From Euzebya tangerina (lineage in GTDB: Bacteria > Actinomycetota > Nitriliruptoria > Euzebyales > Euzebyaceae), in contig NZ_PPDK01000001.1 of the NCBI RefSeq assembly GCF_003074135.1, forward strand, positions 3,224,001 through 3,288,000: DNA of 64,000 nucleotides. Direction: 5' to 3'. Made by a program: the position numbers and the translations under genes. Under the pieces are notes generated by a model that saw only the letters and a program-made list of their open reading frames with translations, was not told the origin of the DNA and did not search any database. Below are positions 1 through 64,000 of this stretch, one piece after another (positions within the stretch are counted from its first letter, which is position 1; each line of letters opens with the position of its first letter).

Positions 1-50
1 CGAGAATCGGATCAGTAGGAATCGGATCTCCAGGCGGTACGGTCCAAGAC

Positions 51-698
51 GTGGAACGTCTGAGCCTGACCGATCAGGTCGCCGAGGCCATTCGCGGTGA
101 GATCCTGAATGGGGACCTGGCGCCCGGGCATTCGCTCCGCGAGGTTGCGCTGTCCGAACGGCTTGACGTCGGCCGCTCGACGGTCCGCGAGGCGATCCGG
201 ATGCTGGTCTCCGAGGGCCTGGTGTCCCAGCAGCACCATCGGGGATCAGAGGTCACCCGGCACACCCCGGCCGACGTCGAGGACCTGATCAACGCACGGG
301 TCATGATCGAGCGCCACGTGGCCACGGTCGGGGTGGGGGACACCGCGGAGGCCGAGCGTGCCCTGGCCGACCTCGAGGTCGCCGTTCGCGGCAAGGACTG
401 GCGAGCTGCAGCCGCCGCGGACGAGGCATTTCACCGCGCACTGGTGATGTCGATCGGCTCCGAGCGGGTGGGCGCCTTCCACGCACAACTCGCCGGAGAG
501 ATGCGGCTTCTCCTCACCACGGCCGCGCGCTACTCCCCGGAACCGGACAAGGTCGCAGAACACGCGCGGCTGCTCGAACTCGCGACATCAGGGGACCAGC
601 AGGCCTACCTGGACGCGGCGATCCACCACATCACCCGGTCACGCCCGACGTTGGTCGACGTGGCGACGCGCATGGCCGGGATCGCCGAGACCGCCTGA
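51..698 (+). CDS. GntR/FadR-family transcriptional regulator
   Basis: A 215-residue one-domain-plus-effector regulator. Residues 1-70 form the GntR winged helix: an SLTDQVAEAIRGEIL-type first helix, then GRSTVREAIRMLVSEGLV as recognition helix and wing. Residues 75-210 look like the all-helical FCD ligand domain with metal-type histidines (MIERH, AFHRAL, AIHHI). The GTG start at 51 is chosen because the family normally begins a few residues before that first helix. The frame is open upstream to the window edge, so a longer N-terminus cannot be excluded. It lies 86 bases upstream of the DDAH-like/ornithine aminotransferase pair, on the same strand. A palindrome in that gap makes it the likely local regulator; the ligand is not visible from sequence. 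Confidence 0.88.
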   Translation: MERLSLTDQVAEAIRGEILNGDLAPGHSLREVALSERLDVGRSTVREAIRMLVSEGLVSQQHHRGSEVTRHTPADVEDLINARVMIERHVATVGVGDTAEAERALADLEVAVRGKDWRAAAAADEAFHRALVMSIGSERVGAFHAQLAGEMRLLLTTAARYSPEPDKVAEHARLLELATSGDQQAYLDAAIHHITRSRPTLVDVATRMAGIAETA

Positions 699-743
699 GC
701 TCATGGACAGGGGCTGGTCTTCACAACCATGGTCTGATAGATT

Positions 744-758
744 GTCTGACAATCAGAC
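744..758. promoter_or_regulatory. Palindromic operator candidate for the GntR regulator
   Basis: GTCTGACAATCAGAC is a perfect 6-3-6 inverted repeat between the regulator gene and the DDAH-family gene, 27 bases before the GTG start. FadR/FCD regulators usually bind short palindromes of this size close to the promoters they control. The site itself is seen directly; its recognition by the neighbouring regulator is inference. Confidence 0.5.
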
Positions 759-784
759 GATTCTTGACGAAGGAAGGTGAAGCC

Positions 785-1630
785 GTGTCCGACCTGACCT
801 GGGGACAGCGCTACGCGATGTGTGCGCCGACGTTCTTCGACGTGGTGTACAGCATCAACCCGTGGATGGGCGGCACGGTCGATCCGGACGTCGCCATGAC
901 GCAGTGGGAGACGCTGGCAGCCGCGATCAGGATGGCCGGTGGCGAGGTCGACGTGGTCCAGCCGATGGCTGATCTGCCGGACATGGTGTTCGTGGCCAAC
1001 GCCGGCGTCGTCAGCGGGCCGGCCTTCATCCCCGGAGCGATGCGCTACCCGGAACGGGCCCCGGAGACCGCCGCGTTCGTCCAGTGGGCCGGGGCGGTCG
1101 GCTTCACCGTCGAGCGGCTGCCCGAGGGAGCGGTGTTGGAGGGGACGGGCGACGCCATGCCGCTGGGCGACGTGGTCGTCAGCGGATACGGCGCCCGGAC
1201 CAATCGAGCCGCTCACGCCGCGCTCACGCGGTTGACGGACGTCGAGGTCGTCCCCGTTCGACTGCAGGATCCACGGTGGTACCACGTCGACCTCACCCTG
1301 TGCCCCCTGGACTCACGGCGGGCGATGGTGTACCCCGAGGCGTATGACCGTGCCGGCGCCGCAGCCGTGATCGCCCACATCGCCGAGCCGCTGGTACTGA
1401 CCGAGGCGGAGGCGGCAACCTTTGCCGCCAACTCCATCGTGGTTGGACGGACTGTCATCATGCCGGCCTGCCCGCCGCGAGTCGGACGACTGCTGGAGGC
1501 CTGGGGCTTCGACGTGGTGGTCGTCGACGTCGGGGAGTTCCAGAAGGCCGGCGGGGCGGTGCGGTGCCTGACGTTGCCGCTCGACACCTCGATCGGCCGC
1601 GACCGCGTCGCACAGATGGAGGTTGCCTGA
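785..1630 (+). CDS. DDAH/amidinotransferase-family hydrolase
   Basis: A 281-residue member of the guanidino-group-modifying pentein superfamily (dimethylarginine dimethylaminohydrolase, arginine deiminase and arginine dihydrolase relatives). The MVFVANAG segment is typical of DDAH-like proteins. WYHVDL supplies the catalytic His, and AVRCLTL near the C-terminus supplies the Cys nucleophile. The GTG at 785 is chosen over the upstream in-frame TTG at 764 because AAGGAAGGTGA sits just before it. The stop overlaps the start of the ornithine aminotransferase by one base, so the two are almost certainly co-translated. With that partner, a role in converting arginine or a methylated arginine towards ornithine/P5C is likely. 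Which substrate is used (arginine, methylarginine, citrulline) cannot be read from the sequence. Confidence 0.82.
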   Translation: MSDLTWGQRYAMCAPTFFDVVYSINPWMGGTVDPDVAMTQWETLAAAIRMAGGEVDVVQPMADLPDMVFVANAGVVSGPAFIPGAMRYPERAPETAAFVQWAGAVGFTVERLPEGAVLEGTGDAMPLGDVVVSGYGARTNRAAHAALTRLTDVEVVPVRLQDPRWYHVDLTLCPLDSRRAMVYPEAYDRAGAAAVIAHIAEPLVLTEAEAATFAANSIVVGRTVIMPACPPRVGRLLEAWGFDVVVVDVGEFQKAGGAVRCLTLPLDTSIGRDRVAQMEVA

Positions 1631-2853
1631 TGGTGTCGGAGTCCCTGGAACTGGAGCGCCGCCACGGCGCCAACAACTACCACCCGTTGCCGGTCGTCAT
1701 CAGCACCGCCTCCGGCGCCTACGTCACCGACGAGGACGGGCGGCGCTACCTGGATGCCCTGGCCGCCTACTCCGCCGTGAACTTCGGGCACGGCCACCCA
1801 CGCCTGATCGAGGCAGCCAGGAGGCAGCTGGATCGGGTCACGCTGACCAGCCGGGCGTTCCACAACGACCAGCTCGGTCACTTCTGCGCCGAGCTCGCCG
1901 AGCTCTGCGGGATGGACCGGGTCCTGCCGATGAACACGGGCGCCGAAGCCGTCGAGACGGGCATCAAGACCGCCCGCAAGTGGGGGTACGAGGTGAAGGG
2001 CGTCCCGGACGGCCAGGCCGAGATCATCGTCGCCGATGGCAACTTCCACGGCCGCACCACCACGATCATCTCCTTCTCCGATGACCCGTCCGCACGCGAC
2101 CACTTCGGCCCCTACACCCCAGGCTTCGTCCGCGTGCCCTACGGCAGCGTCGAGGCCATCGCGGCCGCCATCACCCCGAACACCGTGGCCGTGCTGATCG
2201 AGCCGATCCAGGGCGAGGCCGGTGTCGTGATCCCCCCGGAGGGCTTCCTGCAGTCCCTCCGGAGGCTGTGCAACCAGGAGAACGTGCTCTTCATCGCCGA
2301 CGAGATCCAGGCGGGTCTGGGTCGCACGGGTCGCACCTTCGCCTGTGACCACGAGGACGTGCGGCCCGACCTGTACCTGCTCGGCAAGGCACTGGGTGGC
2401 GGGATCGTCCCCGTGTCCGCGGTCGTGGGTCGGGACGACGTCATCGGCGTCTTCGGGCCTGGTCAGCACGGCTCCACGTTCGGCGGGAACCCGCTGGCCT
2501 GCGCCGTCGGTCGTGAGGTCATCGCCATGCTCGGGGAGGGGACCTATCAAGCCAATGCCGCCGCGCTGGGTGAGCGGATGAAGCAGCGCCTCGACGCCGC
2601 CGTTCTGCCGGGTGTCAAGGAGGTCCGCGCTCGCGGCCTCTGGCTCGGCATCGAGAGGACCGACGCGGAGCCACCGGCCCGCCGGTTCTGCGAGGCGCTG
2701 CTGACCGCTCAGGCCCCGGGGCCCGCTGGTCCGGCAGGTCTGTTGGCCAAGGACACCCACGAGACCACGATCCGCCTGGCCCCGCCGCTCGTCATCACGG
2801 CGGAGGAGGCTGACTGGATCGTCGACCAGCTGGTGGCGGTGCTCGCCGCCTAG
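1630..2853 (+). CDS. rocD: Ornithine aminotransferase (class III PLP aminotransferase)
   Basis: A 407-residue class III aminotransferase resembling ornithine-oxo-acid transaminases, which make glutamate-5-semialdehyde/P5C from ornithine and 2-oxoglutarate. Visible marks are NTGAEAVETGIKTARKWGY early on, the IEPIQGEAGV strand, the PLP-binding ADEIQAGLGRTG segment, and the Schiff-base lysine in LLGKALGGG, followed by STFGGNPLA. The ATG at 1630 overlaps the preceding TGA (TGATG), so it is preferred over the longer GTG option at 1564. It is the second gene of an apparent arginine-catabolic pair. The 3' end meets the convergent AHSA1 gene in a shared CTAG. Confidence 0.92.
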   Translation: MVSESLELERRHGANNYHPLPVVISTASGAYVTDEDGRRYLDALAAYSAVNFGHGHPRLIEAARRQLDRVTLTSRAFHNDQLGHFCAELAELCGMDRVLPMNTGAEAVETGIKTARKWGYEVKGVPDGQAEIIVADGNFHGRTTTIISFSDDPSARDHFGPYTPGFVRVPYGSVEAIAAAITPNTVAVLIEPIQGEAGVVIPPEGFLQSLRRLCNQENVLFIADEIQAGLGRTGRTFACDHEDVRPDLYLLGKALGGGIVPVSAVVGRDDVIGVFGPGQHGSTFGGNPLACAVGREVIAMLGEGTYQANAAALGERMKQRLDAAVLPGVKEVRARGLWLGIERTDAEPPARRFCEALLTAQAPGPAGPAGLLAKDTHETTIRLAPPLVITAEEADWIVDQLVAVLAA

Positions 2854-3362
2854 ACGGCCTGATCGGCTACGCGCGCCTCCAGCTTGTCCAGCGCCATGGT
2901 CCAGCCGGCAGCGCCAGGGGAGTCCGCCGGGACACCGACGTGGGTCATCCGCAGGTGCGTGCCGCCGTCGTCGGTTGTGGTCAGCTCGACGATGATCTCG
3001 GTGGTCTCGGGGTGGCTGTCAGGCATGCCCATCGCGGCAGGGGAGAGGACGTTGCCCTCGGCGTCCGCCACGCTCTCGGTGTAGACCAGCCGGGTCGGCC
3101 GCTCCACCTCGAGGTAGCGGCCGACGAACCACATCTGCATGGGGCCGTCAGGGGTCTGCACCTCCATGCAGATCTTGCGGTCGCCGTCCACGCGAACGTC
3201 CATCTCGGCAGTGGGGATGGTGGCGCCCGTGGGGCCGTACCAGGCGGCGAAGTGCTCGGACTCCGCCCACATCGACCAGACCAGGTCGATGTGGGCCGGC
3301 AGGGTCCGCTCGAGCACGACAGCGGGTTCGGTCTGGTTGTCGGGTGTGGTTGTGTCGGTCAT
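2850..3362 (-). CDS. AHSA1/SRPBCC-domain protein
   Basis: A 170-residue START-like (SRPBCC, AHSA1-type) protein. It begins with ERTLPAHIDLVWSMWAESEHFAAW, shown here by its features: a beta strand, then the helix-grip W/F pattern. It ends with an amphipathic helix containing GWTMALDKLEA. Such proteins form a hydrophobic ligand pocket and are often encoded with an ArsR regulator, as here: its ATG overlaps the stop of the ArsR gene by four bases. Its ligand is unknown. No signal peptide is visible, so it should be cytoplasmic. Confidence 0.87.
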   Translation of the reverse strand: MTDTTTPDNQTEPAVVLERTLPAHIDLVWSMWAESEHFAAWYGPTGATIPTAEMDVRVDGDRKICMEVQTPDGPMQMWFVGRYLEVERPTRLVYTESVADAEGNVLSPAAMGMPDSHPETTEIIVELTTTDDGGTHLRMTHVGVPADSPGAAGWTMALDKLEARVADQAV

Positions 3363-3742
3363 GGGGTGGTGCCTTCCTGTGGTGTCGGGTTGGGTGCGGT
3401 CGGGGGGTCGTCGGTCAGGCGATCCAGATAGGCGGCAAGGCGGTCGAGCCGGTCCTCCCAGATGGGGCGGTACTGCTCGGCCCAGTCCGAGACGGCTTCC
3501 AGTGGCGCCGGGTCCAGCACACAGGGCCGGAACTGCGCTCGTTGTCCCTGCACGACCAGGCCGGCGTCCTGCAGGACCCGGATGTGGCGTGACACGGCGG
3601 GCAACGACATGTCGAAGGGTTCGGCCAACTCACTCACGCTGGCTTCCCCGTGCGCCAACCGGGCGAGGATGGCCCGGCGTGTGGGGTTGGCCAGCGCGGC
3701 GAACGTCTCACTCAGGTGGTCGTCGTCCAGGATCGCGGGCAT
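3359..3742 (-). CDS. ArsR-family transcriptional regulator
   Basis: A 127-residue winged-helix repressor of the ArsR/SdpR type. It opens with LADPTRR-like ALANPTRRAILARLA, followed by a recognition helix in SLPAVSRHIRVLQDAGLV. The metal-binding ELCVCDL motif of classic ArsR sensors is absent, so it probably does not sense metals. The proline-rich C-terminal tail is likely disordered. It is first in a two-gene unit with the AHSA1-like protein, and a perfect 16-bp palindrome lies 17 bases upstream of its start, consistent with autoregulation. Confidence 0.9.
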   Translation of the reverse strand: MPAILDDDHLSETFAALANPTRRAILARLAHGEASVSELAEPFDMSLPAVSRHIRVLQDAGLVVQGQRAQFRPCVLDPAPLEAVSDWAEQYRPIWEDRLDRLAAYLDRLTDDPPTAPNPTPQEGTTP

Positions 3743-3759
3743 GACCAGTAGTAAACCAT

Positions 3760-3775
3760 CATGTTAATTAACATG
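3760..3775. promoter_or_regulatory. 16-bp perfect palindrome, probable ArsR operator
   Basis: CATGTTAATTAACATG is a perfect palindrome in an AT-rich patch of otherwise GC-rich DNA, directly upstream of the ArsR gene (start at 3742, minus strand). Position and symmetry fit an autoregulatory operator. It also lies 35 bases from the LexA-type box that serves the divergent gene. Confidence 0.6.
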
Positions 3776-3810
3776 CAAGCTAAATATTGCCCATCCCTTG
3801 CAGTCTGAAA

Positions 3811-3826
3811 TCGAACACATGTACGA
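3811..3826 (+). promoter_or_regulatory. LexA-type SOS box before the DUF6504 gene
   Basis: TCGAACACATGTACGA differs by one base from the symmetric actinobacterial SOS consensus TCGAAC-N4-GTTCGA. It sits about 40 bases before the DUF6504 start. A perfect box of the same type precedes dnaE2 in this window, supporting a shared damage-response control. Confidence 0.6.
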
Positions 3827-3868
3827 TGCTTGATCCCTGTAACGGGATGAGACGCGAAAGGTGTGGTC

Positions 3869-4189
3869 GTGACCAAGCGGTATCGAGAGGCGGTGGAGGT
3901 GGAGACAGCCGCTGGTCGAGATTCCGACGGGGGAGCGCCGACCAGGTTCACGTGGCGGGAGGGGCGGTATCAGGTGGTCACGGTGCTCGGTCACTGGCGG
4001 GAGGACGCCGGGTACTGGGCAGGTGGCGGGGTCGAGGTCCCGCAGCGTGATCTGTGGCGGGTCGAGGCACGTCGCGGCGTGTCCTCGCACGGGATCTATG
4101 AGTTGGTCTGTGAGGACCTGACGAGTCCGGTGGACGACGGGGATGCGGGTGTGGGGGTCACCTGGCGGCTCGATCGGGTCTGGGACTGA
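3869..4189 (+). CDS. DUF6504-family small protein
   Basis: A 106-residue protein resembling the actinobacterial DUF6504 family, which is often found near dnaE2/imuB mutagenesis genes. Conserved-looking parts are PTRFTWREGRYQV in the middle and ISSHGIYEL-like SSHGIYELVCED, then a C-terminal WRLDRVWD. The GTG at 3869 is chosen over GTG 3863 because GAAAGG at 3855-3860 gives it a normal spacing. It stands alone between the ArsR operator region and a bidirectional hairpin. The SOS-type box upstream supports a link to DNA-damage tolerance, but no biochemical function is established from sequence. Confidence 0.7.
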   Translation: MTKRYREAVEVETAAGRDSDGGAPTRFTWREGRYQVVTVLGHWREDAGYWAGGGVEVPQRDLWRVEARRGVSSHGIYELVCEDLTSPVDDGDAGVGVTWRLDRVWD

Positions 4190-4214
4190 CTGGCCTGATC
4201 GGTGGGCACAGCAA

Positions 4215-4244
4215 GCGGGGCGGCACCGTGTGGTACCGCCCCGC
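4215..4244. terminator. Bidirectional hairpin terminator candidate
   Basis: A 13-bp stem (GCGGGGCGGCACC pairing with GGTACCGCCCCGC, one G-T type mismatch) around a 4-base loop. It lies between the convergent DUF6504 gene and the acidic lipoprotein gene. There is no U-tract, as is common for actinobacterial terminators. Confidence 0.6.
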
Positions 4245-4269
4245 GCTGGATCAGGTGAGGAAGAGAGGG

Positions 4270-4578
4270 TTAGCCGTCCTCGCCCTCAGCCTCGTCCATG
4301 GCTTCCTCGCCCTCTTCCATGGCTTCGTCGCCGGCCTCTTCAGCCTCGTCCATGGCGTCCTCACCAGCCTCTTCGGCCTCGTCCATGGCTTCCTCGCCCT
4401 CTTCCATGGCTTCGTCGCCGGCCTCTTCGGCCTCGTCCATGGCGTCCTCACCAGCGTCCTCGACCTCGCCGGTTCCCTCCTCGACGTCCTCCTCGAGGCC
4501 ATCGGTGGTGTCGTCGCAGGCAACGAGGCCCAGGGCGAGCAGCAGGGTCATGAGCAGAATGGTCACGCGGTTCTTCAT
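4270..4578 (-). CDS. Acidic repeat lipoprotein
   Basis: A 102-residue predicted lipoprotein. Residues 1-20 are a signal peptide with lipobox LGLVAC (Cys21). The rest is almost entirely Glu, Asp, Ala, Gly and Met, built from two exact-looking 29-residue units that themselves consist of 11-residue blocks such as AGEDAMDEAEE and AGDEAMEEGEE. The start is the ATG at 4578, preceded by AGAGGAGA; an upstream in-frame ATG at 4608 lacks this. The regular spacing suggests an acidic helical rod anchored on the outer face of the membrane. Calcium, cation or envelope binding is a guess only. I recognise no family. Confidence 0.75.
   Translation of the reverse strand: MKNRVTILLMTLLLALGLVACDDTTDGLEEDVEEGTGEVEDAGEDAMDEAEEAGDEAMEEGEEAMDEAEEAGEDAMDEAEEAGDEAMEEGEEAMDEAEGEDG
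4282..4455 (-). repeat. Two 87-bp in-frame tandem units in the acidic lipoprotein
   Basis: Positions 4369-4455 and 4282-4368 encode near-identical 29-residue units (residues 42-70 and 71-99). Each is subdivided into blocks encoding AMDEAEE or AMEEGEE. The unit length is a multiple of three, so copy number can change without loss of frame. Confidence 0.8.
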
Positions 4579-4691
4579 TGGATTGATCTCCTCTGAATCG
4601 GTTACCACCAGCCCTAGCCGGTTCTGTGCGGGCTGAATCGGCCCGAATGGCCAATACCATCGTCCGGACAGCCAACCCGAGGACCCCCCAA

Positions 4692-4985
4692 ATGGCCGAC
4701 ACCATCACCACCCCGCAGGTCGCTCCTGACATCGATGAGGAGACCCGCGTCGATCAGCACCTGGACCCCGTCGAGCCGGGTGACCACGACCGGTTCGCGC
4801 ACTACGTGTTCGGGCGCAACCCCAGGGCCAAGGTCACCAAGGCGATGGTCACGGGCACCCCCATCCGGGCGCTGTGCGGCAAGAAGTGGGTGCCCAGCCG
4901 GGACGGCTCGAAGTTCCCCGTGTGCCCCGACTGCATCAAGATCAAGAACCGCATGATGCGCGGAGGGGACGACGCGGGGGAGTAG
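4692..4985 (+). CDS. DUF3039-family protein
   Basis: A 97-residue actinobacterial DUF3039 protein. The signature is DHDRFAHYVFGRNP, then GTPIRALCGKKWVPSRDG and FPVCPDCIKIKNRM. The CGK...CPDC arrangement gives three cysteines that could bind zinc. The ATG at 4692 is preferred because it follows a GAGGA stretch and matches the usual short N-terminus; the frame is open back to 4626. It is monocistronic and its function is unknown. Confidence 0.85.
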   Translation: MADTITTPQVAPDIDEETRVDQHLDPVEPGDHDRFAHYVFGRNPRAKVTKAMVTGTPIRALCGKKWVPSRDGSKFPVCPDCIKIKNRMMRGGDDAGE

Positions 4986-4988
4986 CGG

Positions 4989-5465
4989 CTACTCGCCGCT
5001 GTTCTGCTTCGAGCCGGTCAGCTGCGCAAAGCCCGACCCGTCTTCGAGCGGCTCCCCGACCAGCAGGCAGACGATCTCACGATCGTTCGCGTTGTCCCAG
5101 GAGTCCTGGCTCGGCGTCAGCGAGCTGGCCCAGATCGCCGACGACTCGTAATCCGTGCCCACGTAGTTCGCGAACTCATCGCCCTGGCACCGCTGTGACG
5201 CGAACTCCGACACCGCGGTCTGGTTGAAGGGGGCGTCCTCCCCATCGGGCATCTGCGGCAGCGCGAAGACCTCGGCGTCGTGCGGCTCCGCGCAGTCAAC
5301 CGTGTCGTAGTCGGTGATCTCCTCGCCGTCGGGCAGGTTCACGCACTCGCCGATCGTGAACTCCACGACCGAGGGTGTGCAGGCTGCGACGAGCACCGCC
5401 AGAGCGGCGATGGTGAGCAGCAGACGGGCGAAGGAATGACGGGGCAGGTGGGCAAGATGGCGCAC
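4989..5465 (-). CDS. Lipoprotein with septum-formation-like domain
   Basis: A 158-residue predicted lipoprotein: basic N-terminus, hydrophobic stretch at 14-27, lipobox LVAAC with Cys29. The exported part has the ECVN...VDCAEPHDAEVFAL arrangement of the septum-formation (Pfam Septum_form) domain common in actinobacteria, with conserved Cys pairs likely disulphide-linked. Despite the family name, direct evidence for a septation role is thin. It is transcribed away from aceE and ends four bases from the DUF3039 stop. Confidence 0.78.
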   Translation of the reverse strand: MRHLAHLPRHSFARLLLTIAALAVLVAACTPSVVEFTIGECVNLPDGEEITDYDTVDCAEPHDAEVFALPQMPDGEDAPFNQTAVSEFASQRCQGDEFANYVGTDYESSAIWASSLTPSQDSWDNANDREIVCLLVGEPLEDGSGFAQLTGSKQNSGE

Positions 5466-5551
5466 GACAGGCGGCCTTTCTCGGTGATACGGATGCAGCA
5501 GCCCCGCATAGGGTATGACCTAGCCAGACCACCGCCATGGAGGGCCATCCG

Positions 5552-8281
5552 TTGAGCGACACCCGAGACCCCAGCCGCATCATCACCGACGGGATGCCGA
5601 CCCAGCTCCCCGACAACGACCCGGACGAGACGCGGGAGTGGATGGACTCGCTCGATGCCGTCATCCGCGAGCACGGTCGTGATCGCGCCCGGTACCTGAT
5701 GCTGCGGCTGCTCGAGAAGTCCCGAGAGAGTGGCGTCGGGGTCCCGGGCCTGCGCTCGACCGACTACATCAACACCATCCCACCGTCGCGTGAGCCCGAC
5801 TTCCCGGGCGATGAACACGTCGAACGGCGGATCAGGTCCTACATCCGCTGGAACGCCGCCGTCATGGTCACCCGGGCGCAGCGGCCGGGCGTCGGGGTCG
5901 GCGGCCACATCGCCACCTACGCCTCCGCAGCAAGTCTGTACGAGGTCGGCTTCAACCACTTCTTCCGCGGCCGCCAGCACGACGGTGGGGGCGACCAGAT
6001 CTACATCCAGGGGCACGGCTCTCCCGGCATCTACAGCCGGGCCTACCTCGAGGGGCGGCTGACCCAGGACCAGCTGGATCTGTTCCGCCAGGAGAGCCAG
6101 GAGGGAGCGCTGTCCTCCTACCCCCACCCGCGCCTCATGCCGGACTTCTGGGAGTTCCCCACCGTCTCGATGGGCCTCGGGCCGATCAACTCCATCTATC
6201 AGGCACGGTTCAACCGCTACCTGCACAACCGGGGGCTGAAGGACACCTCGCAACAGCGGGTCTGGGCGTTCGTCGGTGACGGCGAGATGGACGAGCCCGA
6301 GTCACAGGGTGCGCTGACCGTCGCGGGACGCGAGGAGCTCGACAACCTGACCTGGGTCCTCAACTGCAACCTCCAGCGCCTGGACGGCCCGGTCCGGGGG
6401 AATGGCAAGGTGATCCAGGAGTTCGAGGCGCTGTTCCGCGGTGCCGGCTGGAACGTCATCAAGGTCGTCTGGGGCCGCAAGTGGGACCAGCTGCTGTCCG
6501 TCGACGTCAATGGTGCGCTGGTCGAGCGCATGAACAACACCCCCGATGGGCAGTTCCAGACCTACACCACCAAGGACGGCCAGTACATCCGGGAGCACTT
6601 CTTCAACACCCCGGAGCTGACGCGGATCCTGGAGCAGTCCGGTCTGACGGAGGAGGACCTGCCGGTCCTGGATCGTGGTGGCCACGACTACCGGAAGGTG
6701 TATGCGGCGTTCAAGGCCGCGGTGGAGCACACCGGCCAGCCGACCGTGATCCTGGCCAAGACAATCAAGGGCTGGACCCTGGGGCCGGACTTCGAGGCCC
6801 GCAACGCGACGCACCAGATGAAGAAGCTGACCCAGAAGGCCCTCAAGGGATTCCGGGACCGGCTCTACCTGGACATCCCGGACGCCGACCTCGAGGGTGA
6901 CCTGCCGCCGTACTACCACCCGGGCGAGGACTCCGAGGAGATCGCCTACATGATGGAGCGGCGGGCCGAGCTCGGTGGCTCGATGCCCTCGCGGAAGTAC
7001 ACCGAGGTGCAGCTGGAGCTGCCGAAGCCCTACGTCTACGACGAGCTCAAGCAGGGGTCGGGCAAGCAGGAGGTCGCCACCACGATGGCCTTCGTGCGGC
7101 TGCTGAAAGACCTGTTCAAGGAGGACGGGATCGGCCGTCGGATCGTCCCGATCATCCCCGACGAAGCCCGCACCTTCGGGATGGACTCGCTGTTCCCGAC
7201 CGAGAAGATCTACTCGCCGCACGGGCAGACCTACGAGGCCGTCGACAAGGCGATGCTGCTGTCCTACAAGGAGTCGACTGACGGGCAGATCCTGCACGAG
7301 GGGATCACCGAGGCCGGGTCGATGGCGAGCTTCACCGCAGCGGGGTCGTCGTACGCCACCCACGAGACGCCGGTCCTGCCGATATACATCTTCTACTCGA
7401 TGTTCGGGTTCCAGCGGACGGCGGACGCCATCTGGGCGGCAGCCGACCAGCGCTGTCGCGGGTTCCTGCTCGGCGCCACGGCCGGTCGGACCACGCTCAA
7501 CGGAGAGGGGCTGCAGCACCAGGACGGCCACTCGCTGCTGTACGCGCTGACCAACCCCGCTGTGGAGGCTTTCGACCCGGCCTTCGCCTACGAGGTGTCG
7601 ATGCTGGTCGAGGACGGCATCAACCGGATGATGGGCGAGGATCCGGAAGACGTCATGTACTACATCACCCTGTACAACGAGCCGACGACCCAGCCGGCAC
7701 TGCCGGAGGGTGTGCAGGCCGAGGACGTGCTGGACGGCATCTACCGCTTCTCGGAGTTCGCCGACGAGCGGACCCATCGCGTCCAGCTGTTGAGCAGCGG
7801 CTCGGCCATGCCGGCAACCATCAAGGCCCAGCAGCTGCTGGGTGAGGACTGGGACGTGGCCGCCGACATCTGGTCAGTACCAGGATGGACCCAGCTCCAC
7901 CGCGACGGCGTGGCCTGCACCACGACCAACCGGGACCACCCGACGGCCGAACCGAAGGTGCCGCTGATCACCCAGAAGCTGAACGAGTCACGTGGTGGAC
8001 CGTTCGTTGCAGTGACCGACTACCAGAAGGCCGTCCCCGGTCTGGTGGAGCCGTTCGTGCCTGGCTCGTTCGGCATCCTCGGCACCGACGGCTTCGGGCG
8101 CTCCGACACCCGGGAGGCGCTCCGGCGGATCTTCCGCATCGACGCCGAGTCGATCGTCGTCGCCGCCCTCTACGAGCTCAGCAAGGTGGGCGAGGTCGAG
8201 TCAGACATCGCCGCGAAGGCCATCGAGACCTACGGGATCGACCCTGAACTGCGGGTCTGGGACGAGTTCCACGACCTGTAG
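5552..8281 (+). CDS. aceE: Pyruvate dehydrogenase E1 component, homodimeric type
   Basis: A 909-residue thiamine-diphosphate enzyme that oxidatively decarboxylates pyruvate and acetylates the E2 lipoyl domain of the pyruvate dehydrogenase complex. Length and content match single-chain Ace[22 protein letters not shown]-like N-terminal motifs are present, the ThDP/Mg motif [10 protein letters not shown] is near residue 244 with the [16 protein letters not shown] segment after it, and a transketolase pyrimidine domain with [16 protein letters not shown] follows. TTG 5552 is preferred because GGAGGG lies seven bases before it; ATG 5537 (five codons earlier, no clear ribosome site) is the alternative. 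No E2 or E3 gene is nearby, so the complex is encoded at several loci. Confidence 0.96.
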
Positions 8282-8317
8282 TCGTCCGGAGCCGCTCGTC
8301 GCAGGACGCGCGGTAGG

Positions 8318-8950
8318 TCAGAGATCGAATGCGGGCTCGACGGTGATCGTGGTCACCGGGAGGCCTGAACGCCGCTCCAGCGCCGCAGGGAGGTCCTGCT
8401 TCAGCCAGCGCGAGATGCCCGGCTCCAGCGTGCAGACGAGGATCTCGGTCACCGGCTCCTCCTGCAGGGCTCGTCCGGCCGCGACGAACGGATCGGGGTC
8501 GCCGACCGAGCCGTGAGCCGGGATGCCGAGCGCTCGCAGTTCCGACAACGCCTTGCGAAGACGCCACCTGGCCTGGGCCACCCCGACGTCGTCGCTGCGG
8601 ACGTCCTGTCCCGGCTCGAGGTGCCCCAGCCCCTCCGAGGCCACGAGGTGGGTCGACGGAGTGGCCGGCACGACCAGGAAGACGGCCAGGTCGCCGTGTT
8701 CCCGCTGGCGGGCCTCCAGCACCTCACCCAACGAGCCGGAACCGATCGTCTGGTTCGCCACGATGAGGATCGTGTGCGTGTCCTCCTGATCCGCGGCCGC
8801 CCGATACAGCGGCTCGACCTCGTGGACGCCGGGATAGCGGATCTGCTCCAGCATCTCGTGCGGCACGTGATGGTCGTGGTCCATGTGGTCGACCAGCTCT
8901 GCCGAGGTCACGAAGCGCAGTGGGCAGCGAGGACAGGTGTGAATGGCCAT
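8318..8950 (-). CDS. C2H2-finger-like N-terminus fused to a stress-protein-like domain
   Basis: A 210-residue cytoplasmic protein. Residues 1-27 read CPRCPLRFVTSAELVDHMDHDHH, with a Cys-x2-Cys ... His-x3/4-His spacing like a C2H2 zinc finger. Residues 58-207 look like a nucleotide-binding alpha/beta fold of universal-stress-protein type: TILIVANQTIGS strand-loop, a central helix with RKALSELRALG, then EILVCTLEPGISRWLKQDLP and a final strand. The family is not one I can name firmly. It is convergent with aceE and monocistronic. A zinc- or redox-linked nucleotide-binding role would be inference. Confidence 0.65.
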   Translation of the reverse strand: MAIHTCPRCPLRFVTSAELVDHMDHDHHVPHEMLEQIRYPGVHEVEPLYRAAADQEDTHTILIVANQTIGSGSLGEVLEARQREHGDLAVFLVVPATPSTHLVASEGLGHLEPGQDVRSDDVGVAQARWRLRKALSELRALGIPAHGSVGDPDPFVAAGRALQEEPVTEILVCTLEPGISRWLKQDLPAALERRSGLPVTTITVEPAFDL

Positions 8951-9051
8951 GATCTACCTCCACAGGAACCATGCTCCTCCGCCCCGGGGTTGGTCAAGGT
9001 CGGATGGTGTGGCCGGGCAGGCCGGACGTCCCGGCGAGGCCGCGGTCCGCG

Positions 9052-10263
9052 TCAGCTGGCCGGCGTCGCGAGGTGCCGCTTAGCCTGGCCCAGCAGGCGT
9101 CGACCTGGTCCGACGACGAGAGTCGCGGCGATCAGCAGGCCGATCACGCCGAGCACGGTGAGTGAGGTGTCGAAGTTGGTGCCGTCGCTGGTCGCCGCCA
9201 GGATCGTGGGCACGCCGAAGCCGAGGTAGGTGACGGCGTAGAAGGTCGCGACGATCGCGCCGCGGGTGGCGGGATCGGCCAGGATCGTGGCGGCCGTCAG
9301 TCCGGCGGCCAGCGTCAGGCCGTAGCCCGCACCGAGGAGCGCAGCGGCGGGGAGCAGCACCAGCGGCTCCTCCAGGCGGCCGCCGAGCACGCCGGTGCCG
9401 ATCCCGACCGCGCCGAGGGCGGCTCCAAGGGGAGCGGCACGCGTGGGACCCACGCGCTTCTCGACCTGCTGGATGAGGACGCCGGCGGTCATGGTGATCC
9501 CACCGACCACACCCGTGATGGCCAGGTCGCGGCCCGGCATGGCGTCCTGCAGGCGCAGCGGGAGGACTGTGAGGGCGGTGGAGGGGAAGGTGAAGACGCA
9601 CAGTCCGGCGGGGACGGCGAAGGCGAGGAAGGCGGCTCTGGCTCGGGCTGGTACACCCAGGTTGAGCAGCGGGCTGGCGGGATCTCGGTCGAGGTGGGTC
9701 TCCCGCACATCCCACAGCAGCAGGAGGCCGATGACGACCAGCAACAGGTGCACCGCGTAGGAGAGGTGGAGGGGCCAGGGTGCGTACTGGCCGAGCAGTC
9801 CGGAACTGAGCGGTCCGAGGGCGAAGCCCATCGAGAGGGCCGTCGTGGCCTTGCGAGCGGCCGTGCCGGGGTCGGTGACCAGCTCGCTCATCCACGCACT
9901 GCCGACGCTGAAGACCGCGCCGCTGACCATGCCCTGCAGCAGCCGGCCAACGAACAGCAGCGGAACGGAGTCTGCGGCACCCAGGAAGATCGCCGAAGCC
10001 AGCCCGGAGACGATCGCGAAGGGGATGACGACGGCCCGCCTGCCATAGCGGTCGGAGGCGGGGCCGGCGATGAACAGGGTCGGGACCAGTCCGACGGCGT
10101 AGATCCCGAACAGGACCGTCAGGACCGTGGGGGAGAGATCCAGCTGCGTCCGGTAGAGCAGGAGGAGCGGGGTCGGGACGTTGGTGCCATGGGCGACCGC
10201 GAAGAGCGCGAGCGCAAGAGCGGTGGACTGCGTGAGGCGGGACAGGCCGGCAGCGTATCGCGA
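9052..10263 (-). CDS. MFS transporter with disrupted 5' end
   Basis: A major facilitator permease of about 400 residues. The frame contains an SRLTQSTALALALFAVAHG-like first membrane segment, the loop motif DRYGRR between segments 2 and 3, and roughly twelve hydrophobic stretches down to 9052. From the in-frame TGA at 10264-10266 the frame has no ATG, GTG or TTG until GTG/ATG near 9930, which would remove the first three or four helices. The TGA lies at the first unit of a 20-bp repeat array. So either the natural start was displaced by the repeats, a CTG (10245) is used, or a one-base shift separates it from the GTG at 10267. It may be a pseudogene. Substrate unknown. Confidence 0.7.
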   Translation of the reverse strand, partial: SRYAAGLSRLTQSTALALALFAVAHGTNVPTPLLLLYRTQLDLSPTVLTVLFGIYAVGLVPTLFIAGPASDRYGRRAVVIPFAIVSGLASAIFLGAADSVPLLFVGRLLQGMVSGAVFSVGSAWMSELVTDPGTAARKATTALSMGFALGPLSSGLLGQYAPWPLHLSYAVHLLLVVIGLLLLWDVRETHLDRDPASPLLNLGVPARARAAFLAFAVPAGLCVFTFPSTALTVLPLRLQDAMPGRDLAITGVVGGITMTAGVLIQQVEKRVGPTRAAPLGAALGAVGIGTGVLGGRLEEPLVLLPAAALLGAGYGLTLAAGLTAATILADPATRGAIVATFYAVTYLGFGVPTILAATSDGTNFDTSLTVLGVIGLLIAATLVVGPGRRLLGQAKRHLATPAS

Positions 10264-10264
10264 T

Positions 10265-10460
10265 CACCTCGTGGCGGGGAACCTCACCTCGTGGCGGGGA
10301 ACTTCACCTCGTGGCGGGGAACCTGACCTCGTGGCGGGGAACTTCACCTCGTGGCGGGGAACCTCACCTCGTGGCGGGGAACCTGACCTCGTGGCGGGGA
10401 GCTTCACCTCGTGGCGGGGAACTTCACCTCGTGGCGGGGAACTTCACCTCGTCGCGGTGT
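10265..10460 (+). repeat. 20-bp tandem repeat array, nine units plus a partial
   Basis: Nine copies of CACCTCGTGGCGGGGAACCT-type units start every 20 bases from 10265, with small changes only at CCT/CTT and CAC/GAC, and a degenerate partial copy at 10445-10460. There are no unique spacers, so it is not a CRISPR array. It fills the gap upstream of the MFS frame and downstream of the proline-racemase-family gene on the minus strand. Related copies lie at 10483-10534, in dnaE2 (17276-17353) and at 18907-18940. Confidence 0.95.
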
Positions 10461-10482
10461 CGGCGCGCCGGATCCAAGCTGG

Positions 10483-10534
10483 GTCAGGTTCCCCTCGGCC
10501 GAGCGAGGTTCCCCACGGCTGAGTCAGGTTCCCC
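10483..10534 (-). repeat. Three inverted copies of the 20-bp repeat core
   Basis: GTCAGGTTCCCC at 10483, GCGAGGTTCCCC at 10503 and GTCAGGTTCCCC at 10523 are reverse-oriented cores of the neighbouring array, again exactly 20 bases apart. The eight bases between cores differ, so the 12-base core and the spacing are what is conserved. They end 11 bases before the stop of the downstream-located dehydratase gene. Confidence 0.85.
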
Positions 10535-10545
10535 ACCCGGGGGGT

Positions 10546-11619
10546 TCAGCGGAGGAGGAACCCCGTCCCCATCGGGTCCCGCGGGTCCAACCTGAAGGTA
10601 TGCGTGCCCGTGGCGAAGGCCGACCCTGCGACCGTCGTCGTCACCGCCGGATGGTCGCCGACCGTCGTGGTCCCGGTCACCACGCCGGTCATGACCGAGT
10701 CGACGATGGAGAGGTTGACCAGCTCCTGCCCCTCCGCCAGCTGACCAGCAGCGTGCAGGACCGCCAGGCGGGCCGAGGTGCCACTCCCCGTCGGTGACCG
10801 GTCGACCTCGCCGTCGGCGAACACGGTCACGTTGCGCTGGATGATCGCGTCCGACCCGAGGCCCGGCGGCAGTTGCTCCAGGTCGACCTCAGCCGGATCG
10901 ACCTCCTCCACCAGGATCACCCCGTAGATGTCCGCAAGCCGCTCGTCATCGGGGTGCACGGGCCCACCCGAGGCGTTGATCTCCTCCTTCATGCCACGGC
11001 AGAGCTCGATGATGACCGGGAGGTCGCGCGGTGTGACCGACAGCCCGAAGTCCCCAGCCGTGAACACCGCGTAGAACGCGCCGCCGAACGCCACCGCCCC
11101 TGCGGCGTGGCCCCCATCGGTCAGGGGTGCCTGCACGGTCGAGGCGACGAAGGCGGGGACGTTGTCGAACGACACCCGTTCGACGCCCTGGGGACCGAGG
11201 GTCACGGTCACCGGGAGTCGGCCGGAGGGGACGTCGATGGCGAACGAGACCTCCGAGGCGCCAGCCGGCGTCGGGACACGCCCGGACTCGACCGCCCAGG
11301 TCGCGAGGGCGATCGTGCCGTGGCCGCAGGCCGTGGAGTACCCCTCGTTGTGGAAGAAGACCACGCCGAGTGCGGCACCCTCGTCATCAGGGGGTGTGAC
11401 GAAGCCGCCGTACATGTCCGCGTGGCCGCGCGGCTCGTTCACCAGCAGCTGCCTGACCTCGTCGAGGTTGTCCCCCGCCCAGAGCCGACGCTCGGCCACG
11501 GTCCCGCCGACCAGGTCTGGGACGCCACCCGTCACGATGCGGAAGGGCTCGCCACCGGTGTGGTAGTCCTCGGTCGTGATCGGGCCGAACGGCCAAGCGG
11601 CTTCTGGATCGGCGGTCAC
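10546..11619 (-). CDS. Trans-3-hydroxy-L-proline dehydratase-like (proline racemase family)
   Basis: A 357-residue proline-racemase-fold enzyme. The first catalytic motif, EGYSTACGHGTIAL, keeps its cysteine. The second, DRSPTGSGTSAR, has Thr where racemases and 4-hydroxyproline epimerases have Cys. That Cys/Thr pair is the known mark of trans-3-hydroxy-L-proline dehydratases, which make a pyrroline-2-carboxylate; the assignment here is by this rule. GTG 11619 is chosen because GAGGTG precedes it and it overlaps the stop of the exonuclease gene (GTGA), implying coupling. Upstream in-frame codons to 11739 read through that gene and are not credible. Amino acid catabolism, cytoplasmic. Confidence 0.85.
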   Translation of the reverse strand: MTADPEAAWPFGPITTEDYHTGGEPFRIVTGGVPDLVGGTVAERRLWAGDNLDEVRQLLVNEPRGHADMYGGFVTPPDDEGAALGVVFFHNEGYSTACGHGTIALATWAVESGRVPTPAGASEVSFAIDVPSGRLPVTVTLGPQGVERVSFDNVPAFVASTVQAPLTDGGHAAGAVAFGGAFYAVFTAGDFGLSVTPRDLPVIIELCRGMKEEINASGGPVHPDDERLADIYGVILVEEVDPAEVDLEQLPPGLGSDAIIQRNVTVFADGEVDRSPTGSGTSARLAVLHAAGQLAEGQELVNLSIVDSVMTGVVTGTTTVGDHPAVTTTVAGSAFATGTHTFRLDPRDPMGTGFLLR

Positions 11620-12545
11620 AACGGCACCTCGCCTGCCGGCGGTCGAGGGCCGGCCTGCAGCACCTCGACGCGACCGATCAGATCCTCGCTGTCGTAGCTG
11701 CGGCACACCTCGGGGAAGTCCGCCGTCGGTCCGGACCACTCGAGGTCATCGACCGTGGTGCCCAGATCGGCATCGTCCACCAGCGTGGCGAGCGTGCGGA
11801 AGAGCAGCGCCTCAGCCCGCTTCTCAGCGAGGGTCTCGCCCAGACGGGCTGCCCCGCGAATGCCGCCACCCCAGCGCTCGGGGTCGGCCGGAATCTGGTC
11901 GATGTGCCCGAAGCGCGTCAGCAGCTTGGCCGCCGTCTTGGCACCGAATCCGGCCAGACCCGGGAAGCCGTCGGCGGAGTCGCCGACCAACGCCAGCCAG
12001 TCCGGGATGGATGCCGGCGGCACCCCCGTCTTCTCGAAGACGCCGTCGGCGTCACGCACGGTGCTGCGCATGCGGTCCCACTGGATCACCCGCGTCCCAC
12101 GGACGCACTGGCCGAGATCCTTGTCCGGGGTGGCGATGATGACCCGCTCCACGCGCTCGTCCGCGTCGGCCTGAGCCGCCGCCGAGGCCAGAGCATCGTC
12201 GGCCTCGAGCTCGACCATCGGCCAGACCACCAGGCCGAGGGACCGCAGGGCGTCCTCCAGCGGCTCGAACTGGTTGGTCAGCTCAGCGGGCAGGCCCTCG
12301 CCGGACTTGTAGGTCGGCCACAGCGCGTTGCGGAAGCTCTCGATCACGTGGTCGGTCGCCACACCGACGTGGGTCGCGGGGGTGTCGTCGGGGCCGCCCC
12401 GTTCGAGCAGCCACACCATGCTGCGCAGGACACCCCGGACGGCGCCGCGCTCGAGGTCGGTGTTGTTCGGGGCGTGGTGGTGACGGAACAGCTCGAAGGT
12501 GCCGTCGACCAGGTGCACATCCATTGGCGGCGAGACGCTCGTCAT
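11616..12545 (-). CDS. 5'-3' exonuclease family protein
   Basis: A 309-residue single-domain 5'-3' exonuclease (the FEN-like fold found alone or fused to DNA polymerase I). It has VHLVDGTFELFRHHHA at the N-terminus, ELEADDALASAA and IATPDKDLGQ as acidic metal-site segments, and the helix-three-turn-helix GDSADGFPGLAGFGAKTAA. Either ATG 12545 or ATG 12524 could start it; the second fits the family better but neither has a strong ribosome site. The stop overlaps the next gene by four bases. A nucleic-acid enzyme coupled to an amino-acid dehydratase is odd and may be only an accident of packing. Confidence 0.87.
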   Translation of the reverse strand: MTSVSPPMDVHLVDGTFELFRHHHAPNNTDLERGAVRGVLRSMVWLLERGGPDDTPATHVGVATDHVIESFRNALWPTYKSGEGLPAELTNQFEPLEDALRSLGLVVWPMVELEADDALASAAAQADADERVERVIIATPDKDLGQCVRGTRVIQWDRMRSTVRDADGVFEKTGVPPASIPDWLALVGDSADGFPGLAGFGAKTAAKLLTRFGHIDQIPADPERWGGGIRGAARLGETLAEKRAEALLFRTLATLVDDADLGTTVDDLEWSGPTADFPEVCRSYDSEDLIGRVEVLQAGPRPPAGEVPL

Positions 12546-12564
12546 CGGTCGCGGTGTCGTCCGA

Positions 12565-12765
12565 TCAGCCGGTGATGACGCCGTCCCCGCCGATGAGCAG
12601 CAGCAGACCGGAGGCGATGACGATGACGGCGACCACGATGGCCCACTGGATCCGCGCTCGCCGGTTCGCGCGCTTCAGCTCCCGGGCCCTCACCTGCCCT
12701 CGCCGCGGTGTCGGACGGTCCTTCGGAGGGGTGTAGCCGGGGTCTGCTGCCGTGTCATCGCTCAT
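12565..12765 (-). CDS. Small single-pass membrane protein
   Basis: A 66-residue protein: about 40 hydrophilic residues rich in Pro, Arg and Lys (TPPKDRPTPRRGQVRARELK), then one strong hydrophobic segment (WAIVVAVIVIASGLLLLIGG) and a four-residue tail. This fits an N-in/C-out membrane anchor. ATG 12765 is preferred to 12786 on codon context only. It sits 20 bases upstream of the exonuclease gene on the same strand. No family is recognised. Confidence 0.6.
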   Translation of the reverse strand: MSDDTAADPGYTPPKDRPTPRRGQVRARELKRANRRARIQWAIVVAVIVIASGLLLLIGGDGVITG

Positions 12766-12798
12766 GCTGCCCGATCTTGACGGCATCCGTGGACCACT

Positions 12799-14211
12799 TC
12801 AACCCGACGGCTGCGAGGGGCCGGGCCCCCAGCCATCGGGATGGACACCTCCGGGGACCACATCGCTGTCGGGGTACGGCGTCCTGGTCAGGACGAAGGA
12901 GGCCAGATCCAGGTGTGTCAGCCGTGCCTCGGCATCACGGACCGGTTGCAGGACCTCCCCGGCGTAGTAGGCGTCCTGCCCGACCCAGGGAGCCTGCGGT
13001 CCCGACCGGGTGAACCGGGACCCTCGACCGTGCTCGCCCTGCGGGGTGAGGACCAGGGTCTCCTCGGGGGTCCCGGTGATGCGCAGGGTCAGAGGGGTCG
13101 GACCCCAGTACCAGGTGCCGGCCAACTCCCGGACGTCGACCGGGATCTCCCGCGGCTGCCAGACGGTCGGCTGCCGTGGGAAGGCCTCCTCGACCATCGA
13201 CCGGACATCGGCCATGAGCGCGCGGTCCAGGCCGGCCGTGCTGTTGGTCGCCACCGTGACGCACACGTCGGTCTCGGGGTCGGCCTGCACGGCGGCCAGG
13301 AAGCCCGGCATCGAGCCGCCGTGGCCGACCCAGTGGGAGCCCGTGTCATGAAAGACCTGGAGCCCGAGGCCGTGGGCGACCGTCCACGCCTGGCCGGGGG
13401 TGTCGTTGAGGGCTCCGGGCACCCGCATCTCGGCCAGTGTCTCGGGGCTCAGCACGTCGGCTTCGGTGACCTGACCGGCCAGGAAGGCGCCCCAGCGGAG
13501 CATGTCGGGCACGGTGGACCAGAGCTGCCCGGCCGGTGCCATGGCCCTGGCGTCGTGTTCCGGCTCGGCCAGGACGACGTCGGCAAAGGGATGGACGGCC
13601 TGTCCCGGGGCGGCTGGCTGGTGCGGTCGGGCGGTGGTCCGCGCCAGGCCCAGGGGTGTGAGGACGTCCCGTCCGATCACCGCATCCCAGGGCATGTCGT
13701 GGTGGTGGGAGAGGACGGCTCCGAGGATCGCGAAGCCCACGTTGGAGTAGTGGAACCGGCTGCCGGGGGTGTGCGGGTGGGGTCGGGCGGCGATGTCCGC
13801 GGCCAGGTCGGCCTCATCGCTGCCGGCGGTCCGCTCCCACCATGGCCCCTGGGTCTCGGCAGCCAGCCCTGCGGTGTGCATGAGGAGGTGACCGATCCGG
13901 ATGTGCTCCAGCGTGGTCTTCGCGACGTCCCAGGCAGGACCGAGGTGGTCGGTGATCGGGTCCGTGAGCGTCAGCGTGCCGGCGTCCCGCAGCTGCATGA
14001 TGGCGACGGCCACGACGGTCTTGGTGATCGAGCCGATCCGGTACTGCGTGTCGGAGGTGGGGGGGTGTCCCTCGACCAGCCCGGCTGCTCCGGTCCACAG
14101 CACCTGGTCGGCACGGGCCAACCCGGCCACGACCGACGGCAGGCGATGGCTGGACTGGGCCGTGGCCAGGCGATGGTCGAGGCGGAGCACGAGGTCCTCA
14201 GGGAGATCCAT
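12799..14211 (-). CDS. Beta-lactamase-fold serine hydrolase
   Basis: About 470 residues. The N-terminal two thirds are a class C beta-lactamase/penicillin-binding-like hydrolase: RIGSITKTVVA holds the Ser-x-x-Lys nucleophile pair, RFHYSNVGFAILG the Tyr-x-Asn motif, and GHGGSMPGF the third active-site motif. A C-terminal beta domain (from about residue 350) with AGTWYWGPTPLTL resembles the lipocalin-like extension of this family. No signal peptide is visible, so esterase or peptidase activity in the cytoplasm is more likely than antibiotic resistance. ATG 14211 is preferred; GTG 14274 would add a low-complexity leader. Monocistronic. Confidence 0.85.
   Translation of the reverse strand: MDLPEDLVLRLDHRLATAQSSHRLPSVVAGLARADQVLWTGAAGLVEGHPPTSDTQYRIGSITKTVVAVAIMQLRDAGTLTLTDPITDHLGPAWDVAKTTLEHIRIGHLLMHTAGLAAETQGPWWERTAGSDEADLAADIAARPHPHTPGSRFHYSNVGFAILGAVLSHHHDMPWDAVIGRDVLTPLGLARTTARPHQPAAPGQAVHPFADVVLAEPEHDARAMAPAGQLWSTVPDMLRWGAFLAGQVTEADVLSPETLAEMRVPGALNDTPGQAWTVAHGLGLQVFHDTGSHWVGHGGSMPGFLAAVQADPETDVCVTVATNSTAGLDRALMADVRSMVEEAFPRQPTVWQPREIPVDVRELAGTWYWGPTPLTLRITGTPEETLVLTPQGEHGRGSRFTRSGPQAPWVGQDAYYAGEVLQPVRDAEARLTHLDLASFVLTRTPYPDSDVVPGGVHPDGWGPGPSQPSG
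12804..12839. terminator. Imperfect GC-rich hairpin at the end of the hydrolase gene
   Basis: CCGACGGCTG pairs with CAGCCATCGG around an inner GGGGCC/GGCCCC stem. It covers the last codons of the beta-lactamase-fold gene and could act as a terminator or simply be coding sequence with strong folding. Confidence 0.3.
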
Positions 14212-14410
14212 GACCACCAAGGGTGCCCGAGATGACACGGCCGGGTCGGTTGAGGCTGTCGACTCTCGGTCCACGACGAGGAGAAATCGTGTGACTGGTG
14301 AGCGGTGACGACACCACTGTGACCACGGTCAACACCTGAGGTTGCCCGGGTGGACCGAGAGTTTGAACGGCGTTGACGAGGGTGGTGTCACACCACACAC
14401 TTACGGTCTA

Positions 14411-14426
14411 TCGAACATACGTTCGA
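14411..14426 (+). promoter_or_regulatory. Perfect LexA (SOS) box before dnaE2
   Basis: TCGAACATACGTTCGA is the fully symmetric 6-4-6 actinobacterial SOS box. It lies 17 bases before the GTG start at 14443, overlapping the likely promoter, so LexA binding would repress dnaE2 until DNA damage. Confidence 0.85.
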
Positions 14427-14442
14427 CTCCTTGGACCAACTC

Positions 14443-17400
14443 GTGACCACCCCCTCCTTCACCCATCTGACCGCCCGGACCTGCTACTCGCTGCGGGACG
14501 GGGTCATCCGTCCACACGAACTGGCGCAGGCCACCGCCCGAATGGGGATGGCGGCTGTGGGGGTGACCGACCGCGCCGGACTCTACGGCGGGGTGCGGTT
14601 CGCGCAGGCGTGCCGCGCCGCCGGCGTCCGGCCCATCTACGGGGCCACCCTGGCGCTGGCGCCTGACGGTGGACGACCGGGCTGGGAGATCACCCGGGGG
14701 CCAGGGGTCGGGACACTCATGGGACCGGGGGTCGGGCGTGGCCTGGGAGGCCCATACGACAACGGCCGGTCCGGCATCGGTCGATCTGGTGTCCCGTCCG
14801 GCATCGGGTTCTCCGGCATCGGGTTCTCCGGCATCGGGTCAGGACGGGGGCAGGCGAAGGGCCCCGGCAGCGGTCAGGCATGGTTGGCCGACGACGCCGC
14901 TCAGGTAGCCCTCATCGCCGCCGACGAGGGTGGGTTCGCGACCCTCAATCGGGTCATCACCGATCACCACCTGGACAACCCGCGAGGGGCGCCACACCTC
15001 CGCTGGGACCATGTGGTCCACCGCTTGGGCAGCGCTGATCGGTGTGGTGGGGGTGCGGGCGTGTTCGTGCTGCTGGGGGACAACTCGCCGGTCGGCCGGC
15101 TGCTGGCGCAGGGCCGGCATGACGCCGCCCGGCAGGAGACCCGCCGGTGGCTGCACCTGCTCGGGCCAAAGCGACTGCTGATCGGGGTCACCCATCACCA
15201 GGCTCCCGGTGACGACGCGCGTGCCCGTGCTGCCTTCGCCCTGGCCGACGATCTGGGGCTGCGGGCGGTGGCCGACCAGCAGGCGCGGTACCTGCGGCAG
15301 CAGGACGCCCGGGTCGCCGACGTCATGGATGCCGTCCGGCAGCAGGTGCCGTTGGCGCAGCACCACTCCTCCCGTCGCAACGCCCAGGGGTTCCTGACGT
15401 CCCCGGCGCAGATGGCTGCGGTGTTCCGCGAACGCCCCGACGCCCTCCGCAACACCATGTGGGTGGCCGAGCAGTGCCACGTCGACATCGGTTTGGGACG
15501 GCTCCGGGTCCCCGACTTCGTCACCGGCCCGAGTGGCACCAATGACCCCGCGTGGGCCTTGGCCGAGCTGCGCCAGCGCTGCGAGCACGGACTGGTCGAG
15601 CGGTTCGGGACGGTGGCCGGCCGCTCGCAAGGTGGGTTCGAGGACGTCGGCCGCTCCGGTCACCTCCCCAGCACCCAGCAGCTGGACGACCTGCTGGACC
15701 GTGAGCTCGCGATGATCAAGCGCATGGGGCTGGCCGGGTACTTCCTGACCGTCGCCGAGATCATGGACCGGATCCGCAGCAAGGGGATCCTGGCGGCCTG
15801 TCGGGGGTCGGCGGCGAGCTCGCTGGTGACCTACGCGTTGCGGATCTCCGACGTCAACCCGATCACCCACGACCTGGCCTTCGAGCGGTTCATGAATCCC
15901 TACCGGGACGAACTGCCCGACATCGACATCGATGTCGAGTCCGCCCGGCGGGAGGACATCTACCGCGATCTGCTTGAGACCTACGGCGAAGACCGGGTCG
16001 CCTGCGTCGCGATGGTCGAGACCTTCAAGGCCCGCATGGCCATCCGCGAGGTCGGCAAGGCCATCGGGATGCCCGCCGGTGAGATCGACTACATCGCCAA
16101 GGCCTTCCCGCACGTGCGCGCCGGGGACGTGCGGCCAGCGCTCGATCATCTGCCCGAGCTCCAGGGGTTGAATCTGGACTCCGGCCACCTCCGCCTCCTC
16201 TTCGACGTCGTCGAGCGGCTGGACGGCTTCCCCCGCCACATCGCGCTGCACCCGTGCGGGATCATCCTGGCCGACTCGACCCTGCGCGACCTGGTGCCGA
16301 TGGAGCGCTCTGCCCCTCGTGGGCCATCTGATGACGGCTTCGCGATGGCCCAGTACGACAAGGACGATGTCGAGGCGCTCGGCCTGTGCAAGCTGGACGT
16401 GCTGGCGATCCGGATGCTGTCGAGCATGGCTCACTGCATCGAGGAGGTCCGGGAGACCCGTGGGGCCGACATCGACTTCGACCACGTCGGCTGGGCCGAC
16501 GGTGATACCTATGAGCTGATCCAGTCCACCCGGACCCTCGGCATGTTCCAGATCGAGTCGCCCGGTCAGCGCGAACTGGTCGGCAAGTTCCAGCCGGAGC
16601 ACCTTGACGACCTGGTGGTGGACATCTCGCTGTTCCGGCCGGGTCCGGTGAAGGGCGACATGGTCAAGCCGTTCCTCAAGCGGCGTCATGGTGAGGAGGC
16701 GTCCGGCGTCCCCCACCCGATCCTCGAGCGGGCCCTCGGCGAGACCTTCGGCGTGATCGTCTACCACGAGCAGGTCATGCGGGCGATCTCGGCGGTGACC
16801 GGGTGTGATCTGGCGGAGGCGGATCTGGCCCGACGACGCTTGGGCGACCCGACCCAGTTGGAGCAGTTGGAGCGCTGGATCAAGCGAGGTGCGGCGGAGC
16901 GGGGGGTCCCGCCGGAGGTGGCGGAGTGGCTGTGGGTGAGCCTGGCCCAGTTCGCCTCGTTCGGGTTCTGCAAGGCCCATGCGGCGGCGTTCAGCGTGCC
17001 GACGTACCGCTCGGCGTGGCTGAAGGCCCACTTCCTGCCAGAGTTCGTCGCCGGCCTGCTGACCCACGACCCGGGGATGTACCCGCGTCGGCTGATCATG
17101 GACGACGCCCGCCAGTTCGGCGTGGCGATCCTGCCGCTGGACGTCAACCTCTCGGCCAGCGACTATCGCGTGGAGATCATCCGGGAGGACGAGGCCTACG
17201 CCCTGCTCGGCGTGGACCCGGACCGGTTGGCGGAGGCAGACGTGGCTCGCGGGCGGGGAGGGCCGGTCCGCGAACGTGGAACCTCACCTCATGGTGGGGA
17301 ACCTGACCTCGCAGCGGGGAACCTGACCTTGCAGCGGGGAATCTCACCTCGACCTCAGGATGTGTGGACACCGCGGGGATGGTCCCGGGACGACGATGGG

Positions 17401-18843
17401 GCACTGCTCCCTCCGGCGGGGTTCGACAAGGGGAAGGCAGAACCGGGGTGGCGCTACGCGATCCGGATGGGCCTCCAGGACGTCGAGCGGATCGACGAGT
17501 CGATGATCAACTCCCTGCTGCTCGGCCGCCCCTTCACCTCGGTCGGTGATCTGCGGCTGCGGGCCCGACTGTCCAAGCCGGTGGTCGAGTCCCTCACCCA
17601 TGCGGGTGCGCTGGACGTCATCGGCGGGATCGGATCTGCCACCGTGCGTGTCCCCTCAGTCCCATCATCCGGACCCAGAGGACACGCACCGGGGTCTGGG
17701 ACGGAGCAGACGACCAAGACCCGCCGTGATCTGCTGCTGGAGGTGGGGGAGCGCTGGAGTGGGTTGAAGCGCCACGCCGTCTCGCGTCCGGACCAGCCGC
17801 AGCAGCTCGGCCTGCTCGAGCCGGAGGAGGCGCTCGGCCTACCCGCGTACCGGCCGAGCGACATCGTGCGGGCCGAACTCGAGGTCACCGGGTTGGACTC
17901 GAGCCGGCACGTCATCTCCTTCTACGACACGCTGCTGGACCAGTTGGGGGTCACCCGTGCGGTGGACCTGCTGGAGTGCCGGGAGAACCAGATGGTCCGG
18001 ATCGCCGGCGTGAAGGTGGCGACCCAGACCCCGCCGGTGAAGTCCGGACAGCGGGTGATCTTCCTGTCGCTGGACGACTCGACGGGGGTGGGGGATGCCA
18101 CGTTCTTCGAGTCGGTGCACGAGGAGTGTGCGTGGACGGTGTTCCACACCTGGCTGCTCGTGGTGGAGGGGCGGGTGCATCGGAGCGGCCGTCGCGGGGT
18201 CAGCTTGACCGCCTCGTCCGTGTGGGACCTGCGGCGGCTGATGCGGGCCTGGCAGCAGGGCTGGCTACCGGAGGCGATGGGGGAGAGCGGACGCCCCGTC
18301 CGTGCCGGCCAGCCGGTCCGGGGGCAGGCCGGTGCGGTCGAGCGCAGCCACGACGGTGCACCGTCGGAGGGGATCCGTGGCGCGCCCGGCCGCTCCGGCA
18401 TCCGGTTCGCCCATCGTCCGGGGGAGCACCTGGTGATGGCGAAGGCGAAGCCGTTCGGTGGCGCCGGCCCGGCGGCCGGTGTGGGGAGCGCCGGTCCCAA
18501 CGCTGGTCGGCAGGGTCTGGCGGCCAGCGCGACCCCTGATGAGACGTCAACGACGGGCTCCGACAGCCCGCTGATCGGTGGGCTCCGTCCTGGCGACCTG
18601 GCGGCTCGGGCTGACGCCACGGCACGGGCGAACACGGTGGGCAGCCCATCCCGGATCGGCCCGAACGGGACGACGTGGGCAGACCCGGCTGGCCGTCATC
18701 CGGGTGTGGACAGCCAGGACGTGAAGCGCCTCTCCCCGAACGATCCTCGCCGTCGGGACGATCCGCGAGCAGCGGGGGAGCGGCACGAGGAGGAGCCGCC
18801 CCGGAAGCTATGGCACTCCTCACCTGGCTCGGCTGGTCACTGA
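14443..18843 (+). CDS. dnaE2: Error-prone DNA polymerase III alpha subunit DnaE2, expanded
   Basis: A C-family polymerase for damage-induced mutagenesis and translesion synthesis. It has an N-terminal PHP domain, the catalytic Asp motif PDIDIDVESARRED near residues 492-505, the palm/fingers segments GFCKAHAAAFSVPTY and FRPGPVKGDMVKPFL, an OB-fold near residue 1180 (VRIAGVKVATQTPP), and the typical DnaE2 terminal KLWHSSPGSAG. At 1466 residues it is much longer than usual (about 1050-1150). Additions are a glycine-rich loop at about 80-145, a repeat-derived loop at 944-970, and a low-complexity stretch of about 140 residues before the last 12. GTG 14443 is preferred over TTG 14431. No imuA or imuB lies nearby. 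Confidence 0.93.
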   Translation: MTTPSFTHLTARTCYSLRDGVIRPHELAQATARMGMAAVGVTDRAGLYGGVRFAQACRAAGVRPIYGATLALAPDGGRPGWEITRGPGVGTLMGPGVGRGLGGPYDNGRSGIGRSGVPSGIGFSGIGFSGIGSGRGQAKGPGSGQAWLADDAAQVALIAADEGGFATLNRVITDHHLDNPRGAPHLRWDHVVHRLGSADRCGGGAGVFVLLGDNSPVGRLLAQGRHDAARQETRRWLHLLGPKRLLIGVTHHQAPGDDARARAAFALADDLGLRAVADQQARYLRQQDARVADVMDAVRQQVPLAQHHSSRRNAQGFLTSPAQMAAVFRERPDALRNTMWVAEQCHVDIGLGRLRVPDFVTGPSGTNDPAWALAELRQRCEHGLVERFGTVAGRSQGGFEDVGRSGHLPSTQQLDDLLDRELAMIKRMGLAGYFLTVAEIMDRIRSKGILAACRGSAASSLVTYALRISDVNPITHDLAFERFMNPYRDELPDIDIDVESARREDIYRDLLETYGEDRVACVAMVETFKARMAIREVGKAIGMPAGEIDYIAKAFPHVRAGDVRPALDHLPELQGLNLDSGHLRLLFDVVERLDGFPRHIALHPCGIILADSTLRDLVPMERSAPRGPSDDGFAMAQYDKDDVEALGLCKLDVLAIRMLSSMAHCIEEVRETRGADIDFDHVGWADGDTYELIQSTRTLGMFQIESPGQRELVGKFQPEHLDDLVVDISLFRPGPVKGDMVKPFLKRRHGEEASGVPHPILERALGETFGVIVYHEQVMRAISAVTGCDLAEADLARRRLGDPTQLEQLERWIKRGAAERGVPPEVAEWLWVSLAQFASFGFCKAHAAAFSVPTYRSAWLKAHFLPEFVAGLLTHDPGMYPRRLIMDDARQFGVAILPLDVNLSASDYRVEIIREDEAYALLGVDPDRLAEADVARGRGGPVRERGTSPHGGEPDLAAGNLTLQRGISPRPQDVWTPRGWSRDDDGALLPPAGFDKGKAEPGWRYAIRMGLQDVERIDESMINSLLLGRPFTSVGDLRLRARLSKPVVESLTHAGALDVIGGIGSATVRVPSVPSSGPRGHAPGSGTEQTTKTRRDLLLEVGERWSGLKRHAVSRPDQPQQLGLLEPEEALGLPAYRPSDIVRAELEVTGLDSSRHVISFYDTLLDQLGVTRAVDLLECRENQMVRIAGVKVATQTPPVKSGQRVIFLSLDDSTGVGDATFFESVHEECAWTVFHTWLLVVEGRVHRSGRRGVSLTASSVWDLRRLMRAWQQGWLPEAMGESGRPVRAGQPVRGQAGAVERSHDGAPSEGIRGAPGRSGIRFAHRPGEHLVMAKAKPFGGAGPAAGVGSAGPNAGRQGLAASATPDETSTTGSDSPLIGGLRPGDLAARADATARANTVGSPSRIGPNGTTWADPAGRHPGVDSQDVKRLSPNDPRRRDDPRAAGERHEEEPPRKLWHSSPGSAGH
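14797..14841 (+). repeat. 15-bp in-frame repeats in the DnaE2 PHP-domain loop
   Basis: Three units of TCCGGCATCGGGTTC lie head to tail at 14797, 14812 and 14827 (the last differs at its end), encoding SGIGF. A related TCCGGCATCGG lies just upstream at 14770. The unit is five codons long, so the frame is kept. Confidence 0.9.
17276..17353 (+). repeat. 20-bp repeat family inside dnaE2
   Basis: Cores start at 17276, 17296, 17316 and 17336, exactly 20 bases apart, each close to GGGGAACCTGAC with ACCTCG-type joining bases. This matches the array at 10265-10460. The stretch is translated in frame as a Gly/Pro-rich loop (HGGEPDLAAGNLTLQRG) between conserved DnaE2 segments. Confidence 0.9.
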
Positions 18844-18906
18844 TGTGCGCCGGCACTCCGCCGCACCACTCCCGGCGTCGGGGTCCCCGTCGGTGGCCCA
18901 GGGTGC

Positions 18907-18940
18907 CCGCGACGAGGTCAGGTCCCCGCGACGAGGTCAG
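18907..18940 (-). repeat. Two reverse-oriented copies of the repeat family
   Basis: GCGACGAGGTCAG occurs at 18909 and again at 18928, a 19-base period, joined by GTCCCC. This is the reverse complement of the repeat family (GGGGACCTGACCTCGTCGC). The second copy contains the stop codon of the histidine kinase gene, which reads on the minus strand. Confidence 0.7.
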
Positions 18941-20469
18941 ATCTGGACGACCTTCGCCGCCAGGAACACGTCGAACGTGGCGCCACCGCCGGGTGTCTCG
19001 CTCACCGTGACCCGGCCACCGTGCGCCTCACTGAGGGCCTTCACCACGAACAGGCCGAGGCCCAGCCCACCGCGGTCGAACGGGTCGTTCCCACGGCTGA
19101 ACTTCTTGAACAGGTCACCGAACTCGCCGGTGTTCAGCCCACCGCCATGATCCGCAACCTGCAGTCGGACACCGTTCTCCGTCCGGTCGATGCTGACCTC
19201 GACCGGCGTGCCCTCCGGCGTGTACTTGGCTGCGTTGGACAACAGGTTGTCCAGGATCCGCGCCAACGCATCGGTGTCGACGCCGTAGTGCAGACCCTCG
19301 GGCTTGACGAAGGAGATCGGGTGACTGGGCAGCGCACGCTTGAGCCCCTGGACGGACTTGTCGATGAACTGGCCGACGTCCGTCGGCTCGGGCGAGATGC
19401 TGACCGCACCCTCGTTGCGCCGGGAGGTCTCCAGCAGGTTCTCGATCAGCCGGTCCAGACGCCAGCCCTGGTTCCTCGCGATCTCGGCGAACTCGGCAAC
19501 CTTCTCCGGCGGCAGGCTGATTCCGGGGCGGGCCAGCGTGCTCATCAGGCCGATCATCGAGGTCAACGGGGTCCGGAGCTCGTGCGTGACGAGGGTCAGG
19601 AACTCGTTCTTGGCGCGGTCCTGCTCCAGCAGGTTGGCGACCTGGCCCAACTGCTCCTCGTAGGCACGGGCATTGCTGATCGCGGCGGCGGCCGCGTCGG
19701 CGAAGACGCTGACCCCACGCAGGTCGAACTCGCTGAACGGCTCGCGGACGTCACCGGTGTCCACGCGGATGACGCCCACCAGGGCGCCGCGGATCCGCAT
19801 CGGGGCGACCAGCACGTCGCCGGTCTGGCGGCGGTTCCGGGGCAGCTCACCCTCACCGGAGTCGATCAGCAGGGCATCGCCGCGGGTGATCGCACCTCCG
19901 GCCAGGCCGTCACCGATCGCCTGACGCATGCCGATCTGCACGGCGGCGTCCCCGGTCGTTGCGGCCACGACGAGGACCTCGTCGTCGTCCGGGTCGACCA
20001 GCAGGATCGAGACCGATCCGGCGTTCAGCAGCGAGTGGGCCGAGTCCGCGATCTGGGACATGACGGCCTTCAGGTCGAGTGCGGAGTTCATCGCCTGGGT
20101 GGCGCGGAGCAGCAGGTTGACCTCGTCGACGCGGTTGACCAGCGACGCGGTCAGGACCCGCTCCTCGACCAACATCGCGGTCAGGCGGCGGAGGGTCACC
20201 TCCCGCTCGGCGACGTACCCCAGCACGGTGACCAGCATGGCCAGCATGGCCAGTCGGACGTTCCGGCTCTCGAACACGTCCAGCAGGTCAGCGCTCACCA
20301 GGTTGAAGCCCGCGGCGACCATGGCGACGGGGACCACGATGGCCACGAGCAGGGACAAGCCCCACAGCTGGGCACGGCGGCGGTCCACCTGCTCGAGGTT
20401 CGGGACGCGCAGGTCCTTCAGGCCCGCCGTCTTGGCAAGCTGACGGCTGTCGGCAGCGAAGGCACTCAT
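18937..20469 (-). CDS. Orphan sensor histidine kinase with GAF domain
   Basis: A 510-residue membrane kinase. Two hydrophobic segments (about 37-57 and 70-86) are followed by a short coiled linker, a GAF domain (about 130-275, SVSILLVDPDDDEVLVVAA), then the dimerisation helix with His near residue 296 in LVTHELRTPLTSMIGL. The ATPase domain carries N-box LDNLLSNAAKYTPEG, DHGGGL and GLGLGLFVVKALSEAHGG. The sensory input is unknown. No response regulator gene adjoins it. The ATG at 20469 is the clear start. It is convergent with dnaE2, and its stop lies inside a repeat copy. Confidence 0.93.
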   Translation of the reverse strand: MSAFAADSRQLAKTAGLKDLRVPNLEQVDRRRAQLWGLSLLVAIVVPVAMVAAGFNLVSADLLDVFESRNVRLAMLAMLVTVLGYVAEREVTLRRLTAMLVEERVLTASLVNRVDEVNLLLRATQAMNSALDLKAVMSQIADSAHSLLNAGSVSILLVDPDDDEVLVVAATTGDAAVQIGMRQAIGDGLAGGAITRGDALLIDSGEGELPRNRRQTGDVLVAPMRIRGALVGVIRVDTGDVREPFSEFDLRGVSVFADAAAAAISNARAYEEQLGQVANLLEQDRAKNEFLTLVTHELRTPLTSMIGLMSTLARPGISLPPEKVAEFAEIARNQGWRLDRLIENLLETSRRNEGAVSISPEPTDVGQFIDKSVQGLKRALPSHPISFVKPEGLHYGVDTDALARILDNLLSNAAKYTPEGTPVEVSIDRTENGVRLQVADHGGGLNTGEFGDLFKKFSRGNDPFDRGGLGLGLFVVKALSEAHGGRVTVSETPGGGATFDVFLAAKVVQI

Positions 20470-20568
20470 GGTCTCAGATCAACCTGGTTCGTTGGAGATG
20501 GGTCTGACGATTGGATCGGCAGGACCAGGCCTCCGCATTAGCACGACTTCGACGCATCATTGGCTGCG

Positions 20569-21771
20569 GTGACACAACCGGTCGACGAGCCGATCCTCCA
20601 CGTGGACATGGATGCCTTCTACGCATCGGTGGAGGTTCGGGAGCGCCCAGAGCTCCGTGGCCGGCCCGTGCTGGTCGGCGGACTGGGTGGGCGCGGGGTC
20701 GTCGCGAGCTGCTCCTATGAGGCCCGCGAGTTCGGCATCCACTCCGCCATGCCCATGGCGCGGGCCATGCGGGTGTGCCCGCAGGCCGTGGTCGTCAGCC
20801 CCAACTTCGAGCTCTACGGCGCGGTGTCGACACAGATCCGGGAGATCTTCGACTCAGTCACGCCGTTGGTCGAGCCCTTGTCGCTCGACGAGGCGTTCCT
20901 GGACGTCCGGGGCAGCGTGCGCCTCTTCGGTCCGCCGGAGGTCATCGGCGAGCTCATCCGCACGCGAATCCGGGAGGAGCTCTCGCTGGTCGCAAGCGTC
21001 GGGGTGGCACCCAACAAGTTCCTGGCCAAGCTGTGCTCGGGGAAGGCCAAGCCGGACGGTCTGCTCCACCTCCGGCAGACCGACGTGGCGTCCTACCTGG
21101 CCCCGTTGCCGGTCCGGGACCTGTGGGGTGTCGGGACCAAGACCGCGGAACGCCTGGAGCGCTTCGGCATCCGCACCGTGGGTGAGCTGCAGCGGGTTCC
21201 GGTCGACACGATGCGGCGGCTCGTCGGCGAGGCGGGGGCAGCCCAGCTGACCGACCTGGCGCACGGTCGGGACGCACGGACGGTGCAGACCGTCCACGCG
21301 GCCAAGGGGATGGGAGCGGAGGAGACGTTCGACGCCGACATCGACGACCCGGACCAGCTGCGGCGTGAGCTCCTGCGCCTCAGCGAGCGGGTTGCCCGGC
21401 GTCTGCGAAAGGAGGAGCTGGCGGCCCGGACGGTCACGCTGAAGTTGCGGTACGCCAACTTCTCCACCGTCACCCGAAGTGTGACGCTGCCCAACCCCGT
21501 CGACGATGCGACCGAGCTGTACCGACAGGTGGGCATCCTGATGGACAAGCTGCGCCTCCAGCGCGTCCGGGTTCGCCTCGTCGGGGTGCGCGCCACCAAC
21601 CTGGCCCCGGCCGATGCAGCCCGACAGCTGAGCCTCACCGCGGACGACCGGTGGCAGATGGTGGAGCACGCGGCAGATCGGGCGCGTGAACGCTTCGGCG
21701 ATGGGGTGGTGACCAGAGGCGCGCTGCTCGAGAACGATGACGAGTGGCGCCGCTCGCAGCTGGAGGAGTAG
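20569..21771 (+). CDS. dinB: DNA polymerase IV (Y-family)
   Basis: A 400-residue translesion polymerase. HVDMDAFYASVEVRE carries the first catalytic Asp, and SLDEAFLDV the Asp-Glu pair. SVGVAPNKFLAKLCSGKAKP and the helix-hairpin-helix in LWGVGTKTAERLERFGI follow, then a little-finger domain. All catalytic residues are present, so it is DinB and not the inactive ImuB. GTG 20569 starts close to the conserved domain; TTG 20560 is possible. There is no LexA box immediately upstream, unlike dnaE2 two kilobases away, suggesting different control. The C-terminal clamp-binding peptide is not obvious. Confidence 0.93.
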   Translation: MTQPVDEPILHVDMDAFYASVEVRERPELRGRPVLVGGLGGRGVVASCSYEAREFGIHSAMPMARAMRVCPQAVVVSPNFELYGAVSTQIREIFDSVTPLVEPLSLDEAFLDVRGSVRLFGPPEVIGELIRTRIREELSLVASVGVAPNKFLAKLCSGKAKPDGLLHLRQTDVASYLAPLPVRDLWGVGTKTAERLERFGIRTVGELQRVPVDTMRRLVGEAGAAQLTDLAHGRDARTVQTVHAAKGMGAEETFDADIDDPDQLRRELLRLSERVARRLRKEELAARTVTLKLRYANFSTVTRSVTLPNPVDDATELYRQVGILMDKLRLQRVRVRLVGVRATNLAPADAARQLSLTADDRWQMVEHAADRARERFGDGVVTRGALLENDDEWRRSQLEE

Positions 21772-21835
21772 CACGCAGTCGGTTGAGTCGCCCGCGGTTG
21801 GGGGAGCGGCGAGGCGGGAGACTAGGATCGCCGCC

Positions 21836-22627
21836 ATGAGCGATCGAGTGACCTTCGAGATTGGTGAGGACGCCGTCGGTGTGGTCACCCTCAACCGCCC
21901 CGACAAGCTGAATGCGATGGATCGTCCGCTCTTCGAGGGGCTCCACGACGCGGCAGCACAGGCCGGTCATGCCATCGAGGAGGGCTCGGTCCGCGCCGTC
22001 CTGCTCAGAGCCGAGGGGCGAGCCTTCAGCGCCGGTCTGGACGTGAGTCTGTTCAGCAGTCAGCTGGGCGAGGCCCCCGACGACGAGTGGATCGCCTACC
22101 TCCAGCAGGCCATCACCGGCCTCGAGGACCTGCGCGTCCCCGTCGTCGCTGCCATCCAGGGGCCGGCCCTCGGCGGCGGTTGTCAGTTGGCCCTGGGTGC
22201 ACACCTGCGGCTGGCCGCTCCCGACGCACAGCTTGCACTGCTCGAGGCCGCCTGGGCCATCATCCCGGATCTCGGGGGCCTCACCCGCCTGCCTCGGCTC
22301 ATCGGTCTGAGCCGCGCCACGGACATGGCGATGACCGCACGGAAGGTCGGCGCGAGCGAGGCCCTGTCGTGGGGACTGGTCGACCGGGTCCTGGACGAGG
22401 AGGACTTCGACGCCGCTGCCCGGGCGTTCACGGCCACGCTGGCCGCTGGCCCGACGCTGGCCATCGGAGCCGTCCCCGCTCTCCTGCGCCAGTCGTTCAC
22501 CACCGAACGCGATCCCATGCTGGCCGCGGAACGGGCCTACCAACAGCAGTGCTTGGCGTCGGTTGACTTCCGGGAGGCTGCGCAAGCGGCATTGCAGCAA
22601 CGGCAGCCATCCTTCGAGGGCCAGTAA
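21836..22627 (+). CDS. Enoyl-CoA hydratase/isomerase family protein
   Basis: A 263-residue crotonase-fold enzyme. The two oxyanion-hole segments are AFSAGLDVSLF and GPALGGGCQLALGAHLRLA. A Glu in LLEAAWAIIPDLGGLTRLPRL sits where the catalytic acid is expected, followed by the typical AMTARKVGASEALSWGLVDRV. It should hydrate or isomerise an enoyl-CoA in beta-oxidation or a related pathway; the exact substrate is open. ATG 21836 is chosen for AGGA upstream and family length. It stands alone after dinB. Confidence 0.92.
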   Translation: MSDRVTFEIGEDAVGVVTLNRPDKLNAMDRPLFEGLHDAAAQAGHAIEEGSVRAVLLRAEGRAFSAGLDVSLFSSQLGEAPDDEWIAYLQQAITGLEDLRVPVVAAIQGPALGGGCQLALGAHLRLAAPDAQLALLEAAWAIIPDLGGLTRLPRLIGLSRATDMAMTARKVGASEALSWGLVDRVLDEEDFDAAARAFTATLAAGPTLAIGAVPALLRQSFTTERDPMLAAERAYQQQCLASVDFREAAQAALQQRQPSFEGQ

Positions 22628-22747
22628 CCCCCAAGCACCAGCATCGCCGCGTGGACCGCTCTACACTCAACTTCTCGGTTCCCTGACCGATACCGAACAG
22701 ACACCCCCGTCCACCGCTTGACCGCCCGCGACCCACGGAGCAGCGAA

Positions 22748-23101
22748 ATGCCACTGTCCGACCGTGAACGGCAGATCCTCAACGAGATCGAGGACGCGCT
22801 GGCGACGGAGGATCCCAAGTTCGCGAGCAAGGTGGCCACACTGCCTCGCTCGGCGGAGCAGACCCGGCTTCGCTACGGGATCGCCGGGTTCGTGGTCGGT
22901 GTACTCATGCTGCTGGCGATCGTGTTCCACATCCTGTGGGGCTTCGCCGGCTTCGTGTTGATGCTGGTCAGCGCCGTGGTGGTGTTGAACCAGCTGAAGA
23001 ACCTCGGCAACGATCGAGCCCTTGACCTGGGCGGGCAGATCAAGGGTGGGTTCGCGCGGTACATGGAAGGCCGCCGCAAGGGCACCGACCAAGCCGACTG
23101 A
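22748..23101 (+). CDS. DUF3040 membrane protein
   Basis: A 117-residue actinobacterial DUF3040 protein. It begins with the family signature MPLSDRERQILNEIEDAL and DPKFASKV, then two hydrophobic helices (about 42-60 and 63-82) separated by a short turn, and a basic C-terminus. GGAG at 22738 places the start at ATG 22748. The family is found near division and cell-wall genes in many actinobacteria, but no such neighbours are visible here. Function unknown. Confidence 0.87.
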   Translation: MPLSDRERQILNEIEDALATEDPKFASKVATLPRSAEQTRLRYGIAGFVVGVLMLLAIVFHILWGFAGFVLMLVSAVVVLNQLKNLGNDRALDLGGQIKGGFARYMEGRRKGTDQAD

Positions 23102-23115
23102 GACCTGTCGCGGGA

Positions 23116-23285
23116 CGCTAGTGGTCCGTAGTTCAAATCTCTTTGGCATCCGCGGCCCCCGCATCACCGCTGGACTGCGTTGCGCTCGCTTGAATGACCC
23201 GCCATGCGGCGGCTTCGCGCGCCTTGCCAGCGGCGCGCGGCTGACCACGGCTGGCGCAAAGATCTTCTCCTACGGACCACTAGCG
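23116..23285. repeat. 170-bp palindromic element with perfect 16-bp ends
   Basis: CGCTAGTGGTCCGTAG at 23116-23131 is matched exactly by its reverse complement at 23270-23285. Further inward the two halves stay complementary with gaps (for example ATCTCTTTGG against GCAAAGATC, and CCGCTGG at 23168 against CCAGCGG at 23226), so the whole element can fold into one long imperfect hairpin around position 23200. It has no credible ORF and its right end contains the stop codon of the transglutaminase gene. It looks like a non-autonomous MITE or a large REP-type element. Confidence 0.75.
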
Positions 23286-25631
23286 GTTCGTCAGGACCCG
23301 CAGCCTGACCCACACACGTCGCCATGCCGGCAGGTGATCGGTGAGCTTGCCGACCAGGCTGGCGGCGGCCCGCTCGGCCTGCTCAGCGTCGTGTTCGGTG
23401 ACCGCCGGCGCGAAGATCGCCCGAGTCGAGGCACGAGCCAGGACGGGCGCGGCGTGATGGCCATCAGAGATCCGCGGGAAGAACTCCTCACCCGTCTCTG
23501 CCGGGTGTCGCGGCCGGCCGAGGGCACGCGCGACGTTCTGCACCGCCGCCCCGGCCGCGTCGATCCGCTGCTGCGGTGAGTGGTCCTCCGTGCCGCGTTC
23601 GCGGCGACGACGCACGCCCAGCGCAGCCAGGCCAACGAGCGTGACACCCCCCACCACCAGGATCCACGGCACGCCACGCTCCTCCTGGACGAGGCCATCA
23701 CCCTCGACGTTCGGGGCCGGGAAGGGGTCGGCGAAGTCCTCGGGGGTCGTGGGGATCTGCGGATCAAGACCGCCCGGTCCGAGCGGCGAGCTGGCGAGGC
23801 CCGCGTCGCCCTGCTGCTCGGCGAAGGTCTGGCCTGGGACGATGCCGTCGGCACCGGTCACCAACACGTTGCCGTCAGACCGTGGGGTCGGTTCGAAGGG
23901 GATCCATCCCAGATCGCCGAAGTCGACCTCCACCCAGGCGTGTGCGTTGCCGTTGGTGACCTCGTACAGCCCGTCCGCTCCGAGCACGCCTGGCGTGTAG
24001 CCGACCGCCAGCCGTGCTGGTATGCCCAGCGTGCGCAGCATGACGGCCATGGTCCCGGCGAACTGCTCGCAGTACCCCTCACGTCCGTTGATGAAGCGGG
24101 TGAGCGCGGTCGCCCCCAACCCGGGATCGGGCTGTGTCGAGTAGGTCCACGTCCGCAGCTCGTTCTGGATGGCGAGCGCGGTGTCGAACATGGTCTCCGC
24201 ACCGGCGTCGCCCACGATCTGGCGCGCCAACGTCACGACCTCGTTCGGCACGTTGTCCGGCAGCGTCGTGCCGGCGGAGCCCGGACTTGGCCGCGGAACC
24301 GCGCGGAGCTGGTCGGCATCCGGTTGAGGCAGAGCCGCGCGCACGGTGTAGGTGTCGCCGTCCACGAGTGGCGCCGAGCCGGGCACGGTCAGCGTGGCCG
24401 AGCGCCGGTCATAGCGCAGCACCTCCGCCTTGGCGCCGGTCACCTCGATCGGTTGGAAGGGCGCTGGTGCCAGCACCGCACCACCCTCGATCTGGGCGGC
24501 GACCGTGATGGACACGTCCACCGGCTCGACCGGGATCGGTGGTGGGGTGTCGACCAGCCCCTGGACGGGGTTGCCGCTGATCGTCCCGGTGGTCCACTGC
24601 TCCGCCTCGTCGTAGGTGTCCAGGGACGTGGTCCGCAGGTACACCGGGCGAGGTGTCTCGACGCGGACGACCGGCCCCTGGTCGGTGGCGACGAGTCGCT
24701 GCCGGATGTCGACGATCGGGTTGGTGGTGATCGTCGTGCCGGTCCCGCCGCGGGCCTGGTAGAGCGGCTCGTCCCTGAACCCTGGGAGGAGCGAGGCGAA
24801 GGTGAGTCCGAGCACCACGGCCGCCGCGGTGAGCACCAATCCGCTGGCCGGGATCACCGGTGATCGGCGTGACCGCCCGGACAGGCCCGGAACCGAGACC
24901 CGCCGTCCGAACTCACCGGTCGCGTTGGCATTGCCCAGCAGCAGCAGGGTCCCGGCGGCGATCAGGAAGCCGATCGTCGGCGCGGTGATGCTGAGCGACT
25001 CCGGTGCGATGGCGAGCGGTGTGGCCCACATCACCAGCGCGGCGATGATCGCCTTCGAGGGCGATCGGAGGACGAAGAGCATCCCGTCGGCGAGGTAGGC
25101 GACGACCCACGTCCCCATAACGGCGAGCAGCAGCAGCCCGGCCTCGGCGAACGTCGGCGAGGGGCGCAACTCCACCAGTTCCAGGCCACGGATGAAGAGG
25201 TCCCGGACGGCAACGAGTGTGTCGGGGGTGGGCAGGAGTCCTGCGACGGCGGTGGAGGGGAGGAAGGCGATCGTGACGAATGCCAGCAAGCTGGCGGCGC
25301 TCATCAGGAGGTGGATGATGGGACCGGCGCCAAGGCGACGCGCACCCCACCCGATCCCCAGGGCCAGGACCACCCCGCCGACGATCGGCCGAACCCACTC
25401 CGTCCCGATGAAGACCGACCGGATGGGCACGACCGCGGCCAGCAGGAGCAGCAGTAGGGCGATCGTCATGACGTCGTCGTCGACTGCTGGCCCCTGGCGT
25501 CCGGGACGCCGGCCACGGGGTGGTGGGATGGGCTCGGGCGAGGGCAGCGCCACTCTGGAGCGTCGGCTGGAGCGACGATCACGCCCGGACCGGGAGGGCG
25601 GGCTGATCGGCGGGGTCAGTGTGCTGCTCAT
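23280..25631 (-). CDS. TgpA-like transglutaminase-domain membrane protein
   Basis: A 783-residue protein of the DUF3488/transglutaminase-core family. After a basic N-terminus come about seven hydrophobic helices (residues 50-280), then a large exported region. The transglutaminase core near 490-580 has [17 protein letters not shown] (catalytic Cys), [17 protein letters not shown] (His and Asp). One more helix follows near 655, then a basic cytoplasmic tail of DUF4129 type. It forms an operon with DUF58 and MoxR genes, overlapping the former by four bases. Such trios are linked to cell-envelope or assembly functions, but the substrate is unknown. Its stop codon lies in the palindromic element. 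Confidence 0.9.
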
Positions 25632-26905
25632 CGGACCATCCCGGCTGCGGTGGCGGGAGGGATCTGAGCCCCCCGACGGCGAGGCGTGCCCGTCACGGCG
25701 GCCCAGGCCGGTGCCAGCGGCTCACCCGCGGTGATGGCGGTTGCCGCCCAACCAGCGGCGCTCAGCAGCCCCACCATCCTGTCGGCCCGGGCCGAACCAG
25801 CCTCGGCGACGACGATCGCAATGCGCTGGCCGAACCCGCGAAGGCCGAACAGGGCGCGCATGTCCGGGTGGCTGCCGAGGTCGTCGTCGCCAGTGCCAGT
25901 TCCCGGAGGGACGCCGAGGATCCCGACGAAGAGCCCCTCACCACCCCGCGCGGCCGACAGCGACGGCGCAAGGCTGGGATTGGAGGTCGCCGGCAGGGTC
26001 GCCAGGTACGCCATGGCCGAGTCGGCGAAGTCCGGGCTGGTGCGCCCCGCCGTGTCGTCGGTGACCAGGCGCAACGCGTAGGAGGCCTCGTCGAGGTGAT
26101 AGACCATCGATGCGGCAACGGACACGGCCCGCTCCAGCGTTCCCGTCGGACCCTCGGAGTGGGCCGCCGCTCTGGAGTCCAGGAAAACCGTGGCATGCGC
26201 CTGCCAGGGCTGGTCCATCTGCCGAACCATGAGGGTGTCGCGATGGGCAGTCGATGCCCAGTGCACGTGGCGGAGGTCATCACCCCGGACGTACTCACGA
26301 ATCGTGAAGAACTCATCGCCGCTGGCCAAGACCCGCCGCGCGTCGGAGCTGCCGGTGCCCATGTGGAGGCCGCGAACGGGTGAGGAGGGCAGCGGCTCGA
26401 CGCGGGGGTAGACCAGCAACTCGTTTGTGGCCTGATAGTCGCGGCGCCGCTCCGCAACGCCGAAGGGATCCCGAACCAGGAGCGCAACCGGCCCCAACTG
26501 GTACTTGCCACGGGTCGTCGCGGTCGCGACGTAGGAGGCTCGGGCGATCTTGCCCGGGGCGACACCGGCCATGACGAAGCGGGCCTCGCCTGCAACGGGG
26601 TGGCCGTCGGCGAGGACCGTGGCCGGCAGCGACTCGGTGACGAGCAGGGTCGGGGACGGCAGGAACGAGTCGTTTCGAAGGTCGAGGTCCGCGGTGACGG
26701 CCGACCCGGCGACGACCCGCGCGTGGGAGCTGTCCCGGCGCACCGAGATCGACCCCGTGGCGACCCGGACGTAGATGACGCCCAGCAGGACGATGGCAAG
26801 ACTTGCCACGCTGACCGCGAAGAGCTCCGCGATTCCCAGGGTCCGACCGGCCAGCCACGTCAGCACCGCGGTCAGCACGAACAGGATCCCGCGTTGCGTC
26901 AGCAT
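25628..26905 (-). CDS. DUF58-domain protein
   Basis: A 425-residue protein with two N-terminal membrane helices (about 8-45), a beta-rich exterior-like region, and the DUF58 signature near residue 205: [20 protein letters not shown], followed by a vWA-like alpha/beta region with [13 protein letters not shown]58 proteins usually work with a MoxR AAA ATPase and a TgpA-like transglutaminase, as arranged here. ATG 26905 begins right at the first membrane helix. It sits 49 bases downstream of the MoxR gene. Confidence 0.9.
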
Positions 26906-26954
26906 GCCGCGATCGCCCCAGCCCGCAGCCCGATCCTGTCGCGTCGCACTGGCC

Positions 26955-28073
26955 CTACCGCTCCGGGACGGGCACCGTGCGGAGCACCTCGGAGATCACG
27001 GCCTCGGGAGCCGTCCCCGACATCTGGGCGTCAGGGGAGAGGATCAACCGGTGAGCCAGGACGGGAACGGCCAGCGCCTTCACGTCATCGGGGACCACGT
27101 ACTCCCTACCGACGATCGCCGCGGCAGCCCGGGCAGCACGCAGCAGGGCCAGACCAGCCCGTGGAGAGCAGCCGAGTTCGGTGCCGGGGTGCTCGCGTGT
27201 GGCTCGCACCAACTCGACCACGTACCGCTTCAGCGGGTCGGCCGCGTGGAGCGTCTTGATGGTCTCGATCTGCGCCGCGACGTCCTGGGCGCTGGCCACG
27301 GGCTGGATCTCGCTGACCCCGGCGCCGGAGCCCTGCGTCTCCAGGACCTGCAGCTCGGCGTCGGCGTCGGGGTACCCGATGGTGACCTTCATCATGAACC
27401 GGTCGCGCTGCGCCTCGGGGAGCGGATAGGTCCCCTCCAACTCGACCGGGTTCTGCGTGGCGATCACCATGAACGGGGTCGCCAACTCGTGCGTGGTGCC
27501 GTCGACGGTGACCGTCCGCTCCTCCATGGCCTCCAGCAGAGCCGACTGGGTCTTGGGACCCGCACGATTGATCTCGTCACCCAGGACGATGTTGGCGAAC
27601 ACCGCCCCCGGCTTGAACTCCCACTGGTGGTCCTCGGAGTTGTAGACGGTGGTGCCGGTCACGTCGCTCGGCAGCAGGTCAGGCGTGAACTGCACACGTC
27701 GAACGGTGCTCGCGACCGACTTCGCGATCGCCTTGGCCAGCAGGGTCTTCCCCACGCCGGGGACGTCTTCGACCAGGACGTGTCCCTCGGCGAGCATGGC
27801 CACGACGGACAGGCGCACGACCTCGGGCTTGCCACGCACGACCTGTGCGACGTTGGCCCGGATCCGCTCGTACGTGGCGCTCACTGCACCGGTCGTCGGT
27901 GCAACCTGCCCATTCGCCACCTGGTGCCTCGCTTGTCTCGCCGGTCCGGCCAACTCGGGGGCCGTGCTGGGTGCGCGGCCCTCCGACAACCTTGCCACGG
28001 TCCCGGCCGCGTCACCGGGGGTCACCGACTCGGCCACGGTGGGCCGCAGATTGCTGGAGGAAACCAACGACAA
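26955..28073 (-). CDS. MoxR-family AAA+ ATPase
   Basis: A 372-residue AAA+ ATPase. Walker A is in DVPGVGKTLLAKAIA, Walker B in IVLGDEINRAGPKTQSALLEAMEE, and FMVIATQNPVELEGTYPLPEAQ, with its sensor asparagine, follows. These features define MoxR chaperone-type ATPases. The first 60 residues are unlike the family and low in complexity, so the true start may be an internal GTG rather than TTG 28073. It heads the MoxR-DUF58-TgpA set and is divergent from the dipeptide importer, with 62 bases between starts. Confidence 0.9.
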   Translation of the reverse strand: MSLVSSSNLRPTVAESVTPGDAAGTVARLSEGRAPSTAPELAGPARQARHQVANGQVAPTTGAVSATYERIRANVAQVVRGKPEVVRLSVVAMLAEGHVLVEDVPGVGKTLLAKAIAKSVASTVRRVQFTPDLLPSDVTGTTVYNSEDHQWEFKPGAVFANIVLGDEINRAGPKTQSALLEAMEERTVTVDGTTHELATPFMVIATQNPVELEGTYPLPEAQRDRFMMKVTIGYPDADAELQVLETQGSGAGVSEIQPVASAQDVAAQIETIKTLHAADPLKRYVVELVRATREHPGTELGCSPRAGLALLRAARAAAAIVGREYVVPDDVKALAVPVLAHRLILSPDAQMSGTAPEAVISEVLRTVPVPER

Positions 28074-28135
28074 CGGTCGGAGGCGGGACTAGTATCCCGG
28101 CGCTAGATGATCCCTACGAGGAGAGGAACTCCCTA

Positions 28136-29896
28136 ATGCGCGCAGAGATGACCAGTATCTCGAAGCTGCGCCTGCTGGCCCTCATCGCGGTGCTCGCCCT
28201 GGTGGCGGCGGCCTGCGGAGGCGGCTCGGGCGAGGATGACGACACGGAGGTCGACGACGCCACCGAGTCCACCGACGAGGAGGCCGCCGAGGACGGGGCT
28301 GACGAGGGCACCGACGACGAGGCGATGGCTGAGGAGGAGCCCACGGACGAGGAGTCCACCGACGACGAGGGCACCGAGGACGAGGGTGCGTCCGGTGGCG
28401 ACGAGGTGCTCGTGTTCGGGACCACCGAGATGCCGTCGACCATCGACCCGGCGGACGTCTATGAGAAGTTCGCCTCCGACGTGCTGTTCAACACCACCAA
28501 CCGGCTGGTCGAGTTCGAGCCGGGGGCCGGCGACATCGGTCCGGGCCTCGCCACCAGCTGGGAGGTCAGCGAAGACGGCCTGACCTACACCTTCGACCTG
28601 CGCGAGGGTGTCGTCTTCCAGGACGGCAGCGAGATGACCTCCGAGGACGTCGTCTGGTCGCTCAACCGGTCGCTCAACATCAACCACCCGGACGGCGCAT
28701 CGTTCCTGATCAGCGGGATCACCTCCATCGAGGCCCCCGACGACCTGACGGTCGTGATCACCATCGAGGAGGCCAACTCGACCTTCCTGTCCCGCCTGAA
28801 CTACACCGTGGGGACGATCCTGCCGAGCGACTCCGACGTCTATCAGGCCCCCGAGGAGCGCCTCGAGGCTGAGGGTGAGGACGAGGCCGCCGCCGAGACG
28901 CTGCTGGAGGAGGCCGAGAGCTTCCTGACGCAGGACGCCATCGTCGGCACGGGGCCCTACGAGATGACCGACTACCAGCCGGGTGTCTCCATGACCCTGG
29001 AGCGCTTCGACGACTACTGGGGCGAGGCGCCGCAGATCGGCACCGTCCGGGTCCAGTTCTTCGAGTCCACCACGCAGATGCGGAACGCCTTGGCGGCCGG
29101 TGAGATCGACATGGCAGTCAACGACCTCGACCCGACCGAGACCGCGAGCCTCGAGGGGGAGGAGGGCATCCAGATCGCAACCGACGCCGGTGGCCGAACC
29201 AGCTACATGGTGGTCGATGTCACCCAGGCACCCTTCGATGACCCGGCCGTGCGTCGCGCCATCGCGACGACCATCGACCGGGAGCGCATCGTCGAGGAGG
29301 CCTTCGAGGGTCAGGCCAGCCCGCTGTTCTCCATGATCCCCGAGAACTTCGACGTGAGCATGGACTTCATCTCCGACATCGAGGTCGAGATCGAGCCGGA
29401 GTCCCCCATCGAGTTCGAGCTGTGGTATCCGGCCGACCGCTACACCAACCAGGCGGAGGTCGCTGAGATCATCGCCCGGTCGCTCAACGAGTCCGGTCTG
29501 TTCAACGTCACCACGAACACCTCGGAGTGGGCGACGGAGTACTCCACCCAGCTGAACACCGGTGCGTACGGCATCTACCTGCTGGGTTGGTACCCGGACT
29601 ACCTGGACCCCGACGACTACATCGAGCCGTTCTATGACTCGGAGAAGACCTTCATCGGGTTCTACGGCTCGGAGGAGATGGACGCCCTGATCACCGCGGA
29701 GCAGCAGGCCGAGGTCGGCTCGGACGAGCGGGCGGAGATCTTCGCCGACATCCAGGAGCTGGCGGCGCAGGACATGCCGTTCATCCCGCTGTACTCCGAA
29801 GGTCAGGAGGCCTACTACAACGAACGCGTCACGGGCGTCGAGGAGACCCTCGGTGCCGCACAGCAGACGTGGTTCTACGTACTCGGACTCAACTAG
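28136..29896 (+). CDS. Dipeptide/oligopeptide-type ABC substrate-binding lipoprotein
   Basis: A 586-residue family-5 extracellular binding protein. The signal peptide ends in VAAAC; about 60 very acidic residues (EEEPTDEESTDDE type) then form a flexible tether. The binding domain starts near 90 with VFGTTEMPSTIDPADVYEKFA and shows AVRRAIATTIDRE and LLGWYPDYLDPDDYIEPF, typical of peptide/nickel/glycoside binders. ATG 28136 has ACGAGGAGAGGAA before it. It is the first gene of a complete five-gene importer. Peptides are the default substrate of the family, but others occur. Confidence 0.93.
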   Translation: MRAEMTSISKLRLLALIAVLALVAAACGGGSGEDDDTEVDDATESTDEEAAEDGADEGTDDEAMAEEEPTDEESTDDEGTEDEGASGGDEVLVFGTTEMPSTIDPADVYEKFASDVLFNTTNRLVEFEPGAGDIGPGLATSWEVSEDGLTYTFDLREGVVFQDGSEMTSEDVVWSLNRSLNINHPDGASFLISGITSIEAPDDLTVVITIEEANSTFLSRLNYTVGTILPSDSDVYQAPEERLEAEGEDEAAAETLLEEAESFLTQDAIVGTGPYEMTDYQPGVSMTLERFDDYWGEAPQIGTVRVQFFESTTQMRNALAAGEIDMAVNDLDPTETASLEGEEGIQIATDAGGRTSYMVVDVTQAPFDDPAVRRAIATTIDRERIVEEAFEGQASPLFSMIPENFDVSMDFISDIEVEIEPESPIEFELWYPADRYTNQAEVAEIIARSLNESGLFNVTTNTSEWATEYSTQLNTGAYGIYLLGWYPDYLDPDDYIEPFYDSEKTFIGFYGSEEMDALITAEQQAEVGSDERAEIFADIQELAAQDMPFIPLYSEGQEAYYNERVTGVEETLGAAQQTWFYVLGLN

Positions 29897-29909
29897 CGTC
29901 TAGAGTTCC

Positions 29910-29937
29910 GGCGGCCGGGTCGATCGACCCGGCCGCC
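29910..29937. terminator. Perfect 28-bp palindrome between binding protein and permease genes
   Basis: GGCGGCCGGGTCGA is followed directly by its reverse complement TCGACCCGGCCGCC. It lies 13 bases after the binding-protein stop and before the ribosome site of the first permease. Hairpins in this position usually protect or attenuate transcripts so that the binding protein is made in excess over the membrane parts. Confidence 0.65.
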
Positions 29938-29983
29938 ACTCTGTTCGCCGGACGCCCCGTCCGCACACCCAAGGAGGCGGCTG

Positions 29984-31018
29984 TTGGCAACCACGAAACC
30001 GGGCGGCTCGGGCCTGGGGAAGTACGTGCTCGTCCGGCTGGCCCTGGCGCCCGTGTTCCTGCTGCTCCTGCTGACGCTGCTCTTCGTGCTGCTCCGGATC
30101 CTGCCGGGCGACATCGTGACCGCCTCCCTCGCGGGTCGGGCCAGCGAGGAGCGCATCGAAGCCGCAAGGGAGGCCGCCGGCATCGACCGCCCGATCGGCG
30201 TGCAGTACGTGGAGTACCTCTCCAACATCGTGACCGGCGACTTCGGCGAGCCGCTGACCGACCCTCGACCCGTCGGCGAGTTGGTCGCTGATCTCCTGCC
30301 AGCGACCATCGAGTTGACGGTGTTCGCGATGCTGATCGCCATTCCCCTGGGCATCCTGCTCGGTGCCGTGTCGGCGCGGTTTCGAGATACGCCGCTCGAT
30401 GGTGCCGCCCGGCTGTTCGGCATCGTCAGCTTCTCGATCCCGGTGTTCTGGCTGGGCATCCAGGCGCAGCTGGTCTTCAGCGTGTGGAACGACTGGTTGC
30501 CGACGGGCAACCGGATCTCGGCGCGCATCGCGCCGGTCGACGGGCCAACCGGCTTCTACCTGATCGACGGGGTGCTGGCCAGCAATGGGGAGTTCACGCT
30601 CACTGCCCTCGAACACCTGATCCTTCCCGGGGCGACGCTCGGCCTGGTGATCTCCGGTGTCTTCGTGCGACTCGTGCGCGTCAACATGCTGCAGACGCTC
30701 CGGGCCGACTACGTCGAGTCTGCGCACGCCCGTGGTGTCGGCGAACGACCGGTGCTGTTCCGTCACGCGTTCAAGAACGCACTGGTGCCGGTGATCACCA
30801 TCATGGGCCTGCAGTTCGCGTTGCTGCTGGGAGGTGCGATCCTGACCGAGACGACGTTCTCGTGGCCGGGCATCGGTCTCAAGCTGGTCGACTTCATCAA
30901 CGCGCGTGACTACGTGGGTGTGCAGTCGTTGGTCACCGTCATCGCGATCCTGATCGTCTCGGTCAGCGTGGTCATCGACATCATCAACGGCCTGATCGAC
31001 CCACGGGTGCGGTACTGA
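29984..31018 (+). CDS. Dipeptide-type ABC transporter permease (DppB-like)
   Basis: A 344-residue inner-membrane permease with six predicted helices, a family-typical long first external loop (GRASEERIEAAREAAGID), and the EAA loop SAHARGVGERPVLFRHAFKNAL that docks the ATPase. The TTG start at 29984 has a strong AAGGAGG 7-8 bases upstream. It overlaps the next permease by one base (TGATG). Confidence 0.94.
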   Translation: MATTKPGGSGLGKYVLVRLALAPVFLLLLLTLLFVLLRILPGDIVTASLAGRASEERIEAAREAAGIDRPIGVQYVEYLSNIVTGDFGEPLTDPRPVGELVADLLPATIELTVFAMLIAIPLGILLGAVSARFRDTPLDGAARLFGIVSFSIPVFWLGIQAQLVFSVWNDWLPTGNRISARIAPVDGPTGFYLIDGVLASNGEFTLTALEHLILPGATLGLVISGVFVRLVRVNMLQTLRADYVESAHARGVGERPVLFRHAFKNALVPVITIMGLQFALLLGGAILTETTFSWPGIGLKLVDFINARDYVGVQSLVTVIAILIVSVSVVIDIINGLIDPRVRY

Positions 31019-32139
31019 TGGCCGGGAGCACCGAGGTGTCGACCACGACGACATCGCAGCCGGCCACGGCCGACATCTCCCGGTGGCGCCGAGCCCGCGC
31101 GCGCATCGAGCACGGGCTGCGGCCTTGGCGGCGGGCCAACCCCGGTGCCCGGTATCTGGTCATCGCGGGTGCCGCCATCACGCTGCTCTTCGCCTTCCTC
31201 GCGGTCTTCGCCGACACCGTCGCCCCGTTCGGGGAGGACCAGTACTGCGCCGATGAGTTCTTCAACCCCGAGAACGGCGCCTGCATCGGGGTCGGCCCCG
31301 ACGAGCAGGTGCCGAACCGCGCGCCCCCCAGCACGGAGTACCCCTTCGGCACCACCGACACCCGCTTCGACGTCCTCAGCCGCGTCATCCTGGGTGCCCG
31401 ACTCGCCTTCGCCGTGGTGGCGTTCTCGACGGCCTTCGCCATGCTCATCGGGGTACCACTCGGCCTGTTCAGCGGGTACATCGGCGGCCGCTTCGACCGG
31501 GTCATGGTCCTGGTCATGGATGCGATCTACGCCTTCCCCTCGCTGCTGCTCGCGATCATGATCGCCTTCGCCCTCGGGCTCCGCCTGGAGCAACTCGGGA
31601 TCGATGCACCGTTCGTCCCCGCCGCCGTGTCAGTGGGCACCGTGTACATCCCGCAGTACTTCCGGGTCATCCGCAACCACACCCTCAGCGTCAAGGAGGA
31701 GCCCTACGTCGAGGCGGCGAAGTCACTCGGCGCCAGCCGGACCTCCATCGTGTTCCGCTACGTCTTCTTCAACGTCGTGTCGTCCATCCCGGTCCTGTTC
31801 ACCCTGAACGCCGCCGATGCGGTGCTGACGATGGCGGGCCTGGGGTTCCTGGGCTACGGCGTGCGCTTCCCCACGGCCGAGTGGGGGCTCGACGTCAGCC
31901 TGGCGCTGGCCGACTCGGTGGCCGGGTTCTGGTGGACGGCCTTCTGGCCCGGGGTGGCAATCACCCTGCTGGTCACCGGCCTGTCGTTGATGGGGGAGGG
32001 GCTGAACGACATCATCAACCCGCTGCTCCGGGTGAAGGGGTACCGCGGGAAGGCCAAGGCGTCGGCTCGTGAGACCATGAAGCTGGCCGGTGACCGCGAG
32101 CCGGCTGGTGCCACATCCCGGGCGGAGGCCGGGGCGTGA
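31018..32139 (+). CDS. Dipeptide-type ABC transporter permease (DppC-like)
   Basis: A 373-residue second permease subunit. A long cytoplasmic N-terminus leads to the first helix near 45, then a soluble loop with two cysteines (QYCADEF, GACIGV), FGTTDTRFDVLSRVILGARL, and the EAA loop EAAKSLGASRTSIVFRYVFFN. The C-terminal LSLMGEGLNDIINPLLRVKG is typical of DppC. Start and stop overlap both neighbours, so the importer genes are translationally coupled. Confidence 0.94.
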   Translation: MAGSTEVSTTTTSQPATADISRWRRARARIEHGLRPWRRANPGARYLVIAGAAITLLFAFLAVFADTVAPFGEDQYCADEFFNPENGACIGVGPDEQVPNRAPPSTEYPFGTTDTRFDVLSRVILGARLAFAVVAFSTAFAMLIGVPLGLFSGYIGGRFDRVMVLVMDAIYAFPSLLLAIMIAFALGLRLEQLGIDAPFVPAAVSVGTVYIPQYFRVIRNHTLSVKEEPYVEAAKSLGASRTSIVFRYVFFNVVSSIPVLFTLNAADAVLTMAGLGFLGYGVRFPTAEWGLDVSLALADSVAGFWWTAFWPGVAITLLVTGLSLMGEGLNDIINPLLRVKGYRGKAKASARETMKLAGDREPAGATSRAEAGA

Positions 32140-33158
32140 CCGGCAGCGCCGCACCCGTGCTGCAGGTCCGCAACCTGCGGGTGTCCTACGCCACGCCCGC
32201 CGGATTCCTGCACGCCGTCGACGACGTCAGCTTCGACCTGGCGGCCGGCGAGTCGCTCGGCGTGGTCGGTGAGTCCGGCTGCGGCAAGTCGACCATGGGC
32301 AAGGGCCTGATGCGCCTGCTGCCGCCGGGCGCGCAGCTGTCCGGCTCGGTCCGGCTGCACGGCGAGGAGGTGGTCGGCCTGTCACGGCGGCGGCTGCGCA
32401 AGATTCGCGGCGACGAGATGGCCCTGGTGTTCCAGGAGCCCATGACCCGCCTGGACCCGTTGATGAAGGTCAGTGACCACTTCGTCGAGGCCATCCGGGC
32501 ACACCGGCCCAAGACGTCGAAGTCCGACGCCGTCGCCATGGCCAGCGGTGCGCTGGCGCAGATGGGGATCCCACCGACCCGGGTGCACAACTACCCGCAC
32601 GAGTTCTCCGGCGGCATGCGCCAACGGATCATGATCGCGCTGTCCGTGGTGATGCAACCAGCGGTCATCGTGGCCGACGAGCCCACCACGGCGCTCGACG
32701 TGATCGTGGAGGCGCAGATCCTGGACCTGCTGGACGGCCTGCGTCGCAATGAGGACCTCGGCCTGATCCTGATCACCCACAACCTCGGGATCGTCGCCGA
32801 GACGTGTGATCGCGTGGCCGTGATGTACGCGGGGCGGATCGTCGAGGTGGGCCCGGTGGAGGAGGTCTTCACCGACCCCAAGCATCCCTACACCCAGGGC
32901 CTGCTGCGCAGCGTCATCTCCACCGACACCACCGAGTTGTCCTCGATCGACGGGTTCCCCCCAAACCTGCTGGACCCGCCACCCGGCTGCCGGTTCGCAG
33001 CGCGCTGCGATCAGGTCCTGGAGCACTGCACCACGGTCGATCCGGTCCTGGCACCGCTGACGGAGCAGACCCGCGTCGCGTGCCTGCTGTACCCCCAGTC
33101 CCACCCGTCGCAGTCCAACCCGTCGCCGTCAAGCGCAGGGGAGGCGGCGTCAGCATGA
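32136..33158 (+). CDS. Dipeptide-type ABC transporter ATP-binding protein (DppD-like)
   Basis: A 340-residue ATPase subunit. Walker A GESGCGKSTMGKGL, Q-loop FQEPMTRLDPL, signature SGGMRQRIMIA, Walker B VIVADEPTTALD and switch His in ITHNLG are all intact. The C-terminal oligopeptide/HPY region has CRFAARCDQVLEHC, the cysteine-rich segment of this subfamily. The GTG start overlaps the preceding TGA (GTGA). Confidence 0.95.
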   Translation: MTGSAAPVLQVRNLRVSYATPAGFLHAVDDVSFDLAAGESLGVVGESGCGKSTMGKGLMRLLPPGAQLSGSVRLHGEEVVGLSRRRLRKIRGDEMALVFQEPMTRLDPLMKVSDHFVEAIRAHRPKTSKSDAVAMASGALAQMGIPPTRVHNYPHEFSGGMRQRIMIALSVVMQPAVIVADEPTTALDVIVEAQILDLLDGLRRNEDLGLILITHNLGIVAETCDRVAVMYAGRIVEVGPVEEVFTDPKHPYTQGLLRSVISTDTTELSSIDGFPPNLLDPPPGCRFAARCDQVLEHCTTVDPVLAPLTEQTRVACLLYPQSHPSQSNPSPSSAGEAASA

Positions 33159-34462
33159 GTGACGGCGACGACGCTGTGGCGTTGGCTGGTCCCGGCGAGC
33201 CCGGGACGGACACGACCGAGACGGATGGGATCCTGCTGCGGGTGCGCAACCTCCACACCCACTTCGGTGCCAGCGGTGGCTTCCTCGGGCGGGGCTCCGG
33301 CGTGGTCAAGGCGGTCAACGACGTCTCCTTCGACCTGCGGGAGGGCGACATCTTCGGATTGGTGGGGGAGAGCGGCTCGGGCAAGACCACCCTCGGCCGA
33401 ACCGTTCTGGGTCTGGCCCCGGCGACATCCGGCGAGGTGTGGTGGCGTGGCCGGGACCTGGCCCAGCTGAGCGAGCGGAAGATGCGTCCGCTCCGACGGC
33501 AGATGGGGATGGTCTTCCAGGACCCGAACGCGTCGCTCAACCCCGCCATGACGATCGTCCAGGGCGTCGGCCATCCGCTGCGGATCCACGGGATCGAGAC
33601 CAGCCGTCGGGCCATCCGGCAGCGCGTGGCCGAGATGCTGGAGCGCTGTGGTCTGACGCCGGCACAGCGGTACCTGGACACCTACCCGGAGGATGTCTCC
33701 GGTGGCCAGAAGCAGCGGGTGGTGATCGCCAGGACGCTCATCACCGAGCCGGAGCTGGTGGTGGCCGACGAGCCGGTGGCTGCCCTGGACATGAGCGTGC
33801 GGGCCAAGGTGCTCGAGCTCATGCTCGACCTGAAGGAGCAGTTGGGTCTCACCTACATCTACATCACGCACGATCTGACCAGCGGGCGGTTCGTGTGCGA
33901 TCAGATCGGGATCATGTACCTCGGTGAGCTGGTGGAGTGGGGGGATGCCAGCCGGGTCTACGACCACCCCCAGCACCCCTACACCGACGCACTGCTGGGT
34001 GCGGTGCCGCTGCCGGATCCCTCACGCAAGGGACGCGACAAGAACCTGCCGGCCGGTGAGATCCCCGACGCACTCGACCCGCCGGCCGGGTGCCAGTTCC
34101 ATCCCCGGTGCCCGCGAGCCTTCGGGCCGTGCGGCTGGGAGGGATCGGACCTCGTGGACTACCTCGAGCGCCGTTGGACCGAGGTGGACGCCGCGACCTT
34201 CGAAGAGGAACTGGATGCGACGGGCCCGATCGACTCGATCAAGGTGGACGGCCGCACCGCGCGGTTCCCGGCCGGCAGTCCCGACCGGCTGCTCCCGCTG
34301 CTCCAGGATCTGCACGAGCGCGAGGTGGCTCCGATCTTCTCCGGCGTCTCGGACATCTCGAGCGCCGGCGGTGACGTCGTGGTCACCTTCGCGGAGGGAC
34401 CAGCCCCCACGCTGCTCCCGGTCGCAGGTCGGATGGTCGCCTGCCACCTCCACGAGCGGTAG
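33155..34462 (+). CDS. Dipeptide-type ABC transporter ATP-binding protein (DppF-like), extended
   Basis: A 435-residue ATPase partner of the DppD-like subunit. Walker A is GESGSGKTTLGRTV, the signature is SGGQKQRVVIA, Walker B VVADEPVAALD, with switch His in ITHDLT. After CQFHPRCPRAFGPCGW it has an extra region of about 90 residues, ending in MVACHL, where most family members are shorter. The ATG at 33155 overlaps the previous stop (ATGA) and has AGGGGAGG upstream; the frame opens earlier but that is within dppD. It completes the importer operon. Confidence 0.94.
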   Translation: MSDGDDAVALAGPGEPGTDTTETDGILLRVRNLHTHFGASGGFLGRGSGVVKAVNDVSFDLREGDIFGLVGESGSGKTTLGRTVLGLAPATSGEVWWRGRDLAQLSERKMRPLRRQMGMVFQDPNASLNPAMTIVQGVGHPLRIHGIETSRRAIRQRVAEMLERCGLTPAQRYLDTYPEDVSGGQKQRVVIARTLITEPELVVADEPVAALDMSVRAKVLELMLDLKEQLGLTYIYITHDLTSGRFVCDQIGIMYLGELVEWGDASRVYDHPQHPYTDALLGAVPLPDPSRKGRDKNLPAGEIPDALDPPAGCQFHPRCPRAFGPCGWEGSDLVDYLERRWTEVDAATFEEELDATGPIDSIKVDGRTARFPAGSPDRLLPLLQDLHEREVAPIFSGVSDISSAGGDVVVTFAEGPAPTLLPVAGRMVACHLHER

Positions 34463-34485
34463 CCCTCCCCGCCGTGTGGCGAGGA

Positions 34486-35424
34486 TCAGTGGTGCGCCGG
34501 CTCGCCCGTGCGGGAGGACCACCACAGCTGGGCGGCCACGAGTGGCGCGCCGACGAGCAGGCCGAGCACCGCCGACGCCGCCGTGTTCGTCAGCCAGGCC
34601 AGCGCACCACCGGCAACGCCTGAAACGGCCTCCTCGATGGACTCCTCCCAGCCGTGAACCAGGTCATACGGGCCGGACACACCCAGCTCGTTCAGGCCCA
34701 CCAGCTCGATGTGACCGCCGACCCAGAGCATCGCCGCGGTGCCGAGCACCGAGATGAACGTCAGGACCTTCGGCATGGCGGCCACCAGCCGCTTGCCCGT
34801 CGCAACGGTGCTCGGGGAGTCGCTCTGGGCCATCCGCAGCCCGACGTCGTCGGCCTTCACGATGATGGCGACGATCCCGTAGACGATGACCGTGATCATC
34901 ACGGCCACCACGGCCAGGATGGCCGCCCGGCTGACGAAGGCCTCGTCCGCAACCTCCTTCAGGGCGATGACCATGATCTCGGCCGACAGGATCAGATCAG
35001 TGCGGATGGCCCCGGCGATCAGCTCCTCCTCGGACTCCACCGCCTCGTGCTCGCCGTGATGTCCGTCGCCGGACAGGGCCCCCCAGATCTTGTGGACGGC
35101 CTCATAGCACAGATAGGCCCCGCCGAGCATCAGTATCGGCTCGACGATCCACGGCAGGAACTGGCTGAGCAGCAGGACCGCCGGCAGGATGAAGATCAGC
35201 TTGTTGCGGAACGAGCCCTTCGCGATCTGGCGGATGATCGGCAGTTCACGCTCGGCCGCGACGCCTTGGATGTACTGGGGGGTCACCGCGGTGTCGTCGA
35301 TCAGGACACCGGCAGCCTTCGTGGTCGCTCGACCGGCCGCGGCACCGACATCATCGATCGAGGCCGCCGCCAGCTTGGCCAGCGCTGCGACGTCGTCGAG
35401 CAGCGCGATCAGTCCTCCAGCCAT
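34486..35424 (-). CDS. DUF808 membrane protein
   Basis: A 312-residue protein of the DUF808 (YedI-like) family. It starts with the characteristic MAGGLIALLDDVAALAKLAAASIDD and DDTAVTPQYIQG, followed by about six hydrophobic helices from residue 80 on. No enzymatic motif is apparent, and its transport or stress role is unproven. It is convergent with the importer operon and divergent from the HNH gene, with a short inverted repeat in the shared promoter region. Confidence 0.9.
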   Translation of the reverse strand: MAGGLIALLDDVAALAKLAAASIDDVGAAAGRATTKAAGVLIDDTAVTPQYIQGVAAERELPIIRQIAKGSFRNKLIFILPAVLLLSQFLPWIVEPILMLGGAYLCYEAVHKIWGALSGDGHHGEHEAVESEEELIAGAIRTDLILSAEIMVIALKEVADEAFVSRAAILAVVAVMITVIVYGIVAIIVKADDVGLRMAQSDSPSTVATGKRLVAAMPKVLTFISVLGTAAMLWVGGHIELVGLNELGVSGPYDLVHGWEESIEEAVSGVAGGALAWLTNTAASAVLGLLVGAPLVAAQLWWSSRTGEPAHH

Positions 35425-35457
35425 GCAGTGAACCTACCAGCGCACCCTGCCGTGAGG

Positions 35458-35476
35458 GTTCCCTGCCGCCGGGAAC
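35458..35476. promoter_or_regulatory. Inverted repeat between DUF808 and HNH genes
   Basis: GTTCCC (35458-35463) and GGGAAC (35471-35476) flank seven bases in the 76-base divergent intergenic region. The position suits an operator. The bases resemble half of the 20-bp repeat core, which may be chance. Confidence 0.35.
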
Positions 35477-35500
35477 ACCCGCCGGTATCGTCGGGGATCG

Positions 35501-36112
35501 GTGAGCGCCCTTCTGACTCCACCCCGTGACCCTGTCGAGCAGGGCCCTGCGGATGCCCGGCCGTTCACGTCGAAGGCGCTGGTCCTCAACGCCTCGATGG
35601 AGCCGCTGTCGGTAGTGCCCGGACGTCGGGCGCTGGTGCTGGTCCTCACCGGGAAGGCCGACTTGGTCGTCGGCACCGGCGCCACCGTGCACAGCGAACA
35701 CCTCCAGCTCGACTGCCCATCGGTGGTGCAACTGCGCCGCTACGTGCGGGTGCCGTATCGCCGACGGGCCTCGCTCACCCGTCGCGGCGTCTTCATACGT
35801 GACGAGCACCGATGCCAGTACTGCGATGCCGCAGCCGAGAACATCGACCACGTTCACCCCCGAAGCCGCAACGGCAAACACGAGTGGGAGAACGTGGTCG
35901 CTGCATGTACCCGCTGCAACTCGCGCAAGGGCAACCGCACACCGGCGGAGGCCGGCATGCGTCTGGCCAGAGCGCCCTTCGCCCCGAAGGCGGCCTTCTG
36001 GATGGTCGTGGCCGTGGGGCGGGTCAAGCCCGAGTGGGAGCTCTTCCTGGGCGACGCAGTCGGGGACCGGCCTGCGAGCGTGTCGGGTCGCTCCGATCTG
36101 GGGTACCACTAG
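35501..36112 (+). CDS. HNH endonuclease family protein
   Basis: A 203-residue protein with an HNH nuclease core at about 95-145: CQYCD, then NIDHVHPRSRNG, WENVVAACTRCNSRKGNRTP. The two Cys-x2-Cys pairs bind structural zinc, and the DH pair and Asn/His are the catalytic residues. The N-terminal 90 residues (SKALVLNASMEPLSVVPGRRALVL) are typical of a broad actinobacterial HNH family of unknown role, not of restriction systems. GTG 35501 is the likely start. The last 11 codons and the stop lie in the first copy of a 36-bp duplication. Confidence 0.9.
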   Translation: MSALLTPPRDPVEQGPADARPFTSKALVLNASMEPLSVVPGRRALVLVLTGKADLVVGTGATVHSEHLQLDCPSVVQLRRYVRVPYRRRASLTRRGVFIRDEHRCQYCDAAAENIDHVHPRSRNGKHEWENVVAACTRCNSRKGNRTPAEAGMRLARAPFAPKAAFWMVVAVGRVKPEWELFLGDAVGDRPASVSGRSDLGYH

Positions 36113-36149
36113 GGCGTGTCGGGTCGCTCCGATCTGGGGTACCACTAGG
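36078..36149 (+). repeat. Perfect 36-bp tandem duplication
   Basis: Two identical 36-base units (36078-36113 and 36114-36149) lie head to tail. The first ends the HNH gene and carries its stop. The second fills the gap before glpD, whose ATG is at 36153. The unit contains TCGGGTCGCTCCGATC and ACCACTAGGG. The repeat therefore decides the spacing between the two genes. Confidence 0.95.
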
Positions 36150-36152
36150 GCG

Positions 36153-37928
36153 ATGTCTGCGACTGCCGCCTCTGCCACCACGCCATCTCACTTCAATCTG
36201 AACGCCACGCCACAGGGCCAGCTGTCGCCCGAGTACCGCCGCGAGAGCATTCGTCGGCTGGCCGAGGAGGAGTTCGACATCCTGGTGGTCGGCGGTGGCG
36301 TCACGGGCACCGGAACCGCCCTTGATGCCGCGTCGCGCGGGCTCCGTGTCGGCCTGGTCGAGGCCCGTGACTTCGCGTCGGGGACGTCCAGCCGGTCCAG
36401 CAAGATGTTCCACGGCGGCCTGCGCTACCTGGAGCAGTTCGACTTCGGCCTGGTCTTCGAGGCCCTGCACGAGCGCACGCTGATGATCGAACGGCTGTGC
36501 CCGCACCTCGTCAACAAGATCCCGTTCCTCTACCCGCTGACCCACCGGGTGTGGGAGCGCGCCTACGTCGGCGCCGGGATCGGGCTGTACGACGTCATGG
36601 CCGGTCTGAAGACCGGGATGCCACGCCACCGGCACCTGTCCCGGAAGAAGACCCTCCAGAAGGCGCCCTCGCTGCGGGCCGACTCGCTGGTCGGCGCGAT
36701 CCAGTACTACGACGCCCAGGTGGACGACGCCCGCCACACCCTCGCGCTTGCACGGACGGCCGCGAAGTTCGGGGCAGCGGTCGCAAGCTCCGCCCGTGTC
36801 GTCGACTTCGCCCAAGAGGGGGAGCGGGTCGTCGGCGCCCGCGTGCGCGACCTCGAGGGCGGCACCGAGTTCACCGTCAACGCCGGGCAGGTGATCAACG
36901 CCACCGGCGTGTGGACCGACGACCTCCAGCAGTTCGTCGGCCGAGGCCAGATCAAGGTGCAAGCCTCGAAGGGCGTCCACATCGTGGTGCCGAGCGACCG
37001 CATCCACTCCGACTCTGGCTTCATCACCCAGACCGCGACGTCGGTGCTGTTCATCATCCCGTGGATGGCGCCGCCGTACACCCGCCACTGGATCATCGGC
37101 ACGACCGACACGCCCTGGGAGCTCGACAAGGCCCACCCGGCTGCGTCTGCAGCTGACATCGACTACATCCTCGACGAGGCCAACAAGTGGCTGAACGTCC
37201 CGTTGACCAAGGCCGACGTCGAGGGTGTGTACGCAGGGCTTCGTCCGCTGCTCAAGGGTGAGTCCGAGGCAACCTCGCAGCTGTCGCGCGAACACGCCGT
37301 CGTCCAGGGTGTCTCCGGCCTCATCACCGTCGCCGGAGGCAAGTACACGACCTACCGCGTCATGGCCAAGGACGCGGTGGACGCCGCGGTGCGGAGCATC
37401 AACCGCAAGGTGCCCGAGACCCCGACGGCCGACCTGCCGCTGGTCGGCGCCGAGGGCTATCAGGTCCTGTGGAATCAGCGTGAGCAGCTGGCGCAGCACT
37501 CGGGCCTGCACCTCACCCGCATCGAGCACCTGCTCCGGCGCTACGGCGTGGAGACCCGCAAGCTGCTCGCCGAGATCGATGAGCGGCCCGAGTTGGCGAC
37601 GCCCATCGACGGCGCGGACGAGTATCTGCTGGTGGAGGCGTGGTACGCCGCCGCATGGGAGGGCGCCCTGCACATGGACGACATCCTGACGCGTCGCACC
37701 CGCATCTCGATCGAGACCTTCGATCGAGGCGTGGCCGCCGCGAACCAGATCGCCCCCATCGTCGGCGAGGTGCTGGGCTGGTCCGAGGAGGACCGGGCGC
37801 GGGAGATCGACCACTACACCAAACGCGTCGAGGCCGAGCGGGAGTCCCAGACCCAAGCCGACGACCTCACGGCGGACGCCGCCCGGCTGGGTGCCCCCGA
37901 CGTGCGCATTGGTTTCGCCGGCTCCTAG
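36153..37928 (+). CDS. glpD: Glycerol-3-phosphate dehydrogenase (FAD)
   Basis: A 591-residue membrane-associated flavoprotein that oxidises glycerol-3-phosphate to dihydroxyacetone phosphate and passes electrons to quinone. The FAD-binding VVGGGVTGTGTALDAASRG lies near residue 47, with GTSSRSSKMFHGGLRYLEQ after it and the AGLRPLLKG and GKYTTYRVMAKDAVD segments further on. The C-terminal helical domain (from about 430) is present. ATG 36153 follows directly after the 36-bp duplication and has no strong ribosome site. The gene lies 55 bases upstream of mftA, which may be chance or a functional link to mycofactocin-dependent oxidation. Confidence 0.93.
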   Translation: MSATAASATTPSHFNLNATPQGQLSPEYRRESIRRLAEEEFDILVVGGGVTGTGTALDAASRGLRVGLVEARDFASGTSSRSSKMFHGGLRYLEQFDFGLVFEALHERTLMIERLCPHLVNKIPFLYPLTHRVWERAYVGAGIGLYDVMAGLKTGMPRHRHLSRKKTLQKAPSLRADSLVGAIQYYDAQVDDARHTLALARTAAKFGAAVASSARVVDFAQEGERVVGARVRDLEGGTEFTVNAGQVINATGVWTDDLQQFVGRGQIKVQASKGVHIVVPSDRIHSDSGFITQTATSVLFIIPWMAPPYTRHWIIGTTDTPWELDKAHPAASAADIDYILDEANKWLNVPLTKADVEGVYAGLRPLLKGESEATSQLSREHAVVQGVSGLITVAGGKYTTYRVMAKDAVDAAVRSINRKVPETPTADLPLVGAEGYQVLWNQREQLAQHSGLHLTRIEHLLRRYGVETRKLLAEIDERPELATPIDGADEYLLVEAWYAAAWEGALHMDDILTRRTRISIETFDRGVAAANQIAPIVGEVLGWSEEDRAREIDHYTKRVEAERESQTQADDLTADAARLGAPDVRIGFAGS

Positions 37929-37983
37929 AAACCCCAGGCCAGGGTGTCGTACGCTGGTCCCGACCCCGACCTGGAGAACCGAC

Positions 37984-38151
37984 ATGGACCGCACCACCGA
38001 CCGCCCCGGCACGACCCCGACGCCGACCCCCACGGCTGACGCGCCGGTCACGCCACAGTCGCGGGTCACGGTCGAGCAGTCCACCACGCTGGTCCTCGAG
38101 GAACTCCTCGTCGAGGAGGTCTCCATCGACGGGATGTGCGGCGTCTACTGA
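37984..38151 (+). CDS. mftA: Mycofactocin precursor peptide
   Basis: A 55-residue precursor whose C-terminus is the near-invariant IDGMCGVY, with EELLVEEVS before it, as in MftA. In the characterised pathway MftC decarboxylates the terminal Tyr and cross-links it to the neighbouring Val, and the core is later released and glycosylated to the redox cofactor mycofactocin. The leader here is Thr/Pro-rich. ATG 37984 is chosen because GGAGA precedes it and the peptide length fits; longer upstream reading is not supported. It is followed by mftB, mftC and mftF. Confidence 0.95.
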   Translation: MDRTTDRPGTTPTPTPTADAPVTPQSRVTVEQSTTLVLEELLVEEVSIDGMCGVY

Positions 38152-38168
38152 GCGCTGGCCATCATCCG

Positions 38169-38495
38169 GTGCCCTTCGACCTCGATTCGGGCTGGCGGCT
38201 GCACGAGTCCGTCTCGCTACGTCCCGAGCCCTTCGGTGCGCTGGCCTATCACTTCGGCACCCGGCGCCTGTCGTTCCTGAAGGACCTGACCCTGCTCGAG
38301 GTCGTGCGTACCCTGGCCGACCACCCGACGGCGCGTCAGGCCTGCACAGCGGCCGGGGTCGACACGGCACGGCTGCCCGCCTTCACCGCGGCGCTCGGCA
38401 CCCTCGCCGAGTCGCACATGATCACCGCCACCGACCCCACCACCACCGACCCCACCACCACCGACCCCACCACCTGCGAGCGGACCAGCCGTTGA
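38169..38495 (+). CDS. mftB: Mycofactocin precursor-binding chaperone
   Basis: A 108-residue RiPP-recognition-element protein that presents MftA to the radical SAM enzyme. The GWRLHESVSLRPEPFGALAYHFGTRRLSFLKD stretch, given here only by its ends GWRLH and LSFLKD, is diagnostic. GTG 38169 is used; GTG 38136 would overlap mftA by 16 bases and is also possible. The C-terminus is extended by DPTTTDPTTTDPTT, encoded by three 15-bp repeats, which is not usual for MftB. The stop overlaps the mftC start (TTGA). Confidence 0.88.
   Translation: MPFDLDSGWRLHESVSLRPEPFGALAYHFGTRRLSFLKDLTLLEVVRTLADHPTARQACTAAGVDTARLPAFTAALGTLAESHMITATDPTTTDPTTTDPTTCERTSR
38430..38474 (+). repeat. 15-bp in-frame repeats at the mftB 3' end
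   Basis: ACCGACCCCACCACC occurs three times at 38430, 38445 and 38460, coding for a Thr/Asp/Pro tail on MftB. Confidence 0.95.
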
Positions 38496-39727
38496 CGACC
38501 CTGCAGCCAGCCCCCGTCCCACCGCTCGTCGAGACCTTCGAGCGAGGGCTCGACGCGCCCATCTGCCTGACGTGGGAGCTGACCTACGCCTGCAACCTGC
38601 AGTGCTCGCACTGCCTGTCGAGCTCAGGACGGCGTGATCCCCGAGAGCTCTCGACCGAGCAGTGCCGACAGGTCATCGACGAGTTGCAGGCCATGCAGGT
38701 CTTCTACGTCAACATCGGCGGCGGCGAGCCCACTGTCCGGCCCGATTTCTGGGAGCTCCTGGACTACGCGGTGGGGCATCAGGTCGGCGTCAAGTTCTCG
38801 ACCAACGGCGTCGCCCTCGACGCGCCGACAGCACGTCGACTGGCCACGACCGACTACGTCGACGTGCAGATCTCGATCGACGGAGCCACGGCCGAGGTGA
38901 ACGACGCCATCCGCGGGCCCGGCTCCTTCGACACGGCGACCCGTGCGATGGCCAACCTGGCGGATGCCGGCTTCGGTCCCTTCAAGGTGTCAGTCGTCGC
39001 CACGCGTCACAACGTGGGGCAGCTCGACGAGCTCAAGGCGATCGCCGACACCTACGGTGCCCAGCTCCGCCTCACGCGGCTGCGCCCGTCGGGACGAGGC
39101 GCCGACACCTGGGACGAGCTGCACGTCACGGCCGCGCAGCAGCGGGTGCTGTACGAGTGGCTGCTCGACCACGGTGAGGATGTCCTGACCGGCGACTCCT
39201 TCTTCCACCTCGCGGCATTCGGCCAGTCCCTCCCGGGCTTGAACCTGTGTGGTGCCGGACGCGTGGTCTGCCTCATCGACCCGGTCGGCGACGTCTACGC
39301 CTGCCCCTTCGCCATCCATGACGAGTTCCTGGCCGGCAATGTCACCGAGCCGGGCGGGTTCACGTCGGTTTGGCGCACCTCGGAGCTGTTCGAGGCCATG
39401 CGCGAGCCCACCACCGGTGGCGCGTGCAGCTCCTGCAGCCACTACGACACCTGTCGAGGTGGCTGCATGGCGGCGAAGTTCTTCACCGGGCTGCCGTTGG
39501 ACGGCCCCGACCCGGAGTGCGTGCGCGGGCTGGGGGAGGAGGCCCTCGCACGGCAAGCCGGCAACCCTCGACCGGCCCCGTCGGTCGACCACTCCCGCCC
39601 GGCCGGCCGCCGCAGCCTGCCGGTCCTTCCGGTGTCAAGCCAAGGGGGCGCTCCCGCGGGCGGTGGCATCCCTGACCGTGCCTGCGCCACGAGCCCGCTG
39701 GCGGGGTTCGATCCGGCGACCCGGTGA
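38492..39727 (+). CDS. mftC: Mycofactocin radical SAM maturase
   Basis: A 411-residue radical SAM/SPASM enzyme. Cys34, Cys38 and Cys41 (YACNLQCSHC) bind the SAM cluster. NIGGGEPTVRPDF is the SAM-contact region. The SPASM part has CGAGRVVCLIDPVGDVYACPF and CSSCSHYDTCRGGCMAAKFF for two auxiliary clusters. It performs the oxidative decarboxylation and Val-Tyr cross-link of MftA. The TTG start overlaps the mftB stop. The last 60 residues are Pro/Arg-rich, not conserved in type. Confidence 0.95.
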   Translation: MTTLQPAPVPPLVETFERGLDAPICLTWELTYACNLQCSHCLSSSGRRDPRELSTEQCRQVIDELQAMQVFYVNIGGGEPTVRPDFWELLDYAVGHQVGVKFSTNGVALDAPTARRLATTDYVDVQISIDGATAEVNDAIRGPGSFDTATRAMANLADAGFGPFKVSVVATRHNVGQLDELKAIADTYGAQLRLTRLRPSGRGADTWDELHVTAAQQRVLYEWLLDHGEDVLTGDSFFHLAAFGQSLPGLNLCGAGRVVCLIDPVGDVYACPFAIHDEFLAGNVTEPGGFTSVWRTSELFEAMREPTTGGACSSCSHYDTCRGGCMAAKFFTGLPLDGPDPECVRGLGEEALARQAGNPRPAPSVDHSRPAGRRSLPVLPVSSQGGAPAGGGIPDRACATSPLAGFDPATR

Positions 39728-39752
39728 CGGCACGAGGCCGGCCCACCCCCCG

Positions 39753-41225
39753 GTGAGTGCTCCGGGGACGCCCTGGCCGGCCGGGCTCGGGGTGCGTCTC
39801 GACCCGGCCACCACCATCCTCCGAAGCGGGGAGGTCCTGTTCGGGGGCCAGGAGGGCCGCGCGGTCCGCCTGTCCGAGGTCGGCGCCGCAGTTGTGGCTG
39901 ACCTGTTCAGCCGTGCCTCGTCGTGCGATGGGCGCACGGCGGTCGCCACCGACGACGACCCGCCCGCAGCACGGAGTTTGCTCCGGCGTCTGGTCGTGGC
40001 CGGACTCGCACACCCGACCGCGCCGATCATGGATGATGCCGCTGACCGGCTGACGGTCGTCGTCCCGGTGAAGGAGCGCGCGGCGGAGCTCGAGCGGTGC
40101 CTCACGGCCTTGCACGGCCACCAGGTCGTGGTCGTCGACGACGGCTCGGATGCGGCTGCCGCGATCGCGGAGGTGTGCCGCCGACACCGCGCACGACTCA
40201 TCCGGCTGTCCGACAACTATGGCCCTGCCGCGGCCCGGAACGCCGGCCTGGCGGTGGTGCAGACTCCGCTGGTGGCCTTCGTCGACTCCGACGTCGAGGT
40301 CGGAGTCGGGTGGAGTGCCCGCCTGGTCGGCCACTTCGAGGATCCAGCGCTGGCCCTGGTCGCCCCTCGCATGGTCGCAGCACTCCCGGAGACCGGTAGC
40401 GTGCTGAGCCGCTACTCCGCCGCCCGCTTCGCACTCGACATGGGCACCGAACCGGCGACGGTGACGCCTTACGGCCGTGTGGGCTACCTGCCCAGCGCCA
40501 CGATGGTGGCTCGGGTGGACGCCCTCGCCGACATCCCAGTCGGACCGGGGGGCGGGCCCTTCGACCCGCTGCTGCGGTGTGGCGAGGACGTCGACCTGGT
40601 CTGGCGGCTGCTCGACGCCGGCCACGTCGTGCGCTACGACCCGGCCGTCCGGTGTGAGCACAACGAACCACCCACGTGGAGCGGAATCCTCAGACGCCGT
40701 CGGATCTACGGCACGTCCGTGGCGCCGCTGGCGGAACGGCACCCCGAACACGTCGCCCACCTGCGAGCGAGCCCCGTCGCCGCGACAGCCGTTGGTGCGC
40801 TGGCCCTGGGTCGACCAGTGGTCGGAGCTGCCGTCGCGCTGATGTCGATCCTGCGGCTGGGACGGCGGCTCCACCCGCTGGGCATCACACGCGGCCAGGC
40901 GGCGACCTTGGTGGGTCGCTCCATCGTGGGTGGTGCCGTCGGACTGATGCGCGCCGCCACCATGCTCGGCTGGCCTGCCCTGGCAGCCCTGGCCGGGACG
41001 TCGTGGCGCCGCCGGATTGGTGTGGGGCTTGTGGTCCTGGGCCCCCCGCTGCTGGAGTGGGTGGAGCGACGACCAGCCGTGGACCCGATCCGGTGGACGA
41101 TCGCCTCCCTGGCCGACGACCTGGCCTACGGCAGTGGCGTGGTGAGTTCGTCCTGGCGCCTCAGGACGGCTCGGGCCTTCCTCCCGCGGCTGTCCGGCCG
41201 TCGCCGCACCACATCGCGCACCTGA
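39753..41225 (+). CDS. mftF: Mycofactocin glycosyltransferase
   Basis: A 490-residue MftF-type protein. A short N-terminal domain (GVRLDPATTILRSGEVLFGG, typical of MftF) precedes a GT2 glycosyltransferase core with VVVPVKERAAELERCL, VVVDDGSDAAA, DSDVEVG and, later, FDPLLRCGEDVDLVWRLL. Two or three hydrophobic segments follow from about 355. MftF adds the beta-linked glucose chain to the cofactor. GTG 39753 is preferred; GTG 39792 would still keep the domain. It follows mftC by 25 bases. In most clusters mftD and mftE lie between these two genes; they are missing here. Confidence 0.9.
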   Translation: MSAPGTPWPAGLGVRLDPATTILRSGEVLFGGQEGRAVRLSEVGAAVVADLFSRASSCDGRTAVATDDDPPAARSLLRRLVVAGLAHPTAPIMDDAADRLTVVVPVKERAAELERCLTALHGHQVVVVDDGSDAAAAIAEVCRRHRARLIRLSDNYGPAAARNAGLAVVQTPLVAFVDSDVEVGVGWSARLVGHFEDPALALVAPRMVAALPETGSVLSRYSAARFALDMGTEPATVTPYGRVGYLPSATMVARVDALADIPVGPGGGPFDPLLRCGEDVDLVWRLLDAGHVVRYDPAVRCEHNEPPTWSGILRRRRIYGTSVAPLAERHPEHVAHLRASPVAATAVGALALGRPVVGAAVALMSILRLGRRLHPLGITRGQAATLVGRSIVGGAVGLMRAATMLGWPALAALAGTSWRRRIGVGLVVLGPPLLEWVERRPAVDPIRWTIASLADDLAYGSGVVSSSWRLRTARAFLPRLSGRRRTTSRT

Positions 41226-41247
41226 CGGGGCAAACTCTCGCCGGCGT

Positions 41248-42483
41248 CTAGCCCTCGAGAACCGTGTTCTTGCCGATCACGACGATGCCCTCGTCCGTCA
41301 CGGTGAAGCGCTCTCGGTCGGCCTCGAGATCCACGCCGATCTTCATGCCGGGGGGCACGAGGACGTTCTTGTCGATGATCGCGTTGCGCACGATCGCCTT
41401 GCGGCCGATCTCCACGTTGTGCATCAGGATCGAATCGGTGATCTCGCTGAAGGAGTGCACGCGGACCTGGGGAGAGAGGATGCTGTGGGACACCGTCCCG
41501 CCCGAGACCACGGCGCCAGGACACACCATCGAGTTCGTGGCCGTGCCCATCCGATCGTCCTCGGCGTGGACGAACTTGGCCGGTGGGAGCGAGGGGGACC
41601 ACGACATGATGGGCCAGCGGTAGTTGTACAGGTTCAGCGTCGGATCGACGCTGACCAGGTCCAACGAAGCCTCCATGTAGCTCTTGATCGTCCCGACGTC
41701 CCGCCAGTAGCCCCGGTCGCGGTCGGTCTGGCCAGGCCACTCGTTGCCAGAGAAGTCGTAGACGGCTGCCTCCCCCCGGTCCACCAGGTACGGGATGATG
41801 TCGCCGCCGAGGTCGCTGCCCTGCTCGTCATCTCTGGCGTTGGCCCGGACCGCCTCGACCATCGTCTCGGTCGAGAAGATGTAGTTGCCCATGGAGGCGT
41901 AGGCCACCGTGGGATCGTCGTTGGTCGACGGTGGGTCGGCTGGCTTCTCGAGGAACTGGGCGATCCCCTGACCATCTGCCGTCGGTTCGATGACGCCGAA
42001 CGCCGTCGCTTCCTCCAACGGCACGCGGATGCCGGCCACGGTCACTCCGGCTCCGGATTCGATGTGCTGGTCCAGCATCTGCCGTGGATCCATGCGGTAG
42101 ATGTGATCAGCGCCGAACACCAGGACGTAGTCGGGTCGCTCGTCATTGATGATGTTGAGGTTCTGGAAGATGGCGTCCGCGGATCCGGCGTACCACCGTT
42201 CACCCCGCCGCATCTGCGCAGGTACAGGAGTGACGAAGTCGCCGAGGATCGGCGCCAGTCGCCAGGTCTGGTTCAGGTGGATGTCCAGGCTGTGGCTCTT
42301 GTACTGGGTCAGGACGACGATGCGGGTGAAGTCGGCATTGACCAGGTTCGAGAGGACGAAGTCGATCATCCGGTACATCCCGGCGAACGGCACCGCTGGC
42401 TTGGCCCGGGACCGCGTGAGGGGGGACAGTCGGGTCCCCTGACCGCCTGCCAGGACCATTGCCAAGACCTTGGAGTTGCGCAT
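41248..42483 (-). CDS. glgC: Glucose-1-phosphate adenylyltransferase
   Basis: A 411-residue ADP-glucose pyrophosphorylase, the committing step of glycogen and alpha-glucan synthesis. Evidence is the nucleotide-binding [20 protein letters not shown] with [15 protein letters not shown], the [12 protein letters not shown] and [16 protein letters not shown] motifs, and a C-terminal left-handed beta-helix of hexapeptide type. It ends 22 bases from the convergent mftF stop and stands alone. Confidence 0.95.
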
Positions 42484-42564
42484 GCCCGGACCGTAGCAAA
42501 CGCCGGAACACGACAGCGGCGCCGCCCCAGATGGGACGGCGCCGCCATTGGACTCAGAGGGTTG

Positions 42565-44031
42565 CTACCCCTCGAAGTTCTCGTAGCAGGGAGCCTCGCC
42601 GAACTCGAACCCTGCTGCCGTGGCGCCTTCGTAGAAGCCATCGGAGGCAGAGGCGAGCCCGCTCGGGAACTCCGTGGTCGGCACACCGATCGAGGTAGCG
42701 CGGACGGCCGAACCGTTGGCGTCACCGGCCAGGTTGCCGACGCCCTCCGGGAGCATGCCCTCGTAGTCGATCTCGGTCACGTCGGCCACCGCGGCGACCA
42801 TGCCCTCACGGGTCAGATCGCCGTTCTCGGCGGCCTGCCGGATGACGGCCTCGAGCGCGTAGGACCAGATCCACCCGGAGGTGTATCCGTCATTGCCCTC
42901 CACGTCACCGAGGGCATCGCGCATCGCCTGGTGGCCGGGGGTGTCGGTCTGGAACGGCTCCCACGGACCGGCCACGGTCACCAGGGACTCCACAGCCTGA
43001 GCGGCCGGGGAGGCGACCAGACCCGGGTTGTAGGAGGGGCTGTTGAACAGGAACCGACCGGTGAAGCCCTGGGCGGCTGCCTGACCGACGACGGTGCCGG
43101 CGTCGGTCGGACCGGTGGTCACGACGACGACATCCGCGCCGCCACCCACGACCTGGCCGATGGCCTCACCCTGGTTGTCGGCACCAGGAGTGGTCGGGAC
43201 GTCGATGAACTCCGCGCCGTTGGCCTCGGCCCACTGGTTGGCACCAGCAGCGCCGTCCTCGCCGTAGTCACCGGGGTAGTGGACGGCCATGACGGTGCCG
43301 ATCTCGTCACCGTTCTCCGCCAAGTAGTCGAGGCCGTTCATGGTCTCGATGCAGTAGGTGTTGCCGGACTCGACGATGATGTCGCTGAACAGCCATGCGG
43401 ACGTCCAGGATGCCGGGGCGGTCACGATGCCCTCTGCCGTCAGGTCCTCGAGGATGGCGAAGGTCGTCGGGGAACCGAGCGACTGGGCCAGGGCGAGGAT
43501 GTCACCCTTGATCTCCTCGTACTGCTGGGAGTGGACTTCGGGGTTGTACTGGTTGTCGCGGGTGTACTCGGAGGTGTTGATGTCGAATCCGGCGATGCCG
43601 CCGTCCTCGTTCACGGTCTGCCAGAACGCGGTCTGTGCGTCGGTGATCGGGACCGCCAGGGCTGCGAACGGACCGACCGTCAGGTCGGAGATGGTGCCGA
43701 GGTAGATGCAGCCGTTGTCCGGATTGACCGCGTCGGGGCAGGCCTCCTCGGTCACACCTGGACCGAAGGTGACGTCGCCGCCAGCCGCGTCGTCGGTGGG
43801 CTCTTCCTCCACCATCTCGTCGTCAGTGGGCTCTTCCTCCACCATTTCGTCGTCGGTGGGCTCTTCCTCCACCATTTCGTCGTCGGTGGGCTCTTCCTCA
43901 GCAGCCTCCTCAGCTGCGTCGTCCTCGCTGGCGGTGTCGCCGCCGCCCTCGTCGCTTCGACACGCCGTCGCAATGAGCGACAGCAACGCCAACATCAAGG
44001 CCAACTTGGCCCAGCGTGAGTGCAACCTCAT
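42565..44031 (-). CDS. Branched-chain-type ABC substrate-binding lipoprotein
   Basis: A 488-residue type I periplasmic-binding lipoprotein of the LivJ/Peripla_BP_6 class. Lipobox SLIATAC ends the signal peptide. An acidic tether of repeated EEEPTDDEMV follows, then the binding domain from about 85 with IYLGTISDLTVGPF and GSPTTFAILEDLTAEG. ATG 44031 is preceded by AAAGGAG; ATG 44052 has no such site. It is the last gene of the importer operon, 105 bases after livM, so it may also have its own promoter. Substrate could be an amino acid, amide or a carboxylic acid. Confidence 0.9.
   Translation of the reverse strand: MRLHSRWAKLALMLALLSLIATACRSDEGGGDTASEDDAAEEAAEEEPTDDEMVEEEPTDDEMVEEEPTDDEMVEEEPTDDAAGGDVTFGPGVTEEACPDAVNPDNGCIYLGTISDLTVGPFAALAVPITDAQTAFWQTVNEDGGIAGFDINTSEYTRDNQYNPEVHSQQYEEIKGDILALAQSLGSPTTFAILEDLTAEGIVTAPASWTSAWLFSDIIVESGNTYCIETMNGLDYLAENGDEIGTVMAVHYPGDYGEDGAAGANQWAEANGAEFIDVPTTPGADNQGEAIGQVVGGGADVVVVTTGPTDAGTVVGQAAAQGFTGRFLFNSPSYNPGLVASPAAQAVESLVTVAGPWEPFQTDTPGHQAMRDALGDVEGNDGYTSGWIWSYALEAVIRQAAENGDLTREGMVAAVADVTEIDYEGMLPEGVGNLAGDANGSAVRATSIGVPTTEFPSGLASASDGFYEGATAAGFEFGEAPCYENFEG
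43789..43899 (-). repeat. 30-bp in-frame repeats in the LivJ-like tether
   Basis: Units begin at 43801, 43831 and 43861 and are nearly identical (read on plus: CTCTTCCTCCACCATYTCGT plus ten bases), with partial units on both sides. Each encodes ten residues (EEEPTDDEMV), forming the flexible acidic linker after the lipid anchor. Confidence 0.95.
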
Positions 44032-44136
44032 GTTCCGTGCTCCTTTGATCACGCTGCTGCCAGCGTGCTGTGTTACGACGATCCGTGGCGACCGCCTTGT
44101 TGGACAACCTACTACCGAAGTAGCAGAAATGTGAGA

Positions 44137-45339
44137 TCAGTAGCTGAAGGGCCAGCCCTTCCAGTAGTTCCTGATGCGGATCCACACGCCGAACAGGCCG
44201 CGTGGTTCGAACAGCAGGAACCCGATGATGAGGAGGCCGTACAGGATCGTCGAGACCTGAGCTGTGTTGAGCAGACCACCAGGGCTGCCCGGCGGCGGGA
44301 TGAAGTCGACGAAGCGGGAGAGCTCCTCAGCCAGGCGGAGGATGACCGTCAGGAAGATCGCGCCTGCGATTGCGCCACTGATCGTTGAGACCCCACCGAT
44401 CAGGATCATCGCGATGAACTGGACGGACAGCAGCAGGTTGAAGGCCTCCGGGACGACCTGACGGGTGATGGTGTAGAGCAGCGCCCCGGCGATGCCGGCG
44501 AATGCTGAGGAGATGACGAAGGCGAGGATCTTGTGCTTGGTCAACTCCACGCCGATGACCTCGGCGGCGATGTCGCGGTCGCGGACGGCCTGGAAGGCCC
44601 GGCCGACCGCGGTGCGGGCGATGTTGCGGCCCAGGAGGGCCACGACGATCAGGACGACGAGCGCGAACCAGTACACCTTCTGGGCGCCGTCGAAGCTCGG
44701 TCCGTTGTTGACGAGCGAGATGCCGAAGATCTCCGCGTCCACGCCCGGGCGGCCGACGCCGAAGCCGCCGGTGATGAAGTCGGCTTCACGGAAGATGTGC
44801 TCGCCGAGGAACACCAGCCCCAGGGTCACGATGGCCAGGTAGAGGCCGCGGAGCCGCGAGGCGATCGGAGCGATCATGGCGCCGACGACCGCAGGGACCA
44901 ACGCAGCAGCGGGCAACCAGATGATCATCGGCAGGTCGTAGCCCAGGGTGCGGATCTCCGTCGAGCCACTGAGCGTGGCAGCCGTGAACGCGCCCAGGCC
45001 GACGAAGAAGGCGTGGCCCAGCGACACCTGGCCGGCGTACCCGGTGATCAGGTTCAGGCCGATCGCCCCGACGGCGAAGGCGAAGGCGCGACCCAGCAGG
45101 ATGAGGATGTCGTCCTCGAACATGAACGGGAAGAGGGCTGCGATGGCCACGAGTCCGTAGACGCTGACCATCTTGGCCCGCGTGTTGAGCAGTGCCATGT
45201 CGGCCGCGTAGCTGGTGTAGAGCTCCGGGCGCCGGTTGACGCCGGAGCCGCCGAGCAGCGACTGCAGCCCCGAGCGGCTGGCAACGCTCGCCGCGGTCGG
45301 CGCCTTGAGCGTTGCGTCTTCAATGGTTGAGGTACTCAC
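44137..45339 (-). CDS. livM: Branched-chain-type ABC transporter permease (LivM-like)
   Basis: A 400-residue permease with about ten hydrophobic segments. Typical features are LNLITGYAGQVSLGHAFFVGLGAFTAA and, in the ATPase-contact loop, GRAFQAVRDRDIAAEVIGVELT, with SAFAGIAGALL after it. The GTG start overlaps the livH stop (GTGA). A long first hydrophilic stretch of about 55 residues leads in. Confidence 0.93.
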   Translation of the reverse strand: MSTSTIEDATLKAPTAASVASRSGLQSLLGGSGVNRRPELYTSYAADMALLNTRAKMVSVYGLVAIAALFPFMFEDDILILLGRAFAFAVGAIGLNLITGYAGQVSLGHAFFVGLGAFTAATLSGSTEIRTLGYDLPMIIWLPAAALVPAVVGAMIAPIASRLRGLYLAIVTLGLVFLGEHIFREADFITGGFGVGRPGVDAEIFGISLVNNGPSFDGAQKVYWFALVVLIVVALLGRNIARTAVGRAFQAVRDRDIAAEVIGVELTKHKILAFVISSAFAGIAGALLYTITRQVVPEAFNLLLSVQFIAMILIGGVSTISGAIAGAIFLTVILRLAEELSRFVDFIPPPGSPGGLLNTAQVSTILYGLLIIGFLLFEPRGLFGVWIRIRNYWKGWPFSY

Positions 45340-46235
45340 ACTCGCTCGACCTCCGGGGTGCCGAAGAGGCCGTAGGGCTTGATCAGCAGGACGATCAACA
45401 ACAGGACGTAGGGGGAGACGGGGGCGAAGTTGTCACCCAGCCAGGGGAAGTACTCGGCCTGGTACTGCGCAACGAGGGACTCGACCACCCCGACCGCCAA
45501 CCCCCCGAGGACGCCGCCACCCACCGAGTCCAGACCACCGATGATGATGGCGGGAAGCGCCTTCAGGGCGATGATCCACGTCTGCTGGCTGATGCCGGAC
45601 CCGCCGTCGACGAACATGCCGGCGACGGCGGCGAGTGCGCCGGCCAGGCCCCAGGAGACGGCGAAGACACGTCCGACGTTGATGCCCTGCGCCAAGGCGG
45701 TCTCCTGGTCGAAGGCCGTGGCGCGCATGCCCAGACCGAACCGGCTGTACTTGAAGAAGGCGAACAGCGCGGCCAGGATGAGCGCCGTTGCGATGATCCT
45801 GGCGATGTCCGCCTGCCGGATGATGACGTCGCCGACCGTCAGGGTCTGAATGCCCCAGGGGTCACCGACGAACCGGATGTTGGTGCCGATCAGCCGGTTC
45901 TGGATCACCCGCAGGGCGATGTCGACCCCGATGGTGATGATCGCGACCACGAAGACCGGCTGACCGATCATGGGCCGCAGCGCCAGACGCTCGACGATCA
46001 GCGCGATGATCGTGGTCCCCACGATGGCCACCCCCAGTGCCGGCCAGAAGCCGATGGGTTCGCTCAGGAAGACCAGGAACATGGACCCGGTGACCATGAG
46101 GGCCGGCTGGGCGAAGCTCACGACCAGGGTGGACTTGTAGATGATGACGAAGCCGAGGGCGATCAGCGCGTAGATCGATCCCTGGCCCAGGCCGCGGATG
46201 ACGGCCTGGATGAAGATGACCAGTTCCTCGCCCAT
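45336..46235 (-). CDS. livH: Branched-chain-type ABC transporter permease (LivH-like)
   Basis: A 299-residue permease with about eight hydrophobic helices. IRGLGQGSIYALIALGFVIIYKST and the coupling loop GLGMRATAFDQETALAQGINVGR are typical of LivH. Its ATG overlaps the stop of the acyl-CoA synthetase gene by one base, so the synthetase is translationally linked to the transporter. Confidence 0.93.
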   Translation of the reverse strand: MGEELVIFIQAVIRGLGQGSIYALIALGFVIIYKSTLVVSFAQPALMVTGSMFLVFLSEPIGFWPALGVAIVGTTIIALIVERLALRPMIGQPVFVVAIITIGVDIALRVIQNRLIGTNIRFVGDPWGIQTLTVGDVIIRQADIARIIATALILAALFAFFKYSRFGLGMRATAFDQETALAQGINVGRVFAVSWGLAGALAAVAGMFVDGGSGISQQTWIIALKALPAIIIGGLDSVGGGVLGGLAVGVVESLVAQYQAEYFPWLGDNFAPVSPYVLLLIVLLIKPYGLFGTPEVERV

Positions 46236-48202
46236 CAGGCCTTCGCCACCAGACCGGTCTGCTGCTCCTCGAACACGTCGGTCCCTCCGGCGTTGACGTA
46301 GGTCTTCCCGTCGGCCCCCGCGCCGTGCGGTGGGCCCTGGTACATGCCTTCGACGAGCTCCGAGAAGATGTCGAACAGGGCGGAGCGCTTGACCTTCTGC
46401 GTGGCCGTCATCTCACCGTCCTCGTGGTCGAGCTCCTTGGGCAGCATGCGGAACTTCTTGATGCCCTCGACCCTCGCGAACTTGTTGTTGGTCTTCTCGA
46501 CGAGGTCGGCGATCAGCATCACGACCTCCTCCTTCTCCGAGAGGTCCCGATAGGTCGTGTAGGTCAGCTTGTTCCGCTGGGCCCAGTTGCCGACGGTGTC
46601 GAGCTCGATGCCGATCAGTGCGGTCAGGTACTTCCGGCCGTCACCGACCACCACGGCCTCCTTGATGAACTCCGAGGCCTTGAGGGAGTTCTCGATCTCG
46701 CTGGGGGAGACGTTCTTGCCACCCGACGTGATGATGATGTCCTTGATCCGATCGACGATCTTGACGTGGGTCCCGTCGACCCAGCGGCCCACGTCACCGG
46801 TGTGGAGCCACCCGTCGGCATCCAGGGTCTCCGCGGTTGCCTGGGGTTGGTTCCAGTACCCGGCGAAGTTGGCCGGGTGCCGGGTCATGATCTCCCCGGT
46901 CTCCTCGTCGATCTTCAGCTCGATCCCGTCGTGGGGCTCGCCGACGGTGCCGATCTTCATCCGGCCCGGCTTGTTCGACGTGGCGACGGCGGCGTTCTCG
47001 CTCATGCCGTAGATCTCATAGATCGGCACGCCGATGCCCCAGAACCACTCGAGGACCTCGGGAGCGATGGGTGCAGCTCCGGTGCCGGCGGTCCGCACCA
47101 TCCGCATTCCGAGTCGGTCCCGCAGCGCCCGGAACATCAGGACGTAGCCGATGGCATAGACCAGCTTGGTGGCTGTGGTGTCGTTCCCGCCGGCCGCGAT
47201 CCGTCTGGCACCGACCCAGTTCGCGATCTTGAGGCTCTGCTTCCACGACCACCGCTTGAACCGGCTGGCGGCTGCCATGCGGATCTCGACCGAGGCGAGC
47301 ATCCGCTCCCAGATGCGGGGTACCGCGAAGAAGACCGTCGGCTGCACCTCCCGGAGGTTCTGCGGGACGGTCTCGATCGACTCCGCGAAGTGGATCTGGA
47401 CGCCGGCCTCGGCGTTGAGGTAGATCGTCGCCGCGCGCTCGGCGATGTGGCACAGCGGGAGGTAGGACAGCGCGATGTCCTCGGGAGAGGCGGGCGGGTC
47501 GTAGAAGCCGCCCTCCTTGACCAGTGTGCTGATGCAGAACTCCACGTTGGCCTGGTTGAGCATGACCCCCTTGGGCGGACCGGTCGTGCCCGAGGTGTAG
47601 ATCAGGGTCATCACGTCGTCGGGCTCGACCTCGGACATGTGGCGTTCGACCAGGCCCGGGTTGGCGTCCCGGTGCTCCCGGCCGAGGGAGATGAAGTCCT
47701 CCCACGACATCAGGCGGTCATCGACGTACCGGTTGGCGATCCCGCGCGGCTCGATGTAGATGATGTGGGCCAGGTTGGGCAGGTCGTCGATGACCTCGAA
47801 CACCTTGTCGACCTGCTCCTGGTCCTCAGCCACCAGGATCTTGGCGCCGGAGTCCGCGTACATGTAGCCGACCTCGGCCGCCGGGTTGGTCGGGTAGACG
47901 CCCACCGTGATGCCGCGGATCGCGGTGCAGCCGATGTCACTGAACAGCCACTCCTGCCGGTTCTCCGAGTGGATGGCCAGACGGTCGCCGGGGCCCATGC
48001 CGAGGGCCAGGAAGCCGTGTGCGGCCGCCGTGGCGTTCTCCCAGTAGTCGGCCCAGGTGATCTCCTTCCAGACACCGAAGTCCTTCTCGCGCATGGCCAC
48101 CGTCTCAGGGTGCATCGCTGCCCAGTCGCGGACGCGGCTGGCCGTCGTCGGCAGTCCCGCCCCAGAGCTCGCTGGCCGGTCCAGGGTCGCTGTCTCGCTC
48201 AC
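46235..48202 (-). CDS. AMP-binding long-chain acyl-CoA synthetase-like protein
   Basis: A 655-residue adenylate-forming enzyme that would activate a carboxylic acid to its CoA thioester. The P-loop is TLIYTSGTTGPPKGVML, the ATP motif YEIYGMSENAAV, the hinge WLHTGDVGRWVDG, and the C-terminal Lys region TSGGKNVSPSEIENSLK. Length and the long-chain-type insertion put it near FadD/ACSL. It sits inside the liv operon between livG and livH, overlapping both. The substrate may therefore be the imported acid. GTG 48202 starts it. Confidence 0.93.
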   Translation of the reverse strand: MSETATLDRPASSGAGLPTTASRVRDWAAMHPETVAMREKDFGVWKEITWADYWENATAAAHGFLALGMGPGDRLAIHSENRQEWLFSDIGCTAIRGITVGVYPTNPAAEVGYMYADSGAKILVAEDQEQVDKVFEVIDDLPNLAHIIYIEPRGIANRYVDDRLMSWEDFISLGREHRDANPGLVERHMSEVEPDDVMTLIYTSGTTGPPKGVMLNQANVEFCISTLVKEGGFYDPPASPEDIALSYLPLCHIAERAATIYLNAEAGVQIHFAESIETVPQNLREVQPTVFFAVPRIWERMLASVEIRMAAASRFKRWSWKQSLKIANWVGARRIAAGGNDTTATKLVYAIGYVLMFRALRDRLGMRMVRTAGTGAAPIAPEVLEWFWGIGVPIYEIYGMSENAAVATSNKPGRMKIGTVGEPHDGIELKIDEETGEIMTRHPANFAGYWNQPQATAETLDADGWLHTGDVGRWVDGTHVKIVDRIKDIIITSGGKNVSPSEIENSLKASEFIKEAVVVGDGRKYLTALIGIELDTVGNWAQRNKLTYTTYRDLSEKEEVVMLIADLVEKTNNKFARVEGIKKFRMLPKELDHEDGEMTATQKVKRSALFDIFSELVEGMYQGPPHGAGADGKTYVNAGGTDVFEEQQTGLVAKA

Positions 48203-49113
48203 GAGGTAACTCCTTCGCTCTTGTGTGACTGGGGACCGACGTGGGCCTCTGCCTTGTGCGCCTTGGCATCGGCATCGGCTCTGGTCTCTTCGGAGCCCAG
48301 GTAGGCCCGGATCACGTCCGGGTTGTTCTGGACCTCAGCCGGCACCCCGGTGGCAACGTGCTGTCCGAAGTCCACCACCATCACCCGGTCGGCCAGATCC
48401 ATGACGAGACCCATGTCGTGCTCGACCAGGATCATCGGGATGTCGAGCTCATCTCGGATGTCGAGGATGAACCGCGCCATGTCCTCGGTCTCCTCGACGT
48501 TCATGCCGGCGACGGGCTCATCCAGCAGGAGCAGCTTCGGGTCCATGGCGAGCGCCCGGCCCAGCTCGATGCGCTTCTGGATGCCGTAGGGGAGGAGGCC
48601 GACCGGCATCTTCCGGTACTCCTGGATCTCCAGGAAGTCGACGATGTCCTCGCAGACAGCGCGGTTCTCCAGCTCCTGCTTACGGGCCTTGCCCATATAG
48701 AACATCCCGGCGAGGAAGCCGTAGTTGACGTTGTGGTGGCGGCCCAGCATGAGGTTGTCGAGCACGGTGAGGTTGCCGAACAACTCGATGTTCTGGAACG
48801 TCCGCGCCATGCCCATGTTGGCGATGTGGTGCGGTGAGGACCCCACGATGGGCTCGCCCTGGAAGACGACCGTGCCCTGCTGCGGCTGGTAGACACCGGA
48901 CAGCACGTTGAAGATCGAGGTCTTCCCGGCGCCGTTGGGCCCGATGATCGCGAACAGCTCCTTCTCACCCACCTGGAACGACACGTCGTCGATCGCGTTC
49001 ACACCCGAGAACGACAGCCGGACGCCGTCGAAGGTCAGAATCGGGTTCTGCGAGGTGTCCTGACTCGAGGTGCCTTGGCCCGAGGTGTCCTGGCTCGACG
49101 TGTCCTGGCTCAC
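48199..49113 (-). CDS. livG: Branched-chain-type ABC ATP-binding protein (LivG-like)
   Basis: A 304-residue ATPase. Walker A is IGPNGAGKTSIFNVLSG, a LivG-type signature GIQKRIELGRALAMDPKLLL precedes DEPVAGMN, and VEHDMGLVMDLADRVMVVD gives the switch His. The first 20 residues are a repeat of SQDTS/GQGTS units encoded by 15-base repeats at about 49042-49112 and look disordered. GTG 49113 is chosen because it overlaps the livF stop (GTGA). A 40-residue tail follows the conserved end. Confidence 0.94.
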   Translation of the reverse strand: MSQDTSSQDTSGQGTSSQDTSQNPILTFDGVRLSFSGVNAIDDVSFQVGEKELFAIIGPNGAGKTSIFNVLSGVYQPQQGTVVFQGEPIVGSSPHHIANMGMARTFQNIELFGNLTVLDNLMLGRHHNVNYGFLAGMFYMGKARKQELENRAVCEDIVDFLEIQEYRKMPVGLLPYGIQKRIELGRALAMDPKLLLLDEPVAGMNVEETEDMARFILDIRDELDIPMILVEHDMGLVMDLADRVMVVDFGQHVATGVPAEVQNNPDVIRAYLGSEETRADADAKAHKAEAHVGPQSHKSEGVTS

Positions 49114-49895
49114 GACAACCACCGCTTCCGTCGCTTGTAGTGCTTGACGTCTCTGAACGACTTCGCGGAGCCCTCGTCGGCCAGACCGAGGTAGAACTCC
49201 TTGACGTCGTCGTCCTGCAGCAGCTCGTCGGCCGGCTTGTCCATCACGACCTTGCCGGTCTCCATGATGTAGCCGTGTTCGGCCACACCGAGCGCCATCG
49301 TGGCGTTCTGCTCGACCAGCAGGACCGTGACCCCCTGGCTGTTGATCTCGACGATCAGGTCGCGGATCTGATCCACCAGCTGGGGAGCCAGGCCGAGACT
49401 CGGCTCGTCCAGCAGCAGGTACTTGGGGTTGGACATCAGCGCCCGCCCCATCGACAGCATGGTCTGCTCACCGCCGGAGAGATAGCCGGCCGTGGACTTC
49501 TTCCGGTCCGCGAGGACCGGGAAGAGGTCGTAGACGCGGTCCATGTTCTCCTTCATGAGGCTGGTGTCGGTGTGTGCGCCGACGCGCAGGTTCTCCTCGA
49601 CGCTGAACTCCGCGAAGATCCGACGACCCTCCAGTGCCTGCTTGACCCCGGCCTCCACCACCCTCTCGGGGCGGAGCTGATGGATCGGCTCGCCGTCCAG
49701 CGTGATCGTGCCGCGGGTGATGTCGCCCTCATGCACGTCGAGCAGGCCGGAGATGGCCCGCAACAGCGTGGTCTTGCCGGCGCCGTTGGCGCCCAGCAGT
49801 GCGACGATCTTGCCCTCGGGCACCTGCAGACTGACTCCGCGCAGCACCAGTACGACGTCGTCGTAGACGACCTCAAGGTTCGATACCTCGAGCAT
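49110..49895 (-). CDS. livF: Branched-chain-type ABC ATP-binding protein (LivF-like)
   Basis: A 261-residue ATPase, first gene of the liv-type operon. It shows Walker A LGANGAGKTTLLRAISG, signature YLSGGEQTMLSMGRAL, Walker B YLLLDEPSLGLAP and the LVEQNATMALGVAEHGYIME ending typical of LivF. The ATG at 49895 has no close match to a ribosome site. The operon order livF-livG-synthetase-livH-livM-livJ is read from 49895 down to 42565. Confidence 0.94.
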   Translation of the reverse strand: MLEVSNLEVVYDDVVLVLRGVSLQVPEGKIVALLGANGAGKTTLLRAISGLLDVHEGDITRGTITLDGEPIHQLRPERVVEAGVKQALEGRRIFAEFSVEENLRVGAHTDTSLMKENMDRVYDLFPVLADRKKSTAGYLSGGEQTMLSMGRALMSNPKYLLLDEPSLGLAPQLVDQIRDLIVEINSQGVTVLLVEQNATMALGVAEHGYIMETGKVVMDKPADELLQDDDVKEFYLGLADEGSAKSFRDVKHYKRRKRWLS

Positions 49896-49945
49896 CTGCC
49901 CTCCAGATGGGTCCGGATAGTTGTGTGTGACTTGGTAATCAGACC

Positions 49946-49961
49946 GTCACGGGTTCGTGAC
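49946..49961. promoter_or_regulatory. Inverted repeat upstream of the liv operon
   Basis: GTCACGGGTTCGTGAC is a 6-4-6 perfect inverted repeat 51 bases before the livF start. Further GTCAC/GTGAC and GTCAT/ATGAC motifs recur up to 50066 in the same 196-base gap, so this region may hold several regulator sites. Confidence 0.5.
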
Positions 49962-50091
49962 ACTAACCGATGACCATGTGATGACAGCCCAACCAGGTGG
50001 GGGTGGGCGCTGCATCAGATCTACTACTCGTGTCATGGGTGACATGACGGTGTCGTGACTCTAGTCACATTTGCGCGAGATGTCGCGCACG

Positions 50092-51054
50092 TTACCGCCG
50101 AACCTGCCGGACCAGCGCCATGACGGCCCGCACGACGAGGTCGACCACGGCGGCGATCAGCGCGACAAGAGCGATGCGATACGAGGCCGTGAACAGCGGG
50201 TGGTACTCCCACTGTGACGGTCGGATCATCTGCTCGAAGACGGGCAGGGGCGCGGAGACGATCCCCGCCGTCGCGGTGTAGGCGTAGTAGGGGATGATCG
50301 CGAAGAACAGCAGGACCCCACCGGCGGCGGCCAGATAACCCCACCGCAGTCTGACGACGGCCAGCGCGGCGACTGCAAGTGCCATGGTCAGGCCACCACC
50401 GGCGATGCCCGCCGCGGCGTGGAGGTAGTCGGTCCGCGTGGGATCGGCGCCCAGCAGGATGGCCGTGTCGTTGATCGTGAACCACAGGCGAAGGGCCAGC
50501 TGCGCCGTCGCCAACCCCAGCACGACCACCACGATCGTGCCACTGGCGAGCTTCCAGACCGGCCACCGCGGGCCGACGAGGTAGGCGGGTCGCCGCCGGA
50601 CCGCGATCGGTTGGGGAACGGCGAGGCGGGGCGGCGGCTTGCGCGTGCGAGGCCGCAGGGGGCTACGGCGACGAGGCTTGGGCGGTCGCTTGCGACGCCG
50701 CGCGGCGGGCCCGCGAGACGGACTCCTGAGGACCGGACCCTGGACCGCGTGAGCCGACTGCGGCTCCGCTGCGTCGGTGGCCTCGTCGGAGGGTGCCGCG
50801 TCCTCGACGTAGGCGGTCACCTCGCCGGTGCTGATGTCGTCATCGGACGGCGCCTCGGTTGGTGCGTCCGCGGGCCGGATGGGGGCGACGGCGGCGTCGG
50901 CTGCCACCGGCGTGCTGGTGGCCCTCTCTGGCGGACCAGCGGGCTCCTCCGGCGGACCATCGGGCTCGCCGAACTCAGCGGCCGCGCGGGCACGCAGTGC
51001 AGCCAGGTCACCCCGCAGCTGCTGGAGTCGGTCGTCCTTGACGTTCTTGGGCAT
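50092..51054 (-). CDS. Membrane protein with disordered basic N-terminal half
   Basis: A 320-residue protein of no recognised family. The first 25 residues form a basic amphipathic helix (NVKDDRLQQLRGDLAAL), then about 110 residues rich in Pro, Ala and acidic residues, then a very basic Arg/Pro/Lys stretch (RRRKRPPKPRRRSPLRPR). From about 168 four hydrophobic helices follow, with a loop containing WEYHPLF. ATG 51054 is preferred; the frame opens to 51192 but would overlap the divergent kinase start. Function unknown; a cytoplasmic, possibly kinase-targeted, tail is an inference from position. Confidence 0.6.
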   Translation of the reverse strand: MPKNVKDDRLQQLRGDLAALRARAAAEFGEPDGPPEEPAGPPERATSTPVAADAAVAPIRPADAPTEAPSDDDISTGEVTAYVEDAAPSDEATDAAEPQSAHAVQGPVLRSPSRGPAARRRKRPPKPRRRSPLRPRTRKPPPRLAVPQPIAVRRRPAYLVGPRWPVWKLASGTIVVVVLGLATAQLALRLWFTINDTAILLGADPTRTDYLHAAAGIAGGGLTMALAVAALAVVRLRWGYLAAAGGVLLFFAIIPYYAYTATAGIVSAPLPVFEQMIRPSQWEYHPLFTASYRIALVALIAAVVDLVVRAVMALVRQVRR

Positions 51055-51178
51055 GGAACTCGTCGGCGTAGGGGAAGGCCGAGATCGTAGCGGAAGTGCG
51101 GCAATACCGACGATACAGCGGGTGGTCTGACAGACTGTTCGTGATGACCCCCTCCACTGTCGGGTCGGTCGCTGGGTT

Positions 51179-52630
51179 GTGACCGAGGACACCGGTCGCC
51201 TGCTGGCCGATCGCTATCGCCTGACCGATGCCATCGGTCGGGGCGGCATGGCGGACGTCTACTCGGCGGAGGACAGCCGCTCCGATCGGATGGTGGCCGT
51301 GAAGGTGATGCGCCTGGGCGAGGCTGCTGATCCGGACCGCTTCGCCTCCGAGATGGAGATCCTCGAGCGACTCGAACACCCCGCGATCGTGCGCCTCTTC
51401 GACACGGGGCGCACGGAGGATCACAGCCCCTACTTCGTGATGCAGTTGGTCACGGGCGAGTCGCTGTCGACGCGGCTGCGCGAGGAGGGAGCCCTGCCCG
51501 AGTCCGACATCACGAAGTGGGCCGCCCGGGTTGCCGGTGCGCTGGCACACGCCCACGAGCGGGGGGTGGTCCACCGGGACATCAAGCCGGCGAACATCCT
51601 GATGGACCAGCAGGGGAGGGGGTTCCTCACCGACTTCGGTGTCGCGCGCCTGGTCGACTCGACGTTGGTGACCAAGGCCGGCACCACCATCGGGACGGCC
51701 GCCTACCTCGCGCCTGAGCAGCTCCAGGACTCCGCCGTCGGCCCGCCCGCCGACGTGTATGCGTTGGGACTGGTGCTGATCGAGGCCTTCAGCGGTCGTC
51801 GGGCCTTCCGGGGCAGCGGGGTGGAGGCGGCGATGGCCCGGCTCGGTCGCGATCCGGCCATTCCCCGGGCCTTGCCGGACAATTGGGTGGGCCTGCTGAT
51901 TGCCATGACCCGCCGGGATCCTGCCCGGCGCCCCGATGCCGCGTTCGTGGAGGCGGTGCTGCGCGGGCGGCAGCCACCACCACCCCTGGACCCGGTCGAG
52001 TTGGCCGCACGATCGAAGGTGTCCATAGACGCCGATGAGGCACCGACGGAGGTCACACCAACCCCCACACCCCGACGTGAGATCGCCACGGGCAGCAGCG
52101 AGTGGGGACCACCCAGCACCGAGGACCGTCCTCCGGCCCCGCCGACGCCGGCGGCCGTGACCCCCGAGGAGCCGGCGGTTGCGGAGGGCGGACCCGCCAA
52201 GGTGACGCGGGCGCTGATCGCAGGGCTCGTGGCCTTCGTGCTGGCCATGACCGTGCTCGGCATCGGCTCGGTGGCGCTGTATCGGGCCGTCACCGACGGG
52301 CCGATCGACCCGATCCAGGGGAACACCGAGGTGGATGAGGCGACACGGGAGGTCGTCGACGTCATCGAGGCCTCAGAGACGCTGTCCGCGATCGACCCCT
52401 CCGTCCAGCGGCGCCTGAGGCTGCTCGAAGGGGAGTTGGTGACGGCCATCAACGAGGACCGGCTGGACGGCGCACTGGACGCGGTGGTCGGCATGACGGA
52501 CGAGGTGGCCCGCGGCATCGAACAGCTGGACATCGACGAGGTGGCCTTCCGGTCGCTACTCGAGTCGTTGCGGGAGTTGACTGCGGCCATCCAAGCCGAG
52601 ACCACACAGGATCAGACGCCCGGGGAGTAA
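51179..52630 (+). CDS. Serine/threonine protein kinase, membrane anchored
   Basis: A 483-residue PknB-type eukaryotic-like kinase. Glycine loop IGRGGMADVYSAED (about 19-32), catalytic Lys in VAVKVM, HRDIKPANIL near residue 132, DFGVARL, and the activation segment TTIGTAAYLAPEQL are complete. A linker rich in Pro and Thr (about 270-338) leads to one membrane helix near 342-364, then about 115 acidic helical residues outside. There are no PASTA repeats, so the signal it senses is unclear. GTG 51179 is the likely start, close to the divergent membrane-protein gene. Confidence 0.93.
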   Translation: MTEDTGRLLADRYRLTDAIGRGGMADVYSAEDSRSDRMVAVKVMRLGEAADPDRFASEMEILERLEHPAIVRLFDTGRTEDHSPYFVMQLVTGESLSTRLREEGALPESDITKWAARVAGALAHAHERGVVHRDIKPANILMDQQGRGFLTDFGVARLVDSTLVTKAGTTIGTAAYLAPEQLQDSAVGPPADVYALGLVLIEAFSGRRAFRGSGVEAAMARLGRDPAIPRALPDNWVGLLIAMTRRDPARRPDAAFVEAVLRGRQPPPPLDPVELAARSKVSIDADEAPTEVTPTPTPRREIATGSSEWGPPSTEDRPPAPPTPAAVTPEEPAVAEGGPAKVTRALIAGLVAFVLAMTVLGIGSVALYRAVTDGPIDPIQGNTEVDEATREVVDVIEASETLSAIDPSVQRRLRLLEGELVTAINEDRLDGALDAVVGMTDEVARGIEQLDIDEVAFRSLLESLRELTAAIQAETTQDQTPGE

Positions 52631-52717
52631 TTGCGTCGGCATCCGGGCGCGTCCAAGGCGCGTTGGTAGCATTCCGCCCGCATCAGTCGATGCCAGTCCC
52701 AGTCACAGGAGGAACGC

Positions 52718-53353
52718 ATGGTCCGCGGAGCACGAGTCGCCGATGAGGCGGTACGCGCCTACCTGGAGGCCCTGCAGGATCCGAACACCGCGGTCAACTG
52801 GGACGAGGTCGAGGAGTTGGCAACACAGATCGCTGAGGTCACCGATCCCGTCCGCCGGGTCCTGCTGCGATCGGACTGGCGTCGGGCGTCCGACCCCGCG
52901 ACCTACCTCCCGGACCTGGAGGCCGACTTCATCGCCTTCGCCGCCCAGTGGTCGGAGGCCAATCGTGTGAGCGGTGACGACTTCTTCTACGAAGGCGTGC
53001 CGTTGGCGGTGCTGGCGGAGGCCGGGCTCGGCATCTCCGAGGAAGCTCGCGCGTATGCCGACGAGGACGATCTCGCCCTGCTGCCCGACGTGGCCGACGG
53101 TGAGGCGGAGGCGGCCGTCGAGGGCGAGTCGGGCGAGCTCTTCGAGCCCGGCAGCGCCATGGCGAACGTCTTCGAGCAGATCGGGGCGGGCCCGTTCACG
53201 ATCAACGACCTCGTCGACCGGGCCGACGCCAGCCGGTCGACGGTGCGGGCCGTGCTGGACAAGCTGGACGAGGCAGGGCGGCTCAGCGAGCTCGAGCCCC
53301 TCGACACCGGCAGTGCCGGCCGCTCGCCGAAGCGCTACGAGCTGACGGACTGA
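52718..53353 (+). CDS. Uncharacterised protein with C-terminal winged-helix-like region
   Basis: A 211-residue acidic protein. The N-terminal part (1-105) is helical and not recognised. After an acidic linker (AVEGESGELFEPG) the last 65 residues, GPFTINDLVDRADASRSTVRAVLDKLDEAGRLSEL and a basic wing with SPKRYEL, look like a winged helix-turn-helix; I cite them by ends GPFTIND and KRYEL. AGGAGG precedes the ATG at 52718. A DNA-binding role is likely by form only. It follows the kinase gene by 87 bases and could be its target or partner. Confidence 0.65.
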   Translation: MVRGARVADEAVRAYLEALQDPNTAVNWDEVEELATQIAEVTDPVRRVLLRSDWRRASDPATYLPDLEADFIAFAAQWSEANRVSGDDFFYEGVPLAVLAEAGLGISEEARAYADEDDLALLPDVADGEAEAAVEGESGELFEPGSAMANVFEQIGAGPFTINDLVDRADASRSTVRAVLDKLDEAGRLSELEPLDTGSAGRSPKRYELTD

Positions 53354-53381
53354 CGCAGGCGGTCACGCTGGCCCGGACCCG

Positions 53382-54731
53382 TCACGCGGCGGCCGCTCGT
53401 GGCAGCCGCGCGAAGAGGGCGTCGAAGACGTTCGTCCGATCGAATCGGGTGGCCCACTGCTGGGCGGCTGCGGCTGCTGCGTGGCGCTCCGCCGGGCTGC
53501 GGCCGAGCACCTCGTCGTCGAGAGCCTCGGCGATCCCCTTGGGGTGGGCTGGCGGGACCAGGCGAGCGTGCGGACCCACTGCTTCTGGGATGCCGCCGGT
53601 GGCACAGGTGATCACCGGCCCACCGCCGGCCAGCAGGTTCTCCGCAAGGGCGATCCCGAAGGTCTCGGTGAACTCCGGGCGTGGCTTGGAGGGCAGCACG
53701 TAGGCAGCACATCCGGCCATCAGGTGGGGCTTCTCGGCGTCGTCGACATCGTGGAGGAAGTGGATCCGGTCGGCCAGCGGCGTCGAGGCGGCCAGGGCGT
53801 GCAGCGACCCGGCTTCCGGACCGTTGCCGCAGATGACCAGAGCCCGCGTGTCCGACGTGGCGCTCATCACGTAGCCGTTGATGAGGTCGTCGACGCCCTT
53901 CGCCTTCGACAGGCGCGACAGGAACAGTACGTAGCCGTCCGCCTCCAGGCCCCGCTCGGCCAGGCGTGCAGCGGTCTCTGCCGGCGCGAGGTCGGTGAAG
54001 GCCCGCGCGTCGATGGCGGGGTAGGACACGGCCACGAGCTCCGCGCACCGTGGGGCGAGGGCCGTCCCCCACCGATCATCGATCTGCTGAGCCGCGTGGA
54101 TGATGATGTCCCGGGTGTAGGCCGACACCGCCACGCACACGTCGTTGTCCAGGTAGGTGGTCAGCACCTGGGCCGCGGCGCCGAACCGTCCCTCGGCCAC
54201 CGCGGTGTTGACCACGTTGGTCACGTCCGAGCCGACCGCTTCGGCGATGGTGGTCAGTGGCGCACGCAACCCGGTGGCCTGTGCCACGCGGGCGGCGTCG
54301 GCCACCACGGTGGCGTGTGGCGTCAGGTACAGCGACATGGCTGTGGTGGGGACGTCCTCGGTGAACAGCTCGACCAGTCGACCGGTCATGCCGGCCAGGT
54401 GACGGCCATCCGGGACCTTGTAGTTGCCGACGGGCTCCGGTCGCTCGACGGTGATGCCGGGGGAGTAGGGGAGGACCGCATCGAGCGGCTTCATCGGCAG
54501 ACCCGCCGCCTCGATCGCAGGGATCGTCCACGTCACGATCCGGACGTCATCGAACCCCCTGGTGAGCGCCACCTCCGCCAGATTCCTCGCCTCGCCGGAG
54601 TGACCACAGATCACCGGGTCGGCCCGGACCACGATGACCAGGCGGCGCGACGGATCAGGGGTGGGAGCCGCCGATTCGGGCAGCGGCAGGCCCGGCTCCA
54701 GCCGCTCGATGTGGTGCGCGAGGTCGCTCAT
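53382..54731 (-). CDS. GT4-family glycosyltransferase
   Basis: A 449-residue GT-B fold transferase. The C-terminal nucleotide-sugar domain shows YVLFLSRLSKAKGVDDLI, ALVICGNGPEAGSL, and the EX7E-like region ETFGIALAENLLAGGGPVI followed by GGIPEAV. The N-terminal acceptor domain begins near residue 30 (LVIVVRADPVICGHSGEARN). Acceptor and donor are unknown. It follows the GH92 mannosidase gene by 40 bases on the same strand, suggesting joint work on a mannose- or glucose-containing glycan. Confidence 0.87.
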   Translation of the reverse strand: MSDLAHHIERLEPGLPLPESAAPTPDPSRRLVIVVRADPVICGHSGEARNLAEVALTRGFDDVRIVTWTIPAIEAAGLPMKPLDAVLPYSPGITVERPEPVGNYKVPDGRHLAGMTGRLVELFTEDVPTTAMSLYLTPHATVVADAARVAQATGLRAPLTTIAEAVGSDVTNVVNTAVAEGRFGAAAQVLTTYLDNDVCVAVSAYTRDIIIHAAQQIDDRWGTALAPRCAELVAVSYPAIDARAFTDLAPAETAARLAERGLEADGYVLFLSRLSKAKGVDDLINGYVMSATSDTRALVICGNGPEAGSLHALAASTPLADRIHFLHDVDDAEKPHLMAGCAAYVLPSKPRPEFTETFGIALAENLLAGGGPVITCATGGIPEAVGPHARLVPPAHPKGIAEALDDEVLGRSPAERHAAAAAAQQWATRFDRTNVFDALFARLPRAAAA

Positions 54732-54771
54732 GCAGCCTTCCTGGTCGACGTGTCAGGTGGGGTGATCGGCA

Positions 54772-57063
54772 TCACGGCGCCGCGCCGTGCGGGGTGAGCG
54801 ACGGGGGCCGGTGGGCCGCTCCCCAGCCAGCCGGCTCGGGGGAGAGGTCCAGGACCAGGTGGCCACCGGCGGCCACCTCGGCGGTGCTGAGCCAGGCACG
54901 CTCCAGCGGCCGCCCGTCCAGGCGTGCTCCGGTCACGTAGCGGGGCAGGCGTCGCCCGGTGGCCTGGTCGACATCGTCTGCGCCGGGCGCGTCGATCACG
55001 AACGCGGCCTGCCCATCATCGACGGTGATCTCGACGTGCGGGAAGGCGGGCGGGCCGACCAGCAGCGACTGCTGGCCGGGCTGGGGGAACAGCCCAACAC
55101 AGGCCCACACGTACCAGGAGCTGAGACCTCCGGAGTCATCGTTGCCCGGGAGCCCCCCGCGTCCGACGTCGAACTGGTTGTCCACGATGTCCCGCACGAT
55201 GTCAGCGGTGCGGTCGGGCCGCCCCGCGTGGTGGTAGCACCAGGGTGCGTCCATGTCGGGTTCGTTGTTCAGACCCTCGAAGCGATTCAACGCGTACCCG
55301 GCGGCGACCTGATCGGGCTTGGGTGCCACACCGAGCTGCTCCACCGGGTCGGCACCCTGTCCGAAGAAGGTGTCGAGGATGGTGACGAAGCGGTCATCGC
55401 CCCCGGCCAGTCGGATCCGCTGCGCCATGTCGTGCAGCAGGCGGAAGGAGTAGTTCCAGCGGCCGCCTTCGTAGTACTGGGAGTCGATCACCAGGCCGGT
55501 TGTCGGGTCGTAGGCGTTGACCCAGTTGGTGGCCAGGCCCTCCAGCCGCTCGGCGAAGTCGGGGTCGCCGACCCGCCGGGCGATCTGTGCCGTGCAGTGG
55601 TAGCCGAGGCCGAGGTCCAGCGTGTGGGTGACCGGGTGGGCCAGGCCCTGCTCGATGTACTCCTCGCCCCACAGTCGGGTCAGGTCCGAGGCCATCAGGC
55701 TGACGGCCCAGTTCCAGTCCAGGGCTGCCGGCTTGAGGGCGCAGAGGTCGGCGAGGAAGGTGTGGGCCAGGGCGCTGCCCTGCCGGGTGAAGCGGTCGGC
55801 CCCGCGGGCCATGCGGTAGCCGATGGGGAAGTTGCCCTCGAACTCACACACCGTGATCAGGGCCATCGCCAGCTCGGTCGCGCGGCGGGGGAGCAGCGTG
55901 GTCAGGAGCGGCAGGTGGGTTCGGTAGAGGTCCCACATCGTCGAGATGTCGAACGCGAAGGGCCCGTCGCCGTCCCAGAAGGGGCTCTCCCCGCCGGCCA
56001 TGCAGGGCTTGATCAGAGAGTGGTACAGCGCTGTCGCGAAGACCGATCGCCGGGTCGCATCCCCGCCCTCGACGGTGACCAGGTCGAGGTGGTCCTGCCA
56101 GGTCGTGGCGGTCATCCCCAGCCGCGTGGCGAACGCCGGCGTGACCTCGCGACCATGGTTGCCGGCGATGCCAGCCCGGTCGGGACGTGTGGTGATGGTG
56201 CGCGGGGTGGTCTGGCCGAGGTCGACCGCCAGGTTGGCCGCCGCCTGGTCGATGCCCCGCAGTGAGAGGCCGACCTGGATCTCGACGGTGACCTCGACCC
56301 CGGGTGGGCCGACCCAGATCACCCCGAAGCGGCGCAGCGTCGTGGGGCGGATGGCGTCGAAGCGCAGCTGGGCCCCGCCGTACATGAGCCGGCGGTCGTA
56401 CCACGGCATGAGGCGCCAGTCGGGCGCGTCGCAGGTGGCGTGGAAGCTGACGGGCACACCCTCCATGACGACGGTGCCGGCGGCCGACGCCGGGTCGAGC
56501 ACCGCGACGTCGCCGCGGAGCGGGACGGTCTCACCCTGGTCGATGGCCAGGCCACCGTGGGCGCAGTCCAGGACCACCCGGGGGCTCTCCGTGGCCGGGA
56601 AGGTGTAGCGGTGCACCGCGCTCCGCGGTCCGACCGTCAGATCGCAGATGATGCCGTTGTCGAGGGTGGCCTGGTACCAACCGGGGGAGGCGGCCTCGGC
56701 GGTGACCCTCCACCGGGCGCCCAGGTCATCCAGCGGTGCCGTCATGGGGGTGACGCGGAGGTAGTTGTAGTACTTCCGGATCGCGCCGGTGCCCGACTGG
56801 TGGAAGTGGGTGAAGCCACTGGTGACCAGGTCGTCGTGCAGACGGGGCGGAACGCCTTCCGTGCTGCGGTCGTAGCGCCCGTAGCCGGTCGGGTAGGCAC
56901 CGGACGTGGGACAGACCGAGACCATCCCGAATGGATGGGTCGCGCCGGGGTGGGTGTTGCCGATCGGTGGCTTGGGCCACCACCACGTGCCCGCCAGCCC
57001 ATCGGGGTCGGGCAGGTCGGCCGGCTCGGACCCGATGAACGGATCGACGTCCTCGATCCTCAT
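54772..57063 (-). CDS. GH92-family alpha-mannosidase-like glycoside hydrolase
   Basis: A 763-residue GH92 protein, a family of calcium-dependent exo-alpha-mannosidases. Family marks include VDPFIGSEPADLPD and PGATHPFGMVSVCPTSG at the start, SGFTHFHQSGTGA, NTPDMDAPW-like LNNEPDMDAPWCYHHAGRPD, and GLPGNDDSGGLSSWYVWACVGLFPQPG. Catalytic acids cannot be fixed without alignment. There is no signal peptide, so it probably acts inside the cell, unlike many secreted members. ATG 57063 starts directly at the family N-terminus; ATG 57162 would add an unrelated leader. It is upstream of the GT4 gene. Confidence 0.9.
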   Translation of the reverse strand: MRIEDVDPFIGSEPADLPDPDGLAGTWWWPKPPIGNTHPGATHPFGMVSVCPTSGAYPTGYGRYDRSTEGVPPRLHDDLVTSGFTHFHQSGTGAIRKYYNYLRVTPMTAPLDDLGARWRVTAEAASPGWYQATLDNGIICDLTVGPRSAVHRYTFPATESPRVVLDCAHGGLAIDQGETVPLRGDVAVLDPASAAGTVVMEGVPVSFHATCDAPDWRLMPWYDRRLMYGGAQLRFDAIRPTTLRRFGVIWVGPPGVEVTVEIQVGLSLRGIDQAAANLAVDLGQTTPRTITTRPDRAGIAGNHGREVTPAFATRLGMTATTWQDHLDLVTVEGGDATRRSVFATALYHSLIKPCMAGGESPFWDGDGPFAFDISTMWDLYRTHLPLLTTLLPRRATELAMALITVCEFEGNFPIGYRMARGADRFTRQGSALAHTFLADLCALKPAALDWNWAVSLMASDLTRLWGEEYIEQGLAHPVTHTLDLGLGYHCTAQIARRVGDPDFAERLEGLATNWVNAYDPTTGLVIDSQYYEGGRWNYSFRLLHDMAQRIRLAGGDDRFVTILDTFFGQGADPVEQLGVAPKPDQVAAGYALNRFEGLNNEPDMDAPWCYHHAGRPDRTADIVRDIVDNQFDVGRGGLPGNDDSGGLSSWYVWACVGLFPQPGQQSLLVGPPAFPHVEITVDDGQAAFVIDAPGADDVDQATGRRLPRYVTGARLDGRPLERAWLSTAEVAAGGHLVLDLSPEPAGWGAAHRPPSLTPHGAAP

Positions 57064-57201
57064 GGCTCCATGATCCTCATGGTCCAGCGACGGTCGGCTC
57101 GCATGAGCCTGAACCATACGAAGCGCGTGTGTACGGAGTGTTTCAGCAGGCGGGTCGGACATCCTCGGAGTAGAGGCCCAGCAACTGGACGATGTGTCTG
57201 C

Positions 57202-58191
57202 TCACTCGGCGTCGGCCGTAGACCCACTCCGCGCCGAGACCGCCTCGGCCATTCGCCGTGCCACCTCAGCGACCGCCTGCTCGAGTTCGGCGCCGCCGAC
57301 GATGGTGAAGGGCAGGGGGATCCGCGCCAGCCACTCGCTGGCGTACATGGTCGGGTTGTCCGTCGTGCCCATGAGTTCGGTGCGGGTGGCCCCGTCGATC
57401 GCGCTCAGGGTTCCCATGGGCCCGATGACGTGGCGAGCGACCTCGCCAGGTGGTGCATCGAACACGACGTGGGTCCGGTAGGTCCAGCCTGAGCCCAGCC
57501 GCCGCTCCAGCAGATCGATCGGATCCAGGCCAGCCGGGGGACGGGAGGGCGTCGAGAGTTGCTCGACCCAGGCCATCCGGTCGATGCGGTACGTGCGGAC
57601 GTCGTCCACGTGCCGGGCATGGCAGAGCAGGTACCACAGACCATGCCGCACCACGACGGCCCACGGGTCGAGCTCGATCTTGAGTGAGGTGCCAGAGCCG
57701 GTCGTGTATGCCACGCGGACGCTCCTGCCGTCGGCGAGGGCGTCGACGACGGCGGCGGTGACCGTCGGGCTGGGCCGGGCAGCATCCCTGTCCGGAGCCA
57801 CCCGTGCATGCTGGCGCATGGCGCGAGCCGGTCCGGCGACGCTGCGGGGCAGTGCCTCGAGCAGCTTCCCCACGGCAGCTCCGACGGGATCGGTGGCATC
57901 GTGCGCGGGGTGGTGCCCGTCCAGGACGGCCATGACAAGGCTGAGCGCCTCGCTGGGCGAGAAGACCAGCGGAGGCATCCGAACGCCTCGGCCAAGGCGA
58001 TAGCCACCGTAGGGCCCAGTCGTCGAGTGGATGTCCACCCCTGCTGCACGAAGGGCGGAGACGTACCGGCGGGCAGCGCGATCGCTCACCCCGAGCCGCT
58101 CCGCCAGCTCGATGGCCGTCACCCCGGGCCGGTGGCGCACGATCTCCAACGTGCGCAGTGCTCGCGCCAAGGGAGTCGGAGGAGATCCCAC
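57202..58191 (-). CDS. WYL-domain transcriptional regulator
   Basis: A 329-residue regulator: an HTH_11/DeoR-type winged helix at the N-terminus (VTAIELAERLGVSDRAARRYV), a GPYGGYRLGRG wing, then a WYL-domain region near 155-225 with VVVRHGLWYLLCHARHVDDVRTYRIDRM, cited by ends VVVRHGL and RIDRM, and a C-terminal WCX-like extension. WYL regulators often sense nucleotides or nucleic acid and control defence or metabolism genes. It is divergent from the PIN-domain gene, and an inverted repeat lies 14 bases upstream of its start. Confidence 0.9.
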   Translation of the reverse strand: MGSPPTPLARALRTLEIVRHRPGVTAIELAERLGVSDRAARRYVSALRAAGVDIHSTTGPYGGYRLGRGVRMPPLVFSPSEALSLVMAVLDGHHPAHDATDPVGAAVGKLLEALPRSVAGPARAMRQHARVAPDRDAARPSPTVTAAVVDALADGRSVRVAYTTGSGTSLKIELDPWAVVVRHGLWYLLCHARHVDDVRTYRIDRMAWVEQLSTPSRPPAGLDPIDLLERRLGSGWTYRTHVVFDAPPGEVARHVIGPMGTLSAIDGATRTELMGTTDNPTMYASEWLARIPLPFTIVGGAELEQAVAEVARRMAEAVSARSGSTADAE

Positions 58192-58204
58192 GACGTCAGG
58201 CTAC

Positions 58205-58225
58205 TCCGGACGCCGAATGTCCGGA
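58205..58225. promoter_or_regulatory. Inverted repeat between WYL regulator and PIN gene
   Basis: TCCGGAC (58205-58211) and GTCCGGA (58219-58225) flank seven bases in the divergent promoter region, 14 bases before the WYL regulator start. The place and symmetry suit an autoregulatory operator. Confidence 0.5.
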
Positions 58226-58284
58226 ACCATTCGTAGAGTGCCGGGCATGCACACCTCGCTGATCCCGACGATGGGACCCCTCCC

Positions 58285-58692
58285 ATGAGTGCCGTGTACG
58301 TGGTTGATGCCGGTGCAGCGGTCGCGCTCGCGCGCCAGTGGCATGACGTCGACGGGGACCGTTTCGAGCTGTTCGCTCCAACCCTGCTCAGGTCCCAGGT
58401 GCTGGCGCTTCTTCGCCGCGAGGCGGCCACGCAGGGCGGCGACCCGGCCACGCTGCTGGAACTCGCCCAATCAGCGTGCCGGCTTCCACGGCGTCTGCTG
58501 GGCGACGCCGTGCTCCGTCAGACGGCGTGGAATCTCGCCCTCTCCAACGAGTGGGAGTCGACCTACGACGCGGAGTACATCGCATTGACTCAGCTCCACG
58601 GCACCGCACTGGTCGCGACCGACCCAGATCTGCGAGCTAGAGCCGAGGGACTCGTCGACGTCTGTTCCGTGGCCGACCTCATCGCGCCATGA
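58285..58692 (+). CDS. PIN-domain (VapC-like) ribonuclease
   Basis: A 135-residue PIN-domain protein. VYVVDAGAAVALA holds the first acidic residue, and the second half has TYDAEYIALTQLHGTALVATDPDLRARA, with the acidic residues expected in VapC. The internal acid (in FELFAPTLLRSQV) is weaker than usual. There is no antitoxin-sized gene directly upstream, which is where VapB normally lies. It overlaps the DUF664 gene by four bases. Whether it is a toxin remnant, a domesticated RNase or a solitary VapC is open. Confidence 0.75.
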   Translation: MSAVYVVDAGAAVALARQWHDVDGDRFELFAPTLLRSQVLALLRREAATQGGDPATLLELAQSACRLPRRLLGDAVLRQTAWNLALSNEWESTYDAEYIALTQLHGTALVATDPDLRARAEGLVDVCSVADLIAP

Positions 58693-59267
58693 GCGGTCTG
58701 CCACCGCCATGGCAACCCCCGATGTCGGGGTCTGAGGTCGACCACCTCGTGGCGATGCTCGAGCGCCTTCGCGCCACCTTTCGATGGAAGGCCGATGGCC
58801 TTGACACTGACGCCCTCCGTCAGCCCATCGAGTCATCCACACTGACCTTGGGAGGCCTCCTCAAACATCTGGCTGCTGTGGAGGACGATGTCTTCGAGCG
58901 GCGAATCGCCGGGCAGCCGTCGACCACGCGCGGCCTCGCATCGAACCTGGCATCGAACGTCGAGGAGTACGACGAGTGGCAGTTCACGCTGGGGGATCAT
59001 GATGACGCGGACGGGCTGTACGCCATGTGGGACTCCGCAGTGGCTCGATCTCGGGAGCGGCTGTCGCAGATCATCGACACTGGCTCGCTCGACGCCCCGG
59101 GCGCGGTCTCGTACGACGGCGAGACGCCGAGCATTCGGCGGCACGTGTGCGATCTCATCGAGGAGTACGGGCGCCACACCGGTCATGCTGACCTTCTTCG
59201 CGAGGCGGTCGATGGGCGGGTGGGAGAGGACCCGCCACCCGAGTGGCGGCCCACCACGCCCGAATGA
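58689..59267 (+). CDS. DinB-fold DUF664 protein
   Basis: A 192-residue four-helix-bundle protein of the DUF664/DinB_2 type. The metal-site histidines are recognisable in LGGLLKHLAAVEDDVF and in EEYGRHTGHADLLREAV. Relatives in actinobacteria include thiol (mycothiol or bacillithiol) transferases and proteins of unknown role. ATG 58689 overlaps the PIN stop by four bases, so both are likely expressed together. Confidence 0.83.
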   Translation: MSGLPPPWQPPMSGSEVDHLVAMLERLRATFRWKADGLDTDALRQPIESSTLTLGGLLKHLAAVEDDVFERRIAGQPSTTRGLASNLASNVEEYDEWQFTLGDHDDADGLYAMWDSAVARSRERLSQIIDTGSLDAPGAVSYDGETPSIRRHVCDLIEEYGRHTGHADLLREAVDGRVGEDPPPEWRPTTPE

Positions 59268-59421
59268 CTGCCTGTTGCGGGCCCTCCGCGCTCTGCCGTT
59301 GTTTGTTTACATAATCTTTCTTATGCGTGCCATGCATTCCTGAGCCGCCGGATCGCATCCCGCACGCCTTGAGCCAACGCAAGCTTTGCTGGCTGTCAGG
59401 TTTCACCGAACCGTGCGGCGT

Positions 59422-60363
59422 TCAGGCTCGGTGTCGTTCTCTGCGCAAGAGGGAGCGGAGTGTCTCGGCGTTCGCGTAGCCGACGCGCAGGGCGATCTCA
59501 GCGGAGGTGAGGTGCGTGGTCGCCGAGAGGTGACGAGCGCGTTCGATGCGAAGCCGTTGGACAAAGCCGAGCGGAGTGAGGTTGAGCGCCGATCGGGTTC
59601 GTCGTTCGAGGGTTCGCCGACTGGTGCCGATCGACTGGGCTGCGGACGCGACGTCGAACGGTTCGTCGAGGCGGGCGCGGACGTAGCGCTCGAACTCCAC
59701 GACGATCGGATCTTCGTGTTGCAGGTGTTCGTAGGCGACGAAGGCAGCCTGCGATGGGCGATGGTCGATCAGGAGCAGCTGGGCGACGTGCTGGGCGAGG
59801 TCGGGGCTGATCGATCGCACGAGGGACAGCGCGAGATCGATGTGTGCGAAGGCGGCCCCCGCGGTGACGAGATCTCCGTCGACGACGACCATGGTGTCAA
59901 GATCGAGGTCCACGGTCGGGTAGCGCCGCCGGAACCCCGGGCCCAGGAACCAGCTGGTCGTCGCCCGCCGGCGGTGCGCACGTCCGGATTCGGCCACTGC
60001 GAACACACCGGTGCATGCAGCAGCGATCCGGGTGGATGCATCATCGAGCCGGCTGAGTGCCTGGATGACCGAACGCGCACCTCGGCTTCGCAGTGCGTCG
60101 AAGGTGGCTTCTGCGGTCAGGGTGCCCAGGGCAGGAACGACGATCACGTCGAAGTCACCCATCTCCGACAGCGAATGCCGAACCGGCAGGATCATCGACG
60201 TCGACGTCGTCACCCGTCGCTTCGGCCCGACGATGGCGAGCTCGATCGGGCCGGCGCCTGCGTCGACGTCGCCCCGCACTCCGTCCGCCACCTGCACGAT
60301 GTCGATCATCGATGCAACGGCCGAACCGAAACAGCCGTCGAGGGCGATCATTCCAAGGCGCAT
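59422..60363 (-). CDS. GlxA-like AraC-family regulator with DJ-1/PfpI domain
   Basis: A 313-residue regulator. The N-terminal 185 residues form a class I glutamine-amidotransferase-like (DJ-1/PfpI) domain with the nucleophile-elbow-type AACTGVFAVAESG. The C-terminal AraC/XylS double HTH spans about 215-310: PFDVASAAQSIGTSRRTLERR and SAEIALRVGYANAETLRSLLRR. Such GlxA/FtrA-like proteins usually activate nearby genes. ATG 60363 matches the domain start; the frame opens to 60483. It is divergent from the ABM-domain gene, with 104 bases between. Confidence 0.88.
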   Translation of the reverse strand: MRLGMIALDGCFGSAVASMIDIVQVADGVRGDVDAGAGPIELAIVGPKRRVTTSTSMILPVRHSLSEMGDFDVIVVPALGTLTAEATFDALRSRGARSVIQALSRLDDASTRIAAACTGVFAVAESGRAHRRRATTSWFLGPGFRRRYPTVDLDLDTMVVVDGDLVTAGAAFAHIDLALSLVRSISPDLAQHVAQLLLIDHRPSQAAFVAYEHLQHEDPIVVEFERYVRARLDEPFDVASAAQSIGTSRRTLERRTRSALNLTPLGFVQRLRIERARHLSATTHLTSAEIALRVGYANAETLRSLLRRERHRA

Positions 60364-60467
60364 GACGCAAACGATAGCAAACCAGTCGCATGCGCCATAG
60401 TCTCTCACTGAGGTGTCCGCGTACGTTGGCATCGCACCACAACCGCTCGACACCCCAGGAGACCCCG

Positions 60468-60776
60468 ATGTCCGCCCCTTCACTCCCCTACGCCTTCGTT
60501 GCGAAGATCGTCGCGGCCGATGGCCAGCACGACGCGCTCGCCACCCTGCTGGCCAGCGCAGTCGACCTCGCGAACGAGGAGGAGGGGACCATCGTCTGGT
60601 TCGCGGTCCGAACCGACCCCAACACCTTCTGGATCTTCGACGCGTTCCGCGATGAGGCCGCTCGCAACGTCCACGCCAACGGCGCGATCGTCGAGGCCCT
60701 GACGTCGAACCAGCAGCTCCTCGGCGCAGCCCCGGAGATCCTCCCGGCCGACGTCCTCGCGGTCAAGCTCCCCTAG
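60468..60776 (+). CDS. Antibiotic biosynthesis monooxygenase (ABM)-domain protein
   Basis: A 102-residue ABM-fold protein, a dimeric ferredoxin-like alpha/beta barrel family including quinol monooxygenases and heme-degrading enzymes. It shows the AKIVAADGQHDALATLL first strand-helix, the EEEGTIVWFAVRTDPNTFWIFDAF core (given by its ends EEEGTIVW and WIFDAF), and a short C-terminal strand. AGGAGA precedes ATG 60468. It is divergently arranged with the GlxA-like regulator, its likely controller. Confidence 0.85.
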   Translation: MSAPSLPYAFVAKIVAADGQHDALATLLASAVDLANEEEGTIVWFAVRTDPNTFWIFDAFRDEAARNVHANGAIVEALTSNQQLLGAAPEILPADVLAVKLP

Positions 60777-60887
60777 TCCGACCAGACCCTGCAGAACCGC
60801 TCCGCGACCTCCGTCCCGACCCCAGGAGCCGCGGAACGGCTGCCAACCCCGACCCCGAAGGGTCGGCACCAACCATTCGGAGCCCCC

Positions 60888-61700
60888 ATGTCTGACAGTC
60901 CGCTCTCTATCCACCACCTCCGCCGGGGCAGTGGCCCGCCCCTCCTCCTGGTGCACGGCCTCGGCTCGTCGATCGAGTCGTGGTCACCCATCATGGACGG
61001 CCTCGCCGCCCACCGGACGGTCATCGCGCCGGACCTGCCGGGTCACGGCCGGACCCCGGCGCTGTCGGAGGAGACGGTAGCGGCGACCGCGGACGTGCTG
61101 GAGGGATGGATGCGCGAGCAGGGGCTCGAGGACGTCGACATGGCCGGCTCGTCGATGGGCGCCCGGTTGGTGCTCGAGATGGCCAGGCGTGGACTCGGCC
61201 GCGATGTCGTGGCGCTGGACCCCGGTGGCTTCTGGACCGACGTGCAGGCCAAGGTATTCCACAGCACGCTGTTCGCGTCGGTCAAGCTGGTCCGGGCCAT
61301 CCGCGGCGCGCTGCCCATCCTGCTCGGCAACCCGGTGACCCGTACCGCGCTGCTGGGTCAGTTCTCCGCCGCCCCGTGGCGCCTGGACGCCGACTACGCC
61401 CTTTCGGAGATGCGCGGGATCGCCGACACCGAGTCGTTCTTCCCCCTGCTCGACGATCTCGCCCACGGACCCCGGCAGCAGGGCATGCCACGTGGCGCAG
61501 CCCGTGGGCGCCAGACCCTCGTCTGGGGTCGCCGGGACCTGGTCACCCCCGGCAGCCAGTCAGACACGGCGACCGATCGCTTCCCCGATGCTGACCTGGT
61601 GTGGATCGACGGGTGCGGACACTTCCCGCACTGGGACCAACCCGAAACGACCCTCGACCTCCTCCTCTCACGAACCGGGTCGGACGAGCCGGCCGCCTGA
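60888..61700 (+). CDS. Alpha/beta-hydrolase
   Basis: A 270-residue alpha/beta-hydrolase. LLLVHGLGSSIESW is the oxyanion strand, AGSSMGARLVLE the nucleophile elbow (Ser in GSSMG), VWGRRDLVTPG carries the Asp, and GCGHFPHWDQPE the His. Family members are esterases, lipases and epoxide or C-C hydrolases; the substrate cannot be told. It follows the ABM gene by 111 bases on the same strand, and a joint catabolic role with it is possible. Confidence 0.92.
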   Translation: MSDSPLSIHHLRRGSGPPLLLVHGLGSSIESWSPIMDGLAAHRTVIAPDLPGHGRTPALSEETVAATADVLEGWMREQGLEDVDMAGSSMGARLVLEMARRGLGRDVVALDPGGFWTDVQAKVFHSTLFASVKLVRAIRGALPILLGNPVTRTALLGQFSAAPWRLDADYALSEMRGIADTESFFPLLDDLAHGPRQQGMPRGAARGRQTLVWGRRDLVTPGSQSDTATDRFPDADLVWIDGCGHFPHWDQPETTLDLLLSRTGSDEPAA

Positions 61701-61783
61701 CCAAGTGGCTGAGGTGGTAGCCGTCTTGGAGCCGCTCACGCAGCGGCTGGCCGAGTTGCTGGGCAACTGATGCGCTCATCGGC

Positions 61784-61800
61784 CACGTTCGGCGAACGTG
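61784..61800. promoter_or_regulatory. Palindrome in the gap before the STAND ATPase gene end
   Basis: CACGTTCGGCGAACGTG is a 7-3-7 inverted repeat in the 256-base convergent gap between the hydrolase and the ATPase gene. It could be a hairpin terminator for the hydrolase or a regulator site. The rest of the gap holds only a 21-codon ORF at 61706-61771 without support. Confidence 0.4.
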
Positions 61801-61956
61801 CGGCAGCCAATCCCGGTGACGATCTCAGCATCACCTGTCGGAGCCCCCAGACGGGTGCGGACGCAGGAATACGAACCTTTCGTGAGACAACCGGCTGCAC
61901 CCGCGTCTCAGGGTGAATGCGAAAGCGCTGCTCAGCGACCTACTCGCTTCGAAGAT

Positions 61957-64000
61957 TCAGCGAGACCCGACAACGCCATCGAGATCGACCGTCAGCCCTC
62001 GGTCCCCGAGCGCGGTGGCGGTTGCTGGAGACCGGGTCAGACGATCCAGATGCCGCGCAAGTTGGGCCACCGCCGGGGTGCGCAGCCGAGGCCAGGCCAG
62101 CGACAGGCCCTCGGACGCGGCTTCACGGTCGCCGCTCACGCAGCACAGACCGGCCACGATGACGAGCAGATCGCCGGCCACCTCCCGCGACAGACCGAGT
62201 GGTGAGCGCTCGGCCCACCGGACCGCCTGGTTCAGGTGCTCCCATGCCTGCGTCAGGTTGCCGGCCGTCGCCTCCTCGAGCGCGGCAGCGCCGCTGATGA
62301 GGTAGCGCCACAGCGGCCACTGCGGGTCCTCCGAGAGATCCGTCGGTTGGTCGCTGCTCGGCGGCTCGCCCACCACCCATCGCAGGATGTCCTGTTGGGA
62401 CCGCGCATAGGGATGGCCCGGTGTGGGGTGTGCCGCCCAGGCGCGCAGCCCGACATCGGGCGGTGCCGCGATAGTGACGGCGTTGCACCGTTGGTCGTGC
62501 AACAAGGCGATGACGCCGACCGCACTGGAGGGAACCACGGTCAGTCCCTCGTCGACCAGAGGCGGGACCTCCCCGGGTCTGGACACGACCAGCCCTTGCG
62601 CGGCGTAGGCGCAGGCCACGGCTCGGGTGACCGGATCGACAGCGATGGCCCGCGCGGCAGCGGCAAAGCGGTGACCGGCGCCGTAGTCGGCCAGCACGCA
62701 GGCGTTCATGCCCGAGGCGGTCAGGTACAGGGCGCGCTCGGCGTGGTCGTCCAGGCGGTCGGAGACGTCATCGCGCCCGAGGTAGCGGCGGTTGGGATCC
62801 AGGAAGGCACCCTGCCGGAGGACGGTGGGGATGCGGCCCGCCATGCGACCGACGTCGGCCAACCGGCCACAGGCCACCAGGTGGTCCAGGGCGGCGATCA
62901 GGTCCTCACGCGTCGACTGGTCCCCGAGGCTGACGCCCCACCACGGCATGTCGGTCATCGCGGTCCCGGCGCCGACGACGCGCCGTAGGTGGTGGTCGGC
63001 GTGCCGGTCGCGCAAGCGCTGCACGTCGTCGTCGCAGCGGCGCCGCGCATACGCAGCCACCGTCTCCAACAGCCGGTAGCGACCGATTCCATCCACCTCG
63101 CCGTCGCGGAGCACCAGCGACTTGCGGACGAGGGAGGCCAGGCTCTGCACCACCTCGGACTCATCCACATCGGCCACATCCGCCAACGCCACCGCCGTGA
63201 AGCCGCCGACGAACGCGCCACAGGCCAGCAGCAGTGCTGCATCCGACCCCTCGAGCAGTTCGAAGCTCCAGTCGAGCGTGGCGAGGAGGGTCTGCTGGCG
63301 GGCCACGCTGCGGCGCTGACCGGCCAGCAGCCAGAAGCGCCGGTCCAGGTTGTCCGCGACCTGGGCGAGGGGCATGTGATCAACTCGCGAGGCGGCCAAC
63401 TCGAGGGCCAGCGGCAGCCCATCCAGGCGTGCACAGATCCGGCCGACCAGCCGGGCGGTGTCGGGGTCGTCTCGCACGGTGACGCCGATTGCTGCCAGTC
63501 GGGCGACGAACAGCTGCTGCGCGGCCTCCTCCTCCAGGGGGGCGACGCGGACCAGGTGCTCCCCCGGCACCTGCAGAGGCTCACGGCTGGTCGCCAGGAC
63601 GCGGAGGCCGGGACAGCGCGCCAGGAGCCGGTCGACCAGGTCGGCCGCCAGGTCGAGCACGTGCTCGCAGTTGTCGACCAGGAGGACCAGCGGCTCGGCC
63701 TGGATCCGGGCGATCAGGCCGTCGGGGCCGTCGACCGCTGCCGTCGGTGGAAGGCCCAGCGCGCGGTAGGTCTCGGCCATGACCGTCCGTCCACTGCGAG
63801 CCTGCTGCAGCTCCACGAAGGCCCACGGCTGCGCCTGGTGGTGCGTGTGCGCCACCTCCAGGGCCACGCAGGTCTTGCCCACCCCGCCGGGGCCGACCAG
63901 CGTCACCACGGCGGCATCGTCCAGCCTTCTGGCGGCCTCATCCACCGTGGCGCTCGCCCTGACCAGCCGGGTGCGGCGCGCGGGCAGCGGCAGGGGGTGC
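61957..64000 (-). CDS. STAND-type ATPase regulator, truncated by the window edge
   Basis: At least 680 residues; the 5' part lies beyond 64000, where the frame is still open. Walker A is TLVGPGGVGKTCVALEV, Walker B LVLLVDNCEHVLDLAADL, followed by VLATSREPL, and an NB-ARC-like arm with LPLALELAASRV and LEGSDAALLLACGAFVGGF. The C-terminal half looks like helical TPR-type repeats. No LuxR HTH is present at the C-terminus, so the effector (adenylate cyclase-like or BTAD/DNA-binding domain) should be at the missing N-terminus. These are signal-responsive regulators of the AfsR/MalT sort. Confidence 0.85.
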   Translation of the reverse strand, partial: HPLPLPARRTRLVRASATVDEAARRLDDAAVVTLVGPGGVGKTCVALEVAHTHHQAQPWAFVELQQARSGRTVMAETYRALGLPPTAAVDGPDGLIARIQAEPLVLLVDNCEHVLDLAADLVDRLLARCPGLRVLATSREPLQVPGEHLVRVAPLEEEAAQQLFVARLAAIGVTVRDDPDTARLVGRICARLDGLPLALELAASRVDHMPLAQVADNLDRRFWLLAGQRRSVARQQTLLATLDWSFELLEGSDAALLLACGAFVGGFTAVALADVADVDESEVVQSLASLVRKSLVLRDGEVDGIGRYRLLETVAAYARRRCDDDVQRLRDRHADHHLRRVVGAGTAMTDMPWWGVSLGDQSTREDLIAALDHLVACGRLADVGRMAGRIPTVLRQGAFLDPNRRYLGRDDVSDRLDDHAERALYLTASGMNACVLADYGAGHRFAAAARAIAVDPVTRAVACAYAAQGLVVSRPGEVPPLVDEGLTVVPSSAVGVIALLHDQRCNAVTIAAPPDVGLRAWAAHPTPGHPYARSQQDILRWVVGEPPSSDQPTDLSEDPQWPLWRYLISGAAALEEATAGNLTQAWEHLNQAVRWAERSPLGLSREVAGDLLVIVAGLCCVSGDREAASEGLSLAWPRLRTPAVAQLARHLDRLTRSPATATALGDRGLTVDLDGVVGSR

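Follow-up and report, generated by a model that had tools for sequence, protein, structure and literature searches.

What is the palindromic element that lies between two convergent genes of Euzebya tangerina and overlaps the stop codon of one of them, and how can it sit there without damage to the gene? The locus belongs to a 64,000-nt stretch (the window, C1:3224001-3288000) of a 4.78-Mb assembly in 12 contigs that is 98% complete. An initial annotation described a 170-bp element, potentially able to fold along its whole length, with perfect 16-bp terminal inverted repeats, an imperfectly self-complementary interior and a right end that supplies the TAG of the transglutaminase gene; it favored a MITE or a REP-type sequence. 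Our analysis indicates that the element is very probably a non-autonomous MITE of the IS630 / Tc1-mariner superfamily.

Boundaries, copies and distribution

The perfect 16-bp inverted repeat is present as described (23116-23131 and 23270-23285), but 170 bp overstates the length of the element. In an alignment of the five genomic copies, all begin with CTAGTGG and similarity stops at CCACTAG, so that only CTAGTGG... and ...CCACTAG are held in common; the CG/CG that flanks the window copy is absent from the others. Since this outer CG/CG of the 16-bp arms is common to no other copy, it is target sequence that is palindromic by chance; the joined flanks of the window copy contain the palindrome CGCTAGCG. 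The arrangement fits a 160-bp body with 11-bp inverted repeats, bracketed by a duplicated TA inside CTAG (Table 1). The full ends read CTAGTGGTCCGTAGTTC... and ...GAGAAGATC, and perfect ends CTAGTGGTCCGT...ACGGACCACTAG are found in three of the five copies. Target-site duplication had been reported as not visible just outside the element; a compatible TA pair is located inside the 16-bp arms. The right boundary is CTAG in three copies; one copy has CTAT instead, and the copy that has diverged most has CCTG. Small size, perfect 11-bp terminal repeats and no transposase gene are the architecture of a MITE.

Table 1. Features of the locus and further genomic copies. Positions without a contig name refer to the window.
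Feature	Position	Strand	Basis or remark
Miniature transposon body, 160 bp, GTGGTCCGTAG...CTACGGACCAC	23121..23280	.	Common to 5 genomic copies, 94-100% identity
Left terminal inverted repeat, 11 bp, GTGGTCCGTAG	23121..23131	+	GTGGTCYGT ends also on IS630 elements of same-order genomes
Right terminal inverted repeat, 11 bp	23270..23280	-	Inverted-repeat match, copy alignment, IS630 ends of relatives
Left TA, putative 2-bp target duplication, within CTAG 23118-23121	23119..23120	.	Left CTAG in 5/5 copies
Right TA, putative target duplication, within CTAG 23280-23283	23281..23282	.	CTAG on this side in 3/5 copies; TA retained in 4/5
Transglutaminase TAG stop: TA of target duplication plus last base of element	23280..23282	-	Identical TAG in reconstructed empty site
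TgpA_N / transglutaminase-core protein, runs towards element; start codon uncertain	23280..25469	-	PF11992, PF01841
DUF3040 protein, convergent neighbor	22748..23101	+	PF11239; orthologous pair without element in congener G001
Further copy	C1:3103974	+	94-99% identity
Further copy	C1:3113748	-	94-99% identity
Further copy	C1:3177419	-	94-99% identity
Further copy	C2:295667	+	94-99% identity

The initial annotation proposed a search of the element's own genome. The host carries the window copy and four more, at five loci and in both orientations; to these dispersed, near-identical copies, as expected of a MITE family, is added one diverged, longer relic (approximately C3:417583-417790). Aligned globally with the element, this relic scores 86, and none of 300 shuffles exceeds 43. 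It contains extra interior sequence, has the ends CTCGTGGTCTGT...ACAGACCACTAG and represents an older subfamily. Four of the five copies fall within 143 kb of the 4.78-Mb genome (C1:3103974-3247283), a clustering that suggests local hopping or a shared segment history. At C1:3318371-3318460, a 38-bp unit is repeated in tandem about 2.5 times; it opens with CCCCTAGTGGTCCGTAG, which equals the MITE's left end, and no partner end accompanies it. Four end-like sites (C1:1130923, C1:3369914, C2:59258 and C3:452339) are single, have no partner end nearby and were rejected.

Paired ends with the correct spacing are confined to the host among the 396 genomes of the phylum that were searched; three intact copies carry them, and a reversed control gave none. 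In none of 295 further genomes of the phylum does the exact 14-bp end CTAGTGGTCCGTAG recur, so that this search yielded no direct parent. Phage and plasmid collections contain no match to the element and viral contigs none to its core, and a search of 100 related genomes with the element returned nothing full-length. Weak DNA matches in five relatives were discarded: none contains AGTGGTC/GACCACT, and the three with readable flanks show no element ends. One viral-contig match to the end pattern, a single end in AT-rich DNA, was taken as chance. The outcome that the initial annotation had named as refuting a MITE, a single copy with orthologous sequence in unrelated strains, was not observed.

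A locus without the element, another check proposed at the outset, exists in the congener G001, where the orthologous DUF3040 and transglutaminase genes are adjacent and convergent at ~70% DNA identity. Given this divergence, the locus shows absence of the element rather than a base-perfect empty site, and the exact CTAG is not conserved there. The named genomes in which relatives of the transglutaminase occur belong mostly to Nitriliruptorales and allied Actinomycetota.

Transposon ends, folding and competing explanations

The pattern C-TA-[GTGG...CCAC]-TA-G suggests the IS630 family, and an IS630 origin was predicted from the ends before relatives were searched for transposases. IS630 elements insert at TA and duplicate it (PMC2170065), with a preference for the TA in CTAG (Tenzen and Ohtsubo 1991, as cited in PMC2170065). 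The boundary sequences of the MITE match this target; with two right boundaries decayed, the duplication may be TA (2 bp) or CTAG (4 bp), which the five copies alone do not separate. Our initial guess, an IS701-type duplication of all 4 bp of CTAG, was dropped.

A search with PF13358, the IS630 catalytic domain, gave hits in 16 of 61 genomes. Two same-order genomes contain complete IS630 elements (L095 in G014, L115 and L118 in G006) whose ends lie 1147-1153 bp apart (~1.15 kb). All three end on both sides in CTAGTGGTC(T/C)GTCG and carry CTAGTGGTCYGT...ACRGACCACTAG, so the MITE and these autonomous elements have GTGGTCYGT on both sides in common; in three other loci (L099, L102, L103) one end, CTAGTGGTCCGT, was seen. 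CTAGTGGTCYGT occurs nine times in 84 kb of the relatives' IS630 loci, where the reversed motif is missing, and not once in 142 kb of their other loci. NCBIfam NF033545 identifies the L095 and L115 proteins as IS630 transposases (249-255 bits; with L103 included, 249-269 bits; cutoff 100), and Pfam assigns DDE_3 and helix-turn-helix domains to all three. Likeness to the MITE is restricted to ~9-12 bp of the end, and the interiors are unlike. Four further IS630 elements of relatives (L096, L098, L107, L119) have other ends (TAGTGTAGTG, TAGTGTCCTG) and CTAG at both boundaries; CTAG thus borders all seven complete elements examined, across three end types. The transposase frames of L095 (979-2091), L115 (979-2085) and L103 (948-2003) reach the element end (...GAC CAC TAG), and their stop codon consists of the target TA and the next flanking base.

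Several copies, same-ended complete transposons in relatives and an element-free locus in a congener together bear out the MITE reading of the initial annotation. A cognate transposase in the same genome, usual for a MITE though not required, was not found: PF13358 detected no IS630 transposase in the host or in three congeners, and a full IS630 protein query found no relic, in a search that had no positive control among its genomes.

This missing helper would also suit a CTAG- or YTAA-targeting MITE that depends on a different transposase family, such as one of IS5 type like MITEPsy1, which is linked to IS5 and likewise uses CTAG (PMC3189936). Such an origin is very improbable: candidate partners of IS5/IS4 type (PF01609, DDE_Tnp_1) and IS701 type (PF13546, DDE_5) were not found in the host genome, and the ends match IS630 elements of the same order.

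The position of the window copy between convergent genes and its fold could instead point to a conserved structured RNA or a bidirectional terminator at their 3' ends. The 170 nt do fold end to end, as the initial annotation proposed (-84.1 kcal/mol, z = -4.9 against dinucleotide shuffles). Once the arms are removed, the remaining 138-nt interior is no more stably folded than shuffles (z = -0.2), and its self-complementarity, also part of that proposal, is weak (alignment score of the two halves 5.5; shuffles mean -4.4, sd 3.5, maximum 6.0). The fold excess comes wholly from the terminal repeat and therefore provides no evidence of RNA. A terminator scan detected no U-run or terminator-like site, Rfam gave no match, and the element is missing from the orthologous locus of the congener. 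Nor would a terminator role suit the copy flanked by pyrC-like and carA-like genes of the same strand, or the copy between divergent genes. We consider an RNA or terminator very unlikely. No tRNA remnant is present in the window. A REP-type palindrome mobilized by a RAYT (Y1) transposase would likewise be palindromic, extragenic and repeated, but terminal inverted repeats with a CTAG target, five copies only (REPs usually number above 100 per genome, PMC2817692) and the match to IS630 ends leave this part of the initial annotation unnecessary and its probability close to nil.

Stop codons and the CTAG target

The IS630-type MITE supplies the TAG of the transglutaminase gene in a literal sense (23282-23280), as first annotated, but joining the two flanks restores ...CGC TAG CG..., hence the stop predates the element. 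A TAG stop lies under four of the five copies. The other three are placed exactly on the TAG that ends a long high-GC3 frame, namely an SMP-30/gluconolactonase-like gene (C1:3103974), a HAD hydrolase gene (C1:3177419) and a dihydroorotase-like (pyrC-like) gene (C2:295667); the gene after the last is presumably carA-like, judged from its sequence. The fifth copy (C1:3113748) lies between apparently divergent genes.

The background for these positions was taken from 166 kb of the host genome (the window, L059-L063 and L085-L089), with genes assigned by a simple codon-usage caller. Outside the elements, 43 CTAG sites were observed where base composition predicts 474, a depletion of about 11-fold, and a second-order expectation is 145. 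Gene-ending TAGs account for 21 of the 43 sites and only six lie inside genes. Against this background, at least four of five copies would fall on a stop with P = 0.17 (0.28 among non-coding sites). Target preference and avoidance of genes therefore suffice, and no special targeting of stop codons is shown.

In three of the seven complete IS630 elements of relatives (L115, L118, L119), the start of the element likewise coincides with the terminal TAG of a long high-GC3 frame. Together with the four of five MITE copies, they are consistent with a tentative reading, which we hold at somewhat below even chances, in which TAG stops form a regular, protein-neutral safe niche for IS630-type elements in GC-rich actinobacteria; these counts may not exceed the CTAG background. 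If this reading is true, CTAG would be purged except at gene ends and insertion there would regenerate the stop.

Probable mobilization in trans and relation to known MITEs

By analogy with the IS630 family, the GTGGTCCGT repeats would be recognized by an IS630 transposase supplied from elsewhere, which would excise the 160-bp element and insert it at the TA within a CTAG, duplicating the TA. The first base of the element is G and its last is C; CTAG would thus be rebuilt on both sides, and a gene that ends in ...C-TAG would therefore keep its stop codon and its protein. With about half of the CTAG sites being stop codons, surviving copies would then accumulate exactly at gene ends. The element most likely moves by cut-and-paste, with an IS630 transposase acting in trans, a model already put forward for RUP and IS630-Spn1. 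With the search for IS630 transposases negative in the host and the three congeners, the donor would be missing or lost, and the MITE family may now be stranded; at 98% completeness and in 12 contigs, the assembly could also have missed a helper that lies outside it.

The element is a new MITE family of a known kind, and its closest relative in kind is RUP, the repeat unit of pneumococcus. RUP, too, is ~0.1-0.2 kb long, carries no gene, is extragenic and has a terminal TA and IS630-like inverted repeats, and its movement in trans by IS630-Spn1 has been proposed (PMC2229807, PMC3049150). It differs in having ~108-110 copies and an IS630 partner in its own genome, as opposed to five copies of unrelated sequence for which no partner was found. 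Correia elements are far more numerous than the five copies of the present element. The Correia / NEMIS elements of Neisseria (PMC2229807) are likewise small palindromic MITEs with terminal repeats and a terminal TA, but are unrelated in sequence and host. BOX repeats of pneumococcus overlap gene stop codons without evident truncation (PMC3049150), as the element does, but belong to another repeat family of different structure, in which BOX itself encodes the stop codon. The relatives' complete elements (L095, L115, L118) have the CTAGTGGTCYGT ends on both sides and the CTAG target, with L115 and L118 also on TAG stops, but are 1.15 kb long with a transposase gene and resemble the MITE in their ends only.

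With this finding, an actinobacterial lineage that has received little study gains a MITE family. It also offers a simple mechanical reason for the sharing of stop codons between transposons and genes: an element that seeks CTAG lands where CTAG survives, mostly as C-TAG stops, and leaves the protein as it was. For annotators it carries a warning, as overlaps between transposons and stop codons need not represent functional 3' elements.
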